From contig JADFUW010000027.1 of the NCBI GenBank assembly GCA_015222205.1, forward strand, positions 1 through 63,290: a stretch of 63,290 nt of DNA, in the 5' to 3' direction. Shown here one piece after another: positions 1 to 63,290 of this stretch; position 1 is the stretch's first letter; each line of letters starts with the position of its first letter. Both the position numbers and the translations under genes were made by a program. The notes beneath the pieces were generated by a model. The model made no database searches and was not told the DNA's origin. It worked only from the letters and a program-made list of their open reading frames with translations. This DNA is from Chloroflexota bacterium. Lineage in GTDB: Bacteria > Chloroflexota > Dehalococcoidia > Dehalococcoidales > UBA5760.

Positions 1-110
1 ATAAGCAAATCAGGTTTCAGGTAGCAGCGCAGCCTCTTTTCCCAGGTACCATCGGCTCTACCTCCTCCCAGATCAGACAGCAGCCGATTTGCCTTGATAA
101 ACAGGGCACT
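1..110 (-). pseudogene. IS21-family IstB helper ATPase fragment, runs off left edge
   Basis: The minus strand is open from base 110 to the window edge and reads ...LFIKANRLLSDLGGGRADG then TWEKRLRCYLKPDLL. This resembles the stretch between Walker A and Walker B in IstB ATPases of IS21-type transposons (family pattern RLxxxL...RADGxxxxxLxxLxxxDLLI). A TGA precedes it in frame, and the upstream residues look continued in another frame, so the gene seems frameshifted. No IstA or IS ends are visible because the rest lies outside the window. Family assignment is by motif memory only. Confidence 0.5.
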
Positions 111-204
111 TCACCAGAGTGACAGACAATAGCCAGTCTCTAATTGCCTTGGGTTAGTACACGATGCGGATTCATAAACATAAAAGTATCTTCACTAGTT
201 GTAG

Positions 205-1233
205 TTATCTCTGGGGCTGGATAATCACCTTGATAGAATTCTGGGCCTCGGCAACAAGCTGGAAGCCTAAGCCTGCCTCTGCCAGACCTAAGCGATGGGT
301 AATCATCTGGCGTACAGGGATAGTGCCAGCCCGAATTAGTTCTAGCGCCGTTTGGTAGTCAGCAGGGCTGCCGGCATAGGAAGTGGTGAGCGTTATATCA
401 TTACGCCAAAAGAGTTCATTTATTGAAATGGGAATAGTGATGCCAGGGTCTGTCGGCGCGAAGAAGAGAACAGTGCCCCCACGCTCCACTGACTCTAAGG
501 CTTGGACAATGGCCGATGTGGCACCGGTACTCACTATCACTAGGTCAGCTAGGCGACCTTGATTGACCTGTTGCAGGCGGGCGGACAAGTCCTCTTTAGC
601 CTGGATGGTAGCATCAGCCCCAAACCGCTCTGCTGCCTCTAGCCGATAAGGAGTTATGTCCGTGGCTATGACGTGCCCTGCACCCAGAGCACGGGCTAGC
701 TGCACGTGGAGCAGCCCAGCAATGCCACTACCGATGACGAGCACGCTACTCCCTGGCCGCATGTGTGCCTTACCTTGCCCACGCAGGATGCAAGCTAGCG
801 GCTCAATAAATGTTGCCTCTTCGTAAGATACTTCGCCAGGGAGCAGGAATACCCCGCGGTTGACATTGACGGCTGGCAAACGGACGTATTCAGCAAAGCC
901 ACCGGGGTCAAAATTCGTCTGGCGGAGCATATCGCAGACAGTGTGATGGCCGTTCAGGCAATAATGGCATGTGTTACACGGGACGTGATGAGCCGCTGAT
1001 ACCCGGTCACCCTTTCGGTAATGCTCCACTCCCTCCCCCACAGCCACAATCTGCCCACCAATCTCATGACCCAGTACCAGGGGCGCCCGGTCAAGGCGAT
1101 ACCATTCCATTACATCGCTACCACAGATACCGCAAGCCTCCACACGCACCAATAGCTCACCAAAACCTATCTCCGGGATGGGCACCTCCTCTGTCCGTAC
1201 ATCCCGGTTGTTATACCACATCGCAACACGCAT
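205..1233 (-). CDS. Zinc-dependent medium-chain alcohol/polyol dehydrogenase
   Basis: This is an MDR-superfamily NAD(P)-dependent dehydrogenase of about 342 residues. The catalytic zinc region (CGICGSD, then GHEIGG) comes first, followed by the structural zinc loop PCNTCHYCLNGHHTVC and a Rossmann domain with the pattern GSGIAGLLHVQLARALGA. The closest styles are sorbitol, threonine or (R,R)-butanediol dehydrogenases; the substrate cannot be told. The ORF track begins at a GTG overlapping the aldolase stop (GTGA). The ATG eight codons later follows CGGGAGAAATACA, a better ribosome site, and fits the family N-terminus (MRVAMWYNN). It is probably cotranscribed with the upstream aldolase. Confidence 0.85.
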   Translation of the reverse strand: MRVAMWYNNRDVRTEEVPIPEIGFGELLVRVEACGICGSDVMEWYRLDRAPLVLGHEIGGQIVAVGEGVEHYRKGDRVSAAHHVPCNTCHYCLNGHHTVCDMLRQTNFDPGGFAEYVRLPAVNVNRGVFLLPGEVSYEEATFIEPLACILRGQGKAHMRPGSSVLVIGSGIAGLLHVQLARALGAGHVIATDITPYRLEAAERFGADATIQAKEDLSARLQQVNQGRLADLVIVSTGATSAIVQALESVERGGTVLFFAPTDPGITIPISINELFWRNDITLTTSYAGSPADYQTALELIRAGTIPVRQMITHRLGLAEAGLGFQLVAEAQNSIKVIIQPQR

Positions 1234-1253
1234 TGTATTTCTCCCGATGCCGG

Positions 1254-2057
1254 TCACAACTTCTTCCCTGCCTTCTCCTTTTCACTGCTGAATATCCCTT
1301 GAGCCTGTTTTGGGGTAGCGTTTTGGTGAACAAGGGCCCGGATTGCCTTAATCATTGCCACGGGGAAATCATTTTGCCAGATGTTCCTTCCCAGATTCAC
1401 TCCTATAGCGCCTTTTTGCATGCCATCGTAGACAAACTCAAACACCTCAAGCTCAGTGTCAACCTGAGGTCCACCTGCTATAATTACTGGAACAGGACAG
1501 CCCCTTACCACCCGCCCAAAGTCTTCACACCAGTAGGTTTTTACCACGCGTGCCCCCAGCTCAGCGGCGATGCGGCAGGCCAAGGCGAGGTAGCGGGTGT
1601 CTCGTTTTTCAAGCTCTTTACCCACAGCGGTAACTGCCATTACTGGTATACCATACCTTTCACCCTCATCAACAAGCTTTGACAGGTTTAATAACGACTC
1701 TTTCTCATAGTCAGTACCAACAAAGATAGATATGCCTACTGCCGAAACGTTAAGACGGATAGCCTCCTCCATAGAGGTGGTAATTCCTTCATTAGCTAGG
1801 TCTTTCCCTACCATACTGGTGCCCCCAGATACCCTCAGAATAATCGGCTTAGTGTTGCCCGGGTCTACTGATGAGCGTAACACGCCCCTAGTAATGAAGA
1901 TTGCATCTGCATAGGGCAGCAGTGGCTCAATAGTCTTACGTGGTTCTTCCAACCTTCTGGTGGGACCTTGAAAGTATCCATGGTCTACTGGTAGGAACAG
2001 AGCATGCCCGTCCGATTGGATTAATTGTGCCATACGGTTTGCCATTCCCCATTCCAT
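1254..2057 (-). CDS. DeoC/LacD-type class I aldolase (LsrF/DhnA-like)
   Basis: This is a Schiff-base TIM-barrel aldolase of 267 residues in the archaeal-type class I fructose-bisphosphate aldolase/LsrF family. Visible motifs are PVDHGYFQGP near the N-terminus, the probable catalytic lysine in ARVVKTYW, and the phosphate-binding end GGPQVD and GAIGVNLGRNIWQ. The start ATG has a good site (AAAAGGAGG). Its stop overlaps the track start of the downstream dehydrogenase, so the two probably form a small sugar or polyol operon. Whether it acts on fructose-bisphosphate, an amino-deoxy sugar phosphate or an AI-2-like substrate is not visible. Confidence 0.8.
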   Translation of the reverse strand: MEWGMANRMAQLIQSDGHALFLPVDHGYFQGPTRRLEEPRKTIEPLLPYADAIFITRGVLRSSVDPGNTKPIILRVSGGTSMVGKDLANEGITTSMEEAIRLNVSAVGISIFVGTDYEKESLLNLSKLVDEGERYGIPVMAVTAVGKELEKRDTRYLALACRIAAELGARVVKTYWCEDFGRVVRGCPVPVIIAGGPQVDTELEVFEFVYDGMQKGAIGVNLGRNIWQNDFPVAMIKAIRALVHQNATPKQAQGIFSSEKEKAGKKL

Positions 2058-2381
2058 GTTAGTAATCCTCCTTTTATCTGTTGCCCAGTTGCAGTGCTAA
2101 CCGGTCAATTTTTGTGCTGTCTTATTGACTCCATTTTATACTATAAGATATTAATTTGCATCTGTCGGGTTGGCAAAAGCAAGATTGCTCTCGAAGATGT
2201 CAAACTTTCTTAAAGGGTTGATGTCATTGATTTCCTTCCCCTTCTTAGTATCCTTATGCTAAAATTTGATTACACATAGCAGTGCAACTAGTTATAGTCT
2301 ATTAACCCTGTTACCTGTTATGCTGTGGTCGTGCCTTGGATTATCTCGGTAATATTGTGAAGAAAATCTGTGGAGGGGTAT
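2058..2381. other. Divergent intergenic region
   Basis: About 320 bp separate the aldolase (leftward) and the DUF58 gene (rightward). It must hold two promoters, but I found no pair of -35/-10 boxes with correct spacing that I trust. It contains AT-rich patches (TTTTATACTATAAGAT) and no coding signal or RNA gene. Confidence 0.5.
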
Positions 2382-3602
2382 ATGTCCTCTAAACCAGTCG
2401 GCTACTTGCTGGGCAACTGTAGCCTGATAGTCATGCTCGTTGGATTAATCATTGCTGCCTACAACGGCAAGGTATTAATCGTCGTCCTGCTTGGACTGAT
2501 TCTGTCGGCTGCCGGCCTGGCTAAACTGTATAGCTACCTCTCATTGGTCAGGGTTCATTGCCAGCGGTCACTAAACTGGCAGCGTGTTTTCCCGGGAGAG
2601 CGTGTTGAAGTAAACATGCGTGTTGTAAACTTTAAGCCGCTACCCCTTCCCTGGCTAAAAGTGGATAGCGAAATACCAGCCGGGCTTATTCCTGAAGCGT
2701 CCCCGGCTAGAGATGGTTTGCTCAGTAAAGTGATAGCACTTCTATGGTATGCCCGAGCTAGTTGGCAACATAAGCTAGTTTGTCCAAGACGTGGATATTA
2801 CCCTCTGGGACAAATCAGAATTACATCTGGGGACATATTTGGCCTCTATCGCCGTACCCGCTTAAAGAAAGTAAGCGACCCTATCATTGTCTACCCCCGG
2901 CTTTTTGCTATTGATAAAATGGCAATACCATCTTGGTATCCCTTAGGAGAAACCAGAGCCGCACAGCGCATCTTTCGGGATCCAACTAGGGTTATTGGAA
3001 TACGTGACTATACTCCGCACGATAGCCCCCGCTATATTCACTGGAAGGCAACCGCCATTCATCAGAAACTACAGGTGAAGGTTTTCGAGCCGACGACAAA
3101 TCCAAAATTAGCCCTGCTTCTTGACCTCGAAAGCTTCGGCTACGATGAGGTTAGTAGTGAGCGCACTGGTTCACTGTCCAGCAAAACCGACGAAGTATTT
3201 GAAACAGCTCTCAGTACCGCTGCTTCTCTGGCTAAATATTTTATCGAGCACAAAAGTGCCGTTGGCCTATTTGTTAACACCTGTCTTGCTGACTCAGGCC
3301 GACCAGTGGGTATTCCCCCGGGTAGCGGGACTGGCCATCTGGTGAGTATCCTGGAGGCTTTAGCTAAAGTTACACCACACTCCAGTGGACTTCTCGCTGA
3401 ATTAATACAGGGCGAGCAGAAACACCTACCATGGGGCACCACTCTCATCTTTATACTATCTAAACCAACCGTCTCTATATCCAGGCTGCTATCTTCTCTT
3501 AAAGAAAGGGGGCACAAGTCGGTAACTATCCCTGTGGGTGAGCATGACTGGAAAGAGGATGATGCGCTAAATCAAAGCGAAGCTGTTGGGGTAATCAGCT
3601 AA
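2382..3602 (+). CDS. DUF58 domain-containing protein
   Basis: A 406-residue protein with two N-terminal membrane segments (about residues 8-50) and a C-terminal DUF58 (VWA-related) domain. The family signature appears as IRDYTPHDSPRYIHWKATA. DUF58 proteins are usually partners of MoxR ATPases in membrane or envelope maturation systems, which matches the moxR two genes downstream. The track starts at GTG 2370; ATG 2382 is preferred because GGAGGGG lies just upstream. The next gene starts 11 nt after the stop, so this heads an operon. Confidence 0.85.
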   Translation: MSSKPVGYLLGNCSLIVMLVGLIIAAYNGKVLIVVLLGLILSAAGLAKLYSYLSLVRVHCQRSLNWQRVFPGERVEVNMRVVNFKPLPLPWLKVDSEIPAGLIPEASPARDGLLSKVIALLWYARASWQHKLVCPRRGYYPLGQIRITSGDIFGLYRRTRLKKVSDPIIVYPRLFAIDKMAIPSWYPLGETRAAQRIFRDPTRVIGIRDYTPHDSPRYIHWKATAIHQKLQVKVFEPTTNPKLALLLDLESFGYDEVSSERTGSLSSKTDEVFETALSTAASLAKYFIEHKSAVGLFVNTCLADSGRPVGIPPGSGTGHLVSILEALAKVTPHSSGLLAELIQGEQKHLPWGTTLIFILSKPTVSISRLLSSLKERGHKSVTIPVGEHDWKEDDALNQSEAVGVIS

Positions 3603-3613
3603 GAGGAAATTCA

Positions 3614-5005
3614 ATGAAAGCAAGTTGGTCTCGAATGGCTCTATATATAACCATAATGGGCATGGAGTGCTGCTGGCTCTTTGCCATCCTGTCGCTGGTA
3701 AATGGACTGGTTCTACAGGGACGCTTGTCCATTATTGGTCTTCTGGCTCTCTACCCCATCGCCTTTGGCATCAATATGCTGGTCGCACGGCTCAAGTTGC
3801 CCAAGGCTTATCTTAATCTCATTAGCTGGTTGATATGGGTTGGTGCCATGCTACTGCTGGTTAAGCTTCAGATCTACGGTAGCCTGGCATTATGGGACCA
3901 GAGCTGGCTAAGGGCAATTCCTGCAGCACTAAGGCAGGCACCCTATGATTTCCAGCCCGAGGTTCTGCTGTTTATCGGTAGCATTATCGTCTGGTGGCTC
4001 AGTCAGCGGTTGGTTCATCTTAAAACTGATTTTCCCAGGCTTGTTATTGAATTCCAGTTCGGCATACCGATGCTAATTATCGCCTTTATTATCAGCTCAT
4101 ATTTTGCCGGCGTATTGGAACATGCAGTATTTATTGCGGTTGCCTTTTTCGCCTTCGCTTTATCGGGACTGTCTATTAGTCACGCTCAGCAGACAGACAG
4201 TCCTATCTGGCAGATATATCGAGGTCGCTGGTTGGGTATTCTTATTGCCGGCATTAGTCTGGTGATTGCACTGGGCATGCTCAGTGGCTCTGCAGTTAAC
4301 CCTGATTTCTTCGAGCGTATCCTCAACATAGCAAAATGGGCTTGGGGAGTTGCGGTCAGGGCGTTAATATGGGTAGCCAATTTGCTACCCACTCTTGGAG
4401 CAGAACCATCTAGTGATCTACTTGGTGGTATTGATCAAGATGTCTTCATTAAACCAAAGACATACATATTCGGCATATCCGAATCACTAAGAAGTGGTCT
4501 TAGGTTTGCTCTAGCCATTTTTTTTGCTTTTTGGTTTATTTTTGCCCTGTGGCGAATCTCAGGGCAAGTGCTCAATTGGCTGAGTCGGCGGTTAGCCAGC
4601 ATGGCGGGGGTAGAGACGGAATCACTGTCCGGGGCATTCAGGTCTGATGTGCTCCGGCTGGCAAAGTGTATTTTGGCTAGGTTCCTGGGCTTTATGGTAT
4701 TCTTACGGCGAGGACGAAAAACCAGGAACCTTCCGCCGGAGGTAGCCTCTATTCAACAGCTTTATCACCAGATGGTACGCTGGGCAGCCGCCAAGGGTTG
4801 CCCCCGCCAACCGACACAGACGGCCTACGAATACCAGGCTCATCTGGTTGACCTGCTTCCTGAATTTGGGGAGGAGTTTAACCTCATTACCGGCCAGTTC
4901 GTTAGCGCCCGCTATGGTAGCGTAGTACCCGGAAGGGATGAATTAAGCCGGCTAAGACAAAGTTGGCGAAAGATACGGCAGATACGACGGAAAAGCCTGG
5001 CTTAG
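3614..5005 (+). CDS. Multi-pass membrane protein with C-terminal DUF4129
   Basis: A 463-residue protein with about seven or eight predicted membrane segments in the first 320 residues, then a soluble tail. The end (YHQMVRWAAAKGCPRQPTQT...AYEYQAHL...ITGQFVSARYGS) matches DUF4129, the C-terminal module of TgpA-type transglutaminase-like membrane proteins. The transglutaminase core that usually sits between membrane part and DUF4129 is not evident, so this looks like a stripped-down TgpA. It is sandwiched between DUF58 and MoxR. Function is unknown beyond membership of that system. Confidence 0.75.
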   Translation: MKASWSRMALYITIMGMECCWLFAILSLVNGLVLQGRLSIIGLLALYPIAFGINMLVARLKLPKAYLNLISWLIWVGAMLLLVKLQIYGSLALWDQSWLRAIPAALRQAPYDFQPEVLLFIGSIIVWWLSQRLVHLKTDFPRLVIEFQFGIPMLIIAFIISSYFAGVLEHAVFIAVAFFAFALSGLSISHAQQTDSPIWQIYRGRWLGILIAGISLVIALGMLSGSAVNPDFFERILNIAKWAWGVAVRALIWVANLLPTLGAEPSSDLLGGIDQDVFIKPKTYIFGISESLRSGLRFALAIFFAFWFIFALWRISGQVLNWLSRRLASMAGVETESLSGAFRSDVLRLAKCILARFLGFMVFLRRGRKTRNLPPEVASIQQLYHQMVRWAAAKGCPRQPTQTAYEYQAHLVDLLPEFGEEFNLITGQFVSARYGSVVPGRDELSRLRQSWRKIRQIRRKSLA

Positions 5006-5044
5006 CTTAACAGCTATATCATGATACAGGAGGGATAATGTATT

Positions 5045-6007
5045 ATGGGAGACTCTAATCAGCAACTGAATCAGATAGCAACGTTCACCAATCGTTTTAT
5101 GGATAATGTGGGTAAGGTAATTGTGGGTAGGAGGGATGCCGTAGAGCTTATTCTGGTGGCGCTGCTCTGTGAAGGACATGTCTTAATTGAGGATGTCCCG
5201 GGTACCGGAAAGACAATGCTGGCTAAGACAACTGCCAAGTCAGTCAGCTGTAGTTTTCAGAGAATTCAGTGCACCCCCGACCTATTACCGTCGGATATCA
5301 CCGGGATTCATTACTTCAATCAGAAGACCGCGGAGTTTGAGTTCCGCCCTGGTCCGATAATGGCTAATATCTTGCTGGTTGATGAAATAAACCGGGCTAC
5401 GCCTCGCACTCAATCATGCCTTCTAGAATGTATGCAGGAGCAGCAGGTTACTGTTGACCTCGAAACGATACTGCTACCGCGCCCTTTCCTGCTGATTGCT
5501 ACCCAGAATCCCGTAGAACTGGAGGGGACCTTTCCGTTGCCTGAAGCCCAGCTTGACCGATTCCTGATGAAGATTACCATGGGGTATCCTGAAGAAGACG
5601 AAGAAGAAGCCATTTTGCAGCGTTTCCAACAGGAGAATCCTCTGGCAAGTCTTCCCAGTGTTATCGAAACTAAAGAACTGCTAGCATTACAAAAACTGTC
5701 CCGCCAGGTATATGTGGAAGACTCGGTACGGAGCTATCTTCTCGCTATTACTAGGGCCACTCGTGAGCATGGGAGCGTTGAGCTGGGGGCTAGCCCGAGG
5801 GCTTCGCTGAACCTCGATTTGGCTTCAAGAGCGCTGGCTGCTGTTAGGGGACGTGGCTACGTTATCCCCGATGACGTAAAGTATCTAGCTCTCCCTATCC
5901 TGGGGCATCGTTTGATTGCAAAACCCGAAGCCAGGTTACGAAAACACTCAACAGAAGCCATATTGGGAGAAGTCCTCTCTAATTTACCTGTCCCCGTCGA
6001 GGAATAG
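5045..6007 (+). CDS. MoxR-family AAA+ ATPase
   Basis: A 320-residue MoxR chaperone-like ATPase. Walker A is GTGKTMLAK in EDVPGTGKTM, Walker B is NILLVDEINRA, followed by ATQNPVELEGTFPLPEAQLDRF with sensor and arginine-finger motifs typical of the family. The C-terminal lid includes GASPRASL. It is cytoplasmic and presumed to act on or with the DUF58 and DUF4129 proteins encoded just upstream. The gene is last in the operon rather than first, a reversal of the common MoxR-DUF58-TgpA order. Confidence 0.93.
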   Translation: MGDSNQQLNQIATFTNRFMDNVGKVIVGRRDAVELILVALLCEGHVLIEDVPGTGKTMLAKTTAKSVSCSFQRIQCTPDLLPSDITGIHYFNQKTAEFEFRPGPIMANILLVDEINRATPRTQSCLLECMQEQQVTVDLETILLPRPFLLIATQNPVELEGTFPLPEAQLDRFLMKITMGYPEEDEEEAILQRFQQENPLASLPSVIETKELLALQKLSRQVYVEDSVRSYLLAITRATREHGSVELGASPRASLNLDLASRALAAVRGRGYVIPDDVKYLALPILGHRLIAKPEARLRKHSTEAILGEVLSNLPVPVEE

Positions 6008-6327
6008 AGGGCTGCGCATGTTCAGTTATTGTCTTGAATCAAAAGCCAATATGCGTCGTTGTTACACTCGACTCACCTATTGGTAAACAACTCCACAAAT
6101 TCCTCTCCGCTCCAAAAGGCTCATCGCTGAGCTGGTTCAGATAGATGGGTGACATTATAATAGTGTCACTAATCATATTAACGCTACAAAGACTAGAATT
6201 CTGGGAAACTTTCTGCTAAAATAACAAAAGCTATCCTTGGACTGTTTTTATAGCTTTCCTTCTCCCAAGGGTCATGTTCTTCACTTTGAGTGGTTATACA
6301 CGGCTTGAAAGGCTAAGCATAGAAAGT
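6008..6327 (+). promoter_or_regulatory. Intergenic leader upstream of apbE-rnf with two inverted repeats
   Basis: About 320 bp without a gene. Two inverted repeats stand out: GTGACA-9 nt-TGTCAC (6149-6169) and the perfect 8-bp arms AAAGCTAT...ATAGCTTT (6227-6257). Either could be an operator or RNA hairpin controlling the rnf operon. I found no convincing -35/-10 pair, so this is a pointer rather than an assignment. Confidence 0.35.
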
Positions 6328-7335
6328 ATGAGAAAACCTTACTGGGTTATAGTGGGTGTTTTAATCCTCCTCATTGCTACGCTCGGCGCCCCTGGTTGCA
6401 TTGGCTCGTCTCTAAAGAAGTTTGAAGCGACCCGCTCGATGATGGACACCTTTGTCACCATTACTGTTTACTCCCGTGATGAAAAAGTAGCTGAAGGGGC
6501 AATAAGTGCTGCCTTTGCTCGAATGGAGGAAGTAGAGAGAGTGGCCTCAATATTTGATGAAGAAAGCGAGGCATTTCAGCTTAACCAGGATGGATATTTG
6601 GAAGCACCATCCGACGACCTTCTGGAGCTAATAACTATGTCCCTTGACTACAACCAACTTACGGATGGGTGTTTTGATATAACCGTTCAGCCACTGTTAG
6701 AACTGTGGCAGGCTGGCTTGTGGCAAGAGAGTAAGGTAATTCAGAAAATCAGGATACAAGAGACACAAGGGTGTGTCGGTTCAGATAAGATAAGCATTGA
6801 GGACAATAGAATATCCTTCAAGTTAGAGGGAATGAAAATCACCCTCGGTGGCATCGCCAAGGGCTATGCTGTCGATGAAGCATTAGAAGTCATGGGGGAG
6901 ATGGGTATTAAGCATGCTCTGGTGAACGCCGGTGGCGACATGAGTATGCTTGGCTCCAAGCCGAAAGATGAACCCTGGCTCGTTGCTTTGGTAAACCCCG
7001 ATGATACCAGCCAGAGCCTGGCTAACTTCAGTGCCTTCGATAAAGCGATAGCTACCTCAGGAAACTACGAAAGATACTTTGACCCGGATAAGGAGGCACA
7101 TCACATAATTAACCCCGAGACGGGATATTCGGCAGATGAATGCATCAGTGTTACTGTGATAGCCGACGGTGCCGCCCGGGCTGATGCTCTGGCTACCAGC
7201 GTTTTTGTGATGGGACATGAAGACGGCGTAGAGCTAATTGAATCGCTGGCTGATGCGGAGTGTCTCATCGTAGACGCCGACAGGACAAATATATATGTCT
7301 CCTCTGGGTTATCCATGTACCTGGTTGAAGATTAG
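6328..7335 (+). CDS. apbE: FAD:protein FMN transferase (ApbE), lipoprotein
   Basis: ApbE covalently attaches FMN through a phosphoester bond to threonines in flavoproteins such as RnfD and RnfG, both encoded immediately downstream; this explains its position. From ATG 6328 the protein has 335 residues with a lipoprotein signal (LIATLGAPGC), so it should be anchored outside the membrane. Family motifs are SMMDTFVTI, GGIAKGYAVDEAL and the flavin/Mg motif VNAGGDM, and HHIINPETGYSA near the C-terminus. The track start at 6274 would put 18 charged residues before the signal peptide and is unlikely. Confidence 0.93.
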   Translation: MRKPYWVIVGVLILLIATLGAPGCIGSSLKKFEATRSMMDTFVTITVYSRDEKVAEGAISAAFARMEEVERVASIFDEESEAFQLNQDGYLEAPSDDLLELITMSLDYNQLTDGCFDITVQPLLELWQAGLWQESKVIQKIRIQETQGCVGSDKISIEDNRISFKLEGMKITLGGIAKGYAVDEALEVMGEMGIKHALVNAGGDMSMLGSKPKDEPWLVALVNPDDTSQSLANFSAFDKAIATSGNYERYFDPDKEAHHIINPETGYSADECISVTVIADGAARADALATSVFVMGHEDGVELIESLADAECLIVDADRTNIYVSSGLSMYLVED

Positions 7336-7339
7336 TGGG

Positions 7340-8674
7340 GTGAACAAGTTGGTTATCAGGCTTAAAAAGAGGGGCACACCTTACGGAGTAAAGGTGCCGG
7401 AGAGCAAGCTTAGCGAGGGAAGCCCAATTGAGCCGGCACCATTACCGGAGAAGGTGATTATCCCCCTGCAACAGAATATAGGGGCTCCATGCCAGGCCCT
7501 GGTTAAAAGAGGGGATAGGGTGCTGACCGGCCAGAAGATAGGTGACTCAGAGAAGTTTGTCAGCGCACCGGTTCACGCGACACTGTCTGGTGAGGTAACT
7601 GGTACTACCGTAGTGGTTAATCCCCCCACCGGGGCACTGGTTGAGGCTTTGGTGATAACCTCTGATGGGGAAGATAAGTGGGTAGAACTCGAAGCCCCTA
7701 AGAAACCCGAGGCGCTTTCCGTAAAGGAGATTTTAGAGAGGATAAGGGAGGCCGGTTTAGTGGGGCTGGGGGGAGCTGCCTTCCCCACCCATGTTAAGCT
7801 ATCGCCACCTAAAGACAAGAAGATAGATACTGTCATTCTGAACGGCTGCGAGTGTGAGCCCTATGTAACTTCAGACCACAGGTTAATGCTAGAACAGGGG
7901 GAGAGGGTGCTCTCCGGTCTAAACATTATAAAGAAGGTACTCTCTCCTGAGGCTGTTTATGTTGCCATAGAAGATAACAAGGAAGATGCTATAGACCACA
8001 TGGAAGGGCTGATAGCGAGCCTGGGCTTTGAGGATTTCAAAATAGTTCCCCTGAAATCAAAATATCCGATGGGTGCGGAAAAGACCCTTATAGATATGAT
8101 ATTGGGCCGGGAGGTTCCTATCGGTGGGCTGCCTTTAGACGTTGGTGTGGTCGTTCACAATGTGAGCACCGCCAAGGCAATCCACGATGCTATCATTGAC
8201 GGCAAGCCGCTAATCGAGAGGGTGGTAACCGTCACCGGTGCTGTCGCGACTCCAAAGAATCTGCTAACACGGTTTGGCACTTCTCTAAGAAACCTTATAG
8301 AGTACTGTGGAGGCATGGATGGCAAAGCCAACAAGGTTATTCTCGGCGGACCAATGATGGGTATTGCCCAGTTTGACCTTGATTTTCCTGTAGTCAAGGG
8401 AACGAACAGCGTGCTGGTAACGGAAGGCACGCCAATTAGGGAGCAGGACTGTATAAGCTGTGGTAAGTGTATCGAGATCTGTCCCATGCGTCTCATGCCC
8501 ACCGTGCTGGCTAGATATGCCAAGGCTGGTAGGTACGACGAGTGCAAAGAGGCTTATATTGACGATTGTTTTGAGTGTGGGGCTTGTAGTTATACCTGTC
8601 CGGCTAACATCCCAATAGTGCAGTATATAAAAGTAGCCAAGAAAGAGCTGGCTAAGAGGGCAGCTAGCAAGTGA
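7340..8674 (+). CDS. rnfC: Rnf complex subunit RnfC
   Basis: Peripheral NADH-binding subunit of the Rnf ferredoxin:NAD+ oxidoreductase, which couples electron transfer to ion pumping. It has an N-terminal barrel-sandwich domain, an NuoF-like nucleotide/FMN domain (GLGGAAFPTHVKLSPP, NGCECEPY) and two [4Fe-4S] motifs, CISCGKCIEICPM and CFECGACSYTCPA, near the C-terminus. Length (about 444) is normal. The track begins inside apbE; GTG 7340, just after the apbE stop, gives the expected N-terminus. The stop overlaps the rnfD GTG by four bases. Confidence 0.93.
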   Translation: MNKLVIRLKKRGTPYGVKVPESKLSEGSPIEPAPLPEKVIIPLQQNIGAPCQALVKRGDRVLTGQKIGDSEKFVSAPVHATLSGEVTGTTVVVNPPTGALVEALVITSDGEDKWVELEAPKKPEALSVKEILERIREAGLVGLGGAAFPTHVKLSPPKDKKIDTVILNGCECEPYVTSDHRLMLEQGERVLSGLNIIKKVLSPEAVYVAIEDNKEDAIDHMEGLIASLGFEDFKIVPLKSKYPMGAEKTLIDMILGREVPIGGLPLDVGVVVHNVSTAKAIHDAIIDGKPLIERVVTVTGAVATPKNLLTRFGTSLRNLIEYCGGMDGKANKVILGGPMMGIAQFDLDFPVVKGTNSVLVTEGTPIREQDCISCGKCIEICPMRLMPTVLARYAKAGRYDECKEAYIDDCFECGACSYTCPANIPIVQYIKVAKKELAKRAASK

Positions 8675-8711
8675 CTCAAGAGGGCAGTCAGGGGTTGACC
8701 CAAGAGGGCAG
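8654..8711 (+). repeat. 24-nt tandem repeat across the rnfC/rnfD junction
   Basis: AAGAGGGCAG occurs three times with exact 24-nt spacing (8654, 8678, 8702). The second and third units are the most alike (GACTCAAGAGGGCAGTCA and GACCCAAGAGGGCAGCCA). In the rnfD frame this gives TQEGSQGL-TQEGSQEA. The repeat straddles the rnfC stop and rnfD start. Confidence 0.85.
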
Positions 8712-9672
8712 CCAAGAAGCGATTCATGACAGAGGATTTCTGATTTCACCGGGCCCGCATCTCTGGAAGGGGCTCTCGGTGAGCAAGATAATGTACCTTG
8801 TGGTGCTTGCCCTCCTGTTTCCTGCCGGAGCGGGGGTCTATTTCTTCGGGTATAACGCCCTTTCGGTAATGGGTGTGAGTGTGGGCACGGCCATCCTTAC
8901 TGAGTATCTATGTAAGAGATTAAGGGGCCAGGCCTTTGTCATGGACGGGAGCGCCGTTGTTACCGGGCTTCTCCTCGCCCTAATCCTACCGCCGACAGTA
9001 TCCTTGTGGATGGTGGCAATTGGCTCTATATTTGCTATTGCCATTGTCAAAGAAGCCTTTGGTGGTTTGGGGCACAATATATTTAACCCTGCCCTCGGAG
9101 GCAGGGCTTTTATGTCAGTCAGCTTCTCAATGGAGATGACAACATGGGTATTGCCGATGGGCTTTGGTGCCGATGCTATAACCTCTGCCACTCCCCTGAG
9201 CGGGACTTCTGTCTGGCAGCCTTTCGACCCTTCTGTATATCAGGCAATGTTCCTGGGTAACATCGGCGGCTGCATAGGCGAGACCTCGGCTCTTCTTATA
9301 ATTATTGGCGGCGTTTTTCTTATAGCACGCGGTATCATAAACTGGAGAATTCCGGCAGTCTATATCGGAACGGTTGTCCTGATGGCTCTTGGCTTAGGCG
9401 AGGACCCCCTGTTTCATATTCTGGCGGGGGGGCTTATGCTGGGGGCTTTCTTTATGGCTACGGACTATGTGACCTCTCCCCTTACTAACCGGGGGAAAAT
9501 AATATTCAGCGTGGCTCTGGGAGTATTAACCGTGCTGATAAGGCGCTTCGGCGGTATGCCCGAGGGGGTTTGTTACTCCATCCTCTTCATGAATGCCATT
9601 ACCCCCCTTATTGACCGCTATACTAAAGTAAGGCCGTATGGCCTGGTAAAGAGGGCGGAAGGTGCCGGCTAA
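8671..9672 (+). CDS. rnfD: Rnf complex subunit RnfD
   Basis: Integral membrane subunit related to NqrB, carrying a covalently bound FMN. The likely flavinylation site is the threonine in DAITSATPLSGTS, matching the DxxTxAT pattern of RnfD; ApbE would load it. Eight to ten membrane segments are visible from about residue 35. The first 30 residues are hydrophilic and include the duplicated TQEGSQ unit, which is not part of the normal family N-terminus. Start GTG overlaps the rnfC stop; another possible start lies further in, for example near VSKIMYLVV. Confidence 0.92.
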   Translation: MTQEGSQGLTQEGSQEAIHDRGFLISPGPHLWKGLSVSKIMYLVVLALLFPAGAGVYFFGYNALSVMGVSVGTAILTEYLCKRLRGQAFVMDGSAVVTGLLLALILPPTVSLWMVAIGSIFAIAIVKEAFGGLGHNIFNPALGGRAFMSVSFSMEMTTWVLPMGFGADAITSATPLSGTSVWQPFDPSVYQAMFLGNIGGCIGETSALLIIIGGVFLIARGIINWRIPAVYIGTVVLMALGLGEDPLFHILAGGLMLGAFFMATDYVTSPLTNRGKIIFSVALGVLTVLIRRFGGMPEGVCYSILFMNAITPLIDRYTKVRPYGLVKRAEGAG

Positions 9673-10201
9673 AAACACTCTTAAAAATGTTTTCCCTGTA
9701 ATCCTGCTTACGGTAGTGGTGGCTGTGGCAGTCACGCTGCTTGCTTTTACCGACAGCTTTACCCGGGATAGGATTGAAGCCCAGGAGGAGCAGAAAGTAC
9801 AGAGCATGCTCTCCGAAATGTTCCCCGATATGAGCCGATATGATTTTAAGGATGATATATATACATTATATTCTGATGGAGAGAAGGTTGGCTATGCCTT
9901 TATCGCCATAGGTAAGGGATACGGGGGTGATATTAACATCCTGGTCGGGCTTGAGGATGCGGAGACAATAAAGGGTATAACCATAATCTCCCATGAAGAG
10001 ACGCCGGGGTTGGGTAGTAGAATAGCTGAGCCGTTTTTTACCGAGCAATTTACCGGTATAAATGTTGGCGATGTGGCTTTAAGCCGGGATGGCGGTCAGA
10101 TAGATGCCATAACCAGCTCCACGATAAGCTCCTCGGCAGTCGTTGATGCTGTTAGAGCTACCGCTATGGAAAAGGTTAAACTACTAGAGGGCAGTGAGTA
10201 A
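9662..10201 (+). CDS. rnfG: Rnf complex subunit RnfG
   Basis: A 179-residue subunit with one N-terminal membrane helix (VFPVILLTVVVAVAVTLLAF) and an extracytoplasmic FMN-binding domain. The covalent FMN threonine should lie in DAITSSTISS, equivalent to the family's GAT(T/S) motif. The middle carries the expected ITIISHEETPGLG. The GTG start overlaps rnfD by 11 nt. It carries electrons between RnfD and the membrane subunits. Confidence 0.92.
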   Translation: MPAKNTLKNVFPVILLTVVVAVAVTLLAFTDSFTRDRIEAQEEQKVQSMLSEMFPDMSRYDFKDDIYTLYSDGEKVGYAFIAIGKGYGGDINILVGLEDAETIKGITIISHEETPGLGSRIAEPFFTEQFTGINVGDVALSRDGGQIDAITSSTISSSAVVDAVRATAMEKVKLLEGSE

Positions 10202-10212
10202 GGAGGCTAAAG

Positions 10213-10827
10213 ATGGGTAAATTCGGTAAGGAGTTTGCCAAGGGGCTAATTCTATCTAATCCGGTCTTTGTCCTGGCCCTCGGTTTATGCCCAGCGCTGG
10301 CTATTAGTACCTCAATTGATAATGCACTGGGTATGACCCTGGCGGTACTTATTGTCCTTTTGGGGTCGAATATAATAATAGCCGCCATAAGAGGATTTGT
10401 TCCGAGCATAACGAGAATTCCTATATTTATTGTCGTCATTGCTACCCTGGTTACCGTTGTTAATCTAATATTTCATGCCTACCTTCCGGATATGTATGAG
10501 TCACTGGGTATATTCCTGCCCCTCGTTGTCGTAAACTGTATTATACTCGGTCGAGCTGAGGCTTTTGCCTCCAAGAATCCAATATTGCACTCCATTGCTG
10601 ATGCCCTGGGAATTACCGTTGGCTTTATGTTAGCCCTGCTTATGATATCATTCATAAGGCAGATACTCGGCACCGGTAGCCTATCGGTGTTTGGTTTTGA
10701 CTTTTTTACCCTACCTGTCCTGGGGGAACACCCCATAGTTATCTTTGTACTGCCGTACGGGGCATTCTTGATTATAGGGCTGCTCATGGCACTGTTTAAA
10801 CGAACGGGGGTGATGAAGGGTGAATGA
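10213..10827 (+). CDS. rnfE: Rnf complex subunit RnfE
   Basis: Integral membrane subunit of 204 residues with about six helices, homologous to NqrD. Diagnostic stretches are NPVFVLALGLCPALAIS and PLVVVNCIILGRAEAFA. RnfE and RnfA pack as an inverted pair with a shared [2Fe-2S] centre between them; the conserved cysteines in LGLCPAL and VNCIILG are present. The start follows AGGAGGCTAAAG. Confidence 0.95.
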   Translation: MGKFGKEFAKGLILSNPVFVLALGLCPALAISTSIDNALGMTLAVLIVLLGSNIIIAAIRGFVPSITRIPIFIVVIATLVTVVNLIFHAYLPDMYESLGIFLPLVVVNCIILGRAEAFASKNPILHSIADALGITVGFMLALLMISFIRQILGTGSLSVFGFDFFTLPVLGEHPIVIFVLPYGAFLIIGLLMALFKRTGVMKGE

Positions 10828-11395
10828 GCTTATTGCCATATTCCTCGGTATGGTTTTAATCAATAACTTTATTCTGGTGAGGTTCTTGGGGCTTTGCCCC
10901 TTCTTTGGCGTCTCTAAGAAGCTAGGCCCCGCTATCAGTATGGGGGTAGCGGTCACCTTTGTCATGACTATTGCCTCCGTTGCTACCTGGCTCATCCGTA
11001 ATTATATCCTGATTCCTTTTGACATTGAGTATATGAATATCGTTATCTTCATACTGGTGATAGCCACGCTGGTCCAGATTATAGAGCTGTTCATCAAAAA
11101 GACGAATATCGGGCTTTATTTTGCCTTTGGTATATACCTGCCGCTCATTACCACGAATTGTGCTGTGCTTGGTATCACCCTGATAAACGCTACCCAGAAT
11201 TACTCGTTCGGTGGTAGCGTGGTGGCTGCCCTCGGTGGTGGCTTGGGCTTTACCCTAGTCCTGGCCATGATGTCGGGCATACGGGAAAAGCTGGAGCTGG
11301 CTAATACCCCTAAGTCAATGAGGGGACTGCCCATCGCCTTTTTAATAGCTGCGTTGCTTGGTCTTGCCTTCTCTGGATTTGGGGGGATGATATAA
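10820..11395 (+). CDS. rnfA: Rnf complex subunit RnfA
   Basis: A 191-residue, six-helix membrane subunit homologous to NqrE and paired with RnfE. Conserved segments are NNFILVRFLGLCPFFGVSKK and PLITTNCAVLG, which hold the cysteine ligands. The GTG start overlaps the end of rnfE by eight bases, indicating translational coupling. Confidence 0.95.
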   Translation: MNELIAIFLGMVLINNFILVRFLGLCPFFGVSKKLGPAISMGVAVTFVMTIASVATWLIRNYILIPFDIEYMNIVIFILVIATLVQIIELFIKKTNIGLYFAFGIYLPLITTNCAVLGITLINATQNYSFGGSVVAALGGGLGFTLVLAMMSGIREKLELANTPKSMRGLPIAFLIAALLGLAFSGFGGMI

Positions 11396-11434
11396 TAGAT
11401 GGTATAATATGGAATAGAGGATCTAGAAGAGAAG

Positions 11435-12277
11435 ATGATTATAGGCATACTCACCGCTATAGGCTTAGCCTGCGGGTTAATAATATACATGGTACATATT
11501 AAGGTTCCGCAAAAGGTAAAGGGACTTGAAAAAACGGAGGAGATAAACTCTATCCTGCCCGGGATGAACTGCGGTGCCTGTGGCTATCCCGGTTGTTTTG
11601 GTTATGCTCAGGCACTGGCTAAAGACCCAGACCTAGTGGTTAAGACACCGTGCTCTCAGGTGCTACAGGATGCCGAGAAGCTAGAGCAACTGGAAAAAGC
11701 CCTCGGTATAACCTTGGATGCATCGGAGATGAGCAAAAAGGCCCTTGTCCACTGTGATGGTAACTCGGAGGTTATCTGTAGTTATTCCGGAGTCCAGACA
11801 TGCAAGGCGGCCGCTCAACTTCTCCGGGGGTACAAGAAGTGCCCCTATGCCTGCCTGGGTCTTGACGATTGTGTAAAGATCTGTCCCCAGGGTGCCATAT
11901 CTATAGACCCGGAGAAGAATGTAGCTATCGTTGACCCGGAGGAATGTACCGGATGCGGGCTTTGTGTAGTTGAATGTCCGCAGGACCTCATTGAGTTGGT
12001 TTCGCCAGGGACGAAGATTGCTTTTCTCTGTAGTTACAAGCCGTTGAAGAACATTCCGGGTAGGGAGAGGTGTGATTTTGGCTGCATCCACTGTCGAAAG
12101 TGCTTTAAGGCTTGTGAAGACGAGGCTATAGAGTGGAACAAGGAATTGGCTATACCCGAGTTTAATCAGGAGAAGTGTACCCTCTGTCATAAATGCATTG
12201 AGGTGTGTGAGCAGAATACCCTGGCTGATTTTACCAAAATAGGGAAAGGGAAAGAGGCCGAACTGGTTTCAGTATGA
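11435..12277 (+). CDS. rnfB: Rnf complex subunit RnfB (polyferredoxin)
   Basis: RnfB takes electrons from reduced ferredoxin. A single N-terminal membrane helix (residues 2-20) is followed by the Fe-S domain CGACGYPGCFGYAQAL...C and then several [4Fe-4S] motifs: CPYACLGLDDCVKICP, CTGCGLCVVECP, CIHCRKCFKAC and CTLCHKCIEVC. This is about five clusters in 280 residues, the long form found in anaerobes. It closes the rnfCDGEAB order used by clostridia and Thermotoga. Confidence 0.95.
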   Translation: MIIGILTAIGLACGLIIYMVHIKVPQKVKGLEKTEEINSILPGMNCGACGYPGCFGYAQALAKDPDLVVKTPCSQVLQDAEKLEQLEKALGITLDASEMSKKALVHCDGNSEVICSYSGVQTCKAAAQLLRGYKKCPYACLGLDDCVKICPQGAISIDPEKNVAIVDPEECTGCGLCVVECPQDLIELVSPGTKIAFLCSYKPLKNIPGRERCDFGCIHCRKCFKACEDEAIEWNKELAIPEFNQEKCTLCHKCIEVCEQNTLADFTKIGKGKEAELVSV

Positions 12278-12328
12278 TATTCGCCAGGAAGCAGGATAAT
12301 AAAGGCTACTTTAATAAGTTTATAGAGA

Positions 12329-12886
12329 ATGCGAGTTATCGCTGGTAAAGTAAAGGGACACCGACTTAAAGCACCAAAGGACGCTAGGATTACTCGCCCA
12401 GCAACAGATTTAGTGCGAGGTGCTATTTTCTCTATTCTGGAAGCTACTACCAGTGAGTGGACACAAGTGCTCGATTTATTCTCTGGTAGTGGTGCTTTAG
12501 GTATTGAGGCGCTAAGTCGCGGTGCTCAGTGGGTTGACTTTGTTGAGCAGGAGCCACGGTGTTGTGATATAATTAGGCAAAATTTAGAAAAGACGAGGCT
12601 CATCGCTCAGGCTCGTATTTACTGTTGTGATGTTGCTAAAGCAATTCTCTTTCTGAATAAGGAGTATAGCATTATACTAATGGACCCGCCCTATTCTAAT
12701 CCGTCTATAGGCAAATTGGTAACCCAACTGGCAACCTCCCCACTCGTCGGCCCAAACTCAATCGTAGTGGTAACACATTCCTCTCGTCTTCCCTTAGAAC
12801 CGGTATATGCTACACTGAGTCTTGCTAAAGAGCGTCGCCACGGGGATAGTTGTATTGCCGTATACCGAAAGGAGAATAAGCCTTGA
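12329..12886 (+). CDS. rsmD: 16S rRNA (guanine(966)-N2)-methyltransferase RsmD
   Basis: SAM-dependent methyltransferase of 185 residues that modifies G966 of 16S rRNA. The N-terminus MRVIAGKVKGHRLKAP is typical, SAM motif I is VLDLFSGSGALGIEALSRGA, and the catalytic motif is MDPPY. It overlaps coaD by four bases (TTGA), a gene pair seen in very many bacteria. Confidence 0.95.
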   Translation: MRVIAGKVKGHRLKAPKDARITRPATDLVRGAIFSILEATTSEWTQVLDLFSGSGALGIEALSRGAQWVDFVEQEPRCCDIIRQNLEKTRLIAQARIYCCDVAKAILFLNKEYSIILMDPPYSNPSIGKLVTQLATSPLVGPNSIVVVTHSSRLPLEPVYATLSLAKERRHGDSCIAVYRKENKP

Positions 12887-13359
12887 CTATTGCTATCTAC
12901 CCCGGCAGCTTCGACCCCATAACTAATGGGCATCTTGATATTATCACCAGAGCCGCTAAACTATTCGAAAAGTTAATTATCGGGGTCTACGATAGACCAA
13001 ACAAGTCTCTACTCTTCACTACCGAGGAGAGGGTAGAGATGGTAAAGCAATCAGTAGCGACTCTACCCAGAGTTGAGGCAAGGGTTTTTAGCGGACTGAC
13101 CGTTAGCTTTGCCAGGGAGGTGAAGGCACAGGCTATAGTGCGCGGGTTAAGAATGAGTGCTGACTTCGAGAGGGAGTTCGACCTGGCTATGATGCACAAA
13201 GAGTTATCTCCTGAGATAGAGATAGTCTGTTTAATGGCAGACCTAAAATATCAGTTCCTTAGCTCTAGTCTCCTCAAGGAGGCTGCTGAGCTGGGGGCTA
13301 CTGTTGATGGTTTCGTCCCTAAACATGTAGCCATAGCGCTAAGAAAGAAGGTTAAATAA
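12883..13359 (+). CDS. coaD: Phosphopantetheine adenylyltransferase
   Basis: Penultimate enzyme of coenzyme A synthesis: transfers AMP from ATP to 4'-phosphopantetheine. The 158-residue protein starts with YPGSFDPITNGHLDII (the TxGH nucleotidyl-transfer motif) and has FLSSSLLKE near the end (family ISSTxxR/K). The start is TTG with AAAGGAG upstream, overlapping the rsmD stop. Pantothenate for this pathway would come from the pan genes at 55-58 kb. Confidence 0.96.
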   Translation: MTIAIYPGSFDPITNGHLDIITRAAKLFEKLIIGVYDRPNKSLLFTTEERVEMVKQSVATLPRVEARVFSGLTVSFAREVKAQAIVRGLRMSADFEREFDLAMMHKELSPEIEIVCLMADLKYQFLSSSLLKEAAELGATVDGFVPKHVAIALRKKVK

Positions 13360-13432
13360 CCAAATGTAGAGATTGCTCAAAAACGGAGAGTATTAAAACC
13401 AGTTTTTTAAGGAACAAAGACAGGAGGTATAT

Positions 13433-13708
13433 ATGGCGTACAAGATTACTGACGAGTGTATTAGTTGCGGGGCCTGCGAGCCCGAGTGCCCAAATGAGGC
13501 AATTAGCGAGGGGGAGACTATCTATGTGATTGACCCCGATAAGTGTACTGAGTGTATTGGTAGCCATGAATCACCCCAGTGCGCTGAAGTCTGCCCTATA
13601 GACAACTGCTGCATACCCGACCCTGAGCATCCGGAGACCAAAGAGCAGCTTCTCGAAAAATGGCGTAAGCTGCACCCGGGTGAAGAGCCAGCTGACGGCA
13701 CCTATTAA
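13433..13708 (+). CDS. 2[4Fe-4S] ferredoxin, YfhL/Allochromatium type
   Basis: A 91-residue ferredoxin with [12 protein letters not shown], then the second motif interrupted by an insertion ([22 protein letters not shown]), which marks the low-potential YfhL/AlvinFdx subgroup. A strong ribosome site (ACAGGAGG) precedes the ATG. It lies shortly after rnfB on the same strand and could be the ferredoxin that feeds Rnf; this link is positional only. Confidence 0.92.
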
Positions 13709-13732
13709 GACTAAATAATACGTGTAACGGAA

Positions 13733-13781
13733 AGCAACCCCTTGTTAGTAGCCAACGTTAGTTGGTCTAATGGGGGTTGCT
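13733..13781. terminator. Bidirectional hairpin terminator
   Basis: Arms AGCAACCCC and GGGGTTGCT pair perfectly over 9 bp, and an inner CCAAC/GTTGG helix extends the structure. On the plus strand it is followed by a T-rich run (CGTTGTTTCTCTTTT). It sits between the converging ferredoxin and CvpA genes. Confidence 0.75.
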
Positions 13782-13823
13782 CGTTGTTTCTCTTTTGCTA
13801 TGACTTAAACGGTCTGTAACCAG

Positions 13824-14312
13824 CTACTCAAAGAAAGGCCGTATGGCATCAAATTCGCTGGGTAGCAGAGCTAGCACCCTGGGGAATTCGTTTAATAAGA
13901 TAGGCGCTATTCTTGATTCGGTAATAGCCCCCGGGATACCTAAATATTTGACCCAGATGGCTAAAATGGCACCACAGAATATGGCTCCCAGCATAAAACC
14001 AAGCACCGCACCGACGAGACGATTAACCCAGCCTAGCATTATCACCGAGGCTGCCCGCTCTATTAAGCGTGCCAATAAAGCAGCAATCACCATTACACCA
14101 ATAAATATGATGGTAAAGGCAGCCGCCTTCGCCCAACCGGGTGAGGTAATAAGTGTTAGCTGCTCAGAGAAGGGAATATAGTAGCGCCCGGCCAGGAATA
14201 TGCCAAGTATCAGTCCAGCCAGGGTTAGGGCAGCTTTTATTATTCCCTTTCTCAGCCCAATAAAGGTAGTAATACCTATAGCTACTATGAGAACTATATC
14301 AAGCCAATTCAT
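13824..14312 (-). CDS. CvpA family membrane protein
   Basis: A 162-residue protein with four membrane helices and the CvpA-family start NWLDIVLIVAIGITTFIGLRKGIIKA. Homologues are linked to colicin V production or membrane stress, but the biochemical role is not established. It follows the ABC permease on the same strand and may be its cotranscribed last gene, 46 bp away. Confidence 0.8.
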   Translation of the reverse strand: MNWLDIVLIVAIGITTFIGLRKGIIKAALTLAGLILGIFLAGRYYIPFSEQLTLITSPGWAKAAAFTIIFIGVMVIAALLARLIERAASVIMLGWVNRLVGAVLGFMLGAIFCGAILAIWVKYLGIPGAITESRIAPILLNEFPRVLALLPSEFDAIRPFFE

Positions 14313-14358
14313 AGAAACTTACTTACCTTTATATATGGCGTTTGCAGCATCTATAATA

Positions 14359-15609
14359 TCATCCGTAGTGTAGGGCATCAATGGGATTAAGCCGGGCTGC
14401 CCTCAGTGCCGGGTATATCCCGGAGACAAGACCAATAAAAATAGAGACTGATATCGCCAAGATTACAATATCTGGTGATACCACGGCTGGAATTGCTTCT
14501 CCGCCAATATTTATACGGGAAATAAGGTGTGATACAATGAAGCCCCCAATTACGCCGATAGCGCTACCGACCAGGCTAATCATGGCTGCCTCAAGCAGGA
14601 ATTGACCCAAGATATCCCGTCGCTTAGCCCCCAGTGCCTTGCGGACGCCTATCTCCCGGGTGCGCTCGGTTACGGAAACCAGCATGATATTCATAATGCC
14701 GATGCCACCAACGAGCAGGGAAATGCCAGCAATAGCCCCTAAGAATATGGTGAATACCCCGGTTATCTGCTCCAACATACCAACTATCTCCTCCTGACTG
14801 ATAGCACGGAAGTCATCCTCGTCGTCAGCGGCTAGACGATGGCGCTGCCGCAAAACATCCTCAATATCATAAATGGCTTCATCTATAGCCTTGGCACTGG
14901 CTACCTGAACCATAATTGAGTCAACAGCATCTTCGCCACTAGCCGTCTGCTGGGTAAATAGACGGGTGTGAAAGGTGGTTATGGGTACCATAAGCAGCTC
15001 ATCCTCACTAACCCCCATAAACGCCCCACCCTTAGCCTCCAGAACCCCGATAACAGTAAACCGACGCCCCTTAATCTTAATCTTTTGCCCGATAGGGTCT
15101 TCCAAATCAAACAGGTCGGTAGCCACTTTATCCCCAAGCACTGCCACCGAATCTCTACGAGACACATTCCTCTCGGAAATAAATTGACCCGAGGCTAGAG
15201 AATAATTTAATAGCCACTGACAATCAGGGGTAACTCCATTTATTATGGTGACTACACTTTCGCCACCAAATGACACCTCACCATAGTTATCACATGACGG
15301 AGCTACTGCTACTACCGAGCGGACATGGTCTGGGTTAGCCAATGCCTTGGCATCATCCATGGTGAGGGTAGGCTCCACGGAAGGTGGCCCCATTAGCCCG
15401 GGGCCGGGTATGCTAGGCAACACATAAATTACATTCGTGCCCAGGTCTTCAAAAGTAGAGGTAATCATCGCTTGGGCACCTCTACCTATTGACATAAGTC
15501 CTATTACCGCCGTCACCCCGATTATTATGCCCAGCATAGTTAGTGTGGAGCGCAGTTTATTGGACGCAAGTGACTTTATAGCACTAACTAGGGAGTCTCT
15601 GAACTTCAC
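14359..15609 (-). CDS. MacB-type ABC transporter permease
   Basis: A 416-residue permease with FtsX topology: one N-terminal helix (MLGIIIGVTAVIGLMSIG), a large extracytoplasmic MacB core domain, and three C-terminal helices (from about 290) ending in GIYPALRAARLNPIDALHYG, the standard family ending. The start is a GTG one base overlapping the ATPase stop (TAGTG), with GGGAGG ten bases upstream. With the ATPase and adaptor it forms a MacAB-like export complex; the cargo is unknown. Confidence 0.92.
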   Translation of the reverse strand: MKFRDSLVSAIKSLASNKLRSTLTMLGIIIGVTAVIGLMSIGRGAQAMITSTFEDLGTNVIYVLPSIPGPGLMGPPSVEPTLTMDDAKALANPDHVRSVVAVAPSCDNYGEVSFGGESVVTIINGVTPDCQWLLNYSLASGQFISERNVSRRDSVAVLGDKVATDLFDLEDPIGQKIKIKGRRFTVIGVLEAKGGAFMGVSEDELLMVPITTFHTRLFTQQTASGEDAVDSIMVQVASAKAIDEAIYDIEDVLRQRHRLAADDEDDFRAISQEEIVGMLEQITGVFTIFLGAIAGISLLVGGIGIMNIMLVSVTERTREIGVRKALGAKRRDILGQFLLEAAMISLVGSAIGVIGGFIVSHLISRINIGGEAIPAVVSPDIVILAISVSIFIGLVSGIYPALRAARLNPIDALHYG

Positions 15610-16280
15610 TAGCTGGTAATCCTCCCATCAGAAAGGCGAATCGTTCTCTGGGCCTGAGCAGCTATATCTGTCTCATGGGTAATCAGGATTATAGTTTTAC
15701 CCTCTTGGTGAAGCTGGCGGAAAATAGACATAATCTCGGCAGAAGAATGAGTGTCAAGATTACCCGTTGGCTCATCAGCTAGGATGAGAGCGGGATTATT
15801 AACCAGCGCCCGGGCGATGGCTACCCGTTGTTGCTCACCGCCGGATAGCTCGGTAGGTTTATGATTGGCCCTCCCCCCCAGTCCTACCCACTCTAGTGCC
15901 TCGGCAGTACGTTCTCGTCTGTGGTGGACACCGCCACTATAGATAAGGGGCAGCTCTACATTGGCTAAGGCAGTAGCCCGCGGCAGAAGGTTAAAGTCCT
16001 GAAAGACAAAACCAATCTTTTTATTTCTCATCTCGGCTAACTGATTATCATTGAGCTGACTGACATCAACCCCGTCAAAGAGATATTTACCCGAAGTAGG
16101 CTTATCCAGACAGCCTATTATGTTTAACATGGTTGATTTACCCGAGCCTGAGGCACCAATAATGGACACCATCTCTCCCGCGGTAATAGAGAGAGTTACT
16201 CCCCTCAGGGCATTAATCTCTACCTTACCCATGCGGTAAACCTTGGTAATATTTTCCAGCTCTATCATATCTTTAGGCAT
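15609..16280 (-). CDS. MacB/LolD-type ABC transporter ATP-binding protein
   Basis: A 223-residue ATPase with Walker [11 protein letters not shown]-loop [10 protein letters not shown], signature [15 protein letters not shown], Walker [13 protein letters not shown] and switch His in LITHE. This is the mechanotransmission ABC class that works with MacB or FtsX-like permeases. It is coupled to the permease by a one-base overlap. Confidence 0.95.
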
Positions 16281-16312
16281 ATAATAATCCTGTCAACCCG
16301 AGGTTCTATTTA

Positions 16313-17548
16313 TTAATGAAAAGCACCGAACATTCCTGAGTTTGGCCTAGGCCGCTCTTCTACAGCCACTATTTCTCCCTCGCTAAGTCCAGACTTAATC
16401 TCTGTCTGGAAGCCATCGCTTAAGCCGATAACTACCGGCCGTTCCTCAATCTCCCCAAGCTGTTCATCGACCACAACATAGACCACCGGGCTACCGTTGA
16501 TATATTCAATCGCCCGGTCGGGTATTAGCAAGACATCACTTTGGTCACTGAGTATAATATCAGCGGTAGCACTCATGCCAATCCTCAGGCCAGAACCCTC
16601 AGGAACATCAAAGCCAATCTTAGTACTGTATATAACTATGCCAGCCTCTACCGTTGGCAGTGGAGAAATGGAGATAACCCTGCCCTCAAGCTGAAGCTCC
16701 GGCAGGGCATCAATTTCAATAATGACTCTTTGTTCCGGCACTACTCCGGGGATATCTATCTCATCTAGGTCTACATCTAACTCCATAGTCTTAGTGTCAA
16801 TCAGGTGAATAATTGTTACTTGTGACACACCTGGGGCTGGGATAACATCCCCCTCATCAACATATATATTAGCCACGACTCCGTCAAAGAGGGTAGTGAT
16901 AGTTTCCCCTTCTAGGTCACCCTGTGCCTTTTCTAGAGCCTGCCTGGCTGCTTCTACCTCCTGCTTTCTTAATGCTACCTCCTTGGCATCACCACCAGTC
17001 AGTATTCTGTCCAATTCCTGTTGGGCTCTAGCCAGATCTAACTCGGCATGGTACACTTCATTGGCCCATACATCTTTATATATGTTAGCTTCTTCTAACC
17101 TGTCTTTAGCATAATCCAGGTAGTCCTCAGCACTATAAACCGCCTGTCGCGCCTTATGGATATCAGGTTTAGTATATATCTCTTGAGCATTATCCAGATT
17201 ATATTCTGCCGTCGCCAGGGCTAGCTCTGCCTGGGTTACCGCCAGCTCCAGTTCATCAACATTAAGTGGGGCTAACGAAGCTAACGCTTGACCTGTGCTG
17301 ACCTCATCACCCTCCTCAACATATATCTTCTCCACCTCGCCACCATCGTCAAAAGCTAAATTCACCTCATTTGATGCCTCTACGGAGCCACTGCCGCTAA
17401 CACTAACGGTTAAATCACCCCGAACTACCTCGACCAGTTGCTGTGTGCTCTCTTCTTCATTTCCCCCACTCCCAAATGGGCTACAAGCCACAGTACCGGC
17501 TAAAGCCACACACAATAGTAAGGCGGCTACAATTTCCCAACGCTTCAT
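16313..17548 (-). CDS. MacA/HlyD-like periplasmic adaptor, lipoprotein
   Basis: A 411-residue efflux adaptor. The N-terminus ends in a lipobox-like LAGTVACSP. It then has a biotinyl-lipoyl half (VYVEEGDEVSTGQALASL-like), a coiled-coil hairpin from about 110 to 210 rich in A, E and Q, a second lipoyl half (FDGVVANIYVDEGDV) and a beta-barrel domain. It is the first structural gene after the AbrB-like regulator and would bridge the permease to the outside. Confidence 0.9.
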   Translation of the reverse strand: MKRWEIVAALLLCVALAGTVACSPFGSGGNEEESTQQLVEVVRGDLTVSVSGSGSVEASNEVNLAFDDGGEVEKIYVEEGDEVSTGQALASLAPLNVDELELAVTQAELALATAEYNLDNAQEIYTKPDIHKARQAVYSAEDYLDYAKDRLEEANIYKDVWANEVYHAELDLARAQQELDRILTGGDAKEVALRKQEVEAARQALEKAQGDLEGETITTLFDGVVANIYVDEGDVIPAPGVSQVTIIHLIDTKTMELDVDLDEIDIPGVVPEQRVIIEIDALPELQLEGRVISISPLPTVEAGIVIYSTKIGFDVPEGSGLRIGMSATADIILSDQSDVLLIPDRAIEYINGSPVVYVVVDEQLGEIEERPVVIGLSDGFQTEIKSGLSEGEIVAVEERPRPNSGMFGAFH

Positions 17549-17552
17549 CTAA

Positions 17553-17834
17553 CTAATCCCCCTTTTCTTGCTCGGCTGCTTCTGATTTATACTCTTTCAC
17601 CAGCTTCTCGAAGCGAGCAATCCCTTCACTCATCATACCTAACATGTGTTCCATGACATCGGCTTTGAGTAATGCTAACATTCCTTTTTCATGGCCGGTA
17701 AAAAATAGGAGTGTAGTTCCGGTATCTATGCCCAGCTCCTTGCGGGCATTGACGGGTATAACTATTTGTCCTTTAGGTCCAACCGTAGTTGAGCCAAAGT
17801 ATTTAGGCTCACCCCAGATATTCTTAATTTTCAC
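17553..17834 (-). CDS. AbrB/SpoVT-type DNA-binding protein
   Basis: A 93-residue protein with a swapped-hairpin AbrB domain at the N-terminus (STTVGPKGQIVIPVNARKELGI) and a charged helical tail (MSEGIARFEKLVKEYKSE). Such proteins are small transcription regulators. It is five bases upstream of the adaptor gene and is probably the autoregulated first gene of the efflux operon. GTG start with AAAGGGGG upstream. Confidence 0.85.
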   Translation of the reverse strand: MKIKNIWGEPKYFGSTTVGPKGQIVIPVNARKELGIDTGTTLLFFTGHEKGMLALLKADVMEHMLGMMSEGIARFEKLVKEYKSEAAEQEKGD

Positions 17835-17880
17835 GATACCCCCCTTTAGCTAAGTAGTAATATAAATCTAACCTTCCCTA

Positions 17881-17909
17881 CTTATACTACTTATAAGAAA
17901 AATTGTCAA
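17881..17909 (-). promoter_or_regulatory. Promoter of the AbrB/MacAB-like operon with overlapping palindrome
   Basis: On the minus strand TTGACA (17909-17904) is followed after 17 nt by TATAAG (17886-17881), a strong housekeeping-type promoter. The plus-strand segment CTTATA-CTACT-TATAAG is an inverted repeat lying over the -10, suitable as an operator for the AbrB-like product encoded about 50 bp downstream. Confidence 0.7.
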
Positions 17910-18023
17910 GTGGTTGCTGGAGGATTCGGGGCTAGAATTTAAACGGCAAGGTTAACAAATAGTGCCTAATTAACAAGAATTACCAAGCGGCCAATTGTCT
18001 GCAAAAATCTGAAGCACTGCTGG

Positions 18024-18824
18024 CTAATTACCCAGTTCTTTAGCTTTATTATAGGCAGCTATAACTGCTTGCTTAATTAGCTCGGTAAACTGTCCTTTTT
18101 CCAGCTGGGCTAACGCTTCAGCGGTAGTGCCGCCGGGGGAGGTAACCATCCTTCGTAGCTCTGACGGGAGCTTACCTGACTGCTGCATAAACTGAGTTGA
18201 ACCCAGAATTGTTTGTAAGACCAGCTCCTGTGCTATATCATGAGAGAGGCCGATATGTATGGCGGCATCAACCAGTGCCTCGGCAAAGAGAAAAACATAG
18301 GCTGGCCCGCTACCGCTTACTGCCGTCGCCATATCAATATACTTCTCATCGTCAACATAAATCTCCCTACCCATAGCACCGAGAATAGAGCCAGCCCATG
18401 TTTTTTGTTGCTTGGTTACCTCTTTAGTAGCTGTCCAGGCACTCATCCCCTCACCAATCTGGGCGGGGGTGTTGGGCATCACCCGGACGATATGATTATG
18501 GCTAAGCCCATGACGCAGAGTGCTAATTCTGGCGCCGGCAATGATAGATAATGCCAGCTGAGACGGCTTAAGCTGACTGTTAAGCTCTGCCATTACCTCA
18601 GCTAGCTGCTGCGGTTTAATCGCTAGGACTACTATGTCACCCTTGCTTACTGCCTGACGATTATCACCCACCACGGTAACACCATATTTCTGTCCCAGAT
18701 ACTGACGACGAGTCTGACTAACATCACTGACCGAGATAGCCTCTTTAGAGCTGAGTCCCTTAGCTAAGATAGCGGCTAGTATTGCCTCCCCCATATTGCC
18801 ACCACCAATAAATGCTACTTTCAT
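18024..18824 (-). CDS. proC: Pyrroline-5-carboxylate reductase
   Basis: Last step of proline synthesis, NAD(P)H-dependent reduction of pyrroline-5-carboxylate. From ATG 18824 the protein has 266 residues, with FIGGGNMGEAIL at the N-terminus, VMPNTPAQIGEGM in the middle and SGSGPAYVFLFAEALVDA and VTSPGGTTAEAL near the end. The upstream GTG in the track (18857) would overlap leuS; ATG 18824 has GGGAAG at the right distance and matches the family start. Confidence 0.95.
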   Translation of the reverse strand: MKVAFIGGGNMGEAILAAILAKGLSSKEAISVSDVSQTRRQYLGQKYGVTVVGDNRQAVSKGDIVVLAIKPQQLAEVMAELNSQLKPSQLALSIIAGARISTLRHGLSHNHIVRVMPNTPAQIGEGMSAWTATKEVTKQQKTWAGSILGAMGREIYVDDEKYIDMATAVSGSGPAYVFLFAEALVDAAIHIGLSHDIAQELVLQTILGSTQFMQQSGKLPSELRRMVTSPGGTTAEALAQLEKGQFTELIKQAVIAAYNKAKELGN

Positions 18825-18853
18825 ACTAACTTCCCTTCCCTCATACTGCTTCT

Positions 18854-21337
18854 TCACCGCACTACCAGATTTACCAGCTTCCCTGGAACATATATTTCTT
18901 TTAATGTCACTTTATCCTTGAGATAAGCCTTCACCCGCTGGCTTTCCAGCGCCAGTTTTTTGGCTTCAGCCTCAGTAATACCTGCCGGAACAATAATCTT
19001 GTCACGCAGCTTGCCATTAACCTGAACTACTAGAGTAACCTCTTCGTCCTTAGCCAGCTCCTCATCCCACTGGGGCCAGCTCTGATTATGAATGCTATAG
19101 TTATGCCCTGTCCTCTCCCATAGCTCCTCAGCCAGGTGGGGTGCTGTGGGTGCTAGAAGTAACAGCAAAATATCTATTGACTCGTTCCAGACTGAGGGAG
19201 TAACAGAGCCTGCTTCTTTAACCTTAGCCAGATAGTTGGTGAACTCCATAAGGGCGGCTATCATCGTATTAAACCGTAGCTTTTCCAAGTCTCCGGTTAC
19301 CTTTCTGATAGTCTGGTGAGTAATGCGGGATAGCTCCCGTTCTACCTGCTCTATATCAGCTTGCTCCCCCTTCAGTTTCTCTAGAGCATGGTCTGGGGTT
19401 CTCGGTTTGTATTCCTCCAGCACCAGGTTCCACACCCGGTTAAGCCAGCGGCTGATGCCACTAATGCCGCTATCATCCCACTCACCGCCCTGCTCCCAGG
19501 GGGCGACAAACATGAGGTAGGCACGCACGGCATCAGCTCCTAGTTCAGAAACATACTCATCGGGAGTAATCACATTGCCCCGTGATTTACTCATCTTTTG
19601 CTTCTCAACAATAATAACCCCCTGGTTAAATAGGCGACTAAACGGCTCGCTAAAACTAACCAGGCCCATGTCCCGCAGCGCCTTGATAAAGAAGCGGGCA
19701 TAGAACAGGTGCATAACCGCATGCTCAGCACCACCGGTATACAGGTCTACCGGTAGCCAGTACTTGACCTTCTCAGCATCAAAAGGAGCCGTATCACAAT
19801 GGGGACTGGCATAGCGCAGGAAATACCACGAGGAGCACATAAATGTATCCATAGTGTCCGTCTCCCGCTTGGCTGGAGCTGAGCACCTGGGGCAGGTAGT
19901 GTTGACAAACTCCTCACAGTACTTTAAGGGAGATTCGCCAGTAGGCTTGAAATCAGCATTTTCCGGTAGTAATACAGGCAGGTCCTCCTCAGGAACCGGG
20001 ACAATGCCACACTTCTCGCAGTAAATCATGGGTATTGGTGCCCCCCAGTAGCGTTGGCGGGAGATGAGCCAATCGCGAAGCCGATAGGTTATAGCCCGCT
20101 TTCCCCAGCCCTTGCCCTCCAGGAAATCACAAATTGCCTCTATGCCTTGTTGGCTGGGCAGTCCATCAAACTGCCCTGAGTTCACCATCGTGCCCGGTTC
20201 AGTATAGGCTTCTGCTAGCTTCCCACCCTGCCACCCCGGCGGGGCTATGACCAGCTTGATGGGCAGGTTATACTTTTTGGCGAAAGCATAGTCACGTTCG
20301 TCGTGAGCCGGCACCGCCATTACTGCCCCGGTGCCATAGCTCATAAGTACATAGTCGGCAATCCACACTGGCACCTTGTCACCGGTGAGCCGATTTACCA
20401 CATAAGCCCCGATAAACACCCCGTCCTTTTCCTTCTCAGTAGACAGCCGCTCTATTTCACTCTGGCGGCGTGACCGGGTAATATACGCCTCAACCTCAGC
20501 CTTTTTCTCTGGTGATGTCAGTTTAGCCACCAGGGGGTGCTCGGGGGCTAGAACCATAAAGGTAACCCCGAAGGCAGTATCCGGGCGGGTAGTGAATACC
20601 CGAATCTCCTTCTCATCTATCCCCGGGCAGTCAAGGGCAAAGGAAATCTCAGCGCCGACGCTCTTACCTACCCAGTTCCGCTGCATTATTTTTATCCGCT
20701 CCGGCCAGTCAATGCCATCATGCTGCATAAGCTCATCAGCATATTTGGTGATACGGAAGAACCACTGTGCCAGGTCTCGCCGGATAACTGCTGTCCCACA
20801 GCGTTCACAGACCCCTCCACCCACCACCTGTTCGTTAGCCAGCACCGTCTGACAGCGAGGGCACCAGTTAACCGGAGCCTTAGCCCGATAAGCCAGACCT
20901 GCCTCATAGAGTTTCAAAAAGAACCACTGTGTCCACTTATAATACTCCGGCAGGCAGGTAACTACCTCACGGCTCCAGTCATAGATAGTGCCCATACTAC
21001 GGAGTTGACGACGCATATTGTCTATGTTTTGCATTGTCCAGGTAAAGGGGTGAATACCCCGCTTAATCGCCGCATTCTCGGCCGGTAGCCCGAAGGCATC
21101 AAAGCCCATCGGGTGGAGCACATTATAGCCCTGCATCCGCTTAAACCGGGCGTGGACATCAGATGGAGCCAGGGCATACCAGTGCCCAATATGGAGGTCT
21201 CCCGATGTATAAGCGAACATGGTCAGGGCATATAACTTGGGCCGGGTATCGTCCTCAGTTACCTCATACAGCCTATCCTCAGCCCACCGCCGCTGCCACT
21301 TCTTTTCTATTTCCTGCGGATTATACTTAGCTAGCAT
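18854..21337 (-). CDS. leuS: Leucyl-tRNA synthetase
   Basis: A class I aminoacyl-tRNA synthetase of 827 residues, normal bacterial length. HIGH is at residues 49-52 (DLHIGHWYAL) and KMSKS appears in QKMSKSRGNVI. The editing (CP1) domain contains FTTRPDTAFGVTF and AHDERDYAFA. Zinc-ribbon cysteines (WCPRC, CERC) are present. It precedes proC on the same strand. Confidence 0.98.
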   Translation of the reverse strand: MLAKYNPQEIEKKWQRRWAEDRLYEVTEDDTRPKLYALTMFAYTSGDLHIGHWYALAPSDVHARFKRMQGYNVLHPMGFDAFGLPAENAAIKRGIHPFTWTMQNIDNMRRQLRSMGTIYDWSREVVTCLPEYYKWTQWFFLKLYEAGLAYRAKAPVNWCPRCQTVLANEQVVGGGVCERCGTAVIRRDLAQWFFRITKYADELMQHDGIDWPERIKIMQRNWVGKSVGAEISFALDCPGIDEKEIRVFTTRPDTAFGVTFMVLAPEHPLVAKLTSPEKKAEVEAYITRSRRQSEIERLSTEKEKDGVFIGAYVVNRLTGDKVPVWIADYVLMSYGTGAVMAVPAHDERDYAFAKKYNLPIKLVIAPPGWQGGKLAEAYTEPGTMVNSGQFDGLPSQQGIEAICDFLEGKGWGKRAITYRLRDWLISRQRYWGAPIPMIYCEKCGIVPVPEEDLPVLLPENADFKPTGESPLKYCEEFVNTTCPRCSAPAKRETDTMDTFMCSSWYFLRYASPHCDTAPFDAEKVKYWLPVDLYTGGAEHAVMHLFYARFFIKALRDMGLVSFSEPFSRLFNQGVIIVEKQKMSKSRGNVITPDEYVSELGADAVRAYLMFVAPWEQGGEWDDSGISGISRWLNRVWNLVLEEYKPRTPDHALEKLKGEQADIEQVERELSRITHQTIRKVTGDLEKLRFNTMIAALMEFTNYLAKVKEAGSVTPSVWNESIDILLLLLAPTAPHLAEELWERTGHNYSIHNQSWPQWDEELAKDEEVTLVVQVNGKLRDKIIVPAGITEAEAKKLALESQRVKAYLKDKVTLKEIYVPGKLVNLVVR

Positions 21338-21349
21338 TTATCCATCTCA

Positions 21350-21444
21350 CCTAAATAAAAGCCCTCCGCCACCACGCATCACCAGCGAAGAGCTACCCAG
21401 CCCTTATTTAGGGTAATTGTAACAATAAGCAGTGTGGCTTGCAA
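21350..21444 (-). promoter_or_regulatory. leuS promoter and short leader
   Basis: TTGCAA (21444-21439), 17 nt, TACAAT (21421-21416) is a good promoter on the minus strand. Downstream, CCTAAATAA (21412-21404) and TTATTTAGG (21358-21350) form perfect 9-nt inverted arms; the second overlaps the leuS ribosome-binding region. A tiny ORF (MRGGGGLLFR) lies between. Whether the first arm is fully transcribed depends on the exact start site. Confidence 0.5.
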
Positions 21445-21463
21445 CCGCGGGTAATCTGTCAGC

Positions 21464-21490
21464 GAGACTTCCTTAGGGAGGGGAAGTCTC
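21464..21490. other. Hairpin between leuS and the RACo-like gene
   Basis: GAGACTTCC and GGAAGTCTC pair perfectly over 9 bp around a 9-nt loop. No T-run follows on either strand, so it is not a clear terminator. It lies in the divergent region; the remaining sequence up to 21630 contains TTGACC-17 nt-TTATCT (from 21514) as a weak plus-strand promoter candidate. Confidence 0.4.
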
Positions 21491-21630
21491 TAAAAGAAGT
21501 GGTTATTGAAGATTTGACCAGGGAGCAGATGATAAGTTATCTTAAGTGTGGTTAGAGAACCCAAAACGCTAGAGAAAATCTGGCTTGACTGGGTAGGCTT
21601 GTGAGATGAATGTTTTAAGGGAAGACCAAG

Positions 21631-23613
21631 ATGATAGAAGACAAGAAGGATAAATATTTAGTCACCTTTCGGCCATCGGGCAAGAGAGGCTATATCGAAG
21701 CGGGGAGGAGTGTTGGGGAGGCTGCTCTGGAGCTGGGTGTGGACCTGGAGAACATCTGTGGAGGCAGAGGTGTCTGCGGCAAGTGCCGGGTTAGGATTAA
21801 AGAAGGCTTACTGGGTAGACATGACATCAAAACAGGGGTTAAAGGTCTTTCCCCTTTGACGGATTCTGAGCGAAAGCGCCTCACCAGACAGGAGAAATCA
21901 GACGGTTATCGGTTAGCCTGTCAAGCTCGTATTTATGATAACATCACCGTCTTTGTTCCCGAGGAGAGTCGGGTAGGGAAGCAGATTGTACGCAAAGCGG
22001 CTACAGAGAGGGCGGTTAACTTAGAACCAGCGGTCAAAAAATACTATGTAGAGATGAAACCGGCTAGCCTAGAGGAGCCACAGGCAGACTGGGAGCGCCT
22101 GCAAGCTGAGCTTAAGAAAAGGTTTGGCTTGGATAACTTGATTATTGACTATACGGTGCTTCTCAATTTACGGAAGGCGATGCGCTTAAACGATTGGAAA
22201 GTAACCGTAACACTCTGGATGAATAGGGAGGTTATTAAGATAGAGCCTGGATTTGTGGATAAAGGATACGGTCTGGCTGTGGATATAGGCACCACTACCA
22301 TGGTTGGTTACCTCTGTGACCTATCTGGTGGTGAAGTGGCGGCTAGCGATTCTATGATAAATCCGCAGGTGATTTATGGTGCCGATGTCATGTCTCGCAT
22401 CACCTATATTATGGCTAATGACAGTGGATTGGAACGTGCCCACCGGGCGGTTATTAAGGCCATTAATCAGATAGCACGGCGGGCTGCTCTTCAGGCCGGC
22501 GTTAAGCGAGAGGACATAGTTGATGTGAGTGTTGTCGGCAATACCTGCATGCATCATATCTTCCTCTCCATTGACCCATCTGGTTTGGGTCAGTCTCCCT
22601 TTACGCCGGCGATACATCATTCCCTGGATATTAAGGCTCGTGATTTAGGACTCAAAATATCACCTGGGGCTTATGTTCATGTTCTCCCCATTGAGGCTGG
22701 TTTCGTAGGCGCCGATAATGTAGGGGTGCTCATTGCCGAAGAGCCCCACAAACAGAATGATATTATGCTCATCATTGACATCGGCACTAATGGCGAACTT
22801 GTCTTGGGCAACCGTAAGAGGCTCATTTCCAGTTCCTGTGCTACTGGCCCGGCCTTTGAGGGAGCCCAGATTAAATACGGCATGTGTGCTGCTCCGGAAG
22901 CTATTGAGAAAGTAAAGATAGACCCGGTCACTAAAGAAGTGCACTTCAAGGTTATCGGCGGGGCGGACTGGGATGTGGATTCAGGTGCTGTGAAGGCAAA
23001 AGGTATCTGTGGCTCGGGGATAGTTGACGCTGTAGCTGAGATGTTGAAAGCAGGTATTTTACAGCGAAGTGGTCGCTTTAACATAGATTTAGGGACGCCT
23101 CGCCTGCGCCGCACTGAGAAAGGACCGGAGTTTGTTATTGCCTGGGCAAATGAAACAGCCATCGGCCAGGATATTACCCTGTGTCAGGGTGATATCAGGG
23201 CGGTGCAGTTAGCCAAGGGCGCTATGTATGCTGGGGCCAAGCTGATGATGTGCCGTTTAGGGGTGGCTAGATTGGATAAAGTTGTCCTGGCGGGGGCATT
23301 TGGTAGCTACATTGATAAGGAATCAGCCCTAACACTGGGGCTTTTTCCCGACTGTCCTTTGGAGGATATCTATTCTGTGGGTAATGCCGCTGGTGATGGA
23401 GCTCGCCTTGCCTTACTTAATATGGATAAAAGAAGTGAAGCTGATGAGATTGCCCGGGAAGTGGAGTATATAGAATTAGCTGTGGAACCAGACTTTGCTA
23501 CCCAGTTTAGCCAGGCTATGTACTTTCCCCACAAGAAGGATGAGTTTCCTCACCTGAGCGAGCTCTTTCAGGCAAAGAAAAATTCTGAAGTTAAGGGGAT
23601 GAAAACATGCTGA
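21631..23613 (+). CDS. RACo/RamA-like corrinoid activation protein (2Fe-2S, DUF4445 ASKHA ATPase)
   Basis: A 660-residue protein. The N-terminal [2Fe-2S] domain has CGGRGVCGKC (Cys 43, 49, 52) and a later LACQAR cysteine. A linker follows, then a DUF4445 ASKHA-fold ATPase with GLAVDIGTTTMVGYL, VVGNTCMHHIF and IDIGTNGELVLG. Family members use ATP to re-reduce accidentally oxidised cob(II)amide to cob(I)amide on corrinoid proteins of methyl transfer systems. The next gene is a methyltetrahydrofolate methyltransferase, with a 7-nt overlap, supporting this role. No corrinoid protein is encoded in the window. Confidence 0.88.
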   Translation: MIEDKKDKYLVTFRPSGKRGYIEAGRSVGEAALELGVDLENICGGRGVCGKCRVRIKEGLLGRHDIKTGVKGLSPLTDSERKRLTRQEKSDGYRLACQARIYDNITVFVPEESRVGKQIVRKAATERAVNLEPAVKKYYVEMKPASLEEPQADWERLQAELKKRFGLDNLIIDYTVLLNLRKAMRLNDWKVTVTLWMNREVIKIEPGFVDKGYGLAVDIGTTTMVGYLCDLSGGEVAASDSMINPQVIYGADVMSRITYIMANDSGLERAHRAVIKAINQIARRAALQAGVKREDIVDVSVVGNTCMHHIFLSIDPSGLGQSPFTPAIHHSLDIKARDLGLKISPGAYVHVLPIEAGFVGADNVGVLIAEEPHKQNDIMLIIDIGTNGELVLGNRKRLISSSCATGPAFEGAQIKYGMCAAPEAIEKVKIDPVTKEVHFKVIGGADWDVDSGAVKAKGICGSGIVDAVAEMLKAGILQRSGRFNIDLGTPRLRRTEKGPEFVIAWANETAIGQDITLCQGDIRAVQLAKGAMYAGAKLMMCRLGVARLDKVVLAGAFGSYIDKESALTLGLFPDCPLEDIYSVGNAAGDGARLALLNMDKRSEADEIAREVEYIELAVEPDFATQFSQAMYFPHKKDEFPHLSELFQAKKNSEVKGMKTC

Positions 23614-24410
23614 TAATTGGAGAGAAGATAAATGCATCTATAAAGTCGGTGAGAACGGCAATAATGGAAAGGGATGTCAACCTTTTGCAAAACCTGGCTA
23701 AATCTCAGGCGGAGAGCGGCGCCGATTATATAGACGTCAACGTTTCTACTGAGAAGGGAAGGGATTTTGACATAGAGAGTATGGAATGGGCGGTGGAAAA
23801 GATTCAGGAAGTAGTGGATAAACCTTTGACAATTGATTCCCCAGATGCCAAAACCCTTGAGGCTGGGCTACGAAGATGTCAGCAAAAGGCCATGATAAAC
23901 TCAATAACTGCTGAGCCAGGGAAACTAGAGAACATTCTTCCCTTAGCCAAGGAATTTGATTCTGAAATCATAGCCTTAGCATTAGGAGATGAAGGGATTC
24001 CACCTGAGGTAGAGGGAAGGCTTAGGGCTTGCCAGAAGATAGCAGAGAGTGCCCAGAAGCAGGGAATAGCTTTGGAGAAATTGTATTTTGACCCTCTGGT
24101 GCTCACTGTGTCAGCAGATACCTCCCAAGGAATTATTACCCTTGAGGCTTTAAGGGGGATAAAATCTCAGTTACCCGAAGCGAAGACAACGCTTGGTTTG
24201 AGCAATATATCTTTTGGCCTTCCGGGAAGGTCGCTGGTAAACAGGAGCTTCCTGCTTATGGCAATTTATGCCGGTCTTGATTCTGCAGTTATTGACCCTC
24301 TGGATAGGAAACTTATGTCCGTAGTAAAAGCTGGAGAAATGGTTTTGGGTAAGGATAATTATTGCGTGAATTACTTACGAGCCTACAAGAAGGGCCTTCT
24401 AGAATTTTAG
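23607..24410 (+). CDS. Methyltetrahydrofolate:corrinoid methyltransferase (AcsE/MtgA-like)
   Basis: A 267-residue TIM barrel of the pterin-binding (DHPS-like) family: GEKINASIKSV at the start, ADYIDVNVS (pterin site) at about 40, DSPDAKTLEAGL and LGLSNISFGLP. Length and motifs match MeTr proteins that move the methyl group between 5-methyl-THF and a corrinoid protein. In the Wood-Ljungdahl pathway the enzyme is AcsE; free-standing paralogues serve glycine betaine or methylamine systems. Which role applies here is not visible, since no corrinoid protein or CODH/ACS gene is nearby. Confidence 0.85.
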   Translation: MLIIGEKINASIKSVRTAIMERDVNLLQNLAKSQAESGADYIDVNVSTEKGRDFDIESMEWAVEKIQEVVDKPLTIDSPDAKTLEAGLRRCQQKAMINSITAEPGKLENILPLAKEFDSEIIALALGDEGIPPEVEGRLRACQKIAESAQKQGIALEKLYFDPLVLTVSADTSQGIITLEALRGIKSQLPEAKTTLGLSNISFGLPGRSLVNRSFLLMAIYAGLDSAVIDPLDRKLMSVVKAGEMVLGKDNYCVNYLRAYKKGLLEF

Positions 24411-24423
24411 GCGTTGTTATACA

Positions 24424-24440
24424 CTTTCCCATTGGGAAAG
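24424..24440. other. Hairpin downstream of the methyltransferase gene
   Basis: CTTTCCC-ATT-GGGAAAG, 7-bp perfect stem, 13 bases after the stop codon. There is no T-run, so it may be a weak terminator or a 3'-end stabilising hairpin. The rest of the interval to the tRNA shows no gene. Confidence 0.45.
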
Positions 24441-24548
24441 GCAATATAGCCGGGATAAGTCAAATAGTGAACCCATTTAGTAAACTGGCCGGCAGGATAA
24501 GATTGAGAAGCAAAGAGTAACATCAGAAGTTCTGCCTATTGTCACCCT

Positions 24549-24624
24549 TGGTGGAGATAGGGGGATTCGAACCCCCAACCTCTGCGATGCGAACGCAGCG
24601 CTCTCCCTACTGAGCTATATCCCC
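24549..24624 (-). tRNA. tRNA-Ala (anticodon CGC)
   Basis: On the minus strand GGGGATATAGCTCAGTAGGG begins a full cloverleaf. Acceptor GGGGATA pairs with TATCTCC, the anticodon stem is CTGCG/CGCAG with loop TTCGCAT giving anticodon CGC, and the T arm is GGGGGTTCGAATCCCCC. Discriminator A is followed by an encoded CCA. It reads GCG codons, so a second alanine tRNA must exist elsewhere. Confidence 0.93.
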
Positions 24625-24746
24625 ATGTCAGTAAAAATTATAACATACTTCACTGAACTTGGTGCCCTCTTTGGACAATTCAATAGATTCAAGCGTTGCA
24701 GTCACGCCGATTAATAGCTCCTCAGTATTCGTTATTAAGGGCAAAA

Positions 24747-26378
24747 TTATCTTGGATGCTTTTGCCGATAGTACCCATAGTACCAGGTTAGCCAAGCTAA
24801 CAATGTGAGAGCAGCAATGAGCCCTCCAATAAGCCACCAGTTGGTCCATACCAAAGTCTGGAATTCTCCACTCAGGTCACCTATCTGTACTACATAGTGG
24901 CCTGGCTTATTTTCAGTAACAGTGAAGATTACCTCCCGACTTTGTCCGGGACGAAGGGTGATATTCTTGGTGTCTTGTGTTTGCCCATTTATCTTGAGGT
25001 CGGCGACATAGCTGCCTTCCTGCCCACCATCGTTACCTATCTCGGTGCTGATGGTAACACTTTTTGCTGTTCTTACCATAAGGGTAAAGGGTTCCCATAT
25101 CCCTATCTTTTCCTGGCTGGGCGTGATGGTCAAGCCACCGGCCACAAAGTGGGCAGGTGGAGGTGGCGGCGGTGGGGGAGGTGGAGGCGAAGGTTCTGGT
25201 GAAGAAGGTGGGGATGGTGATGGGGGTAACGTCGCCATTACGGCGAGTGAAGAAAAGTGGTTTACCAGTCCAGCTGCCGTACCGACCTCAGCCACTCTAC
25301 CTGGGACACCTTGTGATTTAACCCATTTGCCGAGTTCAGTATCGTAATAGGCGATAAACAACGAGGTAGCATCCTCAGGCAGTTCCTCGGTGGGATAACT
25401 TAATAACACTGTAATTGGTGAGCCGAAGGTAACCATAGGACATTTTGGACAATCTGGGTCTTCCCAATACACTTCCTTATATCCGATAAAGTCATAAACT
25501 TGACCAACTGCTGCCATATCATCCGGTATTGGTGGCGGGTCCTCAGACGGCCTCATTACCACTATTTCTGGGTAGTTCCCACATCCTGGATGCTCACCAC
25601 AAATTACCGGCGTGCCATCGTCAATTACTAAGAAGTGTATATCTTCGGGGTCAGAGGGCTCGTAGTCTTTGAGAACCTTGTTGCCACAGCATCCGACCTT
25701 TATCTTGGTTATTTCACCCAGCATGTCTATCAGGAAATAACACGCCCCTCCACCACCGCCAGTGGGGCCACGGCTACCAGTGGTAGTGGGAGGAGGAGGA
25801 TACTCCTCGAGTGCATAATTTATGTCAAAAGATAGGCAATCTCCTTGAACATCATTACCTGTCGGGCAGGGCAGTTCCCAGTCCCAATCCAGGGTAACGG
25901 TATCACCAGAATTGAGTGGAATTATCTTGACATAATTTGGATCCAAAAAACTCTGCGGAAGGTTAAGGAGCGTCGTTGGAAGGCTTATATTGGTGCTTAA
26001 TCGGCCAGGAGGAATAGAAGAGAGGTCAAACAGTAAGTGGTCAATAAGCTCACCGGGCTCTGAGGTATCGCCCGTCTCAGGTTCCGGGTTTAAGCCTTCA
26101 GTGCTCTCAATATCGCTTATCCAGATGGTAACAAAACCATCTTCGTCACCAGCATTGTGCAGGGTGACCGTCTCAACGCCGCTATCGCAGGGCATAATAT
26201 TCTCTATATTCCAGCTAGTAGCTCCTCCACCCCCCAGCACCAGGTCTACCGGGTCAGCAGCCTGAACTGGGGTTGGTAAAGAGCCAAGCAGAGCCAGCCC
26301 TATTACCGCCGCTAGAAACAATCTGGTGGCGTATCTCGTAGTTCTGCCATTCATAATAGCTTCTTTTAACCTGTTCAT
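24747..26378 (-). CDS. Secreted membrane-anchored surface protein with TasA-like and proline-rich regions
   Basis: A 543-residue protein, last gene of the SipW-type locus. It has a signal peptide (LFLAAVIGLALLGSLPTPVQA), then a beta-rich domain (ETVTLHNAGDEDGFVTIWI) with the look of camelysin/TasA repeats, a Cys-containing middle (VGCCGN, CGEHPGCGN, CPKCP), a proline tract with eleven consecutive prolines near residue 400, a CARDB-like beta-sandwich (TAKSVTISTEIGNDGGQEGS), and one C-terminal membrane helix with a short basic tail. Probably a wall-spanning anchor for the fibre-like proteins encoded upstream. Function is inferred from context only. Confidence 0.65.
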   Translation of the reverse strand: MNRLKEAIMNGRTTRYATRLFLAAVIGLALLGSLPTPVQAADPVDLVLGGGGATSWNIENIMPCDSGVETVTLHNAGDEDGFVTIWISDIESTEGLNPEPETGDTSEPGELIDHLLFDLSSIPPGRLSTNISLPTTLLNLPQSFLDPNYVKIIPLNSGDTVTLDWDWELPCPTGNDVQGDCLSFDINYALEEYPPPPTTTGSRGPTGGGGGACYFLIDMLGEITKIKVGCCGNKVLKDYEPSDPEDIHFLVIDDGTPVICGEHPGCGNYPEIVVMRPSEDPPPIPDDMAAVGQVYDFIGYKEVYWEDPDCPKCPMVTFGSPITVLLSYPTEELPEDATSLFIAYYDTELGKWVKSQGVPGRVAEVGTAAGLVNHFSSLAVMATLPPSPSPPSSPEPSPPPPPPPPPPPAHFVAGGLTITPSQEKIGIWEPFTLMVRTAKSVTISTEIGNDGGQEGSYVADLKINGQTQDTKNITLRPGQSREVIFTVTENKPGHYVVQIGDLSGEFQTLVWTNWWLIGGLIAALTLLAWLTWYYGYYRQKHPR

Positions 26379-26398
26379 TGCCCGCTCATCATTTATAG

Positions 26399-27268
26399 TT
26401 ATACACCCGTTGCATCAGCGTTATTACCGTCAAGTGCGAACTCAGATGTGGCATTTTCTTCAATGCCGACTCCATCAAATAGGTTGGTTATGTCATACTC
26501 ATACATCTTATCTGTACCATCATCCACCACCCACAGCGATGTACCATCAAGCATAGCCCCGGCTGGACTCTGGAGCTTATTGTTAGTTGTGTACTCTAAT
26601 AGTACCTTTGAGACGGTTACTGGTGTGCCTCCAGGGTGTGGGTACTGATAGAACCTTGTTTCTTTCGGCGTGCTCGTGCTGTAATCCACTACATAGAGGT
26701 AGTTACTGTCGATAGCTAATCCCGCGGCTCCTTTGTTATCAGTATCAAGAGTAATCTTCTGAGCAGCGTTTATGTCACCAGGTCCAGAAAATGCTGTACC
26801 CAGTGGATATCGGTATATATTCTTATCGTTACCCGAAAGCACCCACATTTCAGTACCATAAATAGCTAAACCATCTATGTTCCCAACACTACTCGGCCCA
26901 ACAGCCTTCAAGAGCTTCTTGGAGACATCTTCAAGAGTCCCACAACAGTCGTATTTATAGACCTGCTTCCGAGCATGGTCGATGACATAAACATTCGTTC
27001 CCACCGCAGCCACGCCAGTGGGGAACCCGTTGTCGCCCGAAAGGCCAAAGCTATCTACCGGAGTACCGGAAGCATTGTACTTGTAGATTTTAGCATCAGG
27101 CTTGTCGGAGACATTAAACTTCTCGCAGGTACATACAACCTCCTCTACCCATGCCGTAAACTGATTACCCGTTGAGGTCTCGGTATCACTAAAAAAAGCG
27201 GAGGTGCCACGGCTCGTTATCCCCAGAAGAAGGATAAGAGCTAATGACAGAATTAAGACCTTCTTCAC
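26399..27268 (-). CDS. Secreted beta-propeller (NHL-like) protein with SipW-type signal peptide
   Basis: A 289-residue protein. The leader is MKKVLILSLALILLLGITS followed by SAFFSDTETSTGNQF, the pattern found after the cleavage site of TasA/camelysin-type proteins. The rest is a string of repeated blades (YKYNASGTPVDSFG, VYVIDHARKQVYKYD, LAIYGTEMWVLSG, LAIDSNYLYVVDY, MLDGTSLWVVDDG), spaced about 45 residues, typical of NHL/SMP-30-like six-bladed propellers. GTG start with AAAGGAGG upstream. It is the third gene of the operon and likely displayed outside the cell. Confidence 0.72.
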   Translation of the reverse strand: MKKVLILSLALILLLGITSRGTSAFFSDTETSTGNQFTAWVEEVVCTCEKFNVSDKPDAKIYKYNASGTPVDSFGLSGDNGFPTGVAAVGTNVYVIDHARKQVYKYDCCGTLEDVSKKLLKAVGPSSVGNIDGLAIYGTEMWVLSGNDKNIYRYPLGTAFSGPGDINAAQKITLDTDNKGAAGLAIDSNYLYVVDYSTSTPKETRFYQYPHPGGTPVTVSKVLLEYTTNNKLQSPAGAMLDGTSLWVVDDGTDKMYEYDITNLFDGVGIEENATSEFALDGNNADATGV

Positions 27269-27400
27269 CTATGGCACCTCCTTTCTTTCAGTAGTCTCTC
27301 TATTCCTAGCGGGCTTCCGCCCGCCATTGCACAAATTCAACCATATGCCGGCTCCGAAGTAAAGGTGAAGCCGACCCCACCGCCAACCATGACACTGGGT

Positions 27401-27433
27401 TGGTGGTGGAGCGGGACTCCCGCCCCACCACCA
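27401..27433 (-). other. Long GC-rich hairpin between the TasA-like and propeller genes
   Basis: TGGTGGTGG and CCACCACCA plus the inner GCGGGA/TCCCGC form a 15-bp stem with one mismatch and a 3-nt loop. There is no T-run after it on the minus strand, so it is more likely a processing, stabilising or partial-termination element than a full terminator. A second hairpin, GCGGGC-TTCC-GCCCGC, lies about 90 nt further along the transcript. ORF 27269-27451 overlapping it has no recognisable features and I do not call it a gene. Confidence 0.6.
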
Positions 27434-27472
27434 CTTTACTGCCACCTCCATCTAACCAACTAGCCACGGGCA

Positions 27473-28555
27473 TTAAGGTGTGTCAAGGTCGTTGTGCCAG
27501 ATGAGATAGGTCTCAAACAGGTAATCGCCGGAGTTCCAGGCTGTCATCTGACCACTAGCACCAGGGGTAGTGGTGCTATAGTCGCTGGATGGGACGAGCC
27601 ATATCTTGGCGCCGAGTGCCAAGTTGTCATCGGGCGAAGTTGGCAGGTCTATAGCAAGGTCTTGTGAACCCGACGTAGATACGATAGCGCCCGAGCCATC
27701 GGTGGTAAAGGTGGCAATCAGAGCACCAGGATTGTTGCCCGCCCATGGGTCGGCGTAGTAGATGAGGCTGTAATCGGTAGTGTTCTGAAGTCCAATGGCA
27801 CTGAAGGTGTAGTCAAAGGTTGAGCCCACCGTGTTGTAATCCAGGTATCCTGCCGTGCCATCACCGAACAGCACCAACCAGTTCTGGCTTTCATCCTTGT
27901 TCTCCAATACTAGCTGGGTGCCTGGCATCTGCTGGGCAAGGAACTCAACGGTGAAGGTCAGGGTATCGCCCTGATACTCATTGCCGGTAGCAGCATCCAG
28001 GTGATAGCTCTGGATGACATGCATCTTTCCACCCGGCGGAATTGAGCCCAATGGTACAGACACGCTGGCGAGGTCGCTAATGAGCACATTCTCGTTAAAC
28101 AGGGTCTGGTGCCATTGGTCCGTCGTTCCCCCAGTTGTAGGGTCGATAATCTCCGAGGACAGGTCATACAAAATCCAGGCATCGATGTCGTTAATGCTGT
28201 CGTTGGGGTCTACCTGCCACTCAGGCTCAGAAGAACATGTGGCACTCCCTACAGGATACGCTGGAGTACCACCGCCGGTGACGAAATCCGTGAGGTGCTT
28301 CCAGACGACGCAGGGGTTAGTGCCCACGTTGGTGATGTCATACTCTACATACCACGTCTCACACGGCTTGGCATCTTCAATGGTGAACGGCGCTGACCAC
28401 GGGTTATCGCCATCAATGGCGATGTCAATGGTTCCCGCCGAGAAGGTGTTATCCGTGCTGGTCTCAGTATCGGTGAACAAAGCCCAGGTTCCACTAGCCA
28501 CCAGGCTGATTACCACCGCTACCGCAATCGCTAAGCCAAGTATTCTCTTTTTCAT
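27473..28555 (-). CDS. TasA/camelysin-like secreted protein
   Basis: A 360-residue protein with a short signal (AIAVAVVISLVASGTWA) followed by LFTDTETSTDNTFSAG, the hallmark of substrates cut by SipW-type signal peptidases. The mature part begins with a camelysin/TasA beta-sandwich (IDIAIDGDNPW, CETWYVEYDITNVGTNPCVV, VPLGSIPPGGKMHVIQSYHLD, YQGDTLTFTVEFLAQQ); the second half is a further beta-rich domain of unknown family. TasA relatives polymerise into extracellular fibres in Firmicutes. ATG start with AAAGGAG. It follows the signal peptidase gene on the same strand. Confidence 0.8.
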   Translation of the reverse strand: MKKRILGLAIAVAVVISLVASGTWALFTDTETSTDNTFSAGTIDIAIDGDNPWSAPFTIEDAKPCETWYVEYDITNVGTNPCVVWKHLTDFVTGGGTPAYPVGSATCSSEPEWQVDPNDSINDIDAWILYDLSSEIIDPTTGGTTDQWHQTLFNENVLISDLASVSVPLGSIPPGGKMHVIQSYHLDAATGNEYQGDTLTFTVEFLAQQMPGTQLVLENKDESQNWLVLFGDGTAGYLDYNTVGSTFDYTFSAIGLQNTTDYSLIYYADPWAGNNPGALIATFTTDGSGAIVSTSGSQDLAIDLPTSPDDNLALGAKIWLVPSSDYSTTTPGASGQMTAWNSGDYLFETYLIWHNDLDTP

Positions 28556-28588
28556 TTCTATTATCTCCTTTAATTAATACCGATATTA

Positions 28589-28604
28589 TTCGCCAATTGG
28601 CGAA
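28589..28604. promoter_or_regulatory. Perfect 16-bp palindrome upstream of the TasA-like gene
   Basis: TTCGCCAATTGGCGAA is fully self-complementary and lies 34 bp upstream of the TasA-like start codon. It could be an operator for an unidentified regulator. A separate Shine-Dalgarno-like GAAAGGAGGTGC lies about 50 bp further upstream with no good start codon after it. Confidence 0.5.
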
Positions 28605-28720
28605 CTCGAAGGGTTAAAAAAATCCTGTTCTCTTTTAATGCACCTCCTTTCATATCTTTATTTAATGCGCTTTTTGTGTCTCTATCTAGTTATGCTGTTC
28701 CCAAGGCATCACCCCTTTTA

Positions 28721-29212
28721 TTAGGCTACCTTCTCAGATTCCCTCAGTTTTTTGCGTATGTCCCGGATAAGGAAGGCAACCAGGACGGCAGCCGGAATAA
28801 CAACTACCAACAACCAGCCGGGCTTGGTCCGGATGAAATTGGACACATAACCCATGCCGGGAATTTTGAATAAGTAAACACCTCTGACATCGGACAGGCT
28901 GACTGCCCACGGGTCAGTGTCTTCCACGGCGTCACCCTTGGTGAGCAGGGTGCTACCATCAACCGAGAGCACCCTGTGCGTGACTAGCTCCGCCCCATGG
29001 AGGTAGGTTACGATGCTCCCCGGTTTTGCCTCACCGCGTATTGGGCCATCTAAGGGACCAATGACTACCATATCCCCCATATTGATAGCTGGCTTCATGC
29101 TCTCACTCCTCACCAGGTACATGTTGTAGTCAGGTGAGAAATGCACAAAAACAAACCCGCCGATAACAACAGCCAGTACTGTGAAAACTACCCAGCCAAG
29201 AACCTTCTTCAC
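28721..29212 (-). CDS. SipW/ER-type signal peptidase I
   Basis: A 163-residue membrane protease with an N-terminal helix (VVFTVLAVVIGGFVFVHF) and a C-terminal helix (PGWLLVVVIPAAVLVAFLI). The catalytic serine is in RSESMKP (Ser38). The usual bacterial lysine is replaced by histidine in LVTHRVL (His79), the Ser-His arrangement of the archaeal/eukaryotic and SipW class. The next three genes encode two proteins with SipW-type cleavage motifs and an anchored partner, so this is the dedicated processing enzyme. GTG start with GAGGTG upstream. Confidence 0.88.
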   Translation of the reverse strand: MKKVLGWVVFTVLAVVIGGFVFVHFSPDYNMYLVRSESMKPAINMGDMVVIGPLDGPIRGEAKPGSIVTYLHGAELVTHRVLSVDGSTLLTKGDAVEDTDPWAVSLSDVRGVYLFKIPGMGYVSNFIRTKPGWLLVVVIPAAVLVAFLIRDIRKKLRESEKVA

Positions 29213-29306
29213 TATCTAAATCACCTCGAGATAAACCAGCAGCTTCCTGTATCTATGCCTCTATTTAGTTAGTCGCTGATTGGGGGAGAAATCCCTCATA
29301 TGGGTG

Positions 29307-29334
29307 AGTATACACCTAAATTACTAAATGTCAA
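29307..29334 (-). promoter_or_regulatory. Promoter of the SipW/TasA-like operon
   Basis: TTGACA (29334-29329), 16 nt, TATACT (29312-29307) on the minus strand, about 95 bp upstream of the signal peptidase start. The -10 lies inside GGTGTATACTCACC, an imperfect palindrome. Confidence 0.75.
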
Positions 29335-29442
29335 CATATATTAACCTCATTTTAAGTTACCATTGGATAAATTTAGATACTATTGGTGCTTGTCAATACC
29401 CTTCTAACAGAAGCTATCCAACACTCCGCTATAATGTTAAGT

Positions 29443-29469
29443 AAAGGCAAGGTAATTGAACTTGCCTTT
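29443..29469 (+). terminator. Intrinsic terminator-like hairpin
   Basis: AAAGGCAAG and CTTGCCTTT form a perfect 9-bp stem with a 9-nt loop, followed by TCTCTT. No plus-strand gene precedes it, so it may be a leftover of deleted DNA or act on the minus strand for readthrough from the IS remnant. ATTAGTACTAAT, a 12-bp palindrome, lies 23 bp further on. Confidence 0.5.
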
Positions 29470-29516
29470 TCTCTTATGGGATATATATAGTATTAGTACT
29501 AATGTATTATGCTTTA

Positions 29517-29729
29517 TCAAGCGAGGCTGGTAGGGCAAGTGTGGTCAAATGCTTTAACGCTGACCTTCGGGCAAGAGGGCTTACCATTTTTTGTGTTGAT
29601 TTCCTTAAGCAGCTCGTTATCCAGAGCTTGCTGAGCTATTATCCGCTTCAGCCTGGCGTTTTCTTCCTCCAATACCTTCAAGTGTTTAAGCTCAGGGAGA
29701 GTCATCCCACCATATCTGCTTGTTTTCAC
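29517..29729 (-). pseudogene. IS3-family transposase OrfA remnant
   Basis: The 70-codon ORF contains RYGGMTLPELKHLKVLEEEN and then ARLKRIIAQQALDNELLKEI, the leucine-zipper end of IS3-type OrfA. The helix-turn-helix half is missing: MKTSRY, a normal OrfA start, is joined directly to the internal GGM motif, as if an internal segment had been deleted. No OrfB follows. The segment just upstream on the minus strand (CCCCCCGAAAATAGGCCCAC) may be the old terminal repeat. The 8-bp inverted repeat CTCCTGTA/TACAGGAG (29737-29759) is next to it. Confidence 0.75.
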
Positions 29730-29759
29730 GATTACCCTCCTGTAGTTATTTTACAGGAG

Positions 29760-29951
29760 TCTCGCATTCAATGTGGGCCTATTTTCGGGGGGCAGGCCAG
29801 CAGCACTCTTGAATACTTTACTTAATGCCTAACTTAATACCTGCTTCTAGGGCAGTCGTCTTTGTGAACTAGACAGAGATGACCGAAGTGGGGTAATATT
29901 TAACAGGTTATATTATTGGCTGGGGTTAAAGAGCCACCAGGGGGTGATAGA
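29760..29951 (+). other. Intergenic region upstream of glnA
   Basis: About 190 bp between the IS remnant and glnA. Apart from the possible IS end near 29775-29800 I see no RNA gene, riboswitch or convincing promoter; the stretch GGGGTAATATTTAACAGGTT is AT-rich and could hold a -10. Confidence 0.4.
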
Positions 29952-31286
29952 ATGAGCGAAAAGGAAAAAGCAAAAGAGTATGTCCTCAAAACAGTCAAGG
30001 ATAGGGATGTCAAGTTAGTAAGTCTCTGGTTCACAGATATTCTAGGCTTTCTTAAGAGTTTTGACATTGCCCCCCGCGGGTTGGAAGGGGCTTTGGCTGA
30101 CGGGATAGGATTTGACGGCTCCTCTGTTGAGGGGTTTGCCAGGGTTGATGAGAGCGATATGATAGCCCTGCCCGACCCGGCTACTTTTCAGGTCCTGCCC
30201 TGGAGCCAAACGGAATATCCGGTAGCTAGAATGTTCTGTGATATTGTAAGACCCGGCGGAAAGCCCTTTGAGGGTGACCCCCGCTATGTATTAAAGAGAA
30301 ACCTCGGGAGAGCATCTGACCTGGGTTATACCTTCAATGTAGGCCCGGAACTGGAGTACTTCTATTTTCAGAACCCAGAGGGGACCCACATTCTGGATGA
30401 AGGTGGTTATTTTGATTTGACGCCTCCTGATATAGCCAGTGGTTTAAGACTGGAGACGGTACTTATCCTGGAGCAGATGGGTATTGGCATTGAGACCAGT
30501 CATCATGAGGTGGCTACGAGCCAGCATGAGATAGACCCGCTTTATACCGATGCCCTGACCATGGCTGAGAGCGTCATGACCTGCCGATTGGTTATTAAAG
30601 AGGTGGCTCAGAGACACGGTGTCTACGCAACTTTTATGCCTAAGCCTATCTTCGGTGTCAACGGTAGTGGTATGCATGTGCACCAGTCATTGTTTCAAGG
30701 TAACAGGAATGCCTTTTTTGATAAGAATGACCCATACTATCTATCAAAAGTAGCTAGACACTACACTGCTGGTCTATTGAAGCATGCTCCTGAGATTACC
30801 TCGGTGGTTAGCCAGTGGCTCAATTCCTATAAGCGGTTGGTTCCCGGCTATGAGGCGCCGGTATATATCTCCTGGGCAAGAAGAAACCGGTCAGATATGA
30901 TTAGGGTTCCTGAGTATCAATTAGGGAGGGAAAAGGCGACCAGGGTTGAATTTAGGGTTCCTGACCCGGCCTGCAATCCTTACCTGGCTTTCAGTGTAAT
31001 GCTAGCCGCTGGTCTGGAGGGCATTGAGCAGAAGTATGAACTGGCTGACCCTGTTGAGGAAAATGTTTTTGAGATGAGCAGTGAGGAGAAGGAGCAAAGG
31101 GGAATAGGTACTTTGCCCATGAACCTGTCTGACGCGATAAGTGTAACCGAAAAAAGTGAGCTGGTAAGAAAAGTCCTTGGCGACCATGTCTTTGATAGCT
31201 TTATCAGAAATAAGAAGATTGAGTGGGAGCAGTACCGTAGTCAGGTAACGGAATATGAACTAAAAAGATACTTACCTATTCTCTAA
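29952..31286 (+). CDS. glnA: Glutamine synthetase type I
   Basis: Makes glutamine from glutamate, ammonia and ATP. From ATG 29952 (ribosome site AGGGGGTGATAG) the protein has 444 residues, the length of the GSI-alpha class that lacks the adenylylation insert. Motifs: GIGFDGSSVEGFARVDESD, the ATP-binding NPEGTHILDE region, VNGSGMHVHQSL (KPxxGxNGxGMHxHxS) and RRNRSDMIRVP. Regulation is probably by feedback, not covalent modification. Confidence 0.96.
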   Translation: MSEKEKAKEYVLKTVKDRDVKLVSLWFTDILGFLKSFDIAPRGLEGALADGIGFDGSSVEGFARVDESDMIALPDPATFQVLPWSQTEYPVARMFCDIVRPGGKPFEGDPRYVLKRNLGRASDLGYTFNVGPELEYFYFQNPEGTHILDEGGYFDLTPPDIASGLRLETVLILEQMGIGIETSHHEVATSQHEIDPLYTDALTMAESVMTCRLVIKEVAQRHGVYATFMPKPIFGVNGSGMHVHQSLFQGNRNAFFDKNDPYYLSKVARHYTAGLLKHAPEITSVVSQWLNSYKRLVPGYEAPVYISWARRNRSDMIRVPEYQLGREKATRVEFRVPDPACNPYLAFSVMLAAGLEGIEQKYELADPVEENVFEMSSEEKEQRGIGTLPMNLSDAISVTEKSELVRKVLGDHVFDSFIRNKKIEWEQYRSQVTEYELKRYLPIL

Positions 31287-31318
31287 TTCTCTAACAGGGT
31301 GCTAGCTTACGAAAGACT

Positions 31319-32791
31319 ATGAACTTTGAGACTATTATCGGACTAGAGGTGCATGCCCAGCTACTTACTAAGAGCAAGATGTTCTGTCGCTGCAATGCTG
31401 ATTATGCTGATACTCCACCTAATACCTGTGTCTGTCCGGTGTGCCTGGGGATGCCTGGCGTCCTGCCTGTCATCAATCAGCAGGCGGTGGACTATACAGT
31501 AATGACTGCCCTGGCACTAAACTGCACTATCCCTGGTTACACTAAGTTTGACCGTAAGAACTATCCCTATCCTGATTTGATGAAAGGCTACCAGATTTCG
31601 CAGTATGATGCCCCCCTGGGGCAAAGGGGTTGGTTAATTATTGAGGTTAGTGGTAACAAGAAGAGGGCAGGCATAACTCGTGTTCACCTAGAAGAAGATG
31701 TTGCCAAGCTGGTACATCGTGTCTCTCCGGATGGGAAACCCTATAGTCTGGTGGATGTCAATCGTTCTGGGGTGCCGCTAATGGAGGTTGTGGGTGAGCC
31801 GGACCTGAGTTCCTCTGAAGAAGCCAGGCAATACCTGATAAAGCTACGTAGCATACTTCAATATCTGGGTGTATCTACGGGGAATATGGAAGAGGGGAGC
31901 TTTCGGTGTGATGCCAATATCAGTATTCGTCCTGAGGGTAGCACAGAGCCTCTAGCTAAGGTCGAGGTCAAGAATATGAACAGCTTCAGGGCGGTCTACT
32001 GTGCCTTGGAGTATGAAGCCAGGCGACAGAGAAAGGCAGCTAGCGAGGGCAAAAAACTTGTTCAGGAGACCAGGGGGTGGGTAGAGGAAGGGGGGAAGAC
32101 GGTTTCTATGCGAAGCAAAGAGTATGCCCACGATTACCGCTACTTCCCTGAGCCAGACCTGCCCCCACTAATTCTAAGCCATGAGCGGGTGGAGGCAATA
32201 AGGTCAAGGCTTCCCGAGTTACCCGATGCTAGGCGCCAACGATTCATAGCTGAATATGGCCTCCCGGACTATGATGCCAGCCTGCTTACCAGCTCCCGGG
32301 AAATGGCTGACTATTTTGAAGACTGTTTGAAGGCTGAAGAGCATCAGAAGCTGCTGTCGGCTAAGGGGACTAAGGAGGTGAGTAATTGGCTTCTGGGTGA
32401 GGTTAGCCGTATAATAAACGCTACGGGTAGCAATATAGGTGAGTTCAGAGGAAGAGTTAGTCCTGAGCAGCTTTGTGAACTAATATCATGCTCTCACAGT
32501 AGTATTAATACTGCCACGGCTAAATCTGTGCTTGAGGAGATGTTTAATACTGGGAAAGATGCTGCTGATATTGTTACCCGGCAGGGGCTTAACCAGATAA
32601 GTGATAGTCATGAGCTTGCAAAAACAGTCATTGAAGTGATAGGCTCTAATGCTCAGGCCGTGGCTGATTATAAGGCAGGCAAAGCACAGTCTCTTAAGTT
32701 TCTCCTCGGACAGGTAATGAAGGCAACCCAGGGGCGTGCCAATCCGCAGGTAGTAAACGAATTATTAAAGCGAAAGCTTGAGGAAGAATAG
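31319..32791 (+). CDS. gatB: Aspartyl/glutamyl-tRNA amidotransferase subunit B
   Basis: GatB of the GatCAB complex, which converts Glu-tRNA(Gln) and/or Asp-tRNA(Asn) to the amides. 490 residues with FETIIGLEVHAQL, the zinc cysteines CRCNADY...CPVCLG, YPYPDLMKGYQISQYD, and the tRNA-binding YqeY-like tail. GatA and GatC are not in the window. It follows glnA closely, and glutamine is the amide donor, a sensible pairing. Confidence 0.97.
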   Translation: MNFETIIGLEVHAQLLTKSKMFCRCNADYADTPPNTCVCPVCLGMPGVLPVINQQAVDYTVMTALALNCTIPGYTKFDRKNYPYPDLMKGYQISQYDAPLGQRGWLIIEVSGNKKRAGITRVHLEEDVAKLVHRVSPDGKPYSLVDVNRSGVPLMEVVGEPDLSSSEEARQYLIKLRSILQYLGVSTGNMEEGSFRCDANISIRPEGSTEPLAKVEVKNMNSFRAVYCALEYEARRQRKAASEGKKLVQETRGWVEEGGKTVSMRSKEYAHDYRYFPEPDLPPLILSHERVEAIRSRLPELPDARRQRFIAEYGLPDYDASLLTSSREMADYFEDCLKAEEHQKLLSAKGTKEVSNWLLGEVSRIINATGSNIGEFRGRVSPEQLCELISCSHSSINTATAKSVLEEMFNTGKDAADIVTRQGLNQISDSHELAKTVIEVIGSNAQAVADYKAGKAQSLKFLLGQVMKATQGRANPQVVNELLKRKLEEE

Positions 32792-33016
32792 ATGCAAACC
32801 AATCTTAATATAGCCCAGATTATATTATCTATAGCCTTGATACTGATTATTTTATTTCAGGTTAGAGGTGGTGGACTGGGGGGTATCTTTGGTCAGCAGA
32901 GTAGCGTCTATCGGACTAGGCGAGGTGTGGAGCAGATATTGTTTCGACTTACCATCGTCTTTGTGGTTACATTTCTGGTGATCGCGGTGCTGACGCTTAA
33001 GTTGGGCATAGCATGA
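32792..33016 (+). CDS. secG: Preprotein translocase subunit SecG
   Basis: A 74-residue protein with two membrane helices (LNIAQIILSIALILIILFQV and FRLTIVFVVTFLVIAVLTL) flanking GGGLGGIFGQQSSVYRTRRG, the SecG signature. It starts on the base after the gatB stop, so expression is coupled. It assists SecYEG export. Confidence 0.93.
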   Translation: MQTNLNIAQIILSIALILIILFQVRGGGLGGIFGQQSSVYRTRRGVEQILFRLTIVFVVTFLVIAVLTLKLGIA

Positions 33017-33111
33017 CTAAATAGAGTATACTCCCCTCCAGCCCTAGTCTGAGTGTTTTTTATTGATAGATTATCTTGTGGCTGGCCGGCATGGTCTTTG
33101 GAGGGTAACTT

Positions 33112-33456
33112 CTGGAAGCGATAGAAGTAGCGCGTCGGGTAATAGAGGCTGCTAGTAATAAAAAGGCTACCGATATTGTGTTGCTGGATACTCGGCAGGT
33201 GTGCAGCTTTACCGATTACTTTGTAATGTGCAGTGGTGACAGCCGCCAGCAGATTGAGGCTATTCGTGATGAAGTTAGCCGGGCATTAAAGAAGGAAGGC
33301 GTTTTACCTCACCACTGTGAAGGTACCGTAGACTCAGGATGGCTGCTTATTGATTTTAACGATGTTATCGTGCACATCTTTACCCCCCCCGAGCGGGAAC
33401 GATACCACTTAGACAGGCTATGGAATGAGGCTGCCCTAGTAGTCAGAATCCAGTAA
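33112..33456 (+). CDS. rsfS: Ribosome silencing factor RsfS, probable CTG start
   Basis: RsfS binds uL14 and blocks subunit joining in starvation. The track begins at an internal GTG (33178), but the conserved N-terminus is encoded upstream: LEAIEVARRVIEAASNKKAT, equivalent to the family's M-E-x-x-E-x-A. That frame is closed by TAA at 33106-33108, and no ATG, GTG or TTG lies between. CTG at 33112 sits six bases after GGAGGG, an ideal ribosome site. I therefore place the start at CTG, giving 114 residues. The core DxRxxCSFTDYFVMCSG and VHIF segments are intact. Confidence 0.85.
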   Translation: MEAIEVARRVIEAASNKKATDIVLLDTRQVCSFTDYFVMCSGDSRQQIEAIRDEVSRALKKEGVLPHHCEGTVDSGWLLIDFNDVIVHIFTPPERERYHLDRLWNEAALVVRIQ

Positions 33457-33479
33457 CCCGGTGCTAATCTATATGGGTT

Positions 33480-33896
33480 TTAAGCGAAAATTTCAGCTTC
33501 GTTAAAGAAGAGTCTAATTTCCTCGGTGGCCGTTTCTGTCGAATCAGAGCCGTGAACACTGTTGTGTTCGATATCTAGGCCAAAGTCACCCCTGATGGTT
33601 CCGGCTTCCGCTTTAGACGGGTCGGTCGGTCCCATTGTTTTTCTAATTAACTCCACTGCCTTATCACCCTCAAAGACCAGGGCGATTATCGGTGCCGAGG
33701 TGATGTAACCTACTAAACTTTCAAAGAAGGGTTTATCTTTGTGGACAGCGTAGTGGCGTTGGGCTAAGGTTTTATCCAGGTGGAGCATCTTTGCTGCTAC
33801 CAACTTGAGTCCTGTTTTCTCCAATCGGCTGATGATAGCGCCCGCCAGACCTCTCTCTAAAGCATCGGGCTTGATAAGTACTAGAGACCTTTGCAT
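33480..33896 (-). CDS. ndk: Nucleoside diphosphate kinase
   Basis: Transfers the gamma phosphate between NTPs and NDPs through a phosphohistidine. 138 residues with RSLVLIKPDALERGLAG at the start, RKTMGPTDP, and the active-site HGSDSTETA with the histidine in NSVHGSD. Last gene of the thiL-to-ndk minus-strand run and converging with rsfS. Confidence 0.97.
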   Translation of the reverse strand: MQRSLVLIKPDALERGLAGAIISRLEKTGLKLVAAKMLHLDKTLAQRHYAVHKDKPFFESLVGYITSAPIIALVFEGDKAVELIRKTMGPTDPSKAEAGTIRGDFGLDIEHNSVHGSDSTETATEEIRLFFNEAEIFA

Positions 33897-33931
33897 TTTA
33901 TCTATTTAGCTCCTTTAATTATACTTACTAT

Positions 33932-34597
33932 CTATGAAAGGTTGACCAGACCCTCTAAATCAGCTGCTGTTACCCTCTCCAGGGTATCAACCACCAGGTT
34001 AGCCTCAGCCAGGCTTATCTCAGGGTTAGTATTGGTAACGGCTAGGCAGTGCATGCCAGCCCTCTTGGCAGCTCTAACGCCGGCAATAGCATCCTCAATG
34101 ACGACGCAGTTTTGGGGCTTAATCCCCAGTTTCTCTGCCGCCAGCAGAAAGCCTTGGGGACTTGGTTTACCCTCTGTGACCTCTCTACCAGAGATGACAA
34201 CCTGGAAGCAGTTTTCTATATCTAGTTCCCTGGTGACCAATTGGATATTTGCTATGGGGGCTGATGAAGTCAGTGCCACAGAAAAGCCATACTCTTTAAG
34301 TGATTTTAGCAGTTTTACTGCCCCCGGTAGTGGCTTTACGCTATTTTTAACGCTCTGGCGGAAGTTCTCCTCTTTCTCAGTGGCAATGGCTTCTATTTCA
34401 GCAGGCGAAGTGTCTTTTCCCAGTGTCTTTCTGATTATAGTGTCATTCCTCTGGCCAAAATTGCGCCTGAAGTCAGCCTCGGTAAAGTCTATACCCTGTT
34501 TACGAAAGACCCCTTGCCAGGCTTTGAAGTGATAAGGAGCGGTGTCAGCGATTACCCCGTCCATATCCCAGATTACCGCCTTATTGGGTATTACTAT
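33932..34597 (-). CDS. HAD-superfamily phosphatase (beta-phosphoglucomutase-like), start codon not canonical
   Basis: A HAD hydrolase with C1 cap. The track starts at ATG 34564 inside the catalytic motif, which removes the nucleophile: the frame continues upstream as KAVIWDMDGVIADTAPYHF, and the first Asp of DxD lies before that ATG. Upstream there is only TAA, then no ATG/GTG/TTG. AGGAGG stands eight bases before an ATA at 34597, so an AUA start is the most likely reading; ATA 34591 is an alternative. Other motifs: ALTSSAPIANI, a Lys in GKPSPQGFLLAA, and VVIEDAIAGVRAAKRAG. Substrate unknown. It overlaps the end of the thioesterase gene. Confidence 0.75.
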   Translation of the reverse strand: MVIPNKAVIWDMDGVIADTAPYHFKAWQGVFRKQGIDFTEADFRRNFGQRNDTIIRKTLGKDTSPAEIEAIATEKEENFRQSVKNSVKPLPGAVKLLKSLKEYGFSVALTSSAPIANIQLVTRELDIENCFQVVISGREVTEGKPSPQGFLLAAEKLGIKPQNCVVIEDAIAGVRAAKRAGMHCLAVTNTNPEISLAEANLVVDTLERVTAADLEGLVNLS

Positions 34598-35042
34598 TGG
34601 GCTTACCTCCTTCGCTACTAAAAATTATCGTTTTTGAACTGATGTATTGTGTTGCTTTAGCCTCAGTTATTACGGTGCCGTCCCTAAAGGTTAGCCTGGC
34701 TTCAGTCTCGGCAAATCTTCGCTCCTTTCTGGTCACCCAGGCGGTGATAATAAGTGGTTGGCCTATTAAGGCTGGCCGCTTGAGCTTGATTTCCATAGTG
34801 GCGGTGACACCGGCTACCTCCTCGTAGTAGGCGGCGTAAGCCATAGCCTCATCAAGGAGGGTGGTTAGAATGCCGCCATGGATAATTCCTTTCCATCCCT
34901 GGTGTAGCTCAGTCGGCGTAAATTCAGATTTGACTACCTTGCCATCCCAATCAAATTTTAATTTCAGACCGCAAGGGTTATTCTGCCCGCAGCCAAAACA
35001 GAGGTCGCTGGCGGCAACTGATATTTCTTTCCCAGTTTCCAT
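34581..35042 (-). CDS. Hotdog-fold thioesterase (PaaI-like)
   Basis: A 153-residue hotdog protein with an N-terminal Cys pair region (DLCFGCGQNNPCGLKLKF) and the thioesterase motif WKGIIHGGILTTLLDEAMAYA. The tail has FAETEARLTFRDGTVITEAKA. Proteins of this type hydrolyse acyl-CoA thioesters; the substrate is not visible. It lies between tsaB and the HAD gene on the same strand. Confidence 0.85.
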   Translation of the reverse strand: METGKEISVAASDLCFGCGQNNPCGLKLKFDWDGKVVKSEFTPTELHQGWKGIIHGGILTTLLDEAMAYAAYYEEVAGVTATMEIKLKRPALIGQPLIITAWVTRKERRFAETEARLTFRDGTVITEAKATQYISSKTIIFSSEGGKPNSNTQ

Positions 35043-35062
35043 TTTGAACTTCCATTCTATCG

Positions 35063-35743
35063 TTATCGGTGCTTCGGTTGGGTAATGTTTGGTCGTCTGA
35101 GGTATATCGGATGCAGGGTAGCCGGATTATCATAGTTACCGGCTTCCAGTTGCTTTTGCCCCAGCTCAGCCAGGAAGCCAGCCCGCCGCAATCGGGCTGC
35201 TGGTGATAATACTACTGCTTTTCTCTTAAGCTTATCTCTTAGTTGGGCAGAGGTTGAGGTGGTGAGTTCGCCGCAAAATATAGTCTTGGTGGTTATCTGC
35301 AAGCATAGAGCGTCAACAGTAGTTATATGTTCGCCGGTAATCTGCTGCCACTTATTTTGCTTCATCTGATATGTAGCCGTGGCAATCTCGCCTCTACCGG
35401 CATTAAATATCGGGCAGACAGGTAAATTAGTTTCCGCATGCTGGTAGGCTTCTGCTTCCAGGGTGCTGATACCCACTACAGGGATACCCAGGCTAAAAGC
35501 CAGTCCTTTAGCCGTGCTGATGCCAACTCGTAAGCCGTTGAAGCTTCCTGGTCCCTTGGCTACGATAATGCCGTTTAAGGACTGAAGACTTAACCTACTT
35601 TGCCCCAGGAGGCTAGTCAGGTGAGGTAGTAGCTCGGTAGAGTGGTTTTGTCCACAGCTCCAGGTTAGTTCGGCTATTACTTCGCTCTCTTGGACAAGAG
35701 CCAGGCTAGCCGTATTGGTTGAAGTGTCTATTGCCAGTTGCAT
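35063..35743 (-). CDS. tsaB: tRNA threonylcarbamoyladenosine synthesis protein TsaB
   Basis: Partner of TsaD and TsaE in making t6A37 on tRNAs reading ANN codons. 226 residues with LAIDTSTNTASLAL, HSTELLPHL and GPGSFNGLRVGISTAKGLAF; the usual GPGSFTGLR has Asn for Thr here. The C-terminal part is present. It follows tsaE. Confidence 0.94.
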   Translation of the reverse strand: MQLAIDTSTNTASLALVQESEVIAELTWSCGQNHSTELLPHLTSLLGQSRLSLQSLNGIIVAKGPGSFNGLRVGISTAKGLAFSLGIPVVGISTLEAEAYQHAETNLPVCPIFNAGRGEIATATYQMKQNKWQQITGEHITTVDALCLQITTKTIFCGELTTSTSAQLRDKLKRKAVVLSPAARLRRAGFLAELGQKQLEAGNYDNPATLHPIYLRRPNITQPKHR

Positions 35744-35755
35744 CAGCTGCTCTTT

Positions 35756-36241
35756 CTATGAGTTTAGTGGTAGTTGTTTCAGTTGCATTAGTAATTCTTG
35801 GTAGCGCCTGCCACTGGGTTTGAAGTGGAAACCACGTTTGGTGTCATCCAGATAGCCTATTTCAATCAGCAGGTGCTCTGGTGGTAGTAGCTGTAGACCC
35901 TTCTCTGCCCATTCTACGACACAAACACCGTTACCGTACAGATAGTCATCCAAACCCAGGTCCTCAATCTCCTCTACACGCTCAAGCCGAAAGAGGTCTA
36001 TATGATAGAGGGGTAATCTGCCATAAAGCTCTCTCATTATAACAAAGGAGGGACTTAGCGCATAATCTTTGATATTTAGCCCCCAGGCAATACCCTGGGT
36101 GAGGCAGGTCTTCCCCGTTCCCAGGTTGCCGACTAAGAGAAAAACATCGCCGGCCTGAGCTAGCTCGCCAATACGGACGCCAATTTTTTGAGTCTCTTGT
36201 GGGCTAGGGCTTATTAAATCAAGGTGGTTTTTTTCGTACAT
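35756..36241 (-). CDS. tsaE: tRNA threonylcarbamoyladenosine synthesis ATPase TsaE
   Basis: A 161-residue P-loop ATPase: LVGNLGTGKTCLTQGIAWGL is Walker A, then SPSFVIMREL and LYHIDLFRLE, and VCVVEWAEKGLQLLP. Works with TsaB and TsaD in t6A synthesis. tsaD is not in the window. Confidence 0.95.
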   Translation of the reverse strand: MYEKNHLDLISPSPQETQKIGVRIGELAQAGDVFLLVGNLGTGKTCLTQGIAWGLNIKDYALSPSFVIMRELYGRLPLYHIDLFRLERVEEIEDLGLDDYLYGNGVCVVEWAEKGLQLLPPEHLLIEIGYLDDTKRGFHFKPSGRRYQELLMQLKQLPLNS

Positions 36242-36293
36242 TACTTTCAGCCTTTTGGAAACCTGAGTTTTAATGAAATGCTTCCGGTCTCTT

Positions 36294-37331
36294 TCAAGAG
36301 GTTTGCCCTTTAGTAAAATGTTCCCAGCCTTGCCTGGGGAGCTTAAAAGGATTTCCCTGATGGTCGACCAGGGTTATCTTGCTTTCTTTGCCTACTATCT
36401 CACCGATTACTGTTATCGGGCACGGGGCTATCATTTTTATCCTGTCGATAATCTCGGCGCTTCCAGTAAACAGCAGTTCGTAGTCCTCTCCCCCTGATAG
36501 TGCCAGCTCCAGCGCCCTACCTCCGAAGTTAGCCCTGACATCAGGGTGGATGGGCACACAGTCAACATCTATTCGGGCACCAAGCTGGCTGGACTGGCAG
36601 ATGTGTTTCAGGTCTGAGGCCAGCCCATCACTAATATCTATCGCTGCCTTGACCCCGTGGTCTAAGAATAGCTGCCCTTCAGCTATCCGGGGGTAAGGGT
36701 GCAGAAAAGCCTGTTTAAGATGAGCGGTAGCTTCGGCATCAAATTGAAGCTTCCGTGTAAGCATCTCCCAGCCGGCACTAGCGGCGCCTAAATAACCGGT
36801 AACGGCTATTTTATCGCCGGCTCTGGCTCCGGAGCGAGTTAGAATGTTTTCATACTGACTTCGGGGGCTGCTTTGACTTCGGGCACTGCCTAGAACCGTG
36901 ATGTTAATCACAACCTGTGGTGCCCGGCTGGTATCGCCGCCGACTATAGCCACCCCGAACTGCTGCGCCAGCTCAATCATCCCCTGGTACAGGCTGGTAA
37001 CGCTGTCAACTTCAGTATCGTTGGGTAAGGCTAGTGATATTACAGCATATTGGGGCACGCCGCCCATGGCGGCAATATCACTTAAATTTATGGCCAGTGC
37101 TTTCCAGCCCAGCTCCTTCCAGGGGGTGATATCCAGAGAAAAGTGGACATCCTGAATGAAGGAGTCAACCGTAACCAGTTGAGTTAAGGACTTGCTGTGC
37201 CAGGCGGCGGCATCATCACCAATACCAATTATGAGTTGTTGCCAGGCAGGGATTTCTTTGTCCTGAGCCTGATAAGCCATTTCAGCCAGGAGGTCAATCA
37301 GTCCAAATTCGCCCAGCTCCGAGACCTTCAT
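36294..37331 (-). CDS. thiL: Thiamine-monophosphate kinase
   Basis: Phosphorylates TMP to the cofactor TPP. 345 residues; ELGEFGLIDLLAE at the start, GIGDDAAAW, then AINLSDIAAMGG and VGGDTSR, a PurM/ThiL fold ending in DISDGLASDLKHIC and SGGEDYELLFT. First gene of the minus-strand run thiL-tsaE-tsaB-thioesterase-HAD-ndk. No TPP riboswitch upstream. Confidence 0.95.
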   Translation of the reverse strand: MKVSELGEFGLIDLLAEMAYQAQDKEIPAWQQLIIGIGDDAAAWHSKSLTQLVTVDSFIQDVHFSLDITPWKELGWKALAINLSDIAAMGGVPQYAVISLALPNDTEVDSVTSLYQGMIELAQQFGVAIVGGDTSRAPQVVINITVLGSARSQSSPRSQYENILTRSGARAGDKIAVTGYLGAASAGWEMLTRKLQFDAEATAHLKQAFLHPYPRIAEGQLFLDHGVKAAIDISDGLASDLKHICQSSQLGARIDVDCVPIHPDVRANFGGRALELALSGGEDYELLFTGSAEIIDRIKMIAPCPITVIGEIVGKESKITLVDHQGNPFKLPRQGWEHFTKGQTS

Positions 37332-37484
37332 GGCTAAAATTATAGCACGCCTATAGCTGGGTCACAACCAACCCCCTAATCTGTTAATAAAGGGCATTTA
37401 TCAAGGGGTATTTAAGAAGGACGAAATAGGGACTGGAAAGCCCTCTAGCCATATTGGCTAAAAGCTGTTATATTGTTTAGCAGG
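37332..37484. promoter_or_regulatory. Divergent region between thiL and phosphoesterase
   Basis: About 150 bp. It contains TAGCCA-TAT-TGGCTA (37446-37460), a 6-bp inverted repeat about 25 bp before the phosphoesterase start. I see no clear -35/-10 boxes for either direction. Confidence 0.3.
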
Positions 37485-38219
37485 ATGCGTTACGCTATTA
37501 TTGCTGATATTCATGCTAATCTAGCTGCTTTTGCAGCCGTACTGACTGACATTAAGCACCGGGGAGGGGTGGAGGAGGTATGGTGTCTGGGAGATGTTGT
37601 CGGCTATGGCCCGGACCCTCACCAGTGTATTGAGCTTTTGTGTCAGTGTAATCATATCTGTATTGCTGGAAATCATGATTGGGCAGCCGTAGGCAAGGTT
37701 AATCTCTCTGAATTTAATCCCGATGCTGCAGCTGCTTGCCGCTGGACAGCCGAGCAGTTACGCTCGGAGGACAGGGGGTATCTGAAGAACTTGCCACTGG
37801 TTATTGAGAAGGAGGATTTTACTTTAGTGCATGGCAGCCCGAGGGAGCCTGTCTGGGAGTATCTGCTGTCAGTCAGCACGGCTAAGGAAAACTTTACCTA
37901 CTTTAGGTCGTCATATTGTCTGGTAGGTCATTCTCATGTGCCTTCAATATTCAAATATACTGAAACTGGGGCTTGTTCCTTTAGCCCGTTCTCAGCTAGT
38001 GTTGGGCTTGCCCTGGGTAAGAGCCGGCTAATTATTAATCCCGGTGCTGTCGGGCAGCCACGGGACGGTGACCCCAGGGCTAGTTATGCTATTTTTGATA
38101 GTGAGACCAGGATGGTTCGGCTCTATCGGGTTCCTTATGATATTAATGCCACTCAGCTTAAAATGGTAAAGCATAACCTGCCGGTGAGCCTGATGTCGCG
38201 CCTGAGCCATGGTGTGTGA
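37485..38219 (+). CDS. Metallophosphoesterase (YfcE/calcineurin-like)
   Basis: A 244-residue metal-dependent phosphoesterase. Metal-binding motifs are all visible: IADIHANLAAF (DxH), LGDVVGYGPDP (GD), IAGNHDWA (GNHD), LVHGSP and GHSH. The ATG at 37485 gives the expected MRYAIIADIH start; the track's TTG adds four residues. Substrate unknown; relatives include diadenosine tetraphosphatases and cyclic-nucleotide phosphodiesterases. Confidence 0.88.
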   Translation: MRYAIIADIHANLAAFAAVLTDIKHRGGVEEVWCLGDVVGYGPDPHQCIELLCQCNHICIAGNHDWAAVGKVNLSEFNPDAAAACRWTAEQLRSEDRGYLKNLPLVIEKEDFTLVHGSPREPVWEYLLSVSTAKENFTYFRSSYCLVGHSHVPSIFKYTETGACSFSPFSASVGLALGKSRLIINPGAVGQPRDGDPRASYAIFDSETRMVRLYRVPYDINATQLKMVKHNLPVSLMSRLSHGV

Positions 38220-38318
38220 CCGACCCAAGCAAAGCCCTATCTCCCGTATGATTATTATCTACTTAGCTACTTTGGGAGGGGTTGAGGTAACAGAGAGGCA
38301 GCCTGCGGGAGGTGTTAC

Positions 38319-39203
38319 CTGAAGGCAGAATCACTTTTAACTCAGACCAAGCGGCTACTACGCCGTTTTGACCTCCGGGCGAGAAAAGGACTGGGGCAGC
38401 ACTTCCTCATTGATGAGGAGGTGCTTAAGCTGGTCGCTTCGTCTGCCGAGCTAATTCCCAGCGACATTGTTATAGAAGTAGGCTCTGGTCTTGGGGTATT
38501 AACCAGAGAGCTGGCTAGGCAGGCAGGCAGGCTTTTTGCCGTTGAACTGGACAGCAAATTAGCCGCCATTTTGAAAAAGAATCTGGCTTCTTTTAGCAAT
38601 GTTACCGTGATTAATGAGGATATTCTTAAGATTGACCCCGAAGCCGTGCTCCACGAAGAGCAGATGACATTCCCCACACCAGTTAGTAGCCCCTTTAGTT
38701 ATAAGATAGTAGCTAACCTTCCCTACTATATTACCTCTCCCGTTCTTCGTCATTTTTTAGAAGCCTCACTCAAGCCCCGGCTTATGGTAGTAATGGTGCA
38801 GAAGGAGGTCGCTGAGGCTATTGTGGCCGGTTCCGGTCAGATGAGTGTGCTGAGTGTTAGTGTGCAGTTTTATGGTCAGCCGGAAATAATTAGCTATGTG
38901 CCGGCGCGGTGCTTTTATCCGGCACCGGAGGTTGACTCGGCTATATTAAGGGTGATGGTGTATTCCAAACCAGCCGTAGATGTAAGCGAAGAAGACTTCT
39001 TTAGGCTGGTAAGGGCTGGTTTTACCGCCTCCCGTAAGCAGCTCTGTAACTCTTTAAGTCAGGGTCTTAAGCTACCCAAGGCTGAGGTCTTATCAATATT
39101 GGAACAGGCAGGGATAGTGCCCAAGCGCCGGGCGGAGACACTTACCCTTGAGGAGTGGGCAAACTTATGGCGGGTATTTACCCAGCTAGAGGAAGGGAGA
39201 TAG
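38319..39203 (+). CDS. rsmA: 16S rRNA dimethyladenosine transferase RsmA (KsgA), probable CTG start
   Basis: Dimethylates A1518 and A1519 of 16S rRNA. The track starts at GTG 38421, inside the protein. The frame upstream reads KAESLLTQTKRLLRRFDLRA and then RKGLGQHFLIDEEV, the normal family N-terminus including the essential QHFL motif. A TGA closes the frame at 38283-38285 and there is no ATG, GTG or TTG before the conserved part. CTG 38319 lies six bases after GGGAGG and yields 294 residues, the usual size. SAM motif VIEVGSGLGVLTREL and catalytic NLPYYITSPV are intact. ispE follows one base after the stop. Confidence 0.9.
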   Translation: MKAESLLTQTKRLLRRFDLRARKGLGQHFLIDEEVLKLVASSAELIPSDIVIEVGSGLGVLTRELARQAGRLFAVELDSKLAAILKKNLASFSNVTVINEDILKIDPEAVLHEEQMTFPTPVSSPFSYKIVANLPYYITSPVLRHFLEASLKPRLMVVMVQKEVAEAIVAGSGQMSVLSVSVQFYGQPEIISYVPARCFYPAPEVDSAILRVMVYSKPAVDVSEEDFFRLVRAGFTASRKQLCNSLSQGLKLPKAEVLSILEQAGIVPKRRAETLTLEEWANLWRVFTQLEEGR

Positions 39204-39204
39204 C

Positions 39205-40077
39205 ATGCTTAAAGTTCTAGCGCCGGCTAAGCTTAATCTGACCCTTGAGGTTCTGGCGAAACGCCCGGATGGTTTTCATGAAATCCGCAGTGTTGCCCAG
39301 ACCATAAATCTGTGTGACACCCTACATTTCCAGACGAGCCAGAATATTGAGTTTAGCTGTGCTGACCCTGATTGGACTTCAGGGGAGAGCCTGGTATCTA
39401 AAGCCGTAGATTTGCTACAGAAGTCCACAGAATGCTCTAAGGGGGCAGTAGTAGAGGTGAGTAAGCGTATTCCCTTGATTTCTGGGTTGAGTGGGGACAG
39501 CAGTGATGCGGCGGCTACCCTACAGGGGCTTAGCCAGCTTTGGGGACTGGGTTTATCGCAAAAAGAACTACTTGGGTTAGCCGCCCAGTTAGGTTCCGAT
39601 GTAGCCTTCTTTCTCTATGGCGGTACGGCTCTGCTTGAGGGCAGGGGTGAGATAGTAACCCCGCTACCGCCGTTTCCCCACCGGTGGGTTGTCTTGATGC
39701 TGCCGCCGGTGCCCCGGATGCCAGGCAAGACCGCCCGACTCTACGCCGGTGTCCGGGCTGAGCACTATACTGACGGGCAGATTACAGACAGGTTTGTTAC
39801 CCATCTAGCCGGGGATAGGGAAATGGCATCATATAGGTTGTTTAATGTGTTTGATAAGCTCGCCCCGGATATTTTTTCAGGGCTTGGGGCATATTGGCAG
39901 GAGTTCTTGAAGGCTGGCGCCCATGAGGTTTATCTGGCTGGCTCGGGGCCGGTTCTGTTTACTCTAGTAAAAGACAGGGCTGAGGCGGAGAAGATATACG
40001 GGAATCTCCAAGAGCAGGGGCTTGAGTCTTACCTGACTGAGACATTAGCGGGTAGTGATATGGATAAACTAGAATGA
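39205..40077 (+). CDS. ispE: 4-diphosphocytidyl-2-C-methyl-D-erythritol kinase
   Basis: GHMP kinase of the MEP isoprenoid pathway. 290 residues with LAPAKLNLTLEVLAKRPDGFHEI, the ATP loop PLISGLSGDSSDAAATL and SDVAFFLYGGTALLEGRGE; C-terminal YLAGSGPVLFTLV. The rsmA-ispE pairing is common. ATG with GGAAGGGAG upstream. Confidence 0.96.
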   Translation: MLKVLAPAKLNLTLEVLAKRPDGFHEIRSVAQTINLCDTLHFQTSQNIEFSCADPDWTSGESLVSKAVDLLQKSTECSKGAVVEVSKRIPLISGLSGDSSDAAATLQGLSQLWGLGLSQKELLGLAAQLGSDVAFFLYGGTALLEGRGEIVTPLPPFPHRWVVLMLPPVPRMPGKTARLYAGVRAEHYTDGQITDRFVTHLAGDREMASYRLFNVFDKLAPDIFSGLGAYWQEFLKAGAHEVYLAGSGPVLFTLVKDRAEAEKIYGNLQEQGLESYLTETLAGSDMDKLE

Positions 40078-40167
40078 AATGCCCTGTATGCGGTGCACCC
40101 CGCAGTATGTTTAAGCGGGTGGAGTAGGGAGACAGTTAAAACGCTGGAATCTTTTCTCACTTGAACA

Positions 40168-40752
40168 TTAGCTGTTGAACAGATTAATAAGAGCTATAAT
40201 CAACGAGGCTAACCATAGCGTACCAAAGATGGCTGGGATACACTTTTTGGATGCGTGTTCGGCTAGGGAGCGAGATAGCATTCCCCAACGGCCTGAGGCC
40301 GTGCTTTCATATGTCCATATATTTTTATCGTTTTGTTTCCACTTCCTGTCTTTTGCTAGGAAGTCAGTTCTGTCAGTGTAAGGGGCAAATTTTTTGTCTT
40401 TCATGTAGGTAAACTCTGGGCTTTCCCTTTCCATATTCTCCTGAGAGTGCCAAAGGAACTCTAAGCGTTCAATAGAACCTCGGGCAAGGGAGTAGAAAAC
40501 AAGAGTTAGGAAAATGCCTAAAGACGACAGGATAATGCTAAGTGGCTTAGCCAATATTAGTGATAGTGTGGTCGAAGACTGATTCAACATGACGAAGGCT
40601 AAGAACAAAATTGAACTGGCTGCTAGGAATATGGTGGTTCTTTCTGTGAGTAAGCGGTTTTCGTCTATAGTACGCTGCATAAGAATATCGTAAGCTTCAA
40701 CAGGGCCTATATTTTTCATTTCTCTAGTCTCTTTAGCTGGCTTTTCTGACAT
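40168..40752 (-). CDS. Three-helix membrane protein of unknown function
   Basis: A 194-residue protein with a soluble N-terminal segment, two membrane helices at about 44-60 and 70-90, a charged 70-residue cytoplasmic-type segment, and a third helix near the C-terminus (AIFGTLWLASLIIALINLF). It somewhat resembles the RipA-type octameric membrane proteins, but I cannot assign a family with confidence. It follows the CCA transferase gene by 34 bp on the same strand. Confidence 0.6.
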   Translation of the reverse strand: MSEKPAKETREMKNIGPVEAYDILMQRTIDENRLLTERTTIFLAASSILFLAFVMLNQSSTTLSLILAKPLSIILSSLGIFLTLVFYSLARGSIERLEFLWHSQENMERESPEFTYMKDKKFAPYTDRTDFLAKDRKWKQNDKNIWTYESTASGRWGMLSRSLAEHASKKCIPAIFGTLWLASLIIALINLFNS

Positions 40753-40786
40753 ATCGGTCTCCTTGTAAGCCCTCGCTATCTAGTCG

Positions 40787-42046
40787 CTATTCTTTATTAT
40801 CTACCCACCCCTTGACTAGCTCCTCCTCATCCTGTTTACTGGTTACTTTTCCATTCAGCCTGGCTTCGTATAGGCGTTCTAGGATTTCTTTAATCTGGGG
40901 GCCGGGGGCAATACCCAGTCTGATTAGGTCATTGCCATTCAGGGCTGGCTTGACATAATGTAACTCGTGAAGAAAGGTTTCCAGGTGCTGGTGGGCTATG
41001 GGAGAGGTGGTGGTTAATGAATTGGCTATGATGGCTGAGGGTGAAAAACCGTGAAGGAGTCGGTAGATATTGCTGTGGCTGAGCTCAGGGTAAGTCAGTA
41101 TCTCGAGTTTGGCTTTGATGGCACTACTATCTCGCAATGCTTGGGCTACTGTCTTTGGTAACCTGAGATATGAAATCAGTTGCTCACTTTCTTCAGTACT
41201 CAGGTGGTAAGTCCACAGTGCCATATAGAGCCCGAAGGGGGGCAGGTTTGGTGAAGTCTGCTTCCGGGCGGCCTTAAATTTATCTTCAAGCCAGCTGTTA
41301 CCCTTGAGTGACGGGTGCAGCTTGGAGAGAACACCGAGTTCCTCGGCACGGTGTAAGACCTTCTCCGGCTCTGGCTCCTGAAATACACATTCCAGCTCAT
41401 ACCGTATGCGGTCGCCACTAATAGTATCCAGCATTGTTAAATCTTGTTTAAGTAGCTTGAGGGTAGTCTCTTCCAGTTGGAAGTCCAGCCGTTGCTCGTA
41501 GCGAAGCCCGCGCCAGATACGGGTAGCATCATCGGTAAAGCTTTTTTTGTGCAGGATGCGGATGAGTTTTTGCTCAAGGTCTTTCCGTCCCTCATAAAGG
41601 TCAATGAGTTTACCGTAGCGGCGGGGGTTGAGATAGATAGCCATAGCATTGATGGTGAAATCACGACGGAAGAGGTCAGCCTTAATAGAGCTGGGTGTTA
41701 CGGTGGGTAGGGCACCGGGCTTGGCATAGGTTTCGGAGCGGGCAGTGGCAAAGTCAACACTCCAGTTATTCCACTTTAGTTTGGCGGTATTGAAGAGGGG
41801 ATGGGTAGTAATCTCCCCTGGCTTTATCTCGGCTAGCTTGCGGGCTAGCTCAATGGCATTTCCCTCGACCACCAGGTCAAGGTCAAAATTAGGTTTCCCC
41901 AGTAAGAGGTCACGAACTACACCGCCGACAAGGTATAGACTCTGTCCCTGACTGGCAGCAACCCTACCGGCTACCCACATAAAGTTAACCAGCTCCGCTG
42001 GTAGCTGCTTTTCAACTTTATTGGCTAAATTAGTAGTCTTTGTCAT
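40787..42046 (-). CDS. CCA tRNA nucleotidyltransferase / poly(A) polymerase family
   Basis: A 419-residue class II nucleotidyltransferase: YLVGGVVRDLLLG, the metal aspartates in NFDLDLVVEG, FRRDFTINAMAIYL, then DDATRIWRGLRYEQRLDFQL, and an HD-less C-terminal helical domain. It adds or repairs the tRNA 3'-CCA. The three tRNAs in this window already encode CCA, so here it would mainly repair ends. Confidence 0.9.
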   Translation of the reverse strand: MTKTTNLANKVEKQLPAELVNFMWVAGRVAASQGQSLYLVGGVVRDLLLGKPNFDLDLVVEGNAIELARKLAEIKPGEITTHPLFNTAKLKWNNWSVDFATARSETYAKPGALPTVTPSSIKADLFRRDFTINAMAIYLNPRRYGKLIDLYEGRKDLEQKLIRILHKKSFTDDATRIWRGLRYEQRLDFQLEETTLKLLKQDLTMLDTISGDRIRYELECVFQEPEPEKVLHRAEELGVLSKLHPSLKGNSWLEDKFKAARKQTSPNLPPFGLYMALWTYHLSTEESEQLISYLRLPKTVAQALRDSSAIKAKLEILTYPELSHSNIYRLLHGFSPSAIIANSLTTTSPIAHQHLETFLHELHYVKPALNGNDLIRLGIAPGPQIKEILERLYEARLNGKVTSKQDEEELVKGWVDNKE

Positions 42047-42129
42047 TTCCCGAATTATATCACAGGTTTACGGTGTATTCATTGCTATTTACCGGCTATT
42101 TTTCCTATAATGAAGCTCGTATAGTTATT

Positions 42130-42681
42130 ATGAAAAAAGTAGTCTCAATAGTAGGTATGGCGGGTGCGGGAAAGTCTGAGGTAGCCAGGGTGTTTGAAGA
42201 GAATGGCTTTACCCGGATACGATTTGGGGATGTTACCGATGAGGAGATAAAGAAGAGGGGCTTAGAGCTAAATGAGAAGAATGAGTGCCATATAAGGGAG
42301 CTCTTGAGACAAGAACATGGTATGGATGTATACGCTAGGCTGAACCTGCCCAGAATTGATTCATCCTTAGGGCACTCCCCTGTGGTAGTTGATGGGCTTT
42401 ACTCATGGGAGGAGTATACCCTGCTTAAGGATTACTATGGAGAGTGCTTTTACATGGTTGCTGTTTGGGCCTCACCTGGAACTAGGCATGCCCGGCTGAG
42501 CTATCGGGTAAACCGGCGCCTGACACCAGAAGAGGCTGTCAGCCGGGACAGGGAAGAGATAGAGGATATCAATAAGGGTGGGCCCATCGCTATGGCTGAC
42601 TTCACCATTATAAACGAGTCTTCCCTAGAAAACCTGGTGACGGAGACAAAGAAGATTGTCTTGGAACTAACTGGGGGCTAA
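42130..42681 (+). CDS. UPF0200/dephospho-CoA kinase-like P-loop protein
   Basis: From ATG 42130 the protein has 183 residues; the track's 30 residues upstream are not conserved-looking. It has Walker A VGMAGAGKSEVARV, then FGDVTDEEIKKRG, VVVDGLYSWEEY and RDREEIEDINKGGPIAMADF. This matches the UPF0200 nucleoside-kinase-like family related to CoaE and known mainly from archaea. Substrate is unknown. It precedes the deoxycytidylate deaminase by 31 bp, which suggests a nucleotide-salvage role. Confidence 0.8.
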   Translation: MKKVVSIVGMAGAGKSEVARVFEENGFTRIRFGDVTDEEIKKRGLELNEKNECHIRELLRQEHGMDVYARLNLPRIDSSLGHSPVVVDGLYSWEEYTLLKDYYGECFYMVAVWASPGTRHARLSYRVNRRLTPEEAVSRDREEIEDINKGGPIAMADFTIINESSLENLVTETKKIVLELTGG

Positions 42682-42712
42682 GAATAAGGGGAGTTGTTCT
42701 GTAATTAATAAG

Positions 42713-43195
42713 ATGAAAATGTCAGCTAGGCCGGGTATAGAAGAGTATTTTTTGAAGATAGCCTCGGTAGTTGCCGAACGCTCAACCTGTCGCCGGCATC
42801 ATGTTGGTGCTGTGGCGGTGAGGGATAAACACATACTGGCCACAGGCTATAATGGGGCTGCTTCTGGTCTTAAGGACTGCCTTGAGCTTGGCTGCCTCAG
42901 GGACGAGATGAATATACCGTCGGGGACACGGCACGAAATATGTCGGGGTATTCATGCCGAGCAGAATGTAATCATACAGGCTGGTCTGCATGGTGTCAGC
43001 CTTGAGGGGAGCACTATTTACTGCACCCATACGCCGTGCGTGCTGTGTGCCAAGATGCTGGTAAATGCCAGGATAAAACGGTATGTTAGTTTTGGTCGGT
43101 ATAACGATAAAGGGTTTATCAGCCTATTTAAGGAAGCCGGCATAGAGGTTGACATAAAGAAAAAGCCGCCATCCCGGATAAGCTATCTAGATTAG
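42713..43195 (+). CDS. dCMP deaminase family protein
   Basis: A 160-residue zinc deaminase: AVRDKHILATGYNGAASG, the catalytic CRGIHAEQNVI and the zinc cysteines CTHTPCVLCAKML. It makes dUMP from dCMP for thymidylate synthesis, or belongs to the related ComE/CDD-like group. Its TAG stop overlaps the opposing TAA of tyrA (TTAG), a tail-to-tail overlap. Confidence 0.9.
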   Translation: MKMSARPGIEEYFLKIASVVAERSTCRRHHVGAVAVRDKHILATGYNGAASGLKDCLELGCLRDEMNIPSGTRHEICRGIHAEQNVIIQAGLHGVSLEGSTIYCTHTPCVLCAKMLVNARIKRYVSFGRYNDKGFISLFKEAGIEVDIKKKPPSRISYLD

Positions 43196-44085
43196 TGTTC
43201 TGGTGGTGGCTTCTGTAGCGTGTCTATGAGTTTATACATATCTTCGTAAGCGCTACTAAAATCAGGATTAACCTTATTAAATTTGTCTTTCAGTACCCTC
43301 ATTTTCTGGGCGAATTCCGGTTGGTCTTTGCTTTCGACTAAGTCGGCCCAGGTTCTTACTTTTTCCTGGAACGACCTTTCGATTTCTGCCAGTTTCGGTA
43401 GATTTGTCTGTAAGGAGGCATAAAGTTCAGGGTCTTCAGTAATAACACTTTCTGTCAGGGTTACCAGCAGTTTGAAGGTGACACCACTGACTACGTCCAT
43501 CTGTTTTAACCTGTCAAAGCTAAGCAGGGTATCGGCGGAGACTATAGCAATGAAGTGGGATAGCCCCAGAACGACGGCCATGGTTTCATCGTGTTCGTTG
43601 GGACTCATTAAGATAGCTCTAGCCCCTCTGGTTTCTAGGTACTTCTTGACTCTTTGGGCTAAGGCTGTCTCTGTGTCATTAGTTGGTGTTAGGACAAAGC
43701 TTCGGTTAGCAATATCTTTAGCCCCGGGACCAAATAGGGGGTGTGCGCCAAGCACTACCCCTGCTTTTATATGTTTGTGCATGGCTGCTACGGGGGATGC
43801 TTTGATGGAGGTAATGTCTATGATGACCTGCTCAGGGCGGGTGTAAGGTCCAATCTGCTCTACAACCGCCTCAAAATTATCTATTGGTACTGATATTAAG
43901 ATAACCTGGGCATTCTCAACCGCTTCTATATTATCAGTGGTGGCTGTAATTCCTAGTCGCCGCTTGGCCTCCAGCAACTTGCCTTCGTTTCTACCGGTGA
44001 TTATTACCTCACGACCCTCTTTCAGTAGAAAACGGGTAAGCCAGCGCCCCATATTTCCTGAGCCACCAATTATTGCTACTCTCAC
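43192..44085 (-). CDS. tyrA: Prephenate dehydrogenase
   Basis: Oxidative decarboxylation of prephenate toward tyrosine. 297 residues: NAD-binding IIGGSGNMGRWLTRFL, then PIDNFEAVV, the conserved GAHPLFGPG with the substrate histidine, and LGLSHFIAIVSADTL. No ACT domain is visible. Last gene of the aro operon. Confidence 0.92.
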   Translation of the reverse strand: MRVAIIGGSGNMGRWLTRFLLKEGREVIITGRNEGKLLEAKRRLGITATTDNIEAVENAQVILISVPIDNFEAVVEQIGPYTRPEQVIIDITSIKASPVAAMHKHIKAGVVLGAHPLFGPGAKDIANRSFVLTPTNDTETALAQRVKKYLETRGARAILMSPNEHDETMAVVLGLSHFIAIVSADTLLSFDRLKQMDVVSGVTFKLLVTLTESVITEDPELYASLQTNLPKLAEIERSFQEKVRTWADLVESKDQPEFAQKMRVLKDKFNKVNPDFSSAYEDMYKLIDTLQKPPPEH

Positions 44086-44105
44086 GATTACCTCATAGCT
44101 TTGCT

Positions 44106-45173
44106 TTATTTTGCCTTAGGATAAGAACCCAGGATTTTCAGAAAACGTGCCTTTGTTTCTAAACTGGCTAGAACATCTCGTGATACCTTATCTTCTCGGT
44201 GGCCTTCGAAGTCAAGGTAAAAGTTATAGTCCCAGGCCTTTTGCCTTGTTGGTCGGGATTCAATCTTGGTCAGGTTAATGTCTCTAGTAGCAAATTCTTT
44301 CAGGAAATCATAAAGTGCCCTTGGTTTATGTTTTACTGAGAAAACTATGGAGGTTTTGTCGTTCCCTGACGGTGGGCAGTCCTCCTTGGACAGAATAAAG
44401 AATCTGGTAAAATTATTCGGGTTATCTTCTATTTCACAGGTAATCGTCTTCATCTTATAGATTTCTGCCGCCCGGCTACTAGCAATGGCGCCGCCATCGG
44501 TCATCTGTTTTTCCTTTATCATCCTTACACTGCCGGCAGTATCGGTGGTAGGGATTAATTCACAGCCCAGGTGCTTTAAGAAGGTTTTGCATTGCCCCAG
44601 GGCTTGAGGGTGGGAATAAATCCTTTTGATAGCGTCCAGCCGCGTGGTGGGATTGGTTATCAGGCAGTGGGCGATTCGGAGTTCTATTTCACCACATACC
44701 TTAAGACTTGAGTCTAAAAGCAGGTCGTATGACTGGCCTACGGTACCCTCCAGTGAGTTCTCTACCGGTACGATGCCAAACTGGACATCATCTTGCTCTA
44801 CGACCTTGAAGACCTCTTCCAGGGTTTCCTGGGGCTTAGTTATTACTAGATGCCCAAAAAACTGAAGAGCCGCCCCTTCGCTATAGGCACCAAATTCTCC
44901 TTGAAAAGCAACCTCAGCACCCTGTGTCCTTCGGCACTCCCTCATTATTTGTTCGTAGATGCTCTCGATAGCTTCTTGTTCTATGTTTTCGTTCTGGGCA
45001 ATGCGTTTGATATGGTCTAAGACCCTTTTTTCCCTGGCGGTATCGTTAATTTGTTTGCCCTGTACCCGTTTCTCCTCACCGATTTCACTAGCAATCTTTA
45101 ACCGCTCACCGATTAGCCTAACAATCTCGGCATCGGTGACATCTATTTTCTTCCTTAAATCATCCAGGCTCAT
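44106..45173 (-). CDS. pheA: Bifunctional chorismate mutase/prephenate dehydratase
   Basis: Three domains in 355 residues: an AroQ chorismate mutase helix bundle ([21 protein letters not shown]) at 1-85, a prephenate dehydratase domain ([34 protein letters not shown] with the TRF motif) and an ACT domain carrying the phenylalanine-sensing ESRPTR. It therefore makes phenylpyruvate and is feedback-inhibited by Phe. It overlaps aroC by four bases. Confidence 0.96.
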
Positions 45174-46261
45174 TTTATCACCCTTAGAATTAGTCCCGCC
45201 CTCATGGCTAAATCACACAGGGTTATGGCTATCATTGATTCAACGACCACCACTGCCCGGGGTACAATGCAAATATCATGTCTTCCCTTGATGCTCAAGC
45301 TGGTATTCTCCATATCTTTGATATTCACCGTGGGCTGGTTTTTGGCTATAGATGGGGTTGGCTTAATAGCTACCCTGAGTATTATCGGCATGCCGTTACT
45401 TATGCCACCGAGAATGCCGCCGGAGTTGTTGGTTGTGGTGATTATCTTGCCATTTTTGAGGGCGAACGGGTCATTGTTCTCGGAGCCTTTTTTGCTGGCG
45501 GCGGAGAAACCGGAGCCGAACTCAACCCCCTTGACAGCGGGGATAGCCAAAAGGGCTTTAGCCAGCTCGCCATCCAGTGTATCAAATATTGGCTCTCCCA
45601 GACCAGCGGGTACATTAAGGGCTATACCTTCAATAATGCCACCGAGGCTATCCCCCTCCTTCTTAGCCTCCTCAATGGCTCTAGCCATCTCTTCGGCAGC
45701 CTCAGGGTCAGCGCAGTTTAACGAATTCTTACCCGTATTCTCTCTAATCTCGTCAAATTTCTCTGGTTTGGCGGTTATTCCCCCTATCTGGATAGTATGA
45801 GCCAGAACCTCAACACCAGCGAGGCCCAGGATTTTTCTGGCAATAGCCCCACCCATCACCAGAGTGGCGGTAATTCTTCCGGAGAATCTACCCCCGCCCC
45901 GGAAGTCGTTAAACCCCCCGTACTTCATAAAGGCGGTGTAGTCAGCCTGACCCGGCCTCGGCAGAAATCTATTTTTTTCATACTCGCTTGAGTCTATATC
46001 CTGGTTCCATACCATGAGGCAAATAGGGGCCCCGGTAGTGATACCGTTAAAGATGCCGGAAAGAATCTCTACCTTATCTGCCTCTGCCCTTGTGGTTACC
46101 GCTATACTTTTCCCTGGTCTTCTCCTATCTAGGTCTCTTTGGATATCCTCCTCAGTGATGGCTAGACCAGCAGGGCAGCCATCAATGATGGCACCCACAC
46201 ACCTACCGTGGCTTTCGCCAAAGCTGGTTATAGTAAAAAGCTTACCCAGACTATTCGCCAT
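45170..46261 (-). CDS. aroC: Chorismate synthase
   Basis: FMN-dependent final step to chorismate. 363 residues with [54 protein letters not shown] and [17 protein letters not shown]. Overlaps aroA by 11 bases. Confidence 0.97.
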
Positions 46262-47516
46262 CTACCTTCACCTCGCCGCCGATGCTTCTTAGTATCTTCC
46301 AGAAGTCGGGGAATGTCTTAGAGACACAGTCCGCTTGATTTATTACCGTTTCCCCGGTAGCCGTGCCCAGTACACCGAAAGCCATGGCAATCCGGTGGTC
46401 ATTTCTGGGGTCTATCACAGCCCCTCTCGGTCTTGAGCCGGTGATGAGCAGTCTATTTCTTTCCTCCTGGACCTTTATGCCCATTCTTTCCAAGCCTTCC
46501 CGTAAGGCTGAAACCCGGTTTGATTCCTTTATTCGGGCTCTATCTATCCCGGTAAACTCACTTGTGCCGTCGGCTACGGCCGCCAGAATAGCCACGGTCG
46601 GCAACAGGTCAATGTAGTCAGCCATATCAACCTTTATAGCCCTTAGTTCTGATTTTCTCACGGTTACCGCATTTTTGTCTATACTAACTTGCGCCCCCAT
46701 ATCTGTTAAGAAACTTAATATAATCTTATCACCCTGTAAGCTTTCTGGATTCAGGTTGTCTAGCTGCATCCACCCTGATAGCGCCCCTAGAGCCAAAAGA
46801 TATGAGGCTGAGGACCAGTCCCCCTCTACCAGGTACTTCGCCGGGGTATAGCTTTGTAGTGATATATTAAATTCCCTTAAATCCGGGGAGGTTTCTACCT
46901 TTATGCCGAACTTGCTAAGACAGTCTAGGGTCATCAGTATGAAGGGCTTTGACTCCGGTGGTGTCGTCAGTCTGATTTTAACCCCCAGCTCGGCTAGCGG
47001 GGACACGAGTAGTAGTGCCGAGACGAACTGGGAGCTTATGTTGCCGGCTAGCTCGGTTGTTCCGCCTTTCAATCTACCTCCGTGAACTATTACCGGGGCT
47101 ACCTCGCCCTGAGAGGAGCAATCTACCCCCAGTTGCCTCAGTGCCTCTAGCAATGGTTTGATTGGCCTCTGGGATAGGGAGGGGCCGGGGACTAATCGGC
47201 ATCTCCCGGGGACTTGCGAACAGATAGCCGTCATGAATCTCAAGGTGGCTGCCGAATCACCACAGAACAGGTCTATAGTTGGCTCACAGAAATTGCCTCC
47301 CAAGACCTTCCACGAATCCTCTTCCTGCTGGATATCTGCCCCGATCTTGCGTAACACATTCAGGGCAGCTTCGGTATCATCTGAGCTTAAAGGACGAACA
47401 ATTTCACTCTCGCCCTTAGCCAGGGCAGCACACATGAGTCCCCGAATGGTATAGCTCTTTGACGCCGGGGCAAAGGCCCTTCCCTCTATCTCGCTTTTAT
47501 TGATTAAGGCCTTCAT
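46251..47516 (-). CDS. aroA: 3-phosphoshikimate 1-carboxyvinyltransferase (EPSP synthase)
   Basis: Transfers enolpyruvyl from PEP to shikimate-3-phosphate. 421 residues with [16 protein letters not shown], the [13 protein letters not shown] motif (G-x-S-x-T-x-R region), and [18 protein letters not shown]. The [12 protein letters not shown] ending is complete. Overlaps aroK by 20 bases. Confidence 0.97.
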
Positions 47517-48027
47517 GCTCTTTTATCCTGGCTATTATCTGGTCGGCGGCAGAATCAATATCCAGCCTTGAAGTATCTATGGCGATGTCAGCGGCTCGCT
47601 GGTAAAATGGCTCACGAAATGTTAACAGTTCCTGGATAGCCTGGGCCGGGTTAGCCACTTTAAGGAGCGGCCTCTCTTCGGTATCGTTTGATGTCCGCTT
47701 TAGTATTACTTCCGGGGAGGTAGTGAGGTAGACTATTACGGCTTCTTTCTTTAGTCGGTCAATGTTTATTTTATTAAGGATTAACCCACCCCCACAGGCA
47801 ATCACGGCGTTTTTCTTTTGGCTAACCTCTTTAGTGACTTCAATCTCAAGCTCCCGAAAGGCTATCTCTCCGTCCTCTCGGAATACCTCGGGTATGGGCT
47901 TACCTGCCTTCTGCTCAATCAACGGGTCTAGCTCAATAAATTCCTTACCCAGTTTTCCAGCTAGGGCCCTCCCCACCACAGTTTTCCCCGTCCCCATGAA
48001 ACCAATTAGGGCGATGCTAGTTTTCAT
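47497..48027 (-). CDS. aroK: Shikimate kinase
   Basis: A 176-residue NMP-kinase-fold enzyme: Walker A GFMGTGKTVVGRALA, the shikimate-binding region ELDPLIEQKAGKPIPEVF and FRELE, and ACGGGLILN. The lid contains RPLLK. Overlaps both neighbours. Confidence 0.96.
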   Translation of the reverse strand: MKTSIALIGFMGTGKTVVGRALAGKLGKEFIELDPLIEQKAGKPIPEVFREDGEIAFRELEIEVTKEVSQKKNAVIACGGGLILNKINIDRLKKEAVIVYLTTSPEVILKRTSNDTEERPLLKVANPAQAIQELLTFREPFYQRAADIAIDTSRLDIDSAADQIIARIKEHEGLNQ

Positions 48028-48895
48028 TAGCCTCTAGTGCCTTAATGGCTTCCTTTTTCATCAGGTCAACGGGGGCTTTTTGTCCCGTCCACTTCTCAAA
48101 GGCCAAAGCCCCTTGCCAGACCAGCATATCAAGCCCGCCGATAGTTTTGGCACCAGCTGCCCCTGCCTCTCTCAGTAACCTCGTCTTTAGCGGGTTATAC
48201 ACGACATCAAAAACAACCAGGCTAGATTTTAGCAGTTTAGCTGGAACGAGGGTGTCATCAATATTCGGACTCATGCCGATACTGGTGGCATTAATCAGCA
48301 CATCGGCTCCTTCCAGTGCCGTTGCTAGATTTTCCTCATCCAGTTCTAGTGCGTTAACCTCTTTCTTAAAGGTATTAAAGATTTCCTGAGCTAGCTCCTC
48401 TGCCCAGTCTAATTCCAGTGGGCGGTTAAGGATAACCAGATTAGCCCCCCTATCAGCAAGAATAAAGGAAATCGCTCTTGAGACACCACCTGCCCCTAGG
48501 ATGACTATGTTTTTTCCCTCCGGCTCGACCCCCTTATCCCGTAGTGCTTGCAGGAATCCGGTGGCATCGGTATTATAGCCCCTTAAAACACCGTCGTCAC
48601 TCACTATGGTATTAACGGCACCTATCTTTTGGGCCAGGGGGTCTAGTTCATCCAGAAATGGAATGACTGCCACCTTGTGGGGTATAGTGACATTTAAGCC
48701 CCTTATATTCAGGGCTGTCATTCCATGAATTGCCTTACCCAGTTCTTCTTTTCTTACCCGGAAAGCAATATAAATATAATCTAACCCCAACTCTTTAAAG
48801 GCGGCATTATGCATCACCGGTGACATAGTGTGCTCTATAGGGTCACCGATTACACCACAGATTCGTGTTTTCCCCGATATAACCATATTTCTCAT
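48017..48895 (-). CDS. aroE: Shikimate dehydrogenase
   Basis: NADP-dependent reduction of 3-dehydroshikimate. 292 residues with IGDPIEHTMSPVMHNAAF, NVTIPHKVAVIPFLDEL (catalytic Lys), GAVNTIVSDDGVLRGYNTD, and nucleotide-binding VILGAGGVSRAISFIL. GGLDMLVWQGALAFEKWTG ends the domain. The first ATG or the one three codons later may be the start. Confidence 0.96.
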   Translation of the reverse strand: MRNMVISGKTRICGVIGDPIEHTMSPVMHNAAFKELGLDYIYIAFRVRKEELGKAIHGMTALNIRGLNVTIPHKVAVIPFLDELDPLAQKIGAVNTIVSDDGVLRGYNTDATGFLQALRDKGVEPEGKNIVILGAGGVSRAISFILADRGANLVILNRPLELDWAEELAQEIFNTFKKEVNALELDEENLATALEGADVLINATSIGMSPNIDDTLVPAKLLKSSLVVFDVVYNPLKTRLLREAGAAGAKTIGGLDMLVWQGALAFEKWTGQKAPVDLMKKEAIKALEANEN

Positions 48896-48923
48896 CCGTT
48901 TACCATACTATAGATTTTCTTTC

Positions 48924-49580
48924 TCATCCTGACATTATTTGGTATATTTTTGTCAGGTGGCTTACCGTTATTTGGCCGGGGGCAGATTCTTTACCCTCCC
49001 CGATGGAGGCATAGGTAAAATATCCCCCGACCAGGGGACAAAAAACCCGACTGGTAAAACCCAAGGGACCCATAGCAAACGAAACTATCTTTACCTCGGG
49101 AAACTCAGCGATGAGCTTGAGGGTGGTCAGGTTGTCCTTAAAGCTCTGTGCCGTGGTAATCACCTTGCATACATCGGCGCCAGCGGCTAGCTCTCTTTGA
49201 ACTATCTCCTTTAGCCTGTTAAGTGGAGGCGTTTTCTTAAGCTCATGAAGCGACACCAGGCACCTGGCTCGCCTCTTAATTAATGGGATAGCCGTCGCTA
49301 GATTTTTTGTTCTAAGCTCAATATCAACTATATTTGCCCCCAGCTCAACGGCCCTAATAAGCTCCTCTATTCTACCAGCTTCATCCCTTTGCCACCGTCC
49401 ACCCTCGTCTGACATTCTATTACAGGCTATCCAGGGTTTCCTAAGCTGCTTGGCTAAATTCGGCCACCCCCCGCCAATTAAGTCTATGCGAACCTCAAAT
49501 AGCTCTACGAGAGGCTCAACCTTTCTTATTGCTGATAGGTCATCTTTTATAATTGCAGCACAAATCCTCGGTTTTTTCAT
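48924..49580 (-). CDS. aroD: 3-dehydroquinate dehydratase type I
   Basis: A 218-residue class I dehydroquinase with TIM-barrel fold. Visible features are VELFEVRIDLI, VSLHEL with the catalytic histidine, and GADVCKVITTAQS with the Schiff-base lysine. The C-terminal part has SFAMGPLGFTSRVFCPLVGG. Confidence 0.94.
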   Translation of the reverse strand: MKKPRICAAIIKDDLSAIRKVEPLVELFEVRIDLIGGGWPNLAKQLRKPWIACNRMSDEGGRWQRDEAGRIEELIRAVELGANIVDIELRTKNLATAIPLIKRRARCLVSLHELKKTPPLNRLKEIVQRELAAGADVCKVITTAQSFKDNLTTLKLIAEFPEVKIVSFAMGPLGFTSRVFCPLVGGYFTYASIGEGKESAPGQITVSHLTKIYQIMSG

Positions 49581-49595
49581 TCTAGTTCCAGCTTT

Positions 49596-50669
49596 TTAAT
49601 CTAATAAAACCTGCTCTATTAAAGATAGGTTTACTTCGTCGGTGATAAATACCTTGCCTAGGACTTCGGGTAAGATGAACCTTATCTTACCCATTAAAAC
49701 CTTCTTGTCGTGTTGCATCGCCGAAATTAGTTCTTCTACTTTAAGCTCTGGGAGTTTGGTTGGCAAGCCAGCCTGCTTAATAAGGCTTTCTAGTCTGAGT
49801 AATTCATTTTCACTGAGTATTCCCATCTTGTTTGAAATTCTGGCGGCGGCTATCATCCCAATAGCTACTGCCTCACCGTGTCCTACTCTGAAGTCTGAGG
49901 CTGATTCAATGGCATGTCCCACCGTATGACCGTAGTTTAAAATAGCTCTTAGATTTAAGTCCTTCTCATCCTTAGCCACTACTTCAGCTTTAATTTCAGC
50001 TGACCGGAAGATAATCTCCTCAAGTGCCTCCTCATTGAGTGATTTTATTCTGTCAATGTTTTTCTCAAGATAGGTAAGGAATCCTTTATCCCAGATAACC
50101 CCGTATTTTATCACCTCGGCTAAACCGTCACTGAGTGTTTTGTTATCAAGTGTTTTTAGGGTATCAATATCAGTAATTACTAGCCTTGGTTGATAAAATG
50201 CCCCGATTTTGTTTTTCAGCTGACCGTGGTCTACGGCCACCTTACCCCCGATACTGCTATCAACCTGTGCCAGCAGGGTAGTTGGTATCTGTATTAGTGG
50301 TACCCCTCGTAGGTACGTAGCCGCTACGAATCCAGCTAAGTCGCCGATAACACCACCGCCTAAGGCTAGAATAGGTGTTGTCCTTTCTGCATGGCAATTG
50401 GCTAATTCATGGTATAGCCTGCCGGCGGTCTCCAGTGATTTTTGCTCCTCCCCGTCGGGAACCTGTAGGGTAGTTACCGTGAAGCCCTCTGGAGTCAGGC
50501 TTTGCTCTAGAGCCTCGCCATACAGACCTTTCACGACAGGGTTGGTGATAATCACCACCTTGTCAACAAAGCCGGCTTTCTTTAGTTTACGGCCGGTTTG
50601 GGAAAGTATTCCGGAATCTATATGGGCCTCGTAGCTGTTACTGCCTAGTTTTATCTTAACTTTCTTCAT
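49596..50669 (-). CDS. aroB: 3-dehydroquinate synthase
   Basis: A 357-residue NAD- and zinc-dependent enzyme: PDGEEQKSLETA, GGGVIGDLAGFVAATYLRGV, IPTTLLAQVDSSIGGKVAVD and the metal ligand motif NYGHTVGHAIE. Overlaps aroF by 14 bases. Confidence 0.96.
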   Translation of the reverse strand: MKKVKIKLGSNSYEAHIDSGILSQTGRKLKKAGFVDKVVIITNPVVKGLYGEALEQSLTPEGFTVTTLQVPDGEEQKSLETAGRLYHELANCHAERTTPILALGGGVIGDLAGFVAATYLRGVPLIQIPTTLLAQVDSSIGGKVAVDHGQLKNKIGAFYQPRLVITDIDTLKTLDNKTLSDGLAEVIKYGVIWDKGFLTYLEKNIDRIKSLNEEALEEIIFRSAEIKAEVVAKDEKDLNLRAILNYGHTVGHAIESASDFRVGHGEAVAIGMIAAARISNKMGILSENELLRLESLIKQAGLPTKLPELKVEELISAMQHDKKVLMGKIRFILPEVLGKVFITDEVNLSLIEQVLLD

Positions 50670-51726
50670 TTTTTCTTGGCTTAGTTAGTTTGTGGATTTC
50701 TCGGCAGGTATTGATGACTTCTTTAAGTTCATCAGGGGTGATTGCCTGTTGGGCATCAACTAGAGCCTCTGCCGGATTGTAGTGCATCTCAATCATGAGT
50801 CCGCTGGCTCCGGCGGCGATAGCGGCGCAGCACATATTAAAGATGAGGTCCCGACGTCCCGAGGCATGACTGGGGTCAACAATTACCGGCAGATAGGTTT
50901 CTTTCTGAATCACGGGAACGGCAGATAGGTCTAGGGTATATCGGGTGTAGTTTTTACCTTTACCTATGGGTAGTATGCCTCTTTCACAGAGAATAATGTC
51001 TTTATTACCCTCGGCGGCGATATATTCAGCAAAAGACAGGAATTCTTCAATACCGGCACCGAAATGGCGTTTAAATAAAATGGGCTTCTTTGTCCTGGCT
51101 ATCTTGGTTAGCAGGTCCTGATTATACATGTTTCTAGACCCTATTTGGAGTATGTCGGCATACTCAGCGGCTAGGTCGACCTGTGTTTCCCCTCTTACTT
51201 CAGTCACCGTGGCTAGATTAAACCTTTCTCCAGCTTCACGTAGCCAGGCTAAAGCCTCTCTGGCTTCTTCCCAGCCTATGGAGCCCAGGCCCTGGAAAGA
51301 GTGAACTGAGCTCCTTGGTTTAAAGATGCCCCCCCTTAGAATATGAGCTCCGGCCTTCTTGGCCTCTTCGGCAATTCTTAGTAGTTGTCTGTGGCTCTCC
51401 ACGGCACAGGGTCCGGCAATGAATACGGGTTCGCTGCCACCTATCTCAATGTCACCCACCTTGATTATTGAGTGTTCCATTTCATCTTCAAGGAATTTAC
51501 TGTATTCCTTGCTGATTAGTTTATAGGGGACTTCAACCATTGTTGCCTCCTTCACCCCGGGGAAAGTGGCAAAGTGTTCGAATGGCGCTTTATTCTCATC
51601 GCCAACTAAGCCGATTATGGTTCGGTATTTCCCCTTGGAGACATCGGCTCTCAATCCGTATTTCTTTATTTCTTTCACTACCTGGGTTACTTGTTCTGGC
51701 GTTGCGTCAGTTTTCATTATAATCAT
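50656..51726 (-). CDS. aroF: DAHP synthase, type I-beta with N-terminal ferredoxin-like regulatory domain
   Basis: First committed step of the shikimate pathway: PEP plus erythrose-4-phosphate to DAHP. Residues 1-75 form a ferredoxin-like regulatory domain known in Thermotoga-type enzymes for Tyr/Phe inhibition; the barrel shows FIAGPCAVES, FKPRSSVHSFQGLG, LFKRHFGAGIEE and VDPSHASGRRDL. It heads the nine-gene operon and has a strong ribosome site (GGGAGGGGG). It lies directly downstream of an aromatic leader peptide and terminator. Confidence 0.96.
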   Translation of the reverse strand: MIIMKTDATPEQVTQVVKEIKKYGLRADVSKGKYRTIIGLVGDENKAPFEHFATFPGVKEATMVEVPYKLISKEYSKFLEDEMEHSIIKVGDIEIGGSEPVFIAGPCAVESHRQLLRIAEEAKKAGAHILRGGIFKPRSSVHSFQGLGSIGWEEAREALAWLREAGERFNLATVTEVRGETQVDLAAEYADILQIGSRNMYNQDLLTKIARTKKPILFKRHFGAGIEEFLSFAEYIAAEGNKDIILCERGILPIGKGKNYTRYTLDLSAVPVIQKETYLPVIVDPSHASGRRDLIFNMCCAAIAAGASGLMIEMHYNPAEALVDAQQAITPDELKEVINTCREIHKLTKPRKNEES

Positions 51727-51797
51727 TTATCCCCCTCCCAAAAATTTTATACAGATTAGGTAACCTCTTATTGGATGAAGTCCTTGTTGTTGTGCCC

Positions 51798-51831
51798 AAA
51801 ATAGAAGAACCCCCCTTGCTTGGGAGGGTTC
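51798..51831 (-). terminator. Intrinsic terminator in the aro leader (attenuator)
   Basis: On the minus strand GGAACCCTCC...GGGGGGTTC forms a 9-bp stem (one G-U) with a 7-nt loop, followed by TTCTATTTT. It lies about 70 bp before aroF and after the leader peptide stop, so it should block aro transcription when formed. Confidence 0.88.
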
Positions 51832-51894
51832 CTGAATTTCTATAGTCTACTTTTACTGTCTTATGATATTTTCTTAAACGCTGTCCCCCCAAGC
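51818..51894 (-). promoter_or_regulatory. Antiterminator pairing of the aro leader
   Basis: GCTTGGGGGG (51894-51885), inside the last codons of the leader ORF, is complementary over 10 bp (one G-U) to CCTCCCAAGC (51827-51818), which includes most of the terminator's 5' arm and loop. The two structures are mutually exclusive. A ribosome that reaches the leader stop would cover the first segment and allow termination. Confidence 0.82.
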
Positions 51895-51963
51895 GCACCT
51901 TGTGCGCCAGCTAAACGCGAAATAAGTATAATACACTCCCTGGAGGGCAGCATAGCTTAGCAT
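51874..51963 (-). CDS. Aromatic-rich leader peptide of the aro operon
   Basis: A 29-codon ORF absent from the track, starting MLSYAALQGVYYTYFAFSW and ending in CAWGDSV-stop. Codons 4-19 hold four Tyr, two Phe and one Trp, and a second Trp is near the end: eight aromatics in 29. A ribosome site (GAGGT, 10 nt upstream) and a promoter are in place. Hairpin GCGCAC-AAG-GTGCGC (51907-51893) begins at the SW codon, serving as the pause hairpin of classical attenuators. Stalling at uncharged tRNA-Tyr, -Phe or -Trp would break this hairpin and permit antitermination. Confidence 0.85.
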   Translation of the reverse strand: MLSYAALQGVYYTYFAFSWRTRCAWGDSV

Positions 51964-51993
51964 AATAATACTTACCTCATTTCCTTCTAGCTT

Positions 51994-52022
51994 AGCCTAT
52001 CACAAGGGATATGGTTTGTCAA
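51994..52022 (-). promoter_or_regulatory. Promoter of the aro leader/operon
   Basis: TTGACA (52022-52017), 17 nt, TAGGCT (51999-51994) on the minus strand. The predicted transcript starts near 51987, about 24 nt before the leader ATG. Confidence 0.7.
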
Positions 52023-52093
52023 GCAAGCCTGCATTACTAAGGTTTTATCTAGTAAGCCTGGCCGCTTTTATTGCTCTAGGGGGGAGATGGTGC

Positions 52094-52142
52094 TTGACGG
52101 TGGTGAAAATTTGCTGTAGAGTAATATCGTATTGCAATATCG
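52094..52142 (+). promoter_or_regulatory. Promoter and candidate operator of padR
   Basis: TTGACG (52094), 17 nt, TAGAGT (52117). At the expected transcript start lie the palindrome TATTGCAATA (52130-52139) and a direct repeat AATATCG (52123 and 52136, 13 bp apart), a plausible autoregulatory operator for PadR. Confidence 0.55.
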
Positions 52143-52154
52143 GGGAGCGTTATT

Positions 52155-52460
52155 ATGGTGGACAGGGAGTTTTTCCTGGGATTTATTAAGATTCACATCC
52201 TATATCACGCTTCCAAGGAGCCAATCTTTGGCGTGGAAATAGCCAAGGAGCTGGCAAGACACGGCTATAATGTCAGCCCGGGCACCCTGTATCCGGTGCT
52301 GCACCGCCTGGAAAAAGAGGGCTATCTGGAGAGCAGCCCCAGGTTAGTTAATGGCAGAGTAAGGAAATACTACCAGGCTACTGGCGAGGGAAAGAGGGCA
52401 CTGGTGCAGTCGAGAAAGAAAATCAGGGAACTGGTGACTGAGGTCTTATATGATAGATAG
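52155..52460 (+). CDS. PadR family transcriptional regulator
   Basis: A 101-residue winged-helix regulator: HILYHASKEPIFGVEIAKEL, YNVSPGTLYPVLHRLEKEGYL and the wing ending GRVRKYYQATGEGKRAL. The short C-terminus marks subfamily 2. It sits 39 bp upstream of an MFS exporter and would repress it until a ligand binds. Confidence 0.9.
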   Translation: MVDREFFLGFIKIHILYHASKEPIFGVEIAKELARHGYNVSPGTLYPVLHRLEKEGYLESSPRLVNGRVRKYYQATGEGKRALVQSRKKIRELVTEVLYDR

Positions 52461-52515
52461 TTGGAAAAGCTATTAATTGAGGTTTTACAGGGTAAGTAGT
52501 TGGCAGAGCTATTAA
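52458..52515 (+). repeat. Imperfect 19-bp direct repeat at the padR/MFS junction
   Basis: TAGTTGGAAAAGCTATTAA (52458) and TAGTTGGCAGAGCTATTAA (52497) match at 17 of 19 bases, 39 bp apart. Each holds a TTG start-like codon; only the second leads into the exporter frame. Confidence 0.75.
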
Positions 52516-53735
52516 ATAATAAAGATGTGCCCCGCAGGGAAATCTGGGGATTTCATCCCAATGTATTCTTTCTGGGTATCGTCAGCTTCTTGACTGATGT
52601 CTCCAGCGAGATGATTTTTACCCTTGTCCCCCTTTTCTTGTCTAATGTGCTGGGGGTGGGGACTGCTATCATAGGCCTTGTTGGGGGATTGTCGGAAAGC
52701 ACTGATGCCCTATTTCGGATATTTAGTGGTTGGCTTAGTGACAAGATAGGCAAGCGCAAGTCCCTAGCCGTGGCTGGCTACACTATTTCTACGATTGCCA
52801 AGCCCTTTATGTATCTGGCTTCAACGTGGGGTATGGTCTTAGGTGTCAGATTTGGTGACCGGGTGGGTAAGGGCATCCGCAGTTCATCACGAGATGCCCT
52901 GATTGCTGATTCTACCCCACCTGCAGAGAGAGGCAAAAGCTTTGGGTTTCATCGGGCGATGGATACCTCCGGTGCTGTTTTGGGGTTGGCTATAGCGGCT
53001 GCTGTTATCTATCTTGTTCAGGGTGGAGGGCTAGAGCTTAGCCTGAGGACTTACCGGTGGTTGGTACTAATAGGTGTTGTGCCAGCCGTGCTGGCAGTGG
53101 CAATACTGGTAAGATTTGTTAAGGAGAGGGAAAGGAAGCCATCGCTAACTGGCCCTTCTCGCCCCGGGTTTAATCTGGTCAAACTAGCCGCTGGTTTTGA
53201 CACCCGCTTTAAGCTATTTCTGGTGGTTATGGTGTTATTTACCCTGGGTAACTCCAGCGATTTTTTCGTTATACTGCGGGCGCAGGATATGGGCTCATCT
53301 GTTTTCCATATCACGCTGATGCTTGTCCTGTTTAACGCTACCTATGCGGCGGTTTCTTTGCCGGCAGGCAGATTATCAGACCGACTGGGCAGGAGACGTG
53401 TTATCGCTATGGGCTGGGGTATTTATGCCCTGGTTTACCTTGGGTTTGCCCTGACCTCTGAGCTCTGGCAGGTGTGGCTGCTCTTTGCCGGCTACGGCAT
53501 TTATTATGGTATAGTTGAGGGGGTAGCCAGGGCTTTTGTTGCCGACCTGGTGCCTGCGGAGAGAAGAGGCACTGCTTATGGACTGTATCACGGGGTGGTT
53601 GGTCTTACTCTTTTACCTGCCAGCCTGATTGCCGGCTGGATGTGGCAGACTTATAGCCCTCAAGCCCCGTTTTTCTTTGGCGCTGGCCTGGCGGCTCTGG
53701 CAACAATAGGCATGATGGCTTTTATCAGAGAATAA
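52500..53735 (+). CDS. MFS transporter, probable drug/metabolite exporter
   Basis: A 411-residue protein with about twelve membrane helices. Motif A occurs as GWLSDKIGKRKSLAV in the first half and is repeated as GRLSDRLGRRRVIAM in the second. The RSSSRDALIADSTPPAERGKSFGFHRAMDTSGAVLG stretch, quoted in part, identifies an exporter subgroup common near PadR. TTG start. Confidence 0.88.
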   Translation: MAELLNNKDVPRREIWGFHPNVFFLGIVSFLTDVSSEMIFTLVPLFLSNVLGVGTAIIGLVGGLSESTDALFRIFSGWLSDKIGKRKSLAVAGYTISTIAKPFMYLASTWGMVLGVRFGDRVGKGIRSSSRDALIADSTPPAERGKSFGFHRAMDTSGAVLGLAIAAAVIYLVQGGGLELSLRTYRWLVLIGVVPAVLAVAILVRFVKERERKPSLTGPSRPGFNLVKLAAGFDTRFKLFLVVMVLFTLGNSSDFFVILRAQDMGSSVFHITLMLVLFNATYAAVSLPAGRLSDRLGRRRVIAMGWGIYALVYLGFALTSELWQVWLLFAGYGIYYGIVEGVARAFVADLVPAERRGTAYGLYHGVVGLTLLPASLIAGWMWQTYSPQAPFFFGAGLAALATIGMMAFIRE

Positions 53736-53754
53736 AGAGGGCGAAATCGTTCAC

Positions 53755-54249
53755 CTACTTAGGCTGCTTTGACCTAATAATGTCTTGAACTCTTTGGACT
53801 TCACTCTTCCAAGCTGGCTCGTGTGTGGGAAGAGGTTCCAAAGGCGTCTTAGGCTCTTTCTTATGAAACCTCTTCGCAGTCTCAAGAGCGTTTCTTGCCC
53901 TTATTATATCTCCATGCTCAGCAAATATCTCAGCAAGTAAGATCCAATCACTGTCTTTCCCACCGAATAATCCAAGCGATTTCACACATGTGGATGCCGC
54001 ACCCTTGGAATCACCGGAGGCTAGTTTTAATCTTGCCAACCTACGAAGTGCTTCCTGACCAACCACATTCAATACCATGTCAGCAACATTTTTGGGGAAT
54101 ACTTTGCCCTTCAGTTCCGGAAATCGCATCTTTATTTGTCTATCGATAGCACCTTTTTCCTGCTTATCAAGAACGATTGGCTCTCCAGCCTTGACCTCTT
54201 CAATCAACGGCGGCATGTCAGGGAATTGCCGCTTATGGAAAAAGCCCAT
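53755..54249 (-). CDS. Small helical (TPR-like) protein of unknown function
   Basis: A 164-residue protein. Residues about 75-130 form helical pairs like tetratricopeptide repeats (ALRRLARLKLASGDSKGAAS, DWILLAEIFAEHGDIIRARNALETA). No catalytic motif. ATG start; a weak GGAGG precedes it. It has no obvious functional partners; the next gene upstream is also hypothetical. Confidence 0.6.
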   Translation of the reverse strand: MGFFHKRQFPDMPPLIEEVKAGEPIVLDKQEKGAIDRQIKMRFPELKGKVFPKNVADMVLNVVGQEALRRLARLKLASGDSKGAASTCVKSLGLFGGKDSDWILLAEIFAEHGDIIRARNALETAKRFHKKEPKTPLEPLPTHEPAWKSEVQRVQDIIRSKQPK

Positions 54250-54315
54250 TTTATAATACCTCCTCCAACCAAATACATCGTTAGATTATAACAATCCCGG
54301 GTACTATAGTGCTTA

Positions 54316-55134
54316 TTAGGTGATAGGTAAGGGAATTTCTGTTACTTCTCCACCTCTCATGAAATAGACATGTCTCATTTCAGAGTAGCTTTCGGCGTTA
54401 ATGTTTGTAAAGGCTTGCATTATTTCGGGAGGGTCTATCGGTCTCTCTCTTTCTTCAATTAGCACCAGAAAAGTCTCTTTTGTATTTGATTGTTTTAGCT
54501 GTTCGTTTGCATGTGAGACTAGTTGTTCAAATTTTTCTAACTCAAGCTCGTCGAAGCTGATAGAGTAGCAGCCAGTTGTCCCGTGGTGTAGCTTTACTAC
54601 GCTACCTTGATTATTTAGTTTCTTAAGCTCAAGAAGTATGATATCAGGTAACATGAACAATAATCTTTCACTAATCTCAGGCTTTAGGTCTTCTGTCTCC
54701 CCTACATTAAGCCTTTGTGCTACTTCTATAATAGTCTCAGACAGAATGTCCTTAAATGTTTGTCTGCTTTCAGGCTGTTTCTTGAACGGGAAGTTATACT
54801 CCTTATATGTATCGACAAACAGACTGAAAGTGCCTGTCAACTTGTTGGAGAGGCTACTTGTCACCTCATCTAAAAGATTGCAGATCTCCTTTCTCTTTTT
54901 CTCTAATATCTGCTTCGTTATTCTTTTAACTTCTACCGCTATTTCATCACCTGTTTCCGTATCATAGCAGACCCAGTCCCAATTAAGCTGGCCTTCTAAG
55001 TGAGGATAGACTTCGGTGGTTTTGTCTTTAATCGCAATATGTGTCCCATATTTCTCATTGTGATAATCTAGGACACGCTGCACATGCTCTCTTTCCCATT
55101 CGTCTTTTCTATCTTGCGTGGTTCTAGCCATCAT
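54316..55134 (-). CDS. Hypothetical protein with possible PD-(D/E)XK-like nuclease core
   Basis: A 272-residue protein with no clear family. The stretch WDWVCYDTETGDEIAVEVKRI resembles the D...ExK core of restriction-endonuclease-fold proteins, with a preceding Asp/Glu (TEVYPHLEGQ). The rest is helical and charged. No methyltransferase or other defence partner is near. Composition is more AT-rich than its neighbours, which hints at acquisition. Confidence 0.5.
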   Translation of the reverse strand: MMARTTQDRKDEWEREHVQRVLDYHNEKYGTHIAIKDKTTEVYPHLEGQLNWDWVCYDTETGDEIAVEVKRITKQILEKKRKEICNLLDEVTSSLSNKLTGTFSLFVDTYKEYNFPFKKQPESRQTFKDILSETIIEVAQRLNVGETEDLKPEISERLLFMLPDIILLELKKLNNQGSVVKLHHGTTGCYSISFDELELEKFEQLVSHANEQLKQSNTKETFLVLIEERERPIDPPEIMQAFTNINAESYSEMRHVYFMRGGEVTEIPLPIT

Positions 55135-55152
55135 CCCTTATTCTAACACGGA

Positions 55153-55177
55153 GGGGCAAAGAATAACTCTTTGCCCC
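55153..55177. terminator. Terminator hairpin downstream of panC
   Basis: GGGGCAAAG and CTTTGCCCC form a perfect 9-bp stem with a 7-nt loop; TTTT follows on the plus strand. It lies between the panC end and the start of the hypothetical gene. Orientation of its main function is uncertain. Confidence 0.6.
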
Positions 55178-55231
55178 TTTTATAATAGGTCTAAGGCTCC
55201 GCAAAGCCGTAGAACACATTTTGAGAAGTTA

Positions 55232-56062
55232 TTATATCACTATATTGTCAATAAGTCTAGTCCTGCCAATTTTTACTGCCAGTGAGACTAGGGCTGGTGG
55301 TTTAACCGTATCCAGTTCGTCTAGGGTTTCAGCATTGGCGATAGATACATAATCAACATTGGCTAGTGGCTGTTGCTGGATTAGTCCTATAATCTCCTGC
55401 CGTAGGCGTTCGGCGTTTTTCTCTCCGTTAGCATATAATTGTTGAGCTAAGCTTAGTGCCTGATAAAGAACTACGGCGGCTTGGCGCTCGTGGGGATTAA
55501 GATAGGTATTACGACTGCTCAACGCCAGCCCATCAGGCTCACGCACCGTAGGTAGGGTAACTATTTCTATATTCATATTTAGGTCGGTTACCATTTTTTT
55601 GATGACTATCGCCTGCTGGGCGTCTTTCTGCCCAAAGTAGGCTCTTTGGGGCTGGATAATGTTAAACAGCTTGGCACAAACTGTAGTAACTCCCCTGAAA
55701 TGACCGGGGCGGGCGGTACCTTCCAGTCGCTCTGTTACCTTGCCTATCTCTACCCGGGCACTGAACGGCTGAGGGTACACCTCATCGGCCTGTGGTATGA
55801 AGACAAGGTCAGTTCCCGCCTTGTCTAGCAAAGCAAGGTCGTGCTGGGTATTTCGGGGGTAGCTAACAAAGTCTTCCTGTGGCCCAAACTGCATTGGGTT
55901 AACAAATATACTGACCACTGCTGATGGGTTTTCCGTTCTCGCCTTTCTCACTAGGGATAAATGCCCTTCGTGGAGGTAGCCCATAGTTGGCACAAAGCCA
56001 ACCGGCTCAGTAAGCCTACGCCTTAGCTTTCTCATGTCATCTATTTTTTCAGCGATTTTCAT
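55232..56062 (-). CDS. panC: Pantothenate synthetase
   Basis: ATP-dependent joining of pantoate and beta-alanine. 276 residues with VGFVPTMGYLHEGHLSLVRKA, NPMQFGPQEDFVSYPR, GHFRGVTTVC, FGQKDAQQ and LSSRNTYL. Third of the three pan genes, after panD and panB. Confidence 0.96.
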   Translation of the reverse strand: MKIAEKIDDMRKLRRRLTEPVGFVPTMGYLHEGHLSLVRKARTENPSAVVSIFVNPMQFGPQEDFVSYPRNTQHDLALLDKAGTDLVFIPQADEVYPQPFSARVEIGKVTERLEGTARPGHFRGVTTVCAKLFNIIQPQRAYFGQKDAQQAIVIKKMVTDLNMNIEIVTLPTVREPDGLALSSRNTYLNPHERQAAVVLYQALSLAQQLYANGEKNAERLRQEIIGLIQQQPLANVDYVSIANAETLDELDTVKPPALVSLAVKIGRTRLIDNIVI

Positions 56063-56115
56063 AGAGGATGTTATCTACCTAACCAACTTGAATCTTAAAT
56101 TTTGTTACTTGGTAG

Positions 56116-56157
56116 CCCTCCCCCCTTTCCCCTTCTCTTATCAAGGGAGGGGGGAAA
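56116..56157. repeat. Polypyrimidine/polypurine tract between panB and panC
   Basis: CCCTCCCCCCTTTCCCC followed closely by AAGGGAGGGGGGAAA makes a strand-asymmetric inverted tract able to form a hairpin with several registers. It resembles dispersed intergenic repeats seen in many genomes; copy number cannot be judged here. Confidence 0.5.
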
Positions 56158-56189
56158 TGTAGATGACCCATTCGGTGGAAAAGGTCTAT

Positions 56190-57017
56190 TTATTTGAGCT
56201 TATCTAGAATGCTTTCGTCCATGGAGAAGCCCTGCTCCTCGGTGGGGAAGCTGCCGTTTTTCACTTCTTTGTCGTATTCGGTAACGGTGGCTCGGATAGT
56301 ATCTGCCAGTTTGGCATATTGCTTGGCGTGCTTGGGAACAAAATCGGTAAACAGACCCAGAATATCACTTATAACCTGAACCTGACCATCACAGCCGATA
56401 CCGGCGCCGATGCCAATAGTGGGGATGCTTATACTTTGCGTAATCAGTGTTGCTAACGGGGTCGGCACAGTCTCCAGAACAACGGCGAAGGCTCCAGCCT
56501 GTTCCAGGGCGTGGGCATCCTCGAGCATTCTGGTGGCAGTTTCCTCGGTTTTACCCTGTACCTTATAGCCTCCCAGTTGATGAATTGACTGGGGGGTAAG
56601 TCCAATGTGTCCCATAACCGGTATGCCGCAACTTACGATACTTCTCACTGTTTCGGCTACGGTTACGCCTCCCTCAAGCTTAACTGATTGGGCACCACCC
56701 TCCTGAATAAAACGGGCTGCATTGCGTAGGGCGTCTGAGATACTGGTATGGTAGGTCATAAAGGGCATATCCCCGATTATTATTGCCTGTTTGGTGCCCC
56801 TGACCACCGCCTTGGTATGGTGTAGCATCTCCTCTATAGTTACCGGTATGGTTGATTCATAGCCTAGGACTACCATACCCAGGCTATCCCCCACCAGAAT
56901 TAGTGGTATTCCTGCCTCATCAATTATCTTGGCGGTGATGTAGTCGTAGGCGGTGAGTATGGTGATTTTCTCGCCCCTTTGTTTCATGCTTTTTAGCTGG
57001 CTTATAGAAATTCGCAC
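56190..57017 (-). CDS. panB: 3-methyl-2-oxobutanoate hydroxymethyltransferase
   Basis: Makes ketopantoate from 2-oxoisovalerate using methylene-THF. 275 residues with ITILTAYDYITAKI, LVGDSLGMVVLGYESTIPVT, VKLEGGVTVAETV and MGHIGLTPQSIHQLGGYKVQ. Twelve bases downstream of panD. Confidence 0.96.
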   Translation of the reverse strand: MRISISQLKSMKQRGEKITILTAYDYITAKIIDEAGIPLILVGDSLGMVVLGYESTIPVTIEEMLHHTKAVVRGTKQAIIIGDMPFMTYHTSISDALRNAARFIQEGGAQSVKLEGGVTVAETVRSIVSCGIPVMGHIGLTPQSIHQLGGYKVQGKTEETATRMLEDAHALEQAGAFAVVLETVPTPLATLITQSISIPTIGIGAGIGCDGQVQVISDILGLFTDFVPKHAKQYAKLADTIRATVTEYDKEVKNGSFPTEEQGFSMDESILDKLK

Positions 57018-57028
57018 TTGTTTCTCCT

Positions 57029-57403
57029 TCAGGAAGGCATAGCCTCAGCTACTTGTTTACTCCCGGTGATAGCATTTTTAGCATTAACATATACCAGTCG
57101 GGGCGTGAAGTCGTGGGCTTCAGCATCCTCAACGTGACAGTAGGCAAGGATGATAATCGTGTCCCCCTTGATGGCTAATCTAGCGGCGGCACCATTCAGG
57201 CAGACTTCACCGCTTTCTTCTCCCTCAATGGCATAAGTGGTAAAACGGGCACCGTTATTTATGTTTAATACCTGCACCTGCTCGTAGGGCAGGATGTCAG
57301 CCTCTTTTATAAGCTTCTTGTCGATGGTGATGCTGCCTTCATAACTAAGATTGAGTCGGGTAACCCGGGCTCGGTGGATTTTACTCTTGAGCATTACTCG
57401 CAT
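57029..57403 (-). CDS. panD: Aspartate 1-decarboxylase
   Basis: Pyruvoyl enzyme giving beta-alanine. 124 residues with [23 protein letters not shown]; self-cleavage at Gly23-Ser24 makes the pyruvoyl group. [14 protein letters not shown] and LNGAAARL complete the family pattern. Confidence 0.95.
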
Positions 57404-57443
57404 TGACTTCTCCTGATGGTTTTATTTCTAAGCATTGTTCGCC

Positions 57444-58334
57444 TTAACTTCCCCTCGTTGATTCTTTACCTATTTGGGTTGTTGTTAATATAGCCTTTAG
57501 CTCCTCAGCCTGGTGCTCATTTATTCTTCCCTTGGCTAAAGCAATAGGGACGGTCTTAAGTCCAAGTTCTCTGTAGGTGGTAAGCAGGCTGGGAGCAGCT
57601 TTGTGTAGGGCGTCAAGATGCTTCTTAATAGTTCCGATATCGCCACGGGCGATTGGTCCGGTGAGGCACTCCGGTATTCCGACGGTTTCAATATTGTGGA
57701 TTGTCCCTCGTATCAGCGGCAGTAGCGCTTCAGTGGCTTGGTTTGTGGGGACATCAAAGGTTTGCCATAGGTCGGTAGCCAATTTAACCAGGGTTACCAG
57801 GTAATTGCAGGCGATAACCGCTGCGGCATGGTAAATTACCTTGTCGCTTGCCTTTAGCTCAATCCAATGACCACCAAGGGCGGTAGTCATATCTTTAAGT
57901 GTTTTTAGTAATGGTTCCGCAGCCTCCAGGGCGAAGGTAGAGCCGGGTGTGTTTTCTATAGCCTGTTCTACACTGGCGAATGTCTGCAGGGGGTGAAAGA
58001 CACCAACATGGGCATCTAATTTCTTAGCTGGCTCCAGAATTTCAGTAGAATCGGCGCCACTACAATGGACTACCCCCTGCCCTATATGCCACTTTATTTG
58101 AGATGCTACGGGGGCTATAGCATCATCGGGGGTAGTAATAAAGACAAGCTCGGCTCTATCAGCCACCTCTTGATTATTACTCGCCGGTATGCATCCGTTG
58201 ATTGCTTGAGCTAGGTTTCTGGCTGAGGTTTGATGCCGGCTAGATATAGCCACTACCGAGTAGCCCTTGTTGCTTAACTGAGTGCTAAGAGCAGTGCCTA
58301 TAGTTCCCGCCCCAATAAACCCCAGCTTAATCAT
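57444..58334 (-). CDS. Rossmann-fold DUF2520 protein, candidate ketopantoate reductase
   Basis: A 296-residue oxidoreductase-like protein: KLGFIGAGTIGTALSTQLSN (NAD(P)-binding), ELVFITTPDDAIAPVA, VVHCSGADST, then the C-terminal DUF2520 helical domain (HPLQTF, VIYHAAAVIACNYLV). ATG 58334 with GGGAGAG upstream is the real start; the track's extension reads through a terminator hairpin. It begins the operon with panD-panB-panC, and no classical panE is present, so it may supply the missing ketopantoate reduction. Confidence 0.8.
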   Translation of the reverse strand: MIKLGFIGAGTIGTALSTQLSNKGYSVVAISSRHQTSARNLAQAINGCIPASNNQEVADRAELVFITTPDDAIAPVASQIKWHIGQGVVHCSGADSTEILEPAKKLDAHVGVFHPLQTFASVEQAIENTPGSTFALEAAEPLLKTLKDMTTALGGHWIELKASDKVIYHAAAVIACNYLVTLVKLATDLWQTFDVPTNQATEALLPLIRGTIHNIETVGIPECLTGPIARGDIGTIKKHLDALHKAAPSLLTTYRELGLKTVPIALAKGRINEHQAEELKAILTTTQIGKESTRGS

Positions 58335-58362
58335 ATTCACTCTCCCACGAAACGAGTTTAAT

Positions 58363-58399
58363 AAAAAAACACCCTCTCTGCTTCTCACAGAGAAGGCGC
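58363..58399 (-). terminator. Intrinsic terminator in the pan leader
   Basis: GCGCCTTCTCTG and CAGAGAGGGTGT pair over 12 bp (three G-U) with a 7-nt loop, followed by TTTTTTT on the minus strand. It stands 30 bp before the first pan-operon gene and about 140 nt into its predicted transcript, so it would act as an attenuator. Confidence 0.8.
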
Positions 58400-58477
58400 T
58401 CAAAACAACAATTCTAGTTTTTTGCCGTCTCGGTCGTCTCTGATCCAAGCGACTAAAGCTATATTCGCTATATTCAC
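58400..58477 (-). other. Possible leader ORF of the pan operon
   Basis: GTG-initiated ORF of 25 codons (MNIANIALVAWIRDDRDGKK then LELLF) ending exactly at the base of the terminator stem. Eight residues are Ile, Leu or Val; pantoate derives from the valine pathway. The ribosome site is mediocre and the candidate antiterminator (CAGAGA with TCTCTG) is only 6 bp, so this remains tentative. Confidence 0.35.
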
Positions 58478-58530
58478 TTTTACAAGCTCACCGCTAAACT
58501 GGTCGGTGGCCAATAATTATTCCGGGCTTA

Positions 58531-58559
58531 AGTATAGAAGGTCAGGTAAATTTAGTCAA
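58531..58559 (-). promoter_or_regulatory. Promoter of the pan operon
   Basis: TTGACT (58559-58554), 17 nt, TATACT (58536-58531) on the minus strand, just past the DUF4870 stop. Predicted transcript start is near 58524, giving a leader of about 190 nt. Confidence 0.75.
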
Positions 58560-58575
58560 TAGGCACTATTATGCA

Positions 58576-59007
58576 CTACTTATTGGCGTCTAGTTTAGCT
58601 AAACATTTATCGGCTAAACTACTAAACACGGGAACCCTATATGTCTGACCGTGATATGCCTTGTACATCAAGACTCCCCACAGTATCCACCAAATTGCGA
58701 AGAAGATAGCGAAAATAACAGTGCCGGCAATCCATTGAGGGTAGGAAACTCCCCCCCAAACTGCCCAGGCCGACCAGCGCACGGTGTTGGCAATACCCCA
58801 GATAATATTAAGAATACCAAAGGTAACTAGTGACTGCATGGCGTGGAAGCGGATTAACTTATTCTTCTTCTCCGTAACGAGAAAGATGATGCCGGTTACC
58901 CAGAAGCCGACATAACATAGCAATCCTGCTTTATTTGGTTTTAGACTCGTTGTTGAACCAGCCTCCTTTGTCTTTTTCCCCTTCTTTCCTTCTGGTGACG
59001 CTCCCAT
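58576..59007 (-). CDS. DUF4870-like small membrane protein
   Basis: A 143-residue protein: a charged N-terminus, then four membrane helices with LLCYVGFWVTGIIFLVTEKKNKLIRFHAMQSL, quoted in part as KKNKLIRFHAMQSL, which is characteristic of the Tic20/DUF4870 family. Function unknown. Monocistronic, with the pan promoter right behind it. Confidence 0.8.
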   Translation of the reverse strand: MGASPEGKKGKKTKEAGSTTSLKPNKAGLLCYVGFWVTGIIFLVTEKKNKLIRFHAMQSLVTFGILNIIWGIANTVRWSAWAVWGGVSYPQWIAGTVIFAIFFAIWWILWGVLMYKAYHGQTYRVPVFSSLADKCLAKLDANK

Positions 59008-59169
59008 TTTAAGCCTCCTTATAGTTTAATATAGCTCTCGGTTGATTAACGGGTACTCTACTGATGTGTTGACTATAGTAGCCTGTTAATGGCTAACTGT
59101 CAATACCCTATTTCACAGCATGGAGTTGACACCTGTATTGCTAGAAGATACAATAACCCTGACCTTGGC

Positions 59170-59245
<76 letters not shown>

Positions 59246-59254
59246 AAAGAAGGG

Positions 59255-59329
59255 GCGGAAGTAGTTCAGCGGTAGAATGCTTCCTTGCCAAGGAAGAGGT
59301 CGCGAGTTCGAATCTCGTCTTCCGCTCCA
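59255..59329 (+). tRNA. tRNA-Gly (anticodon GCC)
   Basis: Begins GCGGAAGTAGTTCAGCGGT; acceptor GCGGAAG/CTTCCGC, anticodon stem CTTCC/GGAAG with loop TTGCCAA giving GCC, T arm CGAGTTCGAATCTCG. Discriminator T and encoded CCA. Nine bases after tRNA-Phe. Confidence 0.97.
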
Positions 59330-59550
59330 GTGAGCTTTGACCACAATGCTACTGTGAGAGCTTTGGCCTTCCCGCAGTCCTAGAATTTATCCCTAACTAT
59401 AACTCTCGTCACCCTCTTCACCGATCCCTCGTCCTGTTATCTTAACATGGTCACCAGCCTGCCGCTCAGGGCAAGGCGATTGAAGAGGAACTGCGTAGGG
59501 TAGATGAACCTATCCGCGGTAGAGGGTAGTTGTCCTTATACTGATGCTTG
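59330..59550 (+). other. Intergenic stretch after the tRNA pair
   Basis: No gene-like ORF or RNA structure seen. It ends in the promoter described next. TAGAGGGTAGTT occurs here (59519) and again at 59579, a short direct repeat around the promoter. Confidence 0.4.
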
Positions 59551-59579
59551 TTTACAAACGTTGCCTTCCTGTGTATAAT
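59551..59579 (+). promoter_or_regulatory. Promoter of the zinc-ribbon/rpsU/RRM cluster
   Basis: TTTACA (59551), 17 nt, TATAAT (59574): a near-consensus promoter. Predicted transcript start near 59586 leaves a leader of about 100 nt before the first ATG. Confidence 0.78.
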
Positions 59580-59639
59580 TAGAGGGTAGTTTCAGTTTAG
59601 GGCATTGTATACTTTTTGTCACTTCAGGTTTAGTTAAGG

Positions 59640-59690
59640 ATTGGATGACCCGGACTCTAACTAGAATTTCAAGAGAGGAGGTCATCCAAT
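59640..59690 (+). promoter_or_regulatory. 5'-UTR helix sequestering the start codon
   Basis: ATTGGATGACC (59640-59650) pairs perfectly over 11 bp with GGTCATCCAAT (59680-59690). The second arm covers the end of the Shine-Dalgarno GGAGG and the A and U of the zinc-ribbon ATG. The enclosed 29-nt loop carries the rest of the ribosome site. Melting or refolding would be needed for translation, as in RNA thermometers or cold-shock leaders. Confidence 0.65.
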
Positions 59691-59994
59691 GAGTTTTCAG
59701 GACAAGTCTATCCAGTGCTCTGATTGCGGGACTACGTTCACCTTCAGCGCTGAGGATCAGGAATTTTTCCGTTCCAAAGGCTACACCAATGAGCCTAAGC
59801 GCTGCCCATCGTGTCGTCAGGCAAGGAAGCTGAACCGTCAAGGAAGTAGCTCATATAGTTATTCCCAACGACGTCAGATGTTCCCTGCGGTATGTGCTGA
59901 GTGTGGCAAGGATACTCAGGTACCCTTTGAGCCGCGTGGGGACAAACCTGTGTACTGTAGCGATTGCTATGGTAAAATCAGATTGACCCGGTAG
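59689..59994 (+). CDS. Zinc-ribbon protein with four CxxC motifs
   Basis: A 101-residue protein: CSDCGTTFTFSAEDQEFF, CPSCRQARK, CAECGKDTQVPFEPRGDKPVYCSDCY. This matches the CxxC-CxxC zinc-ribbon family often found near cold-shock or ribosomal genes; its biochemistry is unknown, but nucleic-acid or ribosome binding is plausible. Translation start lies inside a hairpin. Confidence 0.85.
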   Translation: MSFQDKSIQCSDCGTTFTFSAEDQEFFRSKGYTNEPKRCPSCRQARKLNRQGSSSYSYSQRRQMFPAVCAECGKDTQVPFEPRGDKPVYCSDCYGKIRLTR

Positions 59995-60064
59995 TCCAAG
60001 TTAAACCTGAATTGCGTCCGGGTCTGTTGTCAGATTCGGACATAATTCTAGAAAGTATGAGTTT

Positions 60065-60256
60065 TTGTCGTTAACAGTTTCAATACGTGAAGGCGAATCC
60101 CAGGATTCTTTGTTGAGTCGTTTCCAGAGAATGATTCAGATGAGTGGCGTTCTTCGAGAAGCGAAGGCTCGTCGTAGATTCATATCTGAACGAGATGCTG
60201 CTCGTATCAAGGCCAAGAATAGTATCAGAAGAAGGCGGCGTAGAGATACTAAGTGA
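60065..60256 (+). CDS. rpsU: Ribosomal protein bS21
   Basis: A 63-residue protein with VSIREGESQDSLLSRFQRM and an arginine-rich end (RRRRRRDTK), as in bS21. Start is TTG 60065 with a weak AGAAAG upstream. An ATG at 60058 in another frame makes a six-codon mini-ORF over the start. GTCCG/CGGAC (from 60016) forms a small hairpin in the preceding spacer. Confidence 0.88.
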   Translation: MSLTVSIREGESQDSLLSRFQRMIQMSGVLREAKARRRFISERDAARIKAKNSIRRRRRRDTK

Positions 60257-60292
60257 CGGGAAGAGAAATAATTCAAGAAAAGGGGGTGGACT

Positions 60293-60613
60293 ATGAAAAT
60301 CTATGTGGGCAATCTATCGCATGATGTAACTGAAGAAGAATTAAAGCAAGAATTCATGGCTTTTGGAGAGGTGACCTCGGCGAGCATTGTTACAGACAGG
60401 TATACGGGACAACCCAGGGGCTTTGCGTTTGTTGAAATGGCGAAAGTGTCTGAGGGGCAAGCTGCAGTTAAGGGTCTCAACGGCAAAACACTAAAGGATC
60501 AAACTGTTAAAGTAGACGAAGCCCGTCCCCGCGCTGACACCAGAGGCGGTACGTCTTATGGTGACAGGAGGGGCGGCGGGTTTGGTGGTGGGGGTAGACA
60601 GCGAAGATACTAA
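60293..60613 (+). CDS. RRM-domain RNA-binding protein, glycine-rich tail
   Basis: A 106-residue protein with a single RRM (RNP2 IYVGNLS, RNP1 RGFAFVEM) and a Gly/Arg tail (GGGFGGGGRQRRY). It resembles the cyanobacterial cold-inducible Rbp proteins, which are also linked to rpsU. Strong ribosome site AGGGGGTGG. Probably an RNA chaperone. Confidence 0.93.
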   Translation: MKIYVGNLSHDVTEEELKQEFMAFGEVTSASIVTDRYTGQPRGFAFVEMAKVSEGQAAVKGLNGKTLKDQTVKVDEARPRADTRGGTSYGDRRGGGFGGGGRQRRY

Positions 60614-60681
60614 ATTTATGTCGTTGTCAGATATAAGCCTAGCGTATATTGGTAGCTTCAGTCTGGAAGCGTTAATGGTAA

Positions 60682-60725
60682 CGTAGGTAACTAAAAGCCA
60701 AGTTGTTACTACGCCCCCCCTTTTT
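60682..60725 (+). terminator. Terminator after the RRM gene
   Basis: CGTAGGTAAC and GTTACTACG pair over 9 bp with one bulge, followed by CCCCCCC and TTTTT. The remaining bases to the serpin end show no gene. Confidence 0.5.
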
Positions 60726-60910
60726 ATCTTGTTATAGCACCCTTTAACCCTCAGCATAGGGGAAACCTTGCCCAGCCCGGAAGAACGCCTATTTTTGGAT
60801 TACAGGGGCTGTTCTAGATAATAGCCTGGGGAAGCCCTCTTCTTGTGCCTAGGGTCACATTTTAAGCTTCTGTGCAGTCTATAACGCCCGCTATGGCAGT
60901 TGGAAGAGAG

Positions 60911-62191
60911 TTATCCGCTCGGGTTCACAACACACCCAACAAACAGTATGGCACCGGTCTGTATGTCGTGAATCAGAAAGAGAAAGGGGTGATCAACGGT
61001 AACCTCAACAGGCTCCTCCCCCGGTGGCATAGCCGTCGGCATTATCACTGCAGTAGCAGCTGCTGCTTCTGTACCTGCTTCATCGACGGAGACGAATGCC
61101 TTGTGGATCACATCTCCGATGAACAGGTCGCGGTTGCCCGTCATGCCTGAGAAGTCTGCAACCCCCCATAAGAAAGCATCTGGCATGCCCATCGCTGCGA
61201 GAGTCTCGCCCAGCATAAAGTCCGATTCAAACTCGAATTTCGGTATCGTCAGGGCTACCTCCCTGTACTCCATACTGCCAATAATCTCATCCAGCCGTTG
61301 GGCATCTAACGATCCTTCAAACGCCTCGAATTGGCCAGCACGGGGAAGCAAGATGAGCATCGAGAGTTCACGGCCGTCATAGGGTAGTTCAATAGCCTGA
61401 TAGTTATCTCCCTCAGCGTAGCCAAGTGATTCGGTCTGCCTCATCATCGGCACAATGACTTCATCCCCGTTGAGTAGATGGAAAGTGCCATCACTAGTTG
61501 CATCCTCGTTAAAAGGAAACGCCCAAGCTGCGTTGAAATAGATGGCGTTGGTTAAAACAAGGCGGGTCAGCTGGTCTATTAATCCCTGTGGAATAAGGTC
61601 CTCAATTTTGCCCTCAGTCTGTTCGCTTACCCAATCGTTAATGTTAATACGAGACTCCTCAGGGGCTTTTGCAAAATCGAGTATTCTTAGTCCGGCGCCA
61701 TAATTCTCGGCAAGTGTATCGAGGAAACTGGCAAGGAATTTGTAGTCCTTTTGTCCCCAAATAGCATTAACAATATTCAATCTGAAACCTTCACCATCTT
61801 TGCCCTTTACTCCTTCACCACGCTTAGCAAGTTCAATGTCCAAGCTATTAAAAGCCGGGTGTAGCCGGTCTTTTGGGAGGTTGAAGTGCAGAGCGTTAGC
61901 CATCTGCTCTTCTGTTTCCCCACTAGCACCAGCATAGGTCATCGCCAGCGCCAGTGATATGCTGTAGGGGGAATAGAATAGATTGCCATCACCTGCTCTC
62001 AATTGCTGATAGAGGTCCAGCGCGAAAGTGCTATTATTGCTAACCAGGTTATTGAGGTCGCCTTCAGTTACGCTGGGTGAGGTGATTCGTGGTTTGTCTG
62101 ATTGTAGCACATTACCCTCTACAGGCTGAACGCAGGCGGTCAAGCTAGTCATCAGAATTGCCATTGAAGCAAAGACCATCATTCTCTTCAT
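60911..62191 (-). CDS. Serpin, secreted lipoprotein
   Basis: A serpin-fold protease inhibitor. From ATG 62191 (GAGAGGTG upstream) it has 426 residues with a lipobox (ILMTSLTAC). Family motifs are NSTFALDLYQQL, NIVNAIWGQKDYKFL, VLTNAIYFNAAWAFPF, and the C-terminal DHPFLFLIHD. The reactive loop reads GTEAAAATAVIMPTAMPP: the alanine-rich hinge is of the inhibitory type and P1 is probably Ala or Met, which would suit an elastase-like protease. Confidence 0.93.
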   Translation of the reverse strand: MKRMMVFASMAILMTSLTACVQPVEGNVLQSDKPRITSPSVTEGDLNNLVSNNSTFALDLYQQLRAGDGNLFYSPYSISLALAMTYAGASGETEEQMANALHFNLPKDRLHPAFNSLDIELAKRGEGVKGKDGEGFRLNIVNAIWGQKDYKFLASFLDTLAENYGAGLRILDFAKAPEESRININDWVSEQTEGKIEDLIPQGLIDQLTRLVLTNAIYFNAAWAFPFNEDATSDGTFHLLNGDEVIVPMMRQTESLGYAEGDNYQAIELPYDGRELSMLILLPRAGQFEAFEGSLDAQRLDEIIGSMEYREVALTIPKFEFESDFMLGETLAAMGMPDAFLWGVADFSGMTGNRDLFIGDVIHKAFVSVDEAGTEAAAATAVIMPTAMPPGEEPVEVTVDHPFLFLIHDIQTGAILFVGCVVNPSG

Positions 62192-62350
62192 CTCGATCAC
62201 CTCTCTTATCTTATGAGTTATTACCTAACATTATAACGGAAACCTTGACCTAAGGTTAGCAGCGTGCGGGACCAAAAGAAACACCATATCTTTGTGTTAA
62301 ACAGTGCGCCCACTCGGAAATGAAAAATCTATTTGATCAGGTCAGAAGAC

Positions 62351-62965
62351 TTACTCATATCCGGTGCTCACTTGTGTGATATTTCCATATTCATCGCAGA
62401 TGTAGGTACCCTTTGCTGTGCGAGAATAGAAATAATTGGTGTCAGGGGTACCATCACCATTGAAATCATGAAGAAATAGAACATAGCCTATACCGGCCTG
62501 ACCATGTCTCGTGGTATCATCGGGGAAGCGATGCATGCCACGGGTTGGTATCCTGACGGGGTTGGGAAGTTGACTCAACTTATTGTTCCTCATCATGACT
62601 TGTACTGCGTCTTGAACCTTGCGTAATTCCTCTGCCGCTGCTGCCTGTGGAGAGGGAGACGGCGCTTCAGAAGTGCTGCTTGGAGTCGTTTCCGTAGGCT
62701 GCGTCGGGGCGGGTGCAGGCGACTCGACTTCTGGCTTGGTTGCTCCTGTATCTCCAGGAATTTCTGCGTTCAGAGGATTTGAATCATACGGATCCCAATA
62801 CCCATCATTATCGGTATCTACGTTATTTGGGTTTGTGGCAGCTCTTACTTCTTGGGCATCAGACCATCCATCGCCGTCAGAATCAACTGGTTCCGCACAA
62901 GATATCGCCCCTACGAGGGAAAACGGAATAAGAGAAGTTATCAACAGTACCCTTAGTTTTCTCAT
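62351..62965 (-). CDS. Lipoprotein with calcium-binding repeats
   Basis: A 204-residue lipoprotein: signal ending in LVGAISC, then thrombospondin type-3-like repeats DSDGDGWSDAQE and DTDNDGYWDPYDSNP that bind calcium, a Pro/Thr/Ser-rich linker, and a C-terminal domain of about 90 residues (ELRKVQDAVQVMMRNN...FNGDGTPDTNYFYSRT) that looks like the non-helical part of a type IV pilin-like protein. It lies upstream of the serpin on the same strand. Role unknown; cell-surface location is likely. Confidence 0.7.
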   Translation of the reverse strand: MRKLRVLLITSLIPFSLVGAISCAEPVDSDGDGWSDAQEVRAATNPNNVDTDNDGYWDPYDSNPLNAEIPGDTGATKPEVESPAPAPTQPTETTPSSTSEAPSPSPQAAAAEELRKVQDAVQVMMRNNKLSQLPNPVRIPTRGMHRFPDDTTRHGQAGIGYVLFLHDFNGDGTPDTNYFYSRTAKGTYICDEYGNITQVSTGYE

Positions 62966-63165
62966 AACTCAATTCCCCTCGCCCAAACCTTAGTCACCTA
63001 ACAATAATGATATATCATCTGTCACGGTTAGGCAATCTTCTGCAGAGGGTAATGCACTGTAATCAGCGGCTCGCGCGACAAATGAGGACACATAACAAGC
63101 AGTTGTGACATTACACATTCTGGACTTTTGTACAACTACGCTAACCTTTTGTGCGAGATTCGATT
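62966..63165. other. Intergenic region
   Basis: About 200 bp between the lipoprotein start and the end of the HAD gene. It must hold the lipoprotein promoter; no clear -35/-10 pair, RNA gene or repeat is seen. Confidence 0.35.
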
Positions 63166-63290
63166 TTATATCGAACTCAATATGCCAGGCAATTCAGCGA
63201 GGCTCTTTATTATAAAGTCGGGCTTCTCGTCTTCGCTGCCTATTATCTCCTCGTAGCGGTCATTCCACCTAAACCACACGCTTTTCATCC
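63166..63290 (-). CDS. HAD-superfamily hydrolase, C-terminal end (cut by window)
   Basis: The minus strand is open from the right edge to TAA at 63168-63166 and reads MKSVWFRWNDRYEEIIG, then DEKPDFIIKSLAELPGIL. This is the usual ending of HAD phosphatases (GMKxVW... then a PDxxIxSLxELP tail). The catalytic part lies outside the window. Confidence 0.6.
   Translation of the reverse strand, partial: MKSVWFRWNDRYEEIIGSEDEKPDFIIKSLAELPGILSSI

Follow-up and report, generated by a model that had tools for sequence, protein, structure and literature searches.

A predicted Tyr/Phe leader-peptide attenuator upstream of the nine-gene aro operon in Dehalococcoidales

Leader peptides and tRNA sensors in aromatic amino acid biosynthesis

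The trpL and pheL leaders of E. coli share with the aro leader considered here the 1:2, 2:3 and 3:4 pairing logic, the position of arm 2 under the terminating ribosome, and a pause hairpin; they differ in that each senses one amino acid and serves a branch operon, and their sequence is unrelated. Leaders with several different regulatory amino acids are those of the E. coli ilvGMEDA and thrABC operons, which belong to other pathways.

As for the entry of the pathway, two systems located before aroF have been described. In the aroR-aroF attenuator of Corynebacterium glutamicum (Neshat et al. 2014), as described in later papers, the aroR leader, with its Phe-Tyr-Phe stretch, precedes the aroF operon and acts through ribosome-mediated attenuation (PMC11802643, PMC4046766); this organism belongs to the Actinobacteria and the F-Y-F run is short, and on that account of it the resemblance to the aro leader is one of mechanism and gene only. 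The other system is the uORFC-13-1 motif of Acholeplasma, with 24 representatives, for which attenuation was proposed: it consists of a uORF before aroF with a promoter, an RBS, and an adjacent intrinsic terminator; it differs from the aro leader in its occurrence, Acholeplasma and environmental sequences, and in its U run, which encodes at least one Phe, while a Tyr-rich run was not described for it (PMC8632094). Finally, a Trp T-box was reported earlier on the trpE gene of Dehalococcoides (PMC2494555; RF00230): like the mechanism proposed below for the aro leader, it couples aromatic biosynthesis to tRNA charging, and it does so in related genomes, but it binds the tRNA directly, without a leader peptide, and it controls the trp operon and not the aro genes.

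Regarding taxonomic range, peptide leaders had been known in Proteobacteria and Actinobacteria alone until a survey of 2010, which added the Firmicutes (PMC2965389). The literature searched, from which most subscription papers are absent, yielded no account of such a leader in Dehalococcoides, Dehalococcoidia or Chloroflexota. An earlier note on this DNA had stated that the classical leaders sit on branch operons, which was too strong in view of aroR and of the Acholeplasma motif; since both precede aroF, there are precedents for attenuation at the entry of the pathway. The same note had considered the design undescribed, and this holds for Chloroflexota within the literature searched, not for the position at the pathway entry. 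The aro leader is apparently undescribed, and its mechanism is classical.

The aro leader and its operon

The sequence analyzed, hereafter the window, is a stretch of 63,290 nucleotides from a Chloroflexota bacterium of the order Dehalococcoidales (contig JADFUW010000027.1). All the attenuator parts, from the promoter to the terminator, were found on its minus strand, between 52022 and 51798, and are listed together with the genes of the operon in Table 1. The ORF, its Tyr/Phe run, the three pairings, the promoter, the terminator and the operon are all shown by the comparison of sequences among relatives.

Table 1. Features of the aro leader and of the downstream operon in the window
Feature	Position	Strand	Evidence or remark
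-35 element TTGACA	52017..52022	(-)	perfect consensus; TTGACA-type promoter at the corresponding site of 84/87 homologous leaders
-10 element TAGGCT	51994..51999	(-)	17-bp spacer; TGA in front (extended -10); 3/6 consensus bases
SD-like stretch GGAAATGAGGT, with GAGGT	51974..51984	(-)	sequence
Leader peptide ORF, 29 codons, MLSYAALQGVYYTYFAFSWRTRCAWGDSV	51874..51963	(-)	homologues in 87/89 distinct upstreams
Regulatory codon run YYTYFAFSW, codons 11-19	51907..51933	(-)	sequence, homologues, shuffles
Arm 1 GCUGCCCUCC (codons 5-8), protector, partner of arm 2	51942..51951	(-)	MFE fold; cognate vs permuted z -7.4
Small hairpin GGCGCAC-AAG-GUGCGCUU, candidate pause hairpin	51891..51908	(-)	sequence; covariation counts
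Arm 2 GCUUGGGGGGACAGC, alternative partner of arm 1 and arm 3	51880..51894	(-)	overlaps leader ORF end
Arm 3, terminator 5' arm AGGAACCCTCCCAAGC	51818..51833	(-)	last 10 nt are the antiterminator partner of arm 2
Arm 4, terminator 3' arm GGGGGGTTCTT	51805..51815	(-)	sequence
U-rich tail CTATTTT	51798..51804	(-)	sequence
aroF, DAHP synthase	50656..51726	(-)	NF006421 and TIGR01361 above cut-off
aroB, 3-dehydroquinate synthase	49596..50669	(-)	TIGR01357
aroD, type I 3-dehydroquinate dehydratase	48924..49580	(-)	TIGR01093, 130 bits vs cut-off 139; position kept in relatives
aroE, shikimate dehydrogenase	48017..48895	(-)	TIGR00507
aroK, shikimate kinase	47497..48027	(-)	NF010553 best match, 177 bits vs cut-off 204
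aroA, EPSP synthase	46251..47516	(-)	TIGR01356
aroC, chorismate synthase	45170..46261	(-)	TIGR00033
pheA, chorismate mutase/prephenate dehydratase	44106..45173	(-)	NF008865 and chorismate mutase models
tyrA, prephenate dehydrogenase	43192..44085	(-)	NF006409

Regarding the operon, its genes all lie on the minus strand and overlap or are closely spaced from aroF to tyrA (51726 to 43192). Seven of the nine match an enzyme-specific NCBIfam model above the curated cut-off; aroD and aroK fall under theirs, with no competing assignment for either. The order aroF-B-D-E-K-A-C-pheA-tyrA is kept in the genomes G016, G012, G072, and G025, and in G013 it is the same through pheA, where the contig ends; the model matches and the order kept in these five further genomes support the nine-gene operon that had been proposed behind the leader. 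Divergent from the leader, at 52155-52460 (+), the window encodes a short protein that resembles a PadR-type winged-helix regulator, as judged by its sequence alone.

The 29-codon aromatic ORF claimed ahead of aroF is present, and its codons 11-19 contain three Tyr, two Phe and one Trp; an ORF with 6 aromatic residues within 9 codons never arose when the 428-nt region was dinucleotide-shuffled 1000 times. The shared promoter suggested for the operon was recognized as well: the pattern TTGACA-N16-18-TAnnnT occurs upstream of 84 of the 87 homologous leaders, and the window's own promoter is below the threshold of a simple promoter scanner because its -10 element is weak.

As for the RNA, the stem of the small hairpin, GGCGCAC/GTGCGCTT (51908-51891), has a stability of -10.2 kcal/mol; the antiterminator is formed by 10 bp between GCUUGGGGGG (51894-51885) and CCUCCCAAGC (51827-51818), with one G-U; and the intrinsic terminator, AGGAACCCTCCCAAGCAAGGGGGGTTCTT followed by CTATTTT (51833-51798), reaches -16.6 kcal/mol. 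Thus, the pause-type hairpin, the antiterminator and the terminator, which the earlier note had described as mutually exclusive, were all located in the sequence. A third alternative helix, involving an arm 1 that was absent from the list in that note, appears when the complete leader is folded (minimum-energy structure, z = -2.45 versus shuffles): GCUGCCCUCC in codons 5-8 pairs with GGGGGGACAGC, where the ORF ends, which is the arm 1:arm 2 helix. Two partners, arm 1 and arm 3, are thus open to arm 2, and arm 3 has arm 4 as its other partner, as in the three-way choice of classical attenuators.

With these elements, the locus is very probably a ribosome-mediated transcription attenuator, through which the supply of charged tRNA-Tyr and tRNA-Phe would set the expression of aroF-B-D-E-K-A-C-pheA-tyrA; stalling, pausing and the physiological response to Tyr and Phe are what we infer, as follows. 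With both tRNAs charged, the ribosome would pass the Tyr/Phe run, proceed to the UAA at 51874, and cover arm 2, so that the arm 3:arm 4 terminator would form and transcription would end before aroF. With charged Tyr- or Phe-tRNA in short supply, the ribosome would stall in codons 11-17, covering arm 1 and not arm 2; arm 2, being free, would pair with arm 3 into the antiterminator and the operon would be transcribed. When there is no translation, arm 1 would pair with arm 2, and the terminator would form by default. Finally, RNA polymerase is probably held for a time at the hairpin that separates the run from arm 2, and so kept in step with the ribosome.

Conservation of the leader and of its pairings

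Orthologues of aroF, defined by 60% identity or more, were gathered from four sources: relatives, the whole order, the class, and named genome records; the order-level collection covers 94 of 156 genomes, and the titles of the named records are mostly Dehalococcoidales, Dehalococcoidia or Chloroflexi. The aromatic leader is present in 87 of the 89 distinct upstream regions of these orthologues, nearly all within one order; it is missing at L054, upstream of the second aroF copy of its genome, and at L055, on an archaeal-labelled contig. Homologous leaders devoid of the aromatic codons or of the alternative helices had been named beforehand as the finding that would speak against the proposal; on examination, this was not what the homologous leaders showed. 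All 87 accepted leaders contain Tyr and 85 contain Phe, for a total of 345 Tyr, about 183 Phe and about 64 Trp residues in the runs, where the codon totals are 206 TAT, 139 TAC, 150 TTT, 34 TTC and 66 TGG. The runs span from YYYF to YYYYYFMFW, the former being that of three Dehalococcoides-like genomes, with 19-28 reductive dehalogenase matches each, which are presumably Dehalococcoides.

Within the run, TAT and TAC, as well as TTT and TTC, interchange synonymously among leaders: pairs of similar leaders differ by 206 synonymous versus 145 non-synonymous changes at the Tyr/Phe codons, and by 86 versus 581 at the six codons that precede the run. The peptide is poorly conserved outside the aromatic run. 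Regarding the start of the transcript, about one leader in four has a -10 element that ends only 6-9 nt upstream of the ATG, with no SD visible; L114, L117, L118, L123, L127 and L131 are of this kind, with others, those of Dehalococcoides-like genomes included. Because of this short distance and of the SD not being seen, the mRNA of the leader peptide is probably leaderless in these cases.

Outside the order, the other families of the same class have a leader in 1 of 19 cases, L216 (genome G066), where MIGDGYGYYYFSYPPRGGLPTSFV and a strong terminator lie about 210 to 134 nt upstream of a distant-type aroF. Upstream of the distant DAHP synthases of other phyla (42-58% identity) there are a few weak ORFs at chance level, and the only convincing leader is L078, in an aroF-aroB-aroD cluster of Calditrichota. 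This leader, MASTERLNHFFGFYFGYYYWTQ, is located 175 to 106 nt upstream of aroF and has the element TCTACTGAGAGG three times, two direct and one inverted, which could form all the alternative helices; it is apparently independent of the Dehalococcoidales one.

As for the terminators, they were located leader by leader because their loop lengths differ: 81 of 87 leaders passed a first script and three more a relaxed rule, giving 84 of 87 (L011, L025 and L044 did not pass), and comparable hairpins occur in 1.2% of dinucleotide shuffles. The antiterminator duplex is more stable between cognate arms (-21.0 kcal/mol) than between non-cognate ones (-17.9 kcal/mol; z = -9.6), and the same is true for the arm 1:arm 2 duplex (-17.6 versus -15.0 kcal/mol when permuted; z = -7.4), with 0 of 5000 permutations matching the cognate value in either case; these permutation and shuffle controls leave shared ancestry in, and the changes are nonetheless spread over many genera. 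On an alignment of 47 sequences, 92% of the antiterminator cells are paired and double changes number 28, where shuffled data give 9.3; the covariation score is 0.276, compared to at most 0.150 for versions slid by one to three columns; the small hairpin has paired changes too, with a weaker signal. Both the antiterminator and the protector pairing thus covary.

Concerning geometry, the arm 2 duplex ends anywhere from 28 nt short of the leader ORF's end to 15 nt beyond it, a position at which the terminating ribosome would cover arm 2 in most leaders. In addition, arm 2 is translated in differing frames, giving RCAWE in some leaders and VRLGG in others, and it is therefore preserved as RNA and not as peptide. 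The run of end-product codons, the terminator before the first gene, the covarying antiterminator, and the position of arm 2, that is, the features by which a leader-peptide attenuator is recognized from sequence, were all found; together, the conserved run, the terminators, and the cognate and covarying pairings support the leader peptide with its terminator/antiterminator switch.

Alternative readings, amino acids sensed, and the trp operon

A small ORF so widely conserved, with a promoter in front, might be a functional micropeptide, the hairpin merely terminating a short transcript; however, the conservation is weak outside the run, the C-terminal part is translated in differing frames while the RNA arm is unchanged, and the cognate covariation ties the 3' end of the ORF to the terminator, leaving this explanation very improbable. 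Hardly more credible is a metabolite- or tRNA-binding riboswitch, either a T-box or an aptamer for an aromatic ligand, that controls the terminator: a structured 5' leader with a terminator and an antiterminator would suit it, and T-boxes exist on the trp operons of related genomes, but no Rfam family matches the leader at gathering scores or at E up to 1, and the conserved parts are the codons and the arms, while the spacer is long and variable in both sequence and length. As for the T-box family specifically (RF00230), neither its sequence and specifier loop nor an Rfam match was found in the aro leader; most trpE upstream regions examined in relatives do have them.

Taking the leader-peptide attenuator as the preferred reading, the simplest view is that it would sense Tyr and Phe, the end products of its own operon, and the conservation of both residues, with their synonymous swaps, supports this part of the original proposal at the level of comparative sequence. 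It should be noted that the C. glutamicum aroR leader (Phe-Tyr-Phe) is reported to respond to the availability of Phe and not of Tyr (PMC11802643); therefore, Tyr codons alone do not prove a response to Tyr. The original proposal went further, with a leader that integrates all three aromatic amino acids, and in its favor about 61 of 87 leaders have Trp within the run or bordering it, Trp takes 16 of the 167 run positions that are not Tyr or Phe (9.6%, above the usual protein content), and it is internal in runs such as YYWYY and FFWGYYY. However, most Trp codons fall in RNA helices: both those of the window do, one in the 5' arm of the hairpin (TGG-CGC) and one in arm 2 (GCT-TGG-GGG), and among the leaders 32 occur two codons past the last Tyr/Phe (+2; TGGCGC, in the hairpin arm) and 20 eight codons past it (+8; GCTTGG, in arm 2; GCT-TGG-GAG), fixed sites that are accounted for by the RNA structure. 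Beyond this constraint, no conserved Trp codon was found in the run, internal Trp being a trait of a minority of lineages; the run is without Trp in about 30% of the leaders, including those of the Dehalococcoides-like genomes and of G004, a 98% complete genome of the window's own genus. Moreover, a hand tally gave no association between Trp in the leader and the presence of one or two DAHP synthases per genome, and a T-box with a UGG specifier lies upstream of trpE in most relatives examined. Integration of all three amino acids is accordingly unlikely; Trp may contribute in some species, but little at best.

Regarding the trp operon, the incomplete genome to which the window belongs gave no trpE; therefore, the statements that follow rest on relatives. 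Among ten trpE upstream regions (L137-L146), eight match the Rfam T-box above the gathering score, with UGG at the specifier position; in L144 the T-box sequence is visible by eye, and it was not called by the Rfam search. L141, from a relative outside the order (G072), has instead of the T-box a Trp leader peptide, MVKAYSNITPVRNTNNWWWRNMLLHVREDIA, starting from about 1164, with a GGGAGG/CCTCC arm and a terminator of the same kind as in the aro leader; it may be the aro design in recoded form.

Behind its Trp T-box, the trp operon of G016 (L193, 1536-8240) and of G012 (L195, 1425-8502) encodes, just before trpB, a second DAHP synthase, which shares about 45% identity with the aroF product of the window. 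On balance, it seems slightly favored that the entry isozymes of Dehalococcoidales are placed on different tRNA-charging sensors: the first DAHP synthase, together with the complete common pathway and both the Phe and the Tyr branch, on the Tyr/Phe leader attenuator, and the second, in the trp operon, on the Trp T-box. At least one relative not belonging to the order would have, in place of this T-box, a Trp leader peptide built on the RNA design of the aro leader.

In conclusion, the aro leader would extend peptide-leader attenuation to the Chloroflexota, with strong comparative support, and it marks a defined and testable point of control over the whole aromatic pathway for an order with organohalide-respiring bacteria of use in bioremediation. 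It also provides a natural comparison between a leader peptide and a T-box, two tRNA-charging sensors that may share out one pathway.
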